Source: Planctomycetota bacterium (GTDB taxonomy: Bacteria > Planctomycetota > UBA8108 > SXIK01). Taken from it: a stretch of DNA of 33,338 nucleotides. Position 1 is the stretch's first letter, and each line of letters starts with the position of its first letter. The position numbers and the translations under genes are program-made. The notes beneath the pieces were generated by a model that ran no database searches, had not been told where the DNA came from, and was given only the letters and a program-made list of their open reading frames with translations. Positions 1 through 33,338 of the stretch are shown here, one piece after another. The stretch lies in the NCBI GenBank assembly GCA_016209535.1, contig JACQVW010000113.1:1-33338 (forward strand). The letters run 5' to 3'.

Positions 1-798
1 CTTGAGGATGTTGTTCGCGCCGAGGAGGGCCCAGGCGAAGAGGAGGCCCCACCGGACGCGTTCCGGCGTGAGCGTGAGGCCCGCGGCCCAGGGGGGCCGC
101 TGGGGGCGGGAGCCCAGCCAGAGGCTCGCCGCCGCCGTGGCGAGGAAGAGGGGCAGCGCCCAGGGGAGCTGCGCGGCGAACGCCTCGAGGCTCGCCGGGA
201 AGGCCTCGGCGATGGCGGGCCGCCGCGGCTCTCGGGCGAGGCGCGCCGGCGTCCAGGCCCCGCCTCCGGCGCTCGCCTCCCAGCCCTCCTGGCCCGTCGC
301 GAGCCCCAGCGCGTCGCAGCGGGCCAGGAGGGCCGGCGGCGCGTTCTCGTTGTAGACGTGGACCAGGAGCTCGTGGGCGCCCGGCGCCGCGAGGGCCGAG
401 AGGTCGATGCGGAGGGGCTCCTTCCAGCGCCGGAGCTCCAGGCGCGGCTCGGCTGCGAGGCGGCCGTCGACGAGCACGGCAGCGGCCTTGAAGGCCTCCA
501 GCTCGAGGACGAGGCCCTGCGCTCCCCCGGGCGCCGCGAAGGTTTTCCGGAACGCGGCCTGGTAGGGCCCCAGGCGGCGGCAGGAGAGGTGGAAGGGCTC
601 CGGGGCGGCGATCCACGCGGCCCCGCCCCGGCCGATGAGGAGCGGCGTGGCGGGGTCCGAGGCCCAGCGGCGGACGCGCCACGCCGCGGCGGCGGCGAGG
701 GCCGCCCCGGCCGCCAGGACGCAGGCGAGGCGCACGGCGGGCCGCGCGAGGGGCCGCGTGAAGGGTCGCCCGAGGGCTCGGGGGACGGAGAGCGTCAC
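1..798 (-). CDS. Membrane protein, partial (runs off the window start); N-terminal TM, extracytoplasmic beta-rich domain, then further TM helices; possibly glycosyltransferase/PMT-like
   Basis: Manual minus-strand translation from GTG at 796-798 is open to base 1: VTLSVPRALGRPFTRPLARPAVRLACVLAAGAALAAAAAW...AAFRKTFAAPGGAQGLVLELEAFKAAAVLVDG...LPWALPLFLATAAASLWLG...WGLLFAWALLGANNILK. Hydrophobic segments are evident; the family is not certain. Confidence 0.6.
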   Translation of the reverse strand, partial: MTLSVPRALGRPFTRPLARPAVRLACVLAAGAALAAAAAWRVRRWASDPATPLLIGRGGAAWIAAPEPFHLSCRRLGPYQAAFRKTFAAPGGAQGLVLELEAFKAAAVLVDGRLAAEPRLELRRWKEPLRIDLSALAAPGAHELLVHVYNENAPPALLARCDALGLATGQEGWEASAGGGAWTPARLAREPRRPAIAEAFPASLEAFAAQLPWALPLFLATAAASLWLGSRPQRPPWAAGLTLTPERVRWGLLFAWALLGANNILK

Positions 799-877
799 CC
801 TCAACGCATCGGCACGCCGGGCTCCGCGGCTTTACAGGCTCTTCCGCGGGGCCCTCGACCGCTACACCGCTACACCG

Positions 878-2515
878 CTACGTGCCGCCCGGATACGTGC
901 CGCCCGGAGCCCCGCGCAGCCTGTCCTCCCAGTCCAGCTCCGCGAAGTAGCGCTCCCGGGCCCGGGCCAGGTCCGGCGGCACGGCGGGGGCGTGCTCGCG
1001 GAGGAGGGCCTCGACGGCGTCGTAGGCCGAGCGGCCGCGGTCCGCGGAGAAGCGCAGCGCCGTGCGCCGCGCCATGAAGTCCTCGGGGTAGAAGGCGAGC
1101 TCGCGCCGCGCCGCGTGGACCACCTCGGCCCGGAGGACCGGCTCGCCCGGCACCAGGGCCTCGCGGAGCGACGGGTCCTCCTCGGCGACGCGGAGGACAT
1201 CGAGCATGCGCGTCCCGTGGCGCGCGAAGAGGGAGGCCCCGAGAGCGGGGTCGAGCCTCGCGAGCTCCGAGCCCCGCGACCGGCGGAGCTCATCCCAGGA
1301 CCTCGCCTCGCCGCCGGGGAGGGGGCGCGAGCGCGTCGAGCAGGGGGTCCCCGGGAAGGCCCTGCCGACGACCTCCTCGGCCACGGCCCGGTGCGTCGTG
1401 TACTTGCCACCGAAGACGCTGAGGACCCCGTCGCGCTCCTCGATCCGGTGCACCCGCGACACGGCTCCCGGCGCGCCGCCCCGGAAGAGCCCGCGCTCGC
1501 GCGCCAGGGGCCGCACGCCCGCGAAGGTCGCGAGGATGTCCCCCGGGCCGAGCCGGAGCCCCGGGAAGAGCCTCCGCACCTCGTCGAGGAGGTAGGAGAC
1601 CTCGCCGGGCTCGACCCGGAGAGCGTCGGGAGGGCCGTGGAACGGCGTCTCGGTGGTCCCCACGACGGTCCTCCCGAGCCACGGGACCAGGAAGAAGGCG
1701 CGCCCGTCGCGGGAGTGCGTGAGGAGAAGCCCTTCGGGCATGGGCAGGGCCGGGAGAACGATGTGGACGCCCTTGGAGGGCACGAGGCGCTCGGGCTCCG
1801 TCCAGGGGCCGAGGGCGCGCACGACGCGGTGGGCGAGCACCGTCGCCTCCTCGCCCGTCACGCGGTCGAGGACCGCGACCTCCGCGGGCGATCCCGGCCG
1901 GACGGACGTCACGCTCGCGTGGTTGCGGACGATCACGTCCACCCGCGGGCCCGTCTCCTCCAGGGCCGCCAGGGCGTTCGCGAGGACGAGCCTCGCGTCG
2001 TCCATGACCGCGTCGTAGTAGAGCCCCCCGCCGACGAGACCGTCCCGCAGGAGGTGCGGCACCCGCGAGGCGACCTCGTCCGAGCTCAGGAACCGGCAGC
2101 GGCCGGAGCTCCGGCCGAGCGCGAGGGCGTCGTAGAGGAAGAGGCCGAGGCGGACCATCCGCGGGCCGCGTTTCGCCCCCGCGTAGATCGGAAGGACGAA
2201 GGCCTGGGGCCGGACCAGGTGGGGGGCGTTCCTGAGGAGGAGGCCCCGCTCGCGCAGCGACTCGAAGACCAGACCGAGGCGGAGCTGCTCGAGGTAGCGG
2301 ATGCCGCCGTGGGCCATCTTCGAGGTCCGGCTCGATGTGCCCTCGCCGATGTCGCCTCGCTCCACGAGGATCACCGACTTCCCCCGGAGCGCCGCGTCGC
2401 GGGCGATGGCGGCTCCGTTGATGCCCCCGCCGACCACGGCCAGGTCGAAGGGGCCTTCGGGGAGCGGGCGGCGTGGGTGAGCGGCGGTCCTCACGGCGGC
2501 CCGGAATTTTATCAT
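878..2515 (-). CDS. glpD: FAD-dependent glycerol-3-phosphate dehydrogenase
   Basis: 545 aa; FAD-binding FDLAVVGGGINGAAIARDAALRG, ERGDIGEGTSSRTSKMAHGGIRYLEQ, TETPFHGPPD, VFGGKYTTHRAVAE are typical of GlpD/GlpA. Confidence 0.93.
   Translation of the reverse strand: MIKFRAAVRTAAHPRRPLPEGPFDLAVVGGGINGAAIARDAALRGKSVILVERGDIGEGTSSRTSKMAHGGIRYLEQLRLGLVFESLRERGLLLRNAPHLVRPQAFVLPIYAGAKRGPRMVRLGLFLYDALALGRSSGRCRFLSSDEVASRVPHLLRDGLVGGGLYYDAVMDDARLVLANALAALEETGPRVDVIVRNHASVTSVRPGSPAEVAVLDRVTGEEATVLAHRVVRALGPWTEPERLVPSKGVHIVLPALPMPEGLLLTHSRDGRAFFLVPWLGRTVVGTTETPFHGPPDALRVEPGEVSYLLDEVRRLFPGLRLGPGDILATFAGVRPLARERGLFRGGAPGAVSRVHRIEERDGVLSVFGGKYTTHRAVAEEVVGRAFPGTPCSTRSRPLPGGEARSWDELRRSRGSELARLDPALGASLFARHGTRMLDVLRVAEEDPSLREALVPGEPVLRAEVVHAARRELAFYPEDFMARRTALRFSADRGRSAYDAVEALLREHAPAVPPDLARARERYFAELDWEDRLRGAPGGTYPGGT
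879..908. repeat. 15-bp tandem duplication TACGTGCCGCCCGGA x2, adjoining an 8-bp GCTACACC microrepeat (861-880)
   Basis: Exact copies at 879-893 and 894-908; encodes the last residues PGGTYPGGT of GlpD, with its stop at the repeat edge. Confidence 0.85.
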
Positions 2516-2562
2516 CGCCCCGTGTATTTGGCCGACGAGCCGGGTATCGTTGTGGGCCGCTC

Positions 2563-2991
2563 ATGTTCGAGTTCCTGGACCACACCGCCGACGTCGCCGT
2601 GCGGCTCCGCTCGCGCGACGAGGCGGGTCTGTTCCGCGACGCGATGCGAGCACTCCTCGCGATCGTCCTCGACGAGGAGAGGAGCGCGCCCGTCGAGCCG
2701 CGCGAGGCCCGCGAGGTGCGGCTCGAGGCCGAGGACGCCGAGTCGCTCCTCGTCGACTACTTGAACGAGCTCATCTTCCTCTTCGACACGGCGCGATTCC
2801 TGGCGCGGGACCTGGAGGCCTCCCGGATCGAGCTCGGCCGGCCCGCTCGCCTCGACGGGCGGCTGCTCGGCGAGCGATTCGACCCGGCGCGGCACCTGGC
2901 GAAGACCGAGGTTAAGGCCACGACGTTCCATGGCATGGAGGTCCGGAGGGGGCCGGAGGGGCTCGAGGCCGAGGTCGTGTTCGATCTCTGA
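2563..2991 (+). CDS. Archease (RtcB-ligase activating protein family)
   Basis: 142 aa MFEFLDHTADVAVRLRSRDEAGLFRDAMRALLAIV...ESLLVDYLNELIFLFDT...VKATTFHGMEVRR...VVFDL; archease motifs; directly upstream of rtcB. Confidence 0.92.
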   Translation: MFEFLDHTADVAVRLRSRDEAGLFRDAMRALLAIVLDEERSAPVEPREAREVRLEAEDAESLLVDYLNELIFLFDTARFLARDLEASRIELGRPARLDGRLLGERFDPARHLAKTEVKATTFHGMEVRRGPEGLEAEVVFDL

Positions 2992-2999
2992 GGGAGGCC

Positions 3000-4436
3000 A
3001 TGAAGCTCCAGAAGGTGAACGACTGCTGCTGGCGCATCCCCCGGGAGGGGAAGATGCGGGTCGACGGGATCGTCTTCGCCGACGACGCGCTCATGAAGTC
3101 CATCGAGGAGGACAAGAGCCTCGAGCAGGTCGCGAACGTGGCTTGCCTCCCGGGGATCGTGGGGCACTCGATCGGCATGCCCGACATCCACTGGGGCTAC
3201 GGCTTTCCCATCGGCGGCGTGGCGGGGTTCGACCTGGAGGAGGGCGTGATCTCCCCCGGCGGCGTCGGCTACGACATCAACTGCGGGGTGCGGCTCCTCT
3301 CGACGAACCTCCAGATCGAGGACTGGCGAGGCCGCGTCCCGGACCTCGTCCAGGGCCTGTTCCGCAGGATCCCCACGGGCGTGGGCCACGCGCGGAAGGA
3401 CCTGAAGCTGAACCGCGAGGACTCCTCGAAGATGGCGCGGCGGGGGGCGCGGTGGGCCGTGGAGAGCGGCTTCGGGTCCCAGGAGGACCTCCTGTACATC
3501 GAGGAGGGCGGCTGCCTCGAGGGCGCCGACTTCGACCTCGTGAGCGACCGGGCCTACGAGCGCGGCCGCTCCCAGGTCGGCACCATCGGCTCGGGGAACC
3601 ACTTCGTCGAGGTGGGCTGGGTGGACGAGGTCTACGACGCGGCGCTCGCCGAGCGGATCGGCCTCTTCCCGAACGGCCTCACGGTGATCATCCACACGGG
3701 CTCCCGCGGCTTCGGCTACCAGATCTGCGAGGACTACCTGCGCATCCTGCAGAAGGCCGCGGACCGTTACGGGATCTACCTCCCCGACCGCCAGCTCTGC
3801 TGCGCGCCCTTGAAGAGCGAGGAGGGGAAGCGCTACCTGGCCGCGATGAAGTGCGGCGCGAACTTCGCCTTCGCGAACCGCCAGCTCGTCACGCACTTCG
3901 TCCGGGAGGCCTTCGAAGAGGAGTGGGGCCTCACGCCGAGGGACCATGGCATCGGCGTCGTGTACGACGTCTGCCACAACATCGCGAAGGTCGAGACCCA
4001 CGTGATCGACGGGGAGACCCGCAAGGTGTGCGTGCACCGGAAGGGGGCCACGCGAGCCTTCCCGGCCGGGCACCCTGCGGTGCCCGAGGCGTACCGGGAC
4101 GTGGGGCAGCCGGTGCTGGTGCCCGGCGACATGGGCCGGTACTCCTACGTGCTCGTGGGGAACCCGGCGTCGCCGGGCTACACCTTCGCGAGCTCCTGCC
4201 ACGGGGCCGGCCGCAGGCTGAGCCGCAAGGCAGCCGTGAAGGCGACGCGGGACCGGAACATCGTGAAGGAGCTCGCGGCCCAGGGGATCACCGTGGCCGC
4301 GGCGAGCCGCGCCACCATCGACGAGGAGTTCCCCCAGGCCTACAAGGACGTGGCGGAGGTCGTGGACGTGGTCCACCGGGCGAACCTCGCGATCAAGGTC
4401 GCGCGGCTCCGGCCGGTGGGGGTGATCAAGGGTTGA
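3000..4436 (+). CDS. rtcB: RNA-splicing ligase RtcB
   Basis: 478 aa; PDIHWGYGFPIGGVAGFD, GGVGYDINCGVR (catalytic-site Cys), GTIGSGNHFVEV, IIHTGSRGFGYQ, SSCHGAGRRLSR, C-terminal RLRPVGVIKG. No intein insertion. Confidence 0.97.
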   Translation: MKLQKVNDCCWRIPREGKMRVDGIVFADDALMKSIEEDKSLEQVANVACLPGIVGHSIGMPDIHWGYGFPIGGVAGFDLEEGVISPGGVGYDINCGVRLLSTNLQIEDWRGRVPDLVQGLFRRIPTGVGHARKDLKLNREDSSKMARRGARWAVESGFGSQEDLLYIEEGGCLEGADFDLVSDRAYERGRSQVGTIGSGNHFVEVGWVDEVYDAALAERIGLFPNGLTVIIHTGSRGFGYQICEDYLRILQKAADRYGIYLPDRQLCCAPLKSEEGKRYLAAMKCGANFAFANRQLVTHFVREAFEEEWGLTPRDHGIGVVYDVCHNIAKVETHVIDGETRKVCVHRKGATRAFPAGHPAVPEAYRDVGQPVLVPGDMGRYSYVLVGNPASPGYTFASSCHGAGRRLSRKAAVKATRDRNIVKELAAQGITVAAASRATIDEEFPQAYKDVAEVVDVVHRANLAIKVARLRPVGVIKG

Positions 4437-4462
4437 GGCGCCGGGGAGGGCCTGGCGAGGCC

Positions 4463-5383
4463 ATGGCGAAGCGGAGCGCGCGGAGGAAGGCGATCGACCT
4501 CGTCGGGGTGCCCATCGACTACGGCGCGAACCTGCGCGGGGTCGGCATGGGCCCCACGGCCTTCCGCCTGGCGGGCCTCGCGGAGAATCTCCGGGCCGAG
4601 GGGATCGCGGTGCGCGACCAGGGCGACGTGCCGCTGCCGCCGCCGAGGAAGCGGCCGCCGGGCGACGACTGCCTGCCCGAGATCCGGGCCGTCTGCGCGG
4701 ACCTCGCCCGGCGCGTCGAGCGGGCTCTCGTGGCAGGGCGGATGCCCCTCGTCGTGGGCGGGGACCACTCGATCGCCATCGGGACCGTGGCCGGCGCGAG
4801 CCGGCACTTCCGCGCCCGCGGAGGCCGCATGGGGCTCCTCTGGGTCGACGCCCACGGCGACATGAACAACCCGCGCACTTCGCCCTCGGGGAACATCCAT
4901 GGCATGCCGCTGGCCGTGACCCTCGGGGACGGGATCCCGGTCCTCGTGCGCCTCGGGGGCTTCGCGCCAAAGGTGGACCCGTCGCGGACGGCCCTCGTCG
5001 GCATCCGGAACCTCGACGAGGAGGAGCGCGGGAACATCGCGCGCTTCGGCATCAACGTCTACACCATGAAGGACATCGACCGCCGCGGCATCGCGAGCGT
5101 CATGGACGAGGCGGTCCACGTGGCCTCGAACGGCGCGGACGGAGTCCACGTGAGCTTCGACATGGACGTCGTCGACCCCCAGACGGCCCCCGGCGTCGGC
5201 ACGGCGGTCCCGGGCGGCCTGAGCTACCGTGAGGCGCACCTCGTCATGGAGCTCGTGCACGACGCGGGCGTCATGACGAGCCTCGAGGTGGTGGAGACGA
5301 ACCCCTTCCTCGACGTGAGGAGCCAGACGGCGAAGCTGGGCGTGGAGCTGATCCTGTCGGCGCTGGGGAAGTCGATCTACTGA
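4463..5383 (+). CDS. rocF: Arginase (ureohydrolase family)
   Basis: 306 aa from ATG 4463; GGDHSIAIG, WVDAHGDMNNPRTSPSGNIHGMPLA, VSFDMDVVDPQTAPGVGTAVPGGLSYREA, SLEVVETNPFLD metal-binding motifs. Confidence 0.9.
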   Translation: MAKRSARRKAIDLVGVPIDYGANLRGVGMGPTAFRLAGLAENLRAEGIAVRDQGDVPLPPPRKRPPGDDCLPEIRAVCADLARRVERALVAGRMPLVVGGDHSIAIGTVAGASRHFRARGGRMGLLWVDAHGDMNNPRTSPSGNIHGMPLAVTLGDGIPVLVRLGGFAPKVDPSRTALVGIRNLDEEERGNIARFGINVYTMKDIDRRGIASVMDEAVHVASNGADGVHVSFDMDVVDPQTAPGVGTAVPGGLSYREAHLVMELVHDAGVMTSLEVVETNPFLDVRSQTAKLGVELILSALGKSIY

Positions 5384-5550
5384 CGGGGAGGGCCGGAGCG
5401 AGGCTCGCGAGCGCGTGGGGCGGGCGAGGGAAGCGCTCGGCGCCGCCGGTGCGAGCCCGGCAGCGGGGGACCTGCTCAAGGCGGCGCTCCGGCTGTGAAG
5501 CGGGCCCGGAGTCTGCTGAGGGACCCGCCGGGATCCTCCGGGAGCCTGCG

Positions 5551-6036
5551 TCAGCTCCCCCCCCTGCGCGCCACCGCCGCCTCGAACGGGCCCCTGCCGG
5601 CGCGGGAGAGGCCGATGATGGCCGCCGCCACCACGCTCGCGGCGAGGGTCTCGTCGATGCCGGCCTTGAGCGCCAGGGGGCCGGCGAGGGACGCCACGTA
5701 CACCGCGAGGTTGGGCGAGAGCTCGCGCCTGCGCTTCGCCTCCATGTCGCGCACGGCGACGAGGAGGGGCTCGACGGCGCCGCGGCCCAGGCCGGGGGCG
5801 GCCCTCTCCAGATCCTCGACGAATCGCGCGGCCGAGCCCACCGGGTCCTCCTCGAACCAGTAGCGGCCGGCGACCGAGTTGGAGCCCGGCGCGCCCGAGA
5901 GGAACTGGCGCACCGCGGCGAGGACCTTCGCGGCAGGGCCCGGGCGGCCCCGCTTCTCGTGGTACGCCTTGAGGACCGCCTGGCGGAGGGGCTCCTCGTC
6001 CACGAGGAAGCCGGCGCCGCGCGCCTCGCCGGCCAT
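5551..6036 (-). CDS. Hypothetical protein, translationally linked to the E1 gene
   Basis: 161 aa MAGEARGAGFLVDEEPLRQAVLKAYHEKRGRPGPAAKVLAAVRQFLSG...AAVARRGGS; its ATG lies 4 nt after the stop of the 6041-8506 gene. Confidence 0.75.
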   Translation of the reverse strand: MAGEARGAGFLVDEEPLRQAVLKAYHEKRGRPGPAAKVLAAVRQFLSGAPGSNSVAGRYWFEEDPVGSAARFVEDLERAAPGLGRGAVEPLLVAVRDMEAKRRRELSPNLAVYVASLAGPLALKAGIDETLAASVVAAAIIGLSRAGRGPFEAAVARRGGS

Positions 6037-6040
6037 GGCC

Positions 6041-8506
6041 TCAGACGCCCTCCCTGGCGTCCCGAAGCAGCGCCGCGGCGGAGACGTCCGCCTCGGGCCG
6101 GTAGCCGCGCAGGGGCAGGATGCGCTCGTGGACCGCGTCGAGGATCCAGGACGGCTGCGGAAAGAAGATCTCCTCCAGCTCGGCCGCCGGAGTGATCCAG
6201 TTCCGTGCGCCCACGACGGTGACGGGCGCATCGAGGTCGTCGAAGGCGAGCTCCTGGATGCGCGAGGCGAAGGTGTGGAGGAAGCTCCCGCGCTCGCAGG
6301 CGTCCGAGGCGAGGACGATCCTGCCCGTCTTCCGGACGCTGTCGAGGACGGGCCCGTAGTCGAAGGGGACGAGGCTCCTCGCGTCGATGACCTCGGCGGA
6401 GACCGAGTGCTCCTTCTCGAGCCGCTCCGCGGCCTCCACCGCGCGGTAGAGGGTCGAACCGATGGTCAGGATCGTGAGGTCCTTCCCGGGCCGCTTCACG
6501 TCGGGGAGGCCGATCGGGATCGTGTACTGCCCGGCGGGGACCTCCCGCTGGAACTGCTCCGTCACGCCGTAGACCCTCTGGGACTCGAAGAAGACCACGG
6601 GGTCGTCCCCGCGGAGGGCCGAGGCCATGAGCCCCTTGGCGTCGTAGGGCGTGGCGGGGAAGACGACCTTGAGGCCCGGGACGTGGGCGACGATGGAGCT
6701 CCAGTCCTGCGAGTGCTGCGCCCCGTACTTGCTCCCCACGCTCACGCGCAGGACGACGGGCATGCGCAGGACCCCGGCCGACATGGCCTGCCACTTCGAG
6801 AGCTGGTTGAGGATCTCGTCACCGGCGCGGCCCATGAAGTCGCAGTACATGAGCTCCACGAGGGCGCGGCCGCCCTCCATGGCGTAGCCGACGGCGGTCC
6901 CCACGATGGCCGCCTCGGAGATGGGCGAGTTGAAGAGCCTGTGGTAGGGCAGGCTCTCGGTCATGCCACGGTAGACGGCGAAGGCGCCGTCCCAGTCGCG
7001 GTTCTCCTCGCCGTAGGCGATGAGGCGGCGGTCCTCGTGGAAGCGATGGATGATGGCCTCGAAGAGGGCGTCGCGGAAGGAGACGGCCTTGTTCTCGCCG
7101 AGCTTCTCGCCGGTCCCGGGGTCGATCCCGGAGCGGCTCTTCCTCGCGATGGCCTGCACGCGGCCGTTTTCCTGGAGCGGCTTCAGGACGTCGCCGGCCC
7201 CGATCCCCGGGGGCGTTTCGTTGACCGCGTGGGAGAACATGACCCGCGCGATGGACGGCCCGTCGAGGCGCGGCGACGCGTCGAGGTCCACGGCGAGCCT
7301 GCAGGCCTTCCGCATCTTCGCCTGCGCGTAGGCCTGGAGCCTGTCCAGGTCCGCCTCGGTCCCGGCGCGCGCGTCGAGGATCCGGCCCCGGAGCTCCTGG
7401 ATCGGATCGACGTCCTTCCAGAGCGCCACCTCCTCGCGCGTCCTGTAGGAGCTCGCGTCGCTGGGGGAGTGCCCGCTCTGGCGGTAGGCGATGATCTCGA
7501 GGAGGACCGGCCCTTCGCCCGCGGCGATCGCGTCGAGCTTGCGCCGCATGGCGTCGATGACGGCCAGGGGGTTGTTGCCGTCGACGGTCTCGGCGTGGAG
7601 GTTGAACCGGTTCAAGCCCGCGCCGATTGCCGCGAGGCGCTCGAAGCCCATGGTTTCGCCCCGCGTCTGGCCGCCCATGCCGTAGAAGTTGTTCATGAAG
7701 GCGAAGATGACCGGAAGGCCGCCGCGGTGCTCCGGCCCCCAGAGGGTCCAGAGCTGCCCCATGGTGGCGAAGTTCATGGCCTCCCAGACCGGCCCGCAGC
7801 CCGTCGAGGCGTCGCCGATGTTGGCGACCGCGACCCCCGGCCTCCCGTGGACCCGCTTGTGGAGCGCCGCGCCGGCGGCGATGTCGGCGCTGCCGCCCAC
7901 GATGGCGTTGTTCGGGTAGATCCCGAAGGGCGGGAAGAAGGCGTGCATGGAGCCGCCGAGGCCGCGGTTGAACCCCGTCGAGCGGCCGAAGATCTCGGCC
8001 AGGAGGCCGTAGAGGAGGTAGTCGATGGCGAGCTCCTTCACGCTCCCCGCCGGCTCGCGCTCGACGACGCGGAGGATGTCCCCGCTCAGGTAGCCCTCCA
8101 TGATCTCGAGGAGCTCTCGGTCGCCGAGCTTCTCGATGGCGCTCAAGCCTTTGGCGATGATCTCGCCGTGGCTCCGGTGGCTCCCGAAGATGTGGCTCTC
8201 GGGCCCCAGGAGGAAAGCCTCGCCGGCGGCGGCCGCCTCCTGGCCCACGGAGAGGTGGGCCGGGCCCTTGTGGTCGTAGGCGATCCCCCCGTAGCTCCCG
8301 AGCTTCTTCAGCTCGCCGAGGGCCTCCTCGAGCTCGCGGATGAGGAGCATGTCCCGGTAGAGGCGGAGCGCGTCGTCGCGGGTGAGCCGGCCCGAGGCCA
8401 GCTCGTCCGACAGGCTCTTCCGGTACGCGTTGACGGGGATGGGACGGATCTCGAGGGTCGCGGACCTCCGGACCTCCTCGGGGACGATCGTGAGCTGCTT
8501 GACCAT
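6041..8506 (-). CDS. 2-oxoacid (branched-chain/pyruvate-type) dehydrogenase E1, fused alpha-beta subunits
   Basis: 821 aa; N-terminal E1-alpha ([16 protein letters not shown], ...[17 protein letters not shown]... ThDP region, [10 protein letters not shown]), C-terminal E1-beta ([47 protein letters not shown]). Confidence 0.92.
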
Positions 8507-8592
8507 GTCTCGCGGTGGGTGCTTTCGGGCGTGGGATTGCGGGCGAAACTCCGTAGTTTAGGCAGCGAGGCGCCGGGCAGGAAACGAAAAAG

Positions 8593-8720
8593 GGCGTGGT
8601 TCAGATCAGGCTCCATTCGGGTAACAGGAAAGAGCTCAGCAGGGGCAGTTTGGTAGGGGCAGTATCGTGGGAATGAATGCGTGGTTCATGGCCGGGTGTA
8701 ACCCGGCGTTGAACCACGCC
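8593..8720. mobile_element. MITE-like non-autonomous element: 11-bp perfect TIRs (GGCGTGGTTCA 8593-8603 / TGAACCACGCC 8710-8720), flanked by exact 8-bp direct repeats CGAAAAAG (8585-8592 and 8721-8728)
   Basis: Read directly: ...gaaaCGAAAAAG|GGCGTGGTTCA...TGAACCACGCC|CGAAAAAGgggtg.... No convincing ORF inside; intergenic. Confidence 0.75.
8679..8719. repeat. Strong hairpin inside the right end of the 8593-8720 element
   Basis: GCGTGGTTCA-TG-GCCGGGT-GTA-ACCCGGC-GT-TGAACCACGC: perfect 10-bp and 7-bp stems separated by a 2x2 internal mismatch, 3-nt loop. The left arm is an extra copy of the TIR. Confidence 0.9.
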
Positions 8721-8750
8721 CGAAAAAGGGGTGTCGTCAAACGATCTCGA

Positions 8751-9311
8751 TCACGCGCGCCCCTTGCTCTCACCCAGGACCAGGGCCTGGCCGATCAAGT
8801 GGGCGATCCGGATCCCCTCGGGCACCTTCGAGCGGCCGCGGCTCTGCTCGAGGACCTCGCGGGCGGCCTCGGGGCCCAGGCCGGCGCACGCGAAGACGAG
8901 CTCGCCGAAGCGGTGGAAGGGGCCGGCCGCCTCCACGGCGGAGACCCGGTCGTCCCAGCCGAGCTTCCGTAGAGTCGCCTCGAGCCGCCCCGGCGCGGGG
9001 AGCCTGCGGTCCACCGAGATCACGCCGAGGCCCGTCGACCGCGCCAGGAGGGGGAGGTCGATCACCGAGAGGCCGGCGATGGTGAGGCCCTCGACGAGCA
9101 CGACCCGCAGGCTCCTCGCGAACCGGCACCGGGCGATCCAGTCGGCCAGGCGCCCGGTCACTCCGGCGCCGTCCACGGGGAGGCGCGTGGCCAGGACGCC
9201 CTCCACGAGGCCCGCGCCGGCCATCACGACGCCGACGGCCCAGGTCTCCCGGTCCCGGAACTTGTCGAAGGGCGCATCGTCGATCGCGAGGGTGTGGAGC
9301 CGGCGCTTCAC
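8751..9311 (-). CDS. DUF99 / UPF0215 family protein (endonuclease dU-like family)
   Basis: 186 aa, GTG start; TLAIDDAPFD, VGVVMAGAGLVEGVL, VVLVEGLTIAGLSVIDLPLLARSTGLGVISVDR, EGIRIAHLIGQALVLGESKGRA match the DUF99 pattern. Confidence 0.8.
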   Translation of the reverse strand: MKRRLHTLAIDDAPFDKFRDRETWAVGVVMAGAGLVEGVLATRLPVDGAGVTGRLADWIARCRFARSLRVVLVEGLTIAGLSVIDLPLLARSTGLGVISVDRRLPAPGRLEATLRKLGWDDRVSAVEAAGPFHRFGELVFACAGLGPEAAREVLEQSRGRSKVPEGIRIAHLIGQALVLGESKGRA

Positions 9312-9333
9312 GGCCTTGGCGGAAACGGCCCCG

Positions 9334-9867
9334 CTACTCGTCGCTCACCCACTTCAGGGTCCAGGTGCCCTCGAAGGTGGCGTCGCTCGTGAAGAGCGGC
9401 CGGGCGGAGATGCGCCGGCCGACGATGGTGGTGTCGTCCTTGACGACCCCCGCCATCTGGAAGCGCCAGGACTCGTCTTTGCCCGCCAGCACCAGGAAGA
9501 CCGTCTCGCCCTCGTTGCGCCGGTGGACCTCGGCGTAGAAGGGGGTCCTCCCGATGCGGCGGTCCGGGTCGGAGCCCTGCCCGCCCGAGGCGTCGCGCTC
9601 CTCGGCCAGGGGGGCGACCTCCACGTTCTCGATGTGCTCGGGCTTGCGCTCATCGACGACGGGCTCGACGAGCACGCGGACGCGCCGGACGGGGATCTCG
9701 AGGACCTCCCGGTTCTCCATGCGCATGAGGTTGTGGACCTTGAGCTCCCAGATCCCCTCGCGGATCGCCGTGCCCGAGCAACCGGCGCCGGCGGGGGCGG
9801 CCAGGGCGAAGAGGATGAGGGATGCGGGCGGCGCCAGTCTCGTCGACGGCGGGTGGGGGGTTCGCAT
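9334..9867 (-). CDS. Putative lipoprotein of unknown function
   Basis: 177 aa; signal peptide with lipobox-like ...LILFALAAPAGAGC|SG; stop lies 22 nt upstream of the DUF99 start. Confidence 0.7.
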   Translation of the reverse strand: MRTPHPPSTRLAPPASLILFALAAPAGAGCSGTAIREGIWELKVHNLMRMENREVLEIPVRRVRVLVEPVVDERKPEHIENVEVAPLAEERDASGGQGSDPDRRIGRTPFYAEVHRRNEGETVFLVLAGKDESWRFQMAGVVKDDTTIVGRRISARPLFTSDATFEGTWTLKWVSDE

Positions 9868-10022
9868 GGCTTCCTGGGGCGGGTTGCAGGGGACCGGTGA
9901 TCTCTATCCTACTTCGGCTGGGCGGCGCAAGATGGTGGTGCCCGGAAGCGCGGGCGATTCCGAGAAAATCGTGGTCTCGCTCCGTTCCCTCGGGCCGCGA
10001 GAGCCCGTAGAATCCCGACCCC

Positions 10023-10802
10023 ATGCCGGACAACCTGAAGCACAGGCTCGACGTCGCCTCGGCGGCCGCCCTGGAGGCCGGGAAGGCGACCCTCCGCCAC
10101 TTCCAGACGGCCCTCGCGGTCGAGCTCAAGGGGGACCGGACCCCCGTGACGGCCGCCGACCGCGAGGCCGAAGAGGTCCTTTTCTCGATCCTCACCCGCG
10201 AGTTCCCCGGCGACGCGTTCCTGGGCGAGGAGCGCGGGGAGCGGCCCGGCACGACGGGCTTCCGCTGGGTCGTCGACCCCATCGACGGGACGAAATCCTT
10301 CATCCAGGGCGTGCCGCTCTACGGCGTCATGGTGGGCCTCGAGGACCCGCTCGGCGACGCGGTCGCCGGGGTGGTCTGCCTGCCGGCGCTGGGGGAGGTC
10401 GTCGCCGGGGCCCGCGGCGAGGGCACCACCTGGAACGGGCGGAAGGCGCGCGTCTCGGCGGTGGGCGCCCTCGCCGACTCCTGCCTCGTCTACACGAGCC
10501 ACAAGACCTTCGAGGACGCCGGGCGCGACGAGGCCTACGAGCGGGCGAGGAAGCTCGTCCGCGTCGCGCGGGGCTGGGGCGACTGCTTCGGGCACGTGCT
10601 GGTGGCGACGGGCCGCGCCGAGGTCATGCTCGACCCGATCTTGAACGACTGGGACTGCGCGGCGCTCCTCCCCATCCTCGAAGGATCCGGCGGCACCTTC
10701 ACGGACTGGCACGGCCGGCGCACGGTGTGCGGCAAGAGCGGCATCTCGACGAACGGCAAGGTGCAGGCGGAGCTCATGGCGTGCCTGGCCTCGGCTCGCT
10801 AG
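10023..10802 (+). CDS. hisN: Histidinol-phosphatase, inositol monophosphatase family
   Basis: 259 aa; DRTPVTAADREAEE, FLGEERGE, WVVDPIDGTKSFIQGVPLYG, LNDWDCAALLPILEGSGG. Confidence 0.9.
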   Translation: MPDNLKHRLDVASAAALEAGKATLRHFQTALAVELKGDRTPVTAADREAEEVLFSILTREFPGDAFLGEERGERPGTTGFRWVVDPIDGTKSFIQGVPLYGVMVGLEDPLGDAVAGVVCLPALGEVVAGARGEGTTWNGRKARVSAVGALADSCLVYTSHKTFEDAGRDEAYERARKLVRVARGWGDCFGHVLVATGRAEVMLDPILNDWDCAALLPILEGSGGTFTDWHGRRTVCGKSGISTNGKVQAELMACLASAR

Positions 10803-12049
10803 CCTCGGCCGCGGCGGGCGCCGCCCTGCTCTTCTGGGTGCTCCTGGCCCTCGACCGCCGGCGCTCCTGGCCGGGCGAGATCGTGCTCGCCGGCCAGCGC
10901 CCGGGGGCCGGCGCCGCCGGCGAGGGGTCGGGCCGGGGCGACGAAGCCGTCCTCGTCGTCGTCCCGGCGCGCGACGAGGCCGAGGCGCTCCGGGAGACGC
11001 TGCCGGCCCTGCTCTCCCAGTCGCGGAGCTTCTCGCGCCTCGTCCTCGTCGACGACCGTTCGGCCGACGGCACGGGGAGCGTGGCGCGAGAGACCGCGGC
11101 GCGGTGCGCGGAGCCCGACAAGGTTCTCGTCGTGGCCGGCGAGCCTCCGCCCGGGGGCTGGACGGGCAAGCTGCACGCCCTCGCGACGGGGCTTCGGGCC
11201 GGCCTCGAGGCCGCGAGGGCCGGCGGCCAGGCCGAGCCTGCCTGGATCCTCTTCACCGACGCCGACATCCGCCACCCGCCGGGCTCGCTCCGCGCCCTCC
11301 TCTCGAAGGCGCACGCCGAGCGGCGGGACCTCGTGAGCGTCATGGTCCGCCTCCGGGCCGAGACCTCCTGGGAACGGCTCCTCGTCCCGCCCTTCGTCTG
11401 GTTCTTTCAGCTCCTCTACCCGTTCCGCCTCGTCGCCGAACCGCGGGCTCGCACCGCCGCCGCGGCCGGCGGGTGCATCCTCGTGCGCCGGGCGGTCCTC
11501 GATGCGGCCGGGGGGATCGATGCGATCCGCGGCGCCCTCATCGACGACGTGGCCCTGGCCCGCGGCGTCAAGGCCGCCGGCGGGCGAATCTGGCTTGGCC
11601 TTGACCCGGAGATGGTCTCCCTGCGCGGCTACGGGAGCCTCGCCGAGGTCACGCGCATGGTCTCGAGGACCGCCTTCCACCAGCTCGGCTACCGCTACTC
11701 GGTCCTCGCTGGCACCATCGCGTTCCTGGGTCTCCTCTTCGTCGCGCCGCCGGCCCTGGCCCTCCTCGGGGCGGTCCTTGGAGACCGCGTCGCCGCGGCC
11801 TGCGGTGCCCTCGCCTGGGCCCTCCAGACGGCTCTCTTCCTGCCCGCCGTGCGCCACCACCGCGTCCGCGCCGCCTACGCCCTCACGCTGCCCATCGCGA
11901 GCGCCCTCTACGCCTGGATGACGTGCGTCTCGGCCTGGAGGCACCTCCGGGGTCGCGGCGTCGAGTGGAAGGGGAGGAGGGTCTCGGGCCTCCGGGCCTC
12001 CGGGCCGACTGAGCCCGCTACTCCGCCGCCGGCTCGCCCCGGTCCTTGA
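10781..12049 (+). CDS. hpnB: Glycosyltransferase family 2, hopene-associated HpnB-like
   Basis: GTG 10781 overlaps the hisN 3' end by 22 bp. VVVPARDEAEALRETLPALLSQ, LVLVDDRSADGT, GWTGKLHALATGL, WILFTDADIRHPPGSL, FFQLLYPFRLVAEPRARTAAAAGGCILVRR, followed by C-terminal TM helices. Confidence 0.83.
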   Translation: MPGLGSLASAAAGAALLFWVLLALDRRRSWPGEIVLAGQRPGAGAAGEGSGRGDEAVLVVVPARDEAEALRETLPALLSQSRSFSRLVLVDDRSADGTGSVARETAARCAEPDKVLVVAGEPPPGGWTGKLHALATGLRAGLEAARAGGQAEPAWILFTDADIRHPPGSLRALLSKAHAERRDLVSVMVRLRAETSWERLLVPPFVWFFQLLYPFRLVAEPRARTAAAAGGCILVRRAVLDAAGGIDAIRGALIDDVALARGVKAAGGRIWLGLDPEMVSLRGYGSLAEVTRMVSRTAFHQLGYRYSVLAGTIAFLGLLFVAPPALALLGAVLGDRVAAACGALAWALQTALFLPAVRHHRVRAAYALTLPIASALYAWMTCVSAWRHLRGRGVEWKGRRVSGLRASGPTEPATPPPARPGP

Positions 12050-12449
12050 CGGTTCCCGCGAGCTCCTTCTTCCTCTGGCACTTGACGCAGAGCGACGCGA
12101 AGGGCAGGACCTCGAGACGGTCGGGGTGGATGGGCTCCTCGCAGACCTGGCACAGCCCGTAGGTGCCCTCCTCGATCTTCGTGAGGGCCAGGTCGATCTG
12201 CTCCACCGTGCTCGAGCTCAGGTCGACGAAGGCGCAGAGCGAGTCCGTGTCGGTGGTGTCCGAAGCCATCTCCTCGAGGTCCGCGAGGTGGTGCTTGTCG
12301 GGGTTGTAGAGCTCGCTGAGCTGGTTCTCGCGTTGCCGCACGAGGTCAGCGCGCTTCTCCTGGAGCGCGCTGCGGATCGCTTCGAGGCGCTTCTTCGCGA
12401 GGGACGTGCCGTTCCCGGCCTCCACCTTCTCCGCTGGTTTCTTGCTCAT
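12018..12449 (-). CDS. DksA/TraR-type C4 zinc-finger protein
   Basis: 143 aa; coiled-coil N-terminus, then EGTYGLCQVCEEPIHPDRLEVLPFASLCVKCQRKKE (CxxC...CxxC). Its 3' end overlaps the hpnB 3' end by 32 bp, convergently. Confidence 0.88.
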   Translation of the reverse strand: MSKKPAEKVEAGNGTSLAKKRLEAIRSALQEKRADLVRQRENQLSELYNPDKHHLADLEEMASDTTDTDSLCAFVDLSSSTVEQIDLALTKIEEGTYGLCQVCEEPIHPDRLEVLPFASLCVKCQRKKELAGTVKDRGEPAAE

Positions 12450-12464
12450 CGCTTGCGTGCCGTG

Positions 12465-12520
12465 TCACCGTGTTCGTTTCACCGTGTTCGTTTCACCGGG
12501 TTCGTTTCACCGGGTTCGTC
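12465..12520. repeat. 14-bp tandem repeat, 4 contiguous copies, TCACCG(T/G)GTTCGT(T/C)
   Basis: TCACCGTGTTCGTT (12465), TCACCGTGTTCGTT (12479), TCACCGGGTTCGTT (12493), TCACCGGGTTCGTC (12507); begins 15 bp upstream of the DksA-like start codon. Confidence 0.92.
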
Positions 12521-12683
12521 GAGAGGCCGAGGCCCGAGGGCTCAGGTCTCCGGTCCGTCCATGAGGGTACCACAGGAACGCGAGAAGTTGCACTCGTGTT
12601 TCCCGCACGGCGCGGCGGAGCGACGAATTATAGGAACCCTTCGCGGCGGCAGGAGGTACAATCGGCCGCCGAGACGCGAAGCC

Positions 12684-14132
12684 ATGGACGAGCCGCAGGC
12701 ACGCACGGCGAGCCCCGAGAGCCCGGAGGGAGCCGAGAGGAGGATCGAGCGCGCCTTCCTCCCGTGGAAGAAGGAGGCGCCGCTCGCGGCGCGCATGCGG
12801 CCTCGCAGGCTCGAGGACTTCGTGGGACAGGAGCACATCCTCGGCGAGGGGAAGCTCCTGCGCCGGGCGATCCAGGCCGACCAGCTCGGATCGATCATCT
12901 TCTGGGGGCCGCCGGGGAGCGGGAAGACGACCCTGGCGAGGGTCATCGCGAGCGCGACCCGCGCCGAGTTCGAGACCTTGAACGCGGTGCTCGCGGGCGT
13001 GAAGGACATCCGCGAGACGATCGAGCGGGCGCGAGAGCGGCTCGCCCCGGCGCTGCTCCAGCTCCCGCGCAGGACCATCCTCTTCGTCGACGAAGTGCAC
13101 CGTTTCAACAAGGCGCAGCAGGACGCGCTCCTGCCGCACGTCGAGAACGGCACCATCACGTTCATCGGCGCGACCACGGAAAACCCTTATTTCGAGGTGA
13201 TCAAGGCCCTCGTGAGCCGCTCGAGGATCTTCGAGCTGCGCCGCCTCGGCGAGGACGAGGTCCTGAGGATCTTGAGGAGCGCCCTGGCCGACCCCGAGAG
13301 CGGCTACGGCCTCCGGGACGTGGAGGCCCAGGAGGATGCGCTGCGGCACATCGCCCGCACGGCCCAGGGGGACGCGCGCAACGCGCTCAACGCGCTCGAG
13401 CTGGCCGTGGAGACGACGCCGCCCGGCTCGTCGGGGCGGATCGTCATCGACCGGACCGTGGCCCAGGAGTCGATCCAGCGGCGCGCCCTCCTCTACGACA
13501 AGGACGGCGACGCGCACTACGACACGATCAGCGCCTTCATCAAGAGCCTCCGGGGCTCGGACCCCGACGCGGCGCTCTTCTGGATGGCCAAGATGATCGC
13601 CGCCGGCGAGGACCCGCGTTTCGTGGCGCGGCGCATGGTCATCTTCGCGAGCGAGGACGCCGGCATGGCGGACCCCCTGTCGCTCCTCGTGGCCACGGCG
13701 GCGGCCCACGCGGTCGAGTACGTGGGGCTCCCGGAGTGCCAGTTCAACCTGGCCCAGGCGTGCATCCACCTCGCCACGGCCCCGAAGTCCAACAGCACCA
13801 TGGGGTACTTCGACGCGCTCCGGTGCATCGAGGAGGATGCCGCGCGGGACGAGGTGCCGGACCACCTGAAGGACCCGAGCCGCGACCGGAAGGGCCTCGG
13901 TCACGGGAAGGGCTACAAGTACCCCCATGCATTCCGTGAGCACTGGGTGGTCCAGCAGTACCTGCCGGACCACCTCCAGGGGAGGTTCTTCTACCAGCCG
14001 GGCGAGCTCGGGCACGAGGCCAAGGTACGAGAGCGCGTGCTGCGGCTGCGCGCCCGGCAGGAGAAGACAGAGGAAGATTCCGCGTCGGCCGGCCGGCCGG
14101 GACCTGCCGATACAGGGTCTGGAGGGGCGTGA
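12684..14132 (+). CDS. rarA: Replication-associated recombination protein A (RarA/MgsA AAA+ ATPase)
   Basis: 482 aa; MRPRRLEDFVGQEHILGEGKLLRRAI, Walker A GPPGSGKTTLARVIA, Walker B ILFVDEVHRFNKAQQDALLPHVE, GATTENPYFEV, LRGSDPDAALFWMAKMI. Confidence 0.95.
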   Translation: MDEPQARTASPESPEGAERRIERAFLPWKKEAPLAARMRPRRLEDFVGQEHILGEGKLLRRAIQADQLGSIIFWGPPGSGKTTLARVIASATRAEFETLNAVLAGVKDIRETIERARERLAPALLQLPRRTILFVDEVHRFNKAQQDALLPHVENGTITFIGATTENPYFEVIKALVSRSRIFELRRLGEDEVLRILRSALADPESGYGLRDVEAQEDALRHIARTAQGDARNALNALELAVETTPPGSSGRIVIDRTVAQESIQRRALLYDKDGDAHYDTISAFIKSLRGSDPDAALFWMAKMIAAGEDPRFVARRMVIFASEDAGMADPLSLLVATAAAHAVEYVGLPECQFNLAQACIHLATAPKSNSTMGYFDALRCIEEDAARDEVPDHLKDPSRDRKGLGHGKGYKYPHAFREHWVVQQYLPDHLQGRFFYQPGELGHEAKVRERVLRLRARQEKTEEDSASAGRPGPADTGSGGA

Positions 14133-14149
14133 CCCCTCGAGGAGGCTGA

Positions 14150-16525
14150 ATGACCATCAAGAGTGGAGCGGTGATCGGGGCGGGGACCATGGGCACGGGC
14201 ATCGCGGGGCAGCTCGCGAACGCGGGGGTGCCTTGCGTGCTCCTCGACGTGGTGCCGCAGGGCGCCGGGAGCGATGCGCGGAGCCGCTCGCGGCTGGCCC
14301 TGGAGGCCCTGGAGCGGGCGGCGGCGGGCAGCCCGCCGGCGCTCATGGACTCGGCGGACCGGGCCCTCATCGAGCCCGGGAACATCGAGGACAACCTGGA
14401 GCGCATCGCGGGCTGCGACTGGATCGTCGAGGCCGTGAGCGAGGACCTCGAGGTGAAGCGGAGCCTTTACCGGAAGGTCGCCCGGCACCGCAAGCCCGAC
14501 GCGATCGTCTCCTCGAACACGTCGGGCCTCGCGTTGAGCCTGCTCACGGAGGGGCTCGACGAGGGCTTCCGGAGGCATTTCCTCGTGACGCACTTCTTCA
14601 ACCCGCCCCGGTACATGTACCTCCTCGAGGTCGTGCGGGGCCCCGAGACCCTTCCCGAGGTGGCCGCGGAGATCGAGCGGTTCTCGGACCTCCGCCTCGG
14701 GAAGGGCATCGTCCGCGCGAAGGACACCCCGAACTTCATCGCGAACCGCATCGGCGTCTTCTGCATGGGCGCGGCGTTGAAGATCCTGCTCGAGGAGGGC
14801 CTCACGGTGGAGGAGGTCGACGAGATCACGGGCCCCGCCATGGGGAGGCCCAAGACCGCGAGCTTCCGGCTCCACGACCTCGTGGGGATCGACGTGGCCG
14901 TCATGGTCATGGACAACGCGCGCCGGCTCCTGCAGCAGGACGAGAGCCGCGACCTCTTCGAGCCGCCCGAGCTCCTGCGGCGCATGGTGCGGGAGGGCCG
15001 GCTCGGGAGGAAGACGGGGGCGGGCTTCTACAAGAAGGTCAAGGGCGACATCCTCGTCCTCGACCTCGGGACCTTCGACTACCGCCCGCCGAAGCCCGTC
15101 CGGTTCGAGAGCGTCGAGGCGGCGATGAAGGAGAAGGGCTCCGGGGCGCGGCTCAAGGCCCTCGTGAACGGCAGCGACGGGGCCGCGCGCTACGCCTGGA
15201 GGCTCCTCTCGGAGACGCTCCTCTACGCGGCACGGCGGGTCCCGGAGATCTCGGACGACATCGTGGGCGTCGACCGGGCCCTCAAGTGGGGCTTCAACTG
15301 GGACCTCGGGCCGTTCGAGGCCTGGGACGCGATCGGGGTGGCCGAGTCCTGCGAGCGCCTGCGGCGGGAGGGGAAGAAGATGCCGCCGCTCGCTGAGAAG
15401 GTCCTCGCCACCCGCGAGAAGAGCTTCTACGCGCGCCTCGAGGCGCAGGGGGAGCGCCGCCGGGCCTTCTTCGACCTCGGGGCCGGGCGGCACGCGCCCG
15501 TCCCGGAGCGGCCGGGGCTCGTGATCCTCGACGACCTCCGCGAGGGGAGGCGGCCGATCCGCTCGAACGCCTGGGCGAGCCTCTGGGACCTGGGCGACGG
15601 GGTCCTACTCGTCGAGTTCCACTCGAAGATGAACACCATCTCGGGCGAGACCCTCGCCATGGTCCGGGATGGCGTCGATGAGGCGGAGAGGGGATCCTGG
15701 GCGGGGCTCGTCATCGGGAACCAGGCGCCGGCCTTCTCGGCCGGCGCGAACCTCGTGGGCCTCGCGGAGGCCGCGAAGGAGCGGCGCTTCGACGCGATCG
15801 ACGCCATGATCCGCGACTTCCACCGGACCGTGCTCCGCATGCGCTATGCCGGAAAGCCCGTGGTCACCGCGGTCCAGGGCCTCACGCTGGGCGGCGGGTG
15901 CGAGCTGGCCCTGGCGGCGGCACGGGTGCAGGCCGCCGCCGAGGTGAACATGGGCCTCGTCGAGCTCGGCGTGGGGCTAATCCCGGCCGGGGGGGGGACG
16001 CGGGAGCTCGCCTGCCGCGCCTGGGAGGCCGTGCCGGCGGGGGTGGCGGCCGACTTCTTCCCCTGGGTGAGGGCCTCCTTCGAGACCGTGGCGCAGGCGA
16101 AGACTTCGCAGAGCGCCGCCGAGGCGCGCGCCCTCGGGTTCCTGCGCGACGGCGACGCGGTCAGCATGAACCGGGATCGCGTCCTCGCCGACGCGAAGCG
16201 CGTGGTCCTGGCGCTCGCCGAGGGCGGCCACCGGCCGCCGCGGCCGCGCCGCGAGGTGCGCGTGTCGGGCCGGCCCGGGATCAGTGAGCTCAAGGTCCTC
16301 CTCCACCAGTACCGCGAGGCGGGCTACGCCTCGGAGCATGACGTGCACGTCGCGGGGAAGTTCGCCGGCGCCTTGTGCGGAGGCGACATCGACCCGGAGC
16401 TCCCCGTGACCGAGGAGCACCTCCTGGACCTCGAGCGCGAGGTGTTCCTGAGCCTCTGCGGCGAGCCGAAGACGCTCGAGCGCATCGCCCACACGCTGAA
16501 GACGGGCAAGCCCCTGAGGAACTGA
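14150..16525 (+). CDS. fadN: 3-hydroxyacyl-CoA dehydrogenase / enoyl-CoA hydratase fusion, FadN-like domain order
   Basis: 791 aa; N-terminal [44 protein letters not shown]-terminal crotonase with [17 protein letters not shown] and [17 protein letters not shown] (both Glu positions retained). HAD precedes ECH. Confidence 0.9.
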
Positions 16526-16544
16526 GACGCGGGAGGAGAGGAGC

Positions 16545-17727
16545 CATGAGAGACGCCGTGATCGTGAGCGGTGTGCGCACCGCCATGGGGAAGGGCAGGA
16601 AGGGGACGCTGCGGACCGTGAGGCCCGACGACCTCGCGGCCGCGGTGGTCCGTGAGGCCGTGAGGCGGGCGAAGGGGCTCGAGCCCTCGGACGTCGACGA
16701 CGTCCTCCTGGGCTGCGCCTTCCCCGAGGGGGAGCAGGGCATGAACGTGGCGAGGATCTCGAGCTTGAAGGCGGGCCTCCCGCCGTCGGTGCCCGCGGCG
16801 ACGATCAACCGCTTCTGCTCCTCGGGGCTCCAGACGATCGCCATGGCCTCGGACGAGATCAGTGCGGGCCGGGCCGACGTGGTCGTCGCCGGCGGGACCG
16901 AGAGCATGAGCCGCGTGGGCATGCTCGGCCGCGCATACCCTAACCCGGCGTTCGCCGATGCTTGGCCCGACGTGTACCTCGGCATGGGGCTCACGGCGGA
17001 GAACCTCGCCAGGCGCTTCGGGATCTCTCGCGAGGACTCGGACCGCTTCGCCTTCGAGAGCCAGCGGAAGGCGGTGCAGGCCATCGGCGGGGGCAAGTTC
17101 GAGGGGGAGATCGTGCCCTTCGAGGTGGAGCTGCGCAAGCCCTCGAACGGCAAGGTGACCGCGGAGAAGCTCGTCTTCGCGGTCGACGAGTGCCCGCGCG
17201 CGGACACGACCCTCGAGGGCCTGGCGAAGCTGAAGCCGGTATTCGCCGTCAAGGGGACCGTGACGGCTGGGAACGCGTCGCAGGTCTCCGACGGCGCGGC
17301 CGCCCTCGTCCTCATGACCCTCGAGAGGGCGCGGAGCCTCGGCCTCCGGCCCCTGGCGCGCCTGCGCTCCTACGCCGTGGCCGGAGTGCCCCCCGAGATC
17401 ATGGGGATCGGGCCCGTCGCGGCCGTGCCGAAGGCCTTGAAGCAGGCCGGCCTGACCCTCGACCAGATGGACCTGATCGAGCTGAACGAGGCCTTCGCCG
17501 TGCAGGCCCTGAGCGTCGTGAAGGAGCTGGGCCTGCCGGCGGAGAAGCTGAACTTGAACGGCGGCGCCGTCGCCCTCGGCCACCCCCTGGGCGCCACGGG
17601 GGCCCGCCTCACCGTCACCGCCCTCGCCGAGCTCGAGCGGCGAAGAGCGCGCTACGCCCTCGTCACCATGTGCGTGGGGGGCGGCATGGGCGCGGCGGGA
17701 GTCATCGAGCGGATCGGGGAGGACTGA
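16545..17727 (+). CDS. fadA: Acetyl-CoA acyltransferase / thiolase
   Basis: 393 aa; [24 protein letters not shown] (active Cys), [41 protein letters not shown]. Confidence 0.94.
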
Positions 17728-17736
17728 GAGTTTTAC

Positions 17737-17756
17737 AAGGGGCCTGACGGCCTTTT
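17737..17756 (+). terminator. Possible rho-independent terminator downstream of fadA
   Basis: AAGGGGCC-TGAC-GGCCTTTT hairpin (two G:U pairs) starting 9 nt after the stop; flanked by TTTTACA repeats. Weak, with no independent U-tract beyond the stem. Confidence 0.3.
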
Positions 17757-17840
17757 ACAGGTGCTGCAAGGGCCGGCGGCCCGAGGGCTGCGCCGGGCCG
17801 GACCCCGCCCGGGGGTACGAGTTTTGCGGAAAGCGCGGCC

Positions 17841-18842
17841 ATGTACGGCACGTACAGGAAGGGGCCGCACCTGAGCCGCCTCGCGGTCACCCTGGGCCTG
17901 GCCGCGCAGGCCCTCGGAGGCGAAGGCCCGGAAGGCCTTGGGCCGCGCGAGATCGTCCTCACGGCCCCGCTCCCGGCGCCGCGGGCGAGCTTCTTCCACG
18001 CCGCCTTGGAGGTGCCGGCCCTCGAGCCGGCGCGCACGCTCGGGCCCGGGGACTTCCTCGTGCGGGTCGAGACGAGCCACGCGCGCAGCGTGGACACGCG
18101 GCGAGTGGACGGCTTCGACCAGCACTTCGACGGGCTCTTCCACGAGTGGGGGGTCCTGAGGCTCGCCGCGGGGGTCCTGCCGGGCCTGGAGCTCCAGGCC
18201 CGCGCAGGGCTGGCCGGCTGGGACGAGGAGCTGGACACCTTCTTCATCCTCGACCGCGCCGGGAACCCCATCGTCCACGACGAGGAAGGGGTTGTCCTGA
18301 AGACGGGCGCGAGCGGCCGCCACGACAACCTCTCCGACGTGGTCCTCGGCGCGAAGGGGCTCCTCCTCGCGCGGGAGCGCTTCGGCCTGGACGTGGCGAT
18401 CGCCGGAGCCGTGAAGCTCCCCGCGGCGCGGCACGACGATCTGTCCCATGCCGGCACCACGGACCTCGCCTTCAGCCTGCTCGCGTCGCTGCCCCTCGGC
18501 CGCGTGACCCTCCACGCGAGCTCGGGCGTGGGGATCCCGCTCGGCGGCCAGCAGATCTTCGTGGACGCGGCGCATGTGGACCTGGAGCCGTTCTACCACG
18601 GCGGCCTCGCCGCCAACTGGTGCCTCGTCGACGGACTGGCCCTCGTGGCGCAGCTCGAGGGCAACACGAGCGCCTTCGGGGACGTGGAGATGCTCGAGGA
18701 CGGGCCCCTGACGGCCTTCGCGGGCCTGCGCTGGATGCTCGGCGGCTTCTTCCTCGAGGCCGGCGGCGGGACGGGGCTCCTGCCGCGCTCGTCGTGCGAC
18801 TATGCGCTGAGCTTCGCGCTGGGCTATGTGTTCGGAGAGTGA
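17841..18842 (+). CDS. Secreted/outer-membrane-like protein (DUF3187-type)
   Basis: 333 aa; signal-like N-terminus, amphipathic beta-rich sequence, ends in ...YALSFALGYVFGE, typical of an outer-membrane beta strand. Confidence 0.65.
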   Translation: MYGTYRKGPHLSRLAVTLGLAAQALGGEGPEGLGPREIVLTAPLPAPRASFFHAALEVPALEPARTLGPGDFLVRVETSHARSVDTRRVDGFDQHFDGLFHEWGVLRLAAGVLPGLELQARAGLAGWDEELDTFFILDRAGNPIVHDEEGVVLKTGASGRHDNLSDVVLGAKGLLLARERFGLDVAIAGAVKLPAARHDDLSHAGTTDLAFSLLASLPLGRVTLHASSGVGIPLGGQQIFVDAAHVDLEPFYHGGLAANWCLVDGLALVAQLEGNTSAFGDVEMLEDGPLTAFAGLRWMLGGFFLEAGGGTGLLPRSSCDYALSFALGYVFGE

Positions 18843-18879
18843 GCGGGGGGAGAGCGTGAGCTCGATGGGGGCGTACCCG

Positions 18880-18908
18880 TTGCACAACTAGGTTTCCAGA
18901 CGTAACAT
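18880..18908 (+). promoter_or_regulatory. Sigma70-type promoter TTGCAC-17 bp-TAACAT
   Basis: TTGCAC 18880-18885, 17-bp spacer, TAACAT 18903-18908; predicted +1 at about 18915. Confidence 0.55.
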
Positions 18909-18914
18909 GCTCGC

Positions 18915-19121
18915 ATGGCCAAGCGCGAGAGAAGGCCATGGCTCCTCGAGCTGACCGCTCACCGGGCCATGAGCGACGCCCTGTACGAGAAGCTCCTCGA
19001 CGAGCACTGGGACGAGATCGTCGCCGTCCTCGATGCCCCGAGGGTGCGGGAGGCGCGCCGGGCCTACCTGCGCGCGCTGGCCGAGGAGCTTGCCAAGCGC
19101 GACGGCGACGCCGGGGCCTGA
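18915..19121 (+). CDS. Small hypothetical protein (68 aa), possibly expressed from a leaderless mRNA
   Basis: MAKRERRPWLLELTAHRAMSDALYEKLLDEHWDEIVAVLDAPRVREARRAYLRALAEELAKRDGDAGA; no Shine-Dalgarno; predicted TSS coincides with the ATG. Confidence 0.6.
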   Translation: MAKRERRPWLLELTAHRAMSDALYEKLLDEHWDEIVAVLDAPRVREARRAYLRALAEELAKRDGDAGA

Positions 19122-19148
19122 GCGGCGCACCATCGGCCGCTCACGGGC

Positions 19149-21410
19149 TCACCTCCCCGTCAGCCTCCCGACCCGCTCGATCTCGCCCTTGAGGAAAGCC
19201 ATGTCCGTGAAAGGCTGGGCGCTCGCGCGGCTCCAGCGGATCCCGCCGTCGCGGTCGATGAAGAAGAGGCCGTGGAGGGCCAGGTCCTCGAACGTGTCGT
19301 GGGCGCCGTAGGCCTTCGCGACCGCGCGGCCCGGGTCCTGGAGGAGCGGGTAGTAGATCGCGGCCCCCTTCGGGCTCGCGCGGAGCTCGCGGGCCTTCTC
19401 GGGCGGGTCCTCGGAGACGGCGAGGACCTGGACCTCGAGCTTCTCGAAGGCCTCCTTCTCCTTCCCGAGCAGGACGAGCTGGTCCACGCAGTGCGCGCAG
19501 GCTCCGCCGAGGAAGAACGCGATGACGAGGCGCTTCCCGCGGAGGCTCGAGAGCCTCACCCGGAAGCCGTCCTGGGCCGCGAGGTCGAAGTCGGGGGCCG
19601 GGCTCGGGGCCCAGAAGCGCGGGCCCGAGGGCAGGAGGCGCCCGGCGTCTTCGGAGAGCACCGCGGGGCCGGCGGACGCGCCGCCGCCCGAGCCCTGGAG
19701 GAGGCCCGCCGCGCTCACGAGGAGGGCGGCCCGCGCCGGGGGCTCGCGCGAGACGACGTTGATGCCCAGCGCCTCGAGGCGCCTCCGGCAGGCGAGGTCC
19801 CGGTCGGCGCGCGCCGCGGCCGCGTGGAACCGGGCGTAGGCCTCGACCGCCTCGGCCGCCTTCCCGCCGCGCCAGCAGGCCTCGACGAGCCCGGCGAGGG
19901 ACGGCAGCGTGTCGTGGCGGACCTCGAGGAGCCCCCGGAAGCAAGCCTCGGCGAGGCCCCAGTCCCGCGCCTCGAGGTGCGCGAGCCCGACGGACTCGAG
20001 GAAGGGCCGCGGGTACCCGGCGAGGTCGTGCCGGAGCTTCTCGACCTGGAGCTTCGCGCCCTTCGCGAGGAGGTCGAAGCCCTCGAGGAGCCTCCCCTCG
20101 GACACCGCGAGCCTGCCCTTGAGCTCGAGCCGCGCCGTCTCGATCAGGTCCGGCGCGCCGCCGGCCTTCTTCGCGGCCTCGCCGGCCAGCGCGTCGAGCC
20201 TCGCCGCCTCCCCGGCGGCCCTGGCCCGATCCCCCTTCCCGAGGTGAGCGAAGCCCCGGCCGTAGGCGGCCCACGCCGCCTCCTCGGGCCCATCGGACCA
20301 CTCGAGGTGCTCCCCGCCGAGGATCTCGTCCCAGCGCTCGTAGCGGAGGAGCACGCGGAGGAGCGAGATGCGCCCGAGCCTCTGGGCGCCGTCGTTTCCG
20401 GGATCGCGCGGCGTCTCGACGAGGTTCCGCGAGAAGGCGATCCCGTCCGAGACGGCGCCCGTGTGCGCGATGTTGGCGATGAGGTAGTGCTGGTTGTGCG
20501 CGTAGTTGTGGATCTGGAACGGCAAGACCCGGTGCTCGAGCATGTGGGCGTGGTCGACGCGGGCCGATCCCTCCTGCTGGTAGACGGCGTCGTGCCAGCG
20601 CGAGAGGCCGTTGTAGATGTGCCCCGGCATGTGCCAGGCGTGGGCGATCCCCGGGGCCGCCTTGTGGTAGAGCTCGGCGGACCTCACGGCCTGGGCCGGG
20701 TCCCGGTGGTCCCAGAGGTGGATGCGGTAGTGGTGCGCCCCGGGATGCATGGGCGACTTCCGCAGCACCTCCTCGATGAGCGCGTCCAGGGCCACGTGGC
20801 TCGAGATCTTGTCGCCCGACCAGCTCCCGCCGATCACGGCCCAGGCGAGGAAGGCCTTGGCCTCGATGTCGTCGGGGTAGGCGAGGACCACGGCCTCGAG
20901 CCCCCGGATGTAGTCCGCCCGCCGGTCGGCGTCGCTCTTGCCCTCGGCGTGGTAGGCCTCGAGGGCTTCGATGTGCCTTCGCTCGCGGTCCGTGGCCTTC
21001 TCCATGCGCTCCCGGGCCCTCGCGAGAAAGGCGCGAGCGCGCCCCGAGCTGTTCGCGTTCGACATGGCCATGCCCCAGAGCGCCATGGCGCAGGCGGGGT
21101 CGTGGAACAGCGCCTCGCGGAAGGAGCGCTCGGACTCGAAGTAGCAGAAAGTGTGGAGCTGGGCCACGCCTTGCTCGAAGAACGCCTGGGCGTCGGGGCT
21201 CGGCGTCGTCACCGGGAACCGCACCTCGCCCACGCCCGCCATGCGCCCGGCGCGCTGCCGCGGACCCTCGTCGAAGGCCTCGCCGTGGACCGAGTGGCCG
21301 GGCGGGACGGGAGGCCGGTCCTGGGCCGGGACGGGCATGGAGGTTGCAACGATCCAGCAGACGGCGCAGAAGACGATGACGGCGGCGGGCCCTGTGCTTC
21401 GAGGCGGCAT
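19149..21410 (-). CDS. Exported TPR protein fused to a C-terminal AhpC/TSA (peroxiredoxin/thioredoxin-fold) domain
   Basis: 753 aa from MPPRSTGPAAVIVFCAVCWIVATSMPVPAQ (signal peptide); TPR-like N-terminal part with HPGAHHYRIHLWD, AWHMPGHIYNGLSRW, NYAHNQHYLIANIAH; C-terminal DFDLAAQDGFRVRLSSLRGKRLVIAFFLGGACAHCVDQL...VLAVSEDPPE...FIDRDGGIRW. Confidence 0.85.
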   Translation of the reverse strand: MPPRSTGPAAVIVFCAVCWIVATSMPVPAQDRPPVPPGHSVHGEAFDEGPRQRAGRMAGVGEVRFPVTTPSPDAQAFFEQGVAQLHTFCYFESERSFREALFHDPACAMALWGMAMSNANSSGRARAFLARARERMEKATDRERRHIEALEAYHAEGKSDADRRADYIRGLEAVVLAYPDDIEAKAFLAWAVIGGSWSGDKISSHVALDALIEEVLRKSPMHPGAHHYRIHLWDHRDPAQAVRSAELYHKAAPGIAHAWHMPGHIYNGLSRWHDAVYQQEGSARVDHAHMLEHRVLPFQIHNYAHNQHYLIANIAHTGAVSDGIAFSRNLVETPRDPGNDGAQRLGRISLLRVLLRYERWDEILGGEHLEWSDGPEEAAWAAYGRGFAHLGKGDRARAAGEAARLDALAGEAAKKAGGAPDLIETARLELKGRLAVSEGRLLEGFDLLAKGAKLQVEKLRHDLAGYPRPFLESVGLAHLEARDWGLAEACFRGLLEVRHDTLPSLAGLVEACWRGGKAAEAVEAYARFHAAAARADRDLACRRRLEALGINVVSREPPARAALLVSAAGLLQGSGGGASAGPAVLSEDAGRLLPSGPRFWAPSPAPDFDLAAQDGFRVRLSSLRGKRLVIAFFLGGACAHCVDQLVLLGKEKEAFEKLEVQVLAVSEDPPEKARELRASPKGAAIYYPLLQDPGRAVAKAYGAHDTFEDLALHGLFFIDRDGGIRWSRASAQPFTDMAFLKGEIERVGRLTGR

Positions 21411-21532
21411 GCGTGCGGACTTCCTTGGCTCGTGGGACCTTGCGGAAGGCAGGACCTCGATCATAGCAAGGCGGGGCGGCGGGCGCGGGAACTTTTCGCC
21501 GGCCGGGCCGTCGAAGGGGCCCTTCCCTTCGG

Positions 21533-21538
21533 TACAAT
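21533..21538 (+). promoter_or_regulatory. Candidate -10 box TACAAT for the giant gene, with a 13-bp inverted repeat GAAGGGGCCCTTC (21513-21525) just upstream
   Basis: TACAAT 41 nt before the ATG; inverted repeat GAAGGG-G-CCCTTC in the spacer region; no clear -35. Confidence 0.4.
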
Positions 21539-21578
21539 GTTCGGCCGGCAAGTGAAAGTGAAGCAGAAGGAGGCGACG

Positions 21579-24500
21579 ATGCGGCGCAGGATCGCGGCCC
21601 TGGCGGCGGGCGTGTGGGCGGCGGCGGCTCTCGAGGGCACGGTGGGCACGGGGGGCACGGCGGCCAGGGCTCCTGCGGCTCAGGAGAGCCTCGCGGACGA
21701 CCCCTCGCCGGGCCACCTGGCCGACCGCGAGGGCGCGGTCTTCGTGAGGCCCATCCTCTCGCCCCGCTGGGCTCCGGCCGGCGAGGGCGACCCGATCGAG
21801 GCGGGAGCCTGGCTCAAGACCGCGGCCCGCGGCGCGAACGCCGCCGAGGTGCGGCTCGCGGACGGCACGCGGCTCGTGCTCGGGCCCGCAGGGCTCCTGG
21901 AGCTAACGGCGCCGGGGTCCCTGCGGCTCGACGAGGGCGAGCTCTCGGTGGAGCCCGCGCCCGGCTCGAAGGTCGCGGTGGCCGGGCCGGGCGGGGCCCG
22001 CGAAGAGGTGGCGGCGGCTCGCGTGCTCCGCGCCCGCGACGGGAGGCTCGCGCCCATCGACGAGCCCGCCTGGCTCAAGGGCTACCGCGAGAAGTCGAGC
22101 ACCGAGGCCATGGGGTCCCTCCTCGCCACCGTGGACGGGCGCGACGTGCCGCTGTCGCTCGGCTACCACAAGGTGACGGTCGACATCCGCGACCAGATCA
22201 GCCGCACCCAGGTCGAGGAGTCGTTCCAGAACCACACGGACTCGGTCCTCGAGGGCGTCTTCTACTTCCCCCTGCCCCAGGACGCGTCGATCTCGGGCTT
22301 CGCCATGTGGATCGGCGACGAGCTGGTCGAGGCGGACGTCGTGGAGAAGGAGCGGGCCCGGGCGATCTACGAGACGATCCTCGCCGAGAGGCGCGACCCG
22401 GGCCTCCTCGAGTGGACCGGCGGCAACGTCTTCAAGGCCCGCGTCTACCCGATCCCGGCGGGCGGCGAGAAGCGGATCCGGATCACCTACACCCAGGTCC
22501 TGCCCAAGGAGGGCAGCGCCTACCGCTACACCTACGCCCTCCAGAGCGAGATGCTGCGCCTGAAGCCGCTCCGGGAGCTGCGGATCGAGGTCAAGATCGC
22601 CTCGGAGGAGCCGATCGCCTCGGTCCGCTGCCCGTCGCATCCGGCCCGCGTGCGCGCCACGGAGCACGCGGCGCAGGTCGAGGTCGAGGCGCAGGAGTAC
22701 CGGCCCTCGCGGGACCTCGAGGTCCTGGTGGAGACGCGGCCCCAGGCGAAGGCCGTCCTCGTCTCGCACCGGCGCGCCGACGAGGGCTACTTCATGGCCC
22801 TCGTCTCGGCCGACGCCCTCATGGGTCGCGAGCGCGGCGCGGCGGGGAGGGACCCGGGGGCGGCGCGGCCCCTCGACCTCGTGATCGTCGCCGACACGTC
22901 GGCCTCCATGAGCGACGTGCAGCTCCGCGAGCAGAGGGCCTTCGTCGCGAGCCTCCTCGAGAGCCTCGGGGACCGCGACCGCTTCCAGCTCCTCGCCTTC
23001 GACGTGGAGACCGCGTGGCTCTCGGACGAGCCCCTCCCGGGAGGCTCCGGGAACGCGGCCCGGGCCCTCGCGTTCCTCGAGGCCCGGGGCGCCCTGGGCT
23101 GGACGGACCTCGAGCGCGCCTTCCGCGAGGCCCTGTCGCGGGCCTCGCGGGACTCGCACGTGGTGTACGTGGGGGACGGCATCCCGGGGAAGGGCGACGC
23201 GGACCCGGCGGCGCTTGCCCAGGCCTTGAAGGGGCTCCACGCCGGGCGCGGGACGTGCCACGCCGTGGCCCCGGGGAGCACCTTCGAGAGCCTGGTCCTG
23301 AAATCGATCGCGTCCCTCGGCGGGGGCTCCCTGCACCGCGTGGGCGGCGGGAAGGACGCTGGCGAGGCCGCCGGAGACCTCCTGCGCGAGATGACCTCGA
23401 GCGCGCTCGTGGACCTGCGCCTCGAGTGGCGCGGCGTGCGCGTGGCGCGCGTCTACCCCGAGGAGCTGCCCAACCTGCCGGCGGGAGGGCAGCAGGTGGT
23501 CCTCGGCCGGTACCTGCCCGAGCCGGGGGAGACTCGGGGGACGCTCGTGGTGAGGGCGTCGCTCGGCGTGTTGCCCATCGCGGCCGAAGTCCCCGCCGCC
23601 TTCGCCGGCGAGGGGGAGGGGAACTCGTTCGTGCCGCGCCTCTGGGCGCGCCTCCACCTCGACCATCTCCTGGAGCAGGCCCAGACCCCCGAGGTCAAAG
23701 ACCGGGTCATCGCCCTGTCCGAGGAGCTCCAGATCATCACGCCCTACACCTCGCTCCTCGTCCTCGAGTCCGACGCCGACCGCGAGCGCTTCCAGGTGCG
23801 GAAGGGCTTCCGCATGCGGGGCGGCGAGGAGTTCTTCGCCGAGGGTCGGGCGGGCGCGCAGCTCGACCTCGCGCGCGAGCAGTCCCAGCTCGCGCGGCGC
23901 TGGAGGCAGGACCTGCGGCGCCGCGTGCTCGAGCGCTACGCGCGGCTGGGGATCGAGCCGGAACGGGAGGTCGTGCCGGCCTTCTTCTACAAGGCCCGCG
24001 GGGCCGGCGCGCAGCGCTGGGCGGCGACGGCGCTCGAGCGCGAGGGCACGAAGTTGCGGGTGGCCCTGGACGATCTCACGCCGGGCACGGCGGCGCCGGC
24101 CACCGTCGCTCCTGGGGACCTGAATTCTGACGCGCTGGCCTTCGACGAGGTCGCAACGGCGGGGGCGGAGGAGGCTGAGGCCGACCAAGACGAGAAGCCG
24201 CCGGACGGCGCTGAGGAGTACTTCGGGAAGGAGGACGCGGCCGCCCAGCCCTTCGCGGAGATGGCGAAGGCGGCCGAGGCTCCGGCGCAGCTCCGCCTGA
24301 GGAACGCCCTGGCGGACACGAGAGCCTTGCGGCAAGAGAGGCTCGGCCGGCGGCTGGACGCGCGGCTCGCGTTCGGAGACGTGCCGGAGCTGGGCGCCCT
24401 CTTCTACGGCGCCGGGCTGCGGCCGAGGCCGTCGCCGCCCTTCGGCGGCCTTTTCCTCGAGCCCGGGAGCCCGACCCCGCCTCGGGAGCCCGCCTGGCCT

Positions 24501-27500
24501 GCCGAGGTCCGCGAGGTGACGGGCCTCCTGGACCGGCGGGCGGTGATCGCGGGCCTCGCGGGGGGCCTCAAGGTCACCGTGGAGGCCGAGTCGACCGGCC
24601 GCCGGGGCCGCGCGCGGCCCGCGTCGGCGGCGGAGCACCTGCTCTCGCGCGAGGCCTGGGCCGCGGCCGTCCAGAGCTCGCCCGAGTCGGCGCCGCGCCT
24701 CGAGTGGACGCGGGCGGGCCGGCGCGGGGCCCTGGACCCGGCGCGGGGCCTGGGCTCGAGCCGCGCCGGCGCCGAAGCGGACCGGACCGACTTCCCGGCG
24801 CCGTACGACCTCCACTTCGCGGACCTCGAGGCGGGCTACGGGCACTACGTGCCGAGCGTGACCCGCGGCGGGGCGCGGGCGGTCCTGAGGCTCGTCGCGA
24901 AGGACGACCCGGGGAGCACCGCCGAGGTCGTCGTGGACCTCGAGAGGCGCGCCGTCCTCGAGGTCTCGGCGCTCCAGGACGGGAAGCTTCGCTCGCGCAC
25001 GACGTTCCTGGACCACGTCCAGGTCCTCGGCGCCTGGTGGCCCTCGAGGCTCGAGACCCGCGACGGCGAGGGCAAGCTCCTCCGGGCCGTGAAGCTCGCC
25101 CACGAGGCGCTCGCCCCCGAGGCCTTCGCCGCCGCGCTGGACCGCGCCCTGGCGCCCGCCGCCGAGGCCACGATGCTCGAGCTGCCCCTCCCCGGGCTCG
25201 TCGACGCGCGCCAGCGCGCCCTCGACGGCAAGGCGGCGCTCGCAGATCGCTGGGTCCTCCTGAACCACTTCGCCGCGACCCAGCGCTGGGACCGCGCGGC
25301 CGAGGAGCTCCGGAGCTTCGAGGCCCTGGCGGCCCAGAGGAGAGGGCTCGCCTGGGTGCGGCTCTCCTTCCTCCAGGCCTCGAGGCGGCTCGAGGAGGCG
25401 AAGGCGGTGGTCCTCGACCTCTCGAGCGGCGTTGCGGCGGGCTCGAGGCCCGGCGACCTCGCCCTCGCCCTGGCGCTCCTCGGGGCCGCGAGCGGCTCCC
25501 TGGGCCCGAGCGAGCGGCAGGACCTCCTCGCGGCCCTCGAGCCCGTCTTCGAGCGGCAGCCCCCGGGGCTCGAGGCCCCGAAGCGCTTCGAGCGGGAGCG
25601 CCTGGACGTCCTCCGCGGCCTCGGCCGGCACGAGGACGCGCGGCGCCTCCTCGAGGAGCTCGCCCTGCGCAGCGCCGATGACCTCGAGCTCCAGATCGAG
25701 TGGGCCCGGGATCTCGAGGGCCGGGGCGAGACGGACCGCGCCGTGGCGCACCTCGACGGGGCCCTCGCGAGGTCCGGCCCCTGGACGCCCGAGGAGGAGG
25801 CGCGGCTCCGCTCCACGGCGGCGTTCCTGCTCTACGACCGCCGGAGGCTGCCCGAGTACCTGGACCGCGCCGGCCGCTGGCTCGATGAAGGGCCGTCCCA
25901 CGTCGGAGATGACGTCGCGAGCCGGCTCCTCTCGGCCCACGTGCTCCTCGACCGCGAGGCCGACGCGGACCGGCTCATCGAGGCCTGGCTCTCGAGGGGG
26001 CCCGAGCCGGGCCTGGGCGCCCGCTGGAACCGGACGTCGGCGGACGGCGCGCGCTTCCAGGCCGCGCTCCACCACGCGCTCGGCTCGGGCCACGAGCTCC
26101 ACGCGCGCCGCATCGACCCGAGGTGGAGGCCGAGGCTCGCGGAGCTCGTCCTCGCCTGCGCCCGGGACCCGGCCCTCGGCTGGATCCCCGGGAGCATCGT
26201 GGGCGACCACCGCTTCCACCGGACCGACGAGGGCCGCGAGGCGATGGCGAGGCTCCACGGGATCCTGGCGGCGGAGGCGGACTCGCTGGCGCCGCAGGCC
26301 GTCGTGAGCATCCTCGAGTGGACGGCGGGCCGCGCGCCGCGCGAGGGCGAGCCCTCGCGGGAGGACATCGCCCGGAAGCTCCTCGCCCGCTGGGAGCGCG
26401 AGGTCGACCCGGGGTCGAGGGCCCTCCTGGGCCAGGCCATCGCCGGGTCGGGCGGCCCCAAGCTGCTCCTCGCCCTCCGGCGCCTCGAGCTCGAGCACGC
26501 GACGGGCCCGGAGGAGAAGGCCCGGGCCGCATGGAACCTCTTCCACCTCCTGGGCTCTCGACCCTGGAGCGCCGAGGCCGAGGCGGAGGTCCTGGGGCTC
26601 TTCGATCGCCTCGGGAGCCCCCAGCTCCAGGCCGCCGCGGCGCCCGTCCTCGCCGTCTACGCGAGCGAGTCGCGGGGCGCGAGGGAGGTGGAGGCCATCC
26701 CGGACCGCTCGAAGCTCCCGCGCCGCCAGCTCCGGCCGCTCGAGGCAGCGGCGCGCCGGAGGGCGCGCGAGGCGGCGGTCGAGACCCTGAGGAAGCTCGA
26801 GGCGTCGGGCCTCGCCCTCGCGGTCGTGCCGTTCGTCAAGGTCGAGCGCTTGACCCTCGAGGCGCGCCGGCCGAAGGAGCCGGCCCGCGTCTCGAAGGAT
26901 CTGCGCGAGCTCTTCGAGGGGGTCCCGATGCGGAACGTCGAGGATCCACTGGACGGAGCGCGCGACGCGCTGGCCCGGCGCGCCCTCGTCACGGCGGCCT
27001 ACGTCGCCACGCTCCCGGGCTCCGAGGCGAGCCTCGCGGGCGCTCTCCTCGAGCTCCTCGTCGGCCTCATCGCGCGCCGCGAGGCCGAGGAGGAGGCGCG
27101 GATCGACGCGCGGGAGGAGAAGCGCGACCTCCTCGTGGCCCTGGACCGGCCCGCGGACCTCGAGGCCGCGCTCGAGGCCTGGGCCGCCGAGGCGGGCGAC
27201 GCCGCCGGCGACCGCTTCCGCGTCGCCCGGGGCCACGTCCTCGCCGAGCTGGGCAGCCTGGCCGATGCGGTCCGGGCCTTCGAGGCGGTCGCTGCGCGCG
27301 ACGCCCTGGGCGCCGCCGACTGGAGGGCCCTCGCCGGCTGGCACCTCGCCCTCGGGGACAAGGCGAAGCACCGCGACGCCCGGGTGCGCGCCCACGAGGC
27401 CGAGGGCGAGTGGCAGGTGCACAACGCCCTCCAGCGAGACCTCCACCGCTACCAGCGCCGCGGCGACGCGGTGCCCGAGGAGCTCGACGAGGATGTTTTC

Positions 27501-30143
27501 CTCCGCCTGGCCGCGCTCTTCCGCAAGGCCACGAGCCCCGGGCACCACCTCTGGATCCTCCGCGCCTACTACGAGGCGACGAAGGACTTCCGGCTCCTCG
27601 AGTCGACCGCCGACGCCGTCGTGGGCCAGACCACGGAGAAGGTCTACGGGTGCCTGCAGGGCCTCGGCCAGGTCCTCGAGCTCGTGGGGGACGAGGCCAC
27701 GTGCGACCGCCTCGTGAGGCGGCTCGGGGAGCTCGTCCCCACGGCGACCCCGGCGGACCGGCGCGCCCTCCGGCTCCTCGATCTCCTCGTGGAGAGGCGC
27801 GCCGCGGACCAGCAGAACGGCGGCGGCCCCCACGCGCAGGCGGCGCTCGAGGCGATGCGCTCCGCCTTTCAGGAGGCATGGCGCGAGGGCGAGCTGGCCC
27901 TCATGGCGGGCTTCCTGGCACAGCTCGGGAAGGTCGTCGAGCCCCTCCGCTCGGAGCAGATCCGGGAGCTCCGGTTGCTCCACGACCTGGCGGCGGCGGG
28001 GAGCGAAGAGCGGTTCGCCGTGGCCCGGCACCGGGCCGCAGCGCTCCACGCCGGCGGGCAGCGGGAGGACGCCGTGCAGGTCCTCGGCGGCGCCCTCGGC
28101 GAGCACGCGCAGGCCCGCGGAGGCCTGCTCCCGCCGACCGCGAGCGGCGCCCTCGAGACGTACGTCGGCTACCTCACCGAGGGGGGGGAGCTCCGCGCCG
28201 CCGAGAGGATCCTCCGGCGCGAGCTGACCCTGGGACACAACCTCGACTTGAAGCGCTGGCTCGAGCTCGAGCTCTTCGAGCTCATGGTCCAGGCCGTCGA
28301 GCGCGGCCAGGCCCTCTCCTCGGGCCGCGGGGCGGACCTCTACGCCGCCGCGCGGCGCGAGATGCTCGAGGCCCTCGAGCGCTCCGGCGGCGAGGGGCAC
28401 GCCCAGAGCGTGTCGAGCCACATCCGGGGGCTCTTCCGGGCGGCGCACGCGAAGAAGGTGGCCGGAGCCGGCGACGACCTCCGCGTCTTCGCCTTCCAGG
28501 ACGTGCCCCGGGTGCTGCGGACCTACGCCTACAGGAACGGCCAGGGCCTCGTCTCGAATGTGGCGCACGCCGTGCGGGACGTGCTCGGACGGAGGGAGGC
28601 CGTGGCCTTCCTCGTGGCGAGAGCCGAGGGGGAGCCGCGGTGGCTCGAGCGCCAGGGCCAGGACTTCTGGCCCCAGCACGCCTACCGGCTCGGCGAATGG
28701 GCCCTGGAGGTGAAGGGGAGGCTCGGCGAGCTCGAGCCGCGCGTCCTGGCCATCGCCCTCGCGGCGCTCCGGGAGGACCTCCTGGAGGGCGAGGCGCGGA
28801 CCCGCGTCCTCTACGACAAGCGCCACGGGCGCTTCTGGCCCGAGAAGGCCGAGGACTTCCGCCGCGCGGCCCTCGAGGCCCTCGAGGCGCGGCGCCAGTC
28901 CGAGGCGGGCTCGATGCACATCGCCGAGTACCTCTTCCGCGGCCTCGAGCGGCGGTCCGACTCCATCGACGCCCTCGCGCGCTTCTACCGCGCCCGCGGC
29001 CTCGGCGATGGCGGGCAGTGGCAGCTCGCGGGGTACCTCGCCGAGGCGGGGCGGCACGCCGAGGCGGTGCCTCTCCTCGAGGGCCTGATCGCCCGGCACC
29101 CTGAGAGCCTCGAGCACCGCGCCGCCCTCTGCCGCGCGTACCACAAGCTCGCGCAGCGCGAGAAGCTCGCGGCGGCCCTCGACGCGGCCGACGAGCACTT
29201 CCGCGCCGAGGGCCTCTGGCACGAGGGCCACGCGGCGGGGCTCGGCAACCTCTGCCTCGAGGTGGCGCATCCCGATCGGGCGGTGGAGTACCTCCGTGAG
29301 GCCGCGCGCATGCACGAGAAGTCGGCCCCGAACCGGGGCGTGGGGGACGGCGTCCTCTCGAGCTACTACGTCTCGCTCGCCCAGGCCCTCTCGGGCCTCG
29401 GCCGCACGAAGGAGGCCGTCGACGCCGCGGCGGGGGCCGTCGTGAGCTGGGGCCGCCGCGCCGATGGGCGCGCCCAGGCCCTCGAGTCGCTGCTCCAGGT
29501 CCTCCGCGCGGCGAAGGACCTCGGCGCTTACGAGGCGTCCTTCGAGGCGGAGGTCGCGGCGGCGCGCCTCGAGAACCCGACGATCCGGAAGGCCCTCGGG
29601 CGCGTCCATCTCGAGCGCAAGAGCTTCGCGAGGGCCGCGAGGCACCTCGAGGCCGCCGTGGAGCACGGTCCCGCCGATCCCGAGGCGGAGCGGAAGCTCA
29701 TCGAGGCCTTCGACGGGCTCGGCGACCCGGCCCGCGCCTCGGCGCGCGTCCTGGCCCTCGCCGGGAAGAAGGAGCGCGACTTCGGCCTCTTCAAGGAGCT
29801 GGGGGACCGGCTCGCGGCCCAGGGCAAGGCCACTGACGCCGAGCGCGCGTACTGCGCGCTCGCCGAGCTGTCGGCCAACGAGTCCGAGGGCCGGGCGCTC
29901 CTCGCCGAGCTGCGGGAGGGCCAGGCCCGCTTCGGCGAGGCCGCCGCCGAGTGGCGCCAGGTCGTGCGCGTGCGGTCGCGGGAGCCCGGCGGGTACGTGG
30001 GCCTCGGCCGGGCGCTCCTCGGGGCGGGCCGTCCCGCCGAGGCGCGCGAGGCCCTCGAGCGCGTCCTTCGCGAGTCGTGGCACCCGCGCTTCGGCGACGT
30101 GCACGCCGAGGCGCGGAAGCTGGTCCAGAGGCTCCAGCGGTGA
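21579..30143 (+). CDS. Giant exported protein: signal peptide, FecR-like region, VIT domain, VWA domain with MIDAS, long TPR/alpha-solenoid
   Basis: 2854 aa; RBS aaGGAGGcgacgATG. FecR-like EGDPIEAGAWLKTAARGANAAEVRLADGTRLVLGPAGLLEL; VIT VPLSLGYHKVTVDIRDQISRTQVEESFQNHTDSVLEGVFYFPLPQDASISGFAMWIGDELVEADVVEKERARAIYETI; VWA DLVIVADTSASMSD; ITPYTSLLVLESD; C-terminal TPR-like repeats to the end. Confidence 0.92.
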   Translation: MRRRIAALAAGVWAAAALEGTVGTGGTAARAPAAQESLADDPSPGHLADREGAVFVRPILSPRWAPAGEGDPIEAGAWLKTAARGANAAEVRLADGTRLVLGPAGLLELTAPGSLRLDEGELSVEPAPGSKVAVAGPGGAREEVAAARVLRARDGRLAPIDEPAWLKGYREKSSTEAMGSLLATVDGRDVPLSLGYHKVTVDIRDQISRTQVEESFQNHTDSVLEGVFYFPLPQDASISGFAMWIGDELVEADVVEKERARAIYETILAERRDPGLLEWTGGNVFKARVYPIPAGGEKRIRITYTQVLPKEGSAYRYTYALQSEMLRLKPLRELRIEVKIASEEPIASVRCPSHPARVRATEHAAQVEVEAQEYRPSRDLEVLVETRPQAKAVLVSHRRADEGYFMALVSADALMGRERGAAGRDPGAARPLDLVIVADTSASMSDVQLREQRAFVASLLESLGDRDRFQLLAFDVETAWLSDEPLPGGSGNAARALAFLEARGALGWTDLERAFREALSRASRDSHVVYVGDGIPGKGDADPAALAQALKGLHAGRGTCHAVAPGSTFESLVLKSIASLGGGSLHRVGGGKDAGEAAGDLLREMTSSALVDLRLEWRGVRVARVYPEELPNLPAGGQQVVLGRYLPEPGETRGTLVVRASLGVLPIAAEVPAAFAGEGEGNSFVPRLWARLHLDHLLEQAQTPEVKDRVIALSEELQIITPYTSLLVLESDADRERFQVRKGFRMRGGEEFFAEGRAGAQLDLAREQSQLARRWRQDLRRRVLERYARLGIEPEREVVPAFFYKARGAGAQRWAATALEREGTKLRVALDDLTPGTAAPATVAPGDLNSDALAFDEVATAGAEEAEADQDEKPPDGAEEYFGKEDAAAQPFAEMAKAAEAPAQLRLRNALADTRALRQERLGRRLDARLAFGDVPELGALFYGAGLRPRPSPPFGGLFLEPGSPTPPREPAWPAEVREVTGLLDRRAVIAGLAGGLKVTVEAESTGRRGRARPASAAEHLLSREAWAAAVQSSPESAPRLEWTRAGRRGALDPARGLGSSRAGAEADRTDFPAPYDLHFADLEAGYGHYVPSVTRGGARAVLRLVAKDDPGSTAEVVVDLERRAVLEVSALQDGKLRSRTTFLDHVQVLGAWWPSRLETRDGEGKLLRAVKLAHEALAPEAFAAALDRALAPAAEATMLELPLPGLVDARQRALDGKAALADRWVLLNHFAATQRWDRAAEELRSFEALAAQRRGLAWVRLSFLQASRRLEEAKAVVLDLSSGVAAGSRPGDLALALALLGAASGSLGPSERQDLLAALEPVFERQPPGLEAPKRFERERLDVLRGLGRHEDARRLLEELALRSADDLELQIEWARDLEGRGETDRAVAHLDGALARSGPWTPEEEARLRSTAAFLLYDRRRLPEYLDRAGRWLDEGPSHVGDDVASRLLSAHVLLDREADADRLIEAWLSRGPEPGLGARWNRTSADGARFQAALHHALGSGHELHARRIDPRWRPRLAELVLACARDPALGWIPGSIVGDHRFHRTDEGREAMARLHGILAAEADSLAPQAVVSILEWTAGRAPREGEPSREDIARKLLARWEREVDPGSRALLGQAIAGSGGPKLLLALRRLELEHATGPEEKARAAWNLFHLLGSRPWSAEAEAEVLGLFDRLGSPQLQAAAAPVLAVYASESRGAREVEAIPDRSKLPRRQLRPLEAAARRRAREAAVETLRKLEASGLALAVVPFVKVERLTLEARRPKEPARVSKDLRELFEGVPMRNVEDPLDGARDALARRALVTAAYVATLPGSEASLAGALLELLVGLIARREAEEEARIDAREEKRDLLVALDRPADLEAALEAWAAEAGDAAGDRFRVARGHVLAELGSLADAVRAFEAVAARDALGAADWRALAGWHLALGDKAKHRDARVRAHEAEGEWQVHNALQRDLHRYQRRGDAVPEELDEDVFLRLAALFRKATSPGHHLWILRAYYEATKDFRLLESTADAVVGQTTEKVYGCLQGLGQVLELVGDEATCDRLVRRLGELVPTATPADRRALRLLDLLVERRAADQQNGGGPHAQAALEAMRSAFQEAWREGELALMAGFLAQLGKVVEPLRSEQIRELRLLHDLAAAGSEERFAVARHRAAALHAGGQREDAVQVLGGALGEHAQARGGLLPPTASGALETYVGYLTEGGELRAAERILRRELTLGHNLDLKRWLELELFELMVQAVERGQALSSGRGADLYAAARREMLEALERSGGEGHAQSVSSHIRGLFRAAHAKKVAGAGDDLRVFAFQDVPRVLRTYAYRNGQGLVSNVAHAVRDVLGRREAVAFLVARAEGEPRWLERQGQDFWPQHAYRLGEWALEVKGRLGELEPRVLAIALAALREDLLEGEARTRVLYDKRHGRFWPEKAEDFRRAALEALEARRQSEAGSMHIAEYLFRGLERRSDSIDALARFYRARGLGDGGQWQLAGYLAEAGRHAEAVPLLEGLIARHPESLEHRAALCRAYHKLAQREKLAAALDAADEHFRAEGLWHEGHAAGLGNLCLEVAHPDRAVEYLREAARMHEKSAPNRGVGDGVLSSYYVSLAQALSGLGRTKEAVDAAAGAVVSWGRRADGRAQALESLLQVLRAAKDLGAYEASFEAEVAAARLENPTIRKALGRVHLERKSFARAARHLEAAVEHGPADPEAERKLIEAFDGLGDPARASARVLALAGKKERDFGLFKELGDRLAAQGKATDAERAYCALAELSANESEGRALLAELREGQARFGEAAAEWRQVVRVRSREPGGYVGLGRALLGAGRPAEAREALERVLRESWHPRFGDVHAEARKLVQRLQR

Positions 30144-30216
30144 GGGTGAAGCGGCGAGACTGGGGTTGCGGAGGATGTCCTTGCCTCGCCGCGGCCCCGG
30201 CGGTACACAGGACGGC

Positions 30217-31509
30217 ATGACGCGCGCCGTCGCGATCGCCCTGGCCGGGGCGCCGCTCCTTTTCGGGGCCGGGCTGGCCCTGCTCGTGCGCGCGAGCCGG
30301 GAGGACGGGGCCGCCGATCCGGGCGGCGCCGGGACGGCGGTGGCGGCGCGGCGCGGCGAGAGCGCGGGGCTCGAGGCGGATCCCGTGCGCAGGGCGCCGG
30401 ACGGGGGCGATTCGCCGGCCTCGGCCGCGCCTCGCGAGAGGGCCCCGGCTGCCGGGCCTGGCGGGGGAGCACGGGACGGGCTCGCGCGGGCAGCCGGTGG
30501 CGCGGGCGGTGGCGGCGCGGCGAGGGGACGGGACGAGGGGCCGGCGAGCGGCGAGTCCGGCGAGCGCGAGCCGGCAAGCGGGCCGGCGCAGCTCCTCGAG
30601 GGCGAGGCCCTCACGGAGGCCCTCGCCGGCGCCTTCGAGGAGGGTGAGCTCGGCGCCCTGCAGGGCCTCCTTATCTCGAGCTTGACCTTGAAGGGGACGA
30701 AGCTCGCGGCGGAGGACCTGCCGCTCCTCCAGGAGGCGCTGCTCCACGTGGAGGACCACGGCCTCCAGAAGCTCCTCCTGGCGCACCTCGAGCGGCTCGA
30801 GGCGCCGGCGGAGGCGAAGACGTCGGCGTACCTCGAGTACCTGGCGAGCTCACCGCGGCCCGACCACGCCGAGGACGCTTTCCGGCAGCTTGTGCGCCTC
30901 AAGGACCCGGGGGCGGTGGGCGGCCTCGCGGACCTCCTGCGCGACCCGGGGCGGCCGAAGCTCCACGCGGGGGCGGCTCAGGCTCTCGGCGAGATCGGCG
31001 ACCCGCGGGGCGTCCCGGTCCTGCGCGAATCGCTCGCGAGGCTCGAGGACCCGCGGGCGGCGGCGCCTTGCGCGAGGGCCCTCGCCCGGATCGGCGGGCC
31101 CGAGGCCATCGGCGCCCTGCTGGACTTCGCCGCCCGCGAGCCGACGGGGCCCGCGCTCGGGGCCCTGCGGGAGATCCGCGACCCCGACGCGGCGCCGCTC
31201 ATCTCCGAGAGCCTCCTCCGCTCGGCGCCCGAAGCCTACGTCCGCGCCGCCCTCGGCGAGCTGCGGAGGCTCGGCGACCCCCGCAGCCTGCGGGACCTCG
31301 GCCGCTTCCTCGAGCGCGCCGCGCCGCCCCTGGCGCGCGAGGCCATCGGAACCCTCTCGAGCATCCGCGATCCGGACGCGGCGGGCATCCTCGAGGCGTT
31401 TTCGCAGCGCCAGAGCGATCCGCGCCTCGCCGCCGAGGCCCTCCGGGCGGCCCGCAACCTTCGCGCCCGCCTCGAGCGCGAGGGGGGCGCGGGGCGGAGG
31501 AGCACCTGA
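30217..31509 (+). CDS. Membrane-anchored HEAT-repeat protein
   Basis: 430 aa; N-terminal TM VAIALAGAPLLFGAGLALLVRA, Gly/Ala/Arg-rich linker, then HEAT-like units (LHAGAAQALGEIGDPRGVPVLRESLARLEDPRAAAPCARALARIGGPEAIGALLDFA...). Confidence 0.82.
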   Translation: MTRAVAIALAGAPLLFGAGLALLVRASREDGAADPGGAGTAVAARRGESAGLEADPVRRAPDGGDSPASAAPRERAPAAGPGGGARDGLARAAGGAGGGGAARGRDEGPASGESGEREPASGPAQLLEGEALTEALAGAFEEGELGALQGLLISSLTLKGTKLAAEDLPLLQEALLHVEDHGLQKLLLAHLERLEAPAEAKTSAYLEYLASSPRPDHAEDAFRQLVRLKDPGAVGGLADLLRDPGRPKLHAGAAQALGEIGDPRGVPVLRESLARLEDPRAAAPCARALARIGGPEAIGALLDFAAREPTGPALGALREIRDPDAAPLISESLLRSAPEAYVRAALGELRRLGDPRSLRDLGRFLERAAPPLAREAIGTLSSIRDPDAAGILEAFSQRQSDPRLAAEALRAARNLRARLEREGGAGRRST

Positions 31510-31535
31510 CGGGTTCAGGGGGTCCTCGTGCCCGC

Positions 31536-32255
31536 ATGAGACCCACCGACGGCTTCTGGTCCCGCCGGAAGGCGGCCGAGTGGTTCCGGTGCGTCGCGCG
31601 GCGGCCGGAGCTGCGAGACCTCCCGCAGGAGGCGCGGGATGCCGTCGCGGCCGAGGTGGTGGCGGGGCTGGCGCGAGGCGTCTCGGGGCGGCTCCTCTTC
31701 AACGAGGTACTGACGATCCTGTGCCTGCTGGGGTTCATCGCGGGCATGAGCGGTACGATCGTCTTGGGGCTGGGTTTCGCGAGGTGGATGGAGTCCTACT
31801 TCTGGGTCGCGGCCCTGGGTGGGGCGATCCTCCTCCTGGCCGTCCTGCTCATGGCCGAGAAGCGCCTTCGCGTCCGGCGCCTCGTGGAAGGGGCCCTTGC
31901 CCGCCGCGAGGGAGGGCCCGGGGACCATCCGGCAGCGGGCGCCGTCCCGGAGCCCGCATGGCTCGACCTTGCGAGGGACTACCGGGCCGTGCTCGTGGGG
32001 CGCGGGAGGGAGATCTCCTACCGGGCGCTTGCGGCACGCTGGGCGCAGGGCTTGCGGGAGCTCCCTCAGGTCGCGAACGTGCCGTTCGAGGACCGGGACC
32101 GCCTCAGCGAGGAGGCCGCGGAGAAGGCGCTCCGCGACCCGCTCGTGCGGCCCGCCCGCTGCTTCGACTGCCGCGCGGACCTGACGGCGAGCGCGGGCCC
32201 GGCGTGCCCGCGGTGCGGGGCGAGGCTCCTGCGCGACGGTGAGCGAGGGGCCTGA
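31536..32255 (+). CDS. Membrane protein with two TM helices and a C-terminal zinc ribbon
   Basis: 239 aa; LLFNEVLTILCLLGFIAGMSGTIVLGLGF and YFWVAALGGAILLLAVLLMAE; C-terminal CFDCRADLTASAGPACPRCGARLL. Confidence 0.78.
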   Translation: MRPTDGFWSRRKAAEWFRCVARRPELRDLPQEARDAVAAEVVAGLARGVSGRLLFNEVLTILCLLGFIAGMSGTIVLGLGFARWMESYFWVAALGGAILLLAVLLMAEKRLRVRRLVEGALARREGGPGDHPAAGAVPEPAWLDLARDYRAVLVGRGREISYRALAARWAQGLRELPQVANVPFEDRDRLSEEAAEKALRDPLVRPARCFDCRADLTASAGPACPRCGARLLRDGERGA

Positions 32256-32308
32256 GGTCCCTGCTCTCGCGGCGGCGGAGCTCGGGCGGGGGATGCCCCG
32301 GGGGCGCC

Positions 32309-32345
32309 GTCCAGGGACCTGGACGCCGGGTCCAGGGACCTGGAC
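32309..32345. repeat. Two direct copies of the 16-bp near-palindrome GTCCAGGGACCTGGAC
   Basis: Copies at 32309-32324 and 32330-32345 (21 bp start-to-start); each has GTCCAGG/CCTGGAC arms around GA. Confidence 0.9.
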
Positions 32346-32420
32346 GGCCGGGGTTGGGGGGAGGACCGGGCAGGGCACCGTGGCGTTCAAGAAGGTTATT
32401 AAATAGTTGGCAACTTTCTG

Positions 32421-32448
32421 TTGACTCGGTATGTCTGGTAAGTACAAT
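32421..32448 (+). promoter_or_regulatory. Near-consensus sigma70 promoter TTGACT-16 bp-TACAAT in an AT-rich island
   Basis: TTGACT 32421-32426, TACAAT 32443-32448; AT-rich upstream tract (gttattaaatag); gene start 32507 preceded by gaGGAGatcc. Confidence 0.75.
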
Positions 32449-32506
32449 ACACTCCGTCGATCCGTACCCGGCCCTGTGGAAAACGAAGAGAACCCCGAGG
32501 AGATCC

Positions 32507-33338
32507 ATGGCCCACGCCGCCGCCCTTCCCGCTTCCGCCGACCCTTGCGTCTCCCTGCCCGTCGAGCCTGCCCTCTCCCTGTCCGTCGAGCCTGCCCTGT
32601 CCCTGAGCGCCGACTCGACCGAGGCTCCCGCGCCCTCGAACCCCCCCAGCCTCTCGGCCCGGGAGCTCCACGAGGTCCTCGTGAAGTGCTTCCTCCTCGG
32701 GAACCGGGCCCAGCTCAAGTTCCTGAGGGCCCTCTTCGCCCTGGACCAGACGCGGCTCTACCTCAAGCTCGGCTTCTCGAGCACGGCCCACTACGCCGAG
32801 CGGCAGTTCGGCTACGGCCGGAGCCGCACCTACGACTTCCTCCGGGTGGCGAGGGCCCTCCCGGGGCTGCCGGGCCTGGAGCGGGCGTTCGCCGAGGGGA
32901 GGCTCTCCTACGAGGCCGTGAGCCTCGTGACGCGGGTGGCCTCGGCCGAGACCGAGCTCGAGTGGATCGAGCTCGCGGGGTCGCGGGGCCCCAGGGCTCT
33001 CGAGCTCGAGGTGCGGGACGCCGCCTTGAAGGGCCGGCGGCGCCCCCGCAGGAAGGGGGAGGGGCTCCCGAGGCTCGCGGTGCGCGTGGCCTTCGAGCTC
33101 CTGCCCGAGGAGCATGACCTCCTGGAGAAGGCGCTGAGGAAGACGGCCTTCGAGGCGCGGGAGCGGACGGGGAGGGAGCGCCTGGAGCCCAAGGATGCGC
33201 TCCTCGAGCTCGCGCGCTCGGTGCTCGAGACGGAGCCGCAGGGTTCCCCGGAGGGCGCGCCGCAGGGCTCGGCGGGGCGCAAGCCGCGGGAGGAGCCGGC
33301 CTACACGGTCCTCTACCAGCGCTGCCCCGACTGCCGCA
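32507..33338 (+). CDS. HNH endonuclease / DUF222-like protein, N-terminal part (truncated by the window end)
   Basis: Manual translation: MAHAAALPASADPCVSLPVEPALSLSVEPALSLSADSTEAPAPSNPPSLSARELHEVLVKCFLLGNRAQLKFLRALFALDQTRLYLKLGFSSTAHYAERQFGYGRSRTYDFLRVARALPGLPGLERAFAEGRLSYEAVSLVTRV...YTVLYQRCPDCR. The N-terminal helical region resembles DUF222/HNH families; the HNH core would lie beyond the window. Confidence 0.65.
   Translation, partial: MAHAAALPASADPCVSLPVEPALSLSVEPALSLSADSTEAPAPSNPPSLSARELHEVLVKCFLLGNRAQLKFLRALFALDQTRLYLKLGFSSTAHYAERQFGYGRSRTYDFLRVARALPGLPGLERAFAEGRLSYEAVSLVTRVASAETELEWIELAGSRGPRALELEVRDAALKGRRRPRRKGEGLPRLAVRVAFELLPEEHDLLEKALRKTAFEARERTGRERLEPKDALLELARSVLETEPQGSPEGAPQGSAGRKPREEPAYTVLYQRCPDCR
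32552..32599 (+). repeat. 24-bp coding tandem repeat (SLPVEPAL / SLSVEPAL)
   Basis: TCCCTGCCCGTCGAGCCTGCCCTC then TCCCTGTCCGTCGAGCCTGCCCTG, with a partial third unit TCCCTGAGC. Confidence 0.8.

Follow-up and report, generated by a model that had tools for sequence, protein, structure and literature searches.

A modular family of short MITE-like elements with 8-bp target-site duplications in a Planctomycetota genome

Background

The prokaryotic MITEs already described include Chunjie from Geobacter uraniireducens and QMITE1 and QMITE2 from Coxiella burnetii. Elements with common ends can differ considerably in size, from 178 to 235 bp for Chunjie and from 39 to 400 bp for QMITE1 (PMC10969869). 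RUP, from Streptococcus pneumoniae, is 107 bp long and present in 108 copies. It has ends in common with IS630-Spn1 and is thought to be mobilised in trans by an IS transposase (PMC2229807). A further group, the REP/BIME palindromes, is found with RAYT transposases (PMC2817692).

The family described here resembles Chunjie and the QMITEs in that its members are short, carry no transposase, have inverted ends and flanking direct repeats, occur in tens of copies and are mainly intergenic. It differs from them in its ends and core, in carrying a hairpin module either at one end or at both, and in its 8-bp target (consensus SNWWWWNS). The 128-bp element from which the analysis started is similar to RUP in size and copy number but generates an 8-bp duplication, and no IS partner was found for it. 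As with REP/BIME, the family includes high-copy, extragenic, GC-rich palindromes, both solo and in composite arrangements. Unlike REP/BIME, these palindromes have exact inverted-repeat ends and flanking 8-bp duplications, features that point to a DDE transposase.

Results and discussion

The element and its surroundings

The window (the whole stretch of DNA analysed) comprises 33,338 nucleotides of contig JACQVW010000113.1 from a Planctomycetota bacterium (assembly GCA_016209535.1). The MITE-like element, as read from the sequence and from alignment, occupies 128 bp at positions 8593-8720. It lies inside an intergenic gap of 244 bp. The genes on either side, both on the minus strand, encode a fused E1 dehydrogenase (6041-8506) and Endo_dU (8751-9311; Pfam PF01949, since renamed from the DUF99 of the sequence-only reading). 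The layout of positions 8585-8728 is CGAAAAAG, GGCGTGGTTCA, the interior, TGAACCACGCC and CGAAAAAG. The left 11-bp terminal inverted repeat (TIR) is GGCGTGGTTCA (8593-8603, plus strand). The right TIR (8710-8720, minus strand), which reads TGAACCACGCC on the plus strand, is its exact complement. The two 8-bp target-site duplications (8585-8592 and 8721-8728, without strand) match exactly.

The core (8604-8678, plus strand) contains no transposase gene: according to the ORF list, the frames that cross the element are GC-rich background frames anchored in the adjoining DNA. It includes two near-identical 14-bp repeats, AGGGGCAGTTTGGT and AGGGGCAGTATCGT (8641-8668, plus strand). A structure search identifies a 41-nt hairpin at the right end (8679-8719, plus strand), with 19-nt arms that are 89% complementary and a 3-nt loop. 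Folded as DNA it has a predicted energy of -24.8 kcal/mol (z -3.8), and as RNA a z of about -3.5. Its 5' arm, GCGTGGTTCA (8679-8688, plus strand), repeats the terminal sequence a third time inside the element, with one mismatch over 8678-8688. Copies of the element average 59% GC and their flanks 68%, and the description of the element as less GC-rich than its surroundings is therefore right.

The sequence-only reading had proposed a 'textbook' MITE with perfect 11-bp TIRs, an exact 8-bp duplication and no transposase in this intergenic gap. The boundaries, re-read, are all exact, and both the location and the identification as a MITE stand. The anatomy was understated, since the element has one hairpin end and is one of several tiers in a modular family. 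The hairpin, the third terminal-repeat copy and the related size classes are new.

Some other features of the window were recorded. A 12-bp exact inverted match (8523-8534 with 8714-8725, TTTCGGGCGTGG and CCACGCCCGAAA) connects the region upstream of E1 with the right edge of the element and its duplication; it is possibly a chance match or the remnant of an older element. A 3623-codon open frame at 19272-30143 (plus strand; boundaries as for the predicted frame) has VIT, VWA and TPR domains. The last 290 residues of an 817-codon open frame at 2930-5383 (plus strand) match arginase; the first 520, which gave no NCBIfam match, may reflect either a fusion or an extension of the frame into non-coding DNA upstream.

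Number, age and placement of copies

The source genome is a draft of 9.1 Mb in 906 contigs, 80% complete. A pattern search with the left 22 bases of the element found left ends at 83 places (control, 0). Right ends are about as frequent, and many of them fall at the ends of contigs. A DNA search of the genome yielded at least 40 copies among the matches listed, plus two hairpin self-matches. Scaling from 80 contigs taken by number (0.74 Mb) gives an estimate of about 85-110 copies per 9.1 Mb. The same 0.74 Mb contain five TIR-plus-duplication pairs with the real TIR and none with three scrambled TIRs. Exact GGCGTGGTTCA occurs 270 times in the source genome, compared with 4 times for the reversed control. 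About one tenth of the sampled contig ends in the draft assembly can be attributed to this superfamily.

Forty-four complete, oriented 128-bp copies were compared. Mean substitution from the consensus is 2.5% and mean pairwise identity 95.3%; eight of the 44 are identical to the consensus. Per-site divergence is 2.5% in the left TIR, 3.2% in the core and only 0.6% in the right TIR, the lowest of these segments. The 128-bp copies are young and their spread is recent. A crude, GC3-based test could be applied to 25 insertion sites, and coding-like sequence spans five of them; for random sites the figure is 85%. Insertion, or survival after insertion, is therefore strongly biased towards intergenic DNA.

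At four loci (L010, L037, L194 and L208) one terminal repeat is followed by another about 17 bases further on, which suggests that copies already present have repeatedly received insertions in their left end. A second, unrelated contig-end repeat occurs at the right end of L209 (TTTCGCTGGGCCGACGCTAGTCTGCGTAACTTTTAGCATTTCTATCTTCGCCCTA) and at the left ends of L215 and L273.

Target-site duplications and target preference

An exact 8-bp duplication flanks 30 of the 44 copies, and in six more the two flanks differ by one mismatch. Among the eight outside both groups, two (L020 and L035) have 7-bp repeats in their flanks and six have no duplication whatever; these last could result from recombination between copies or from misassembly. 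With the local base composition, 0.002 exact 8-bp flanking repeats would be expected by chance in 44 copies, and the observed pattern is far beyond this. Over bases 1-8 the flanks agree with each other at a level of 0.82-0.93 per base; from base 9 outward agreement falls to background (0.41 or less).

The wider family, including the size classes described below, provides 66 elements. Exact 8-bp duplications flank 42 of them; all 42 sequences are different and none reaches 9 bp. Thus the proposal that the element transposed with an 8-bp target duplication, and that further copies with different flanks should exist, is borne out by the genome. The fraction of A or T in the 42 duplications is 0.17, 0.48, 0.61 and 0.76 at successive positions and is then mirrored. 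The target consensus, SNWWWWNS, is symmetric, with G or C outermost on both sides and an A/T-rich middle.

A nested copy provides an empty site. At L002, a 128-bp copy is inserted within a 43-bp palindrome. Removing the copy together with one GGTTCTTG leaves GGCGTGGTTCTGAACCGCGTGATCGCGGTTCTTGAACCACGCC, an uninterrupted palindrome that matches the intact palindromes at L212, L215, L210 and L260. The host palindrome is itself flanked by an 8-bp duplication with one mismatch (GGAGTCTC and GGAGCCTC). The intact repeat and one intact 8-bp target are restored when the nested copy is taken out, which makes this an empty site of the paralogous kind; the earlier interpretation had called for orthologous ones.

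Related elements of other sizes

Elements with common ends and the same duplication length fall into size classes of 43, 86, 128, 143-158 and 163-203 bp. The 86-, 143- and 158-bp elements are insertion or deletion variants resembling the 128-bp type. Elements of 163, 164, 195 and 197 bp have exact duplications and two different palindromes, one at each end. A 203-bp element (duplication with one mismatch) has at one side a left end of the 128-bp type followed by a palindrome and carries a palindrome at the opposite side. Solo 43-bp palindromes also occur; exact duplications flank five of them, and duplications with one mismatch flank another three. The hairpin modules therefore vary between subfamilies and also stand alone with their own 8-bp duplications. 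At the right end of L198, a tandemly repeated GC-rich unit (CCGTCCCCTCGGGGGGACCGAGGGGGGAAAGCA) is similar to a stretch of core sequence in the 163-203-bp elements.

One tentative and rather doubtful interpretation is that each 43-bp palindrome is a minimal transposable unit sufficient in itself, composed of little beyond two transposase-binding ends back to back, and that pairs of them capture and mobilise the DNA between them to give the 163-203-bp elements as 'composite MITEs', much as two IS copies form a composite transposon. Short elements alone are not new, because QMITE1 elements down to 39 bp are on record (PMC10969869).

Search for a mobilising transposase

IS families that generate 8-bp duplications include ISL3, IS1595, IS256, IS1, IS6 and IS66. 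Searches of the source genome with the ISL3 (PF01610), IS1595 (PF12762) and IS256 (PF00872) transposases gave no match. A search with DDE_Tnp_1 identified two proteins, at L134 and L135. Neither is retained as an autonomous partner: that at L135 is IS1634-like and has its own, different ends, while that at L134 is IS4-like and has no GGCGTGGTTCA pair around it. We also scanned 1.5 Mb of sequence for TIR-plus-8-bp pairs 0.5-6 kb apart, together with four scrambled controls. The six matches obtained, each with 4-6 end mismatches, were treated as due to chance since the controls gave 0-3 each. Clustering of contig ends showed no further repeat with these ends, and a literature search with the first ten bases of the terminal repeat listed no relevant title.

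No autonomous element with GGCGTGGTTCA ends was therefore found in this incomplete draft using four transposase families and TIR-pair scans, and the initial caution in assigning a mobilising IS family still holds. Fragmented draft assemblies readily lose multicopy IS sequence, and this absence is therefore weak evidence. It nevertheless bears on the strongest alternative, that the element is the decayed remnant of one full-length IS, generated by internal deletion, in which the hairpin is a subterminal structure of the IS rather than a product of modular assembly from small palindromes. Many prokaryotic MITEs are regarded as IS derivatives and such an origin is quite possible, if not quite probable, here. 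Apart from the lack of a candidate parent, it must accommodate hairpin modules that differ between subfamilies and occur alone with their own duplications. This alternative departs from our preferred explanation only in the origin of the element and not in its movement.

Distribution in the phylum

Within the same class, exact GGCGTGGTTCA is clearly raised, apart from the source genome, only in G007 (31 occurrences, compared with 1 for the control), which belongs to a different family of the same order. In the G007 elements, too, one end forms a hairpin; the outer repeats are similar and the core is different. Two of them (L155 and L186) have 8-bp flanking repeats with one mismatch. The hairpin signature occurs 201 times in the source genome and 10 times in G007. 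Among 393 genomes of the phylum, just two others (G005 and G357) match it, with one half-match each, and no element is visible at either. The signature is otherwise essentially absent from these 393 genomes. A search of viral contigs gave no match.

Mode of transposition

The element is almost certainly a non-autonomous MITE that was inserted with an 8-bp staggered cut and belongs to a modular, probably co-mobilised family. It is short, has TIRs and no transposase, and is accompanied by dispersed near-identical copies, duplications of constant length and a paralogous empty site. A constant 8-bp duplication, exact inverted ends and a symmetric target preference fit transposition by a trans-acting DDE transposase. 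Such an enzyme would most likely recognise the 11-bp ends GGCGTGGTTCA and insert the element at a staggered cut 8 bp wide, and gap repair would then produce the duplication. We infer that one enzyme serves all size tiers: the same activity would move the 128-bp elements with one hairpin end, the 163-203-bp elements with two different hairpin ends and the solo 43-bp palindromes.

One alternative is an extragenic palindrome of the REP/REPIN kind, mobilised by a REP-associated Y1 tyrosine transposase that recognises the hairpin. High copy number, intergenic position and a GC-rich terminal hairpin at one side would fit it as well. Y1 transposition of single strands is not known to generate target duplications, and the 8-bp duplications of most copies, together with perfect outer inverted repeats on both sides, make this explanation very improbable. 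It is just as hard to credit that the element is a regulatory sequence or functional RNA (a terminator, a riboswitch or a small-RNA gene) duplicated for its function: the hairpin is stable and the copies favour intergenic DNA, but a search of Rfam gave no match up to E = 1, neither terminator-like nor promoter-like sites were found (the hairpin is accordingly rejected as a terminator), the distribution is sporadic and confined to two genomes of the order, and exact 8-bp duplications occur at unrelated sequences.

Conclusions

The MITE family described here, probably mobilised by a DDE transposase, is a new family of a known kind and is well proven as such, with an unusually clear modular series. 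The results document that a MITE superfamily has recently spread in a burst restricted to its lineage. The size series is useful for asking what minimal length of substrate a transposase needs and how MITEs grow and shrink, and the 43-bp palindromes, which have duplications of their own, deserve to be followed up.
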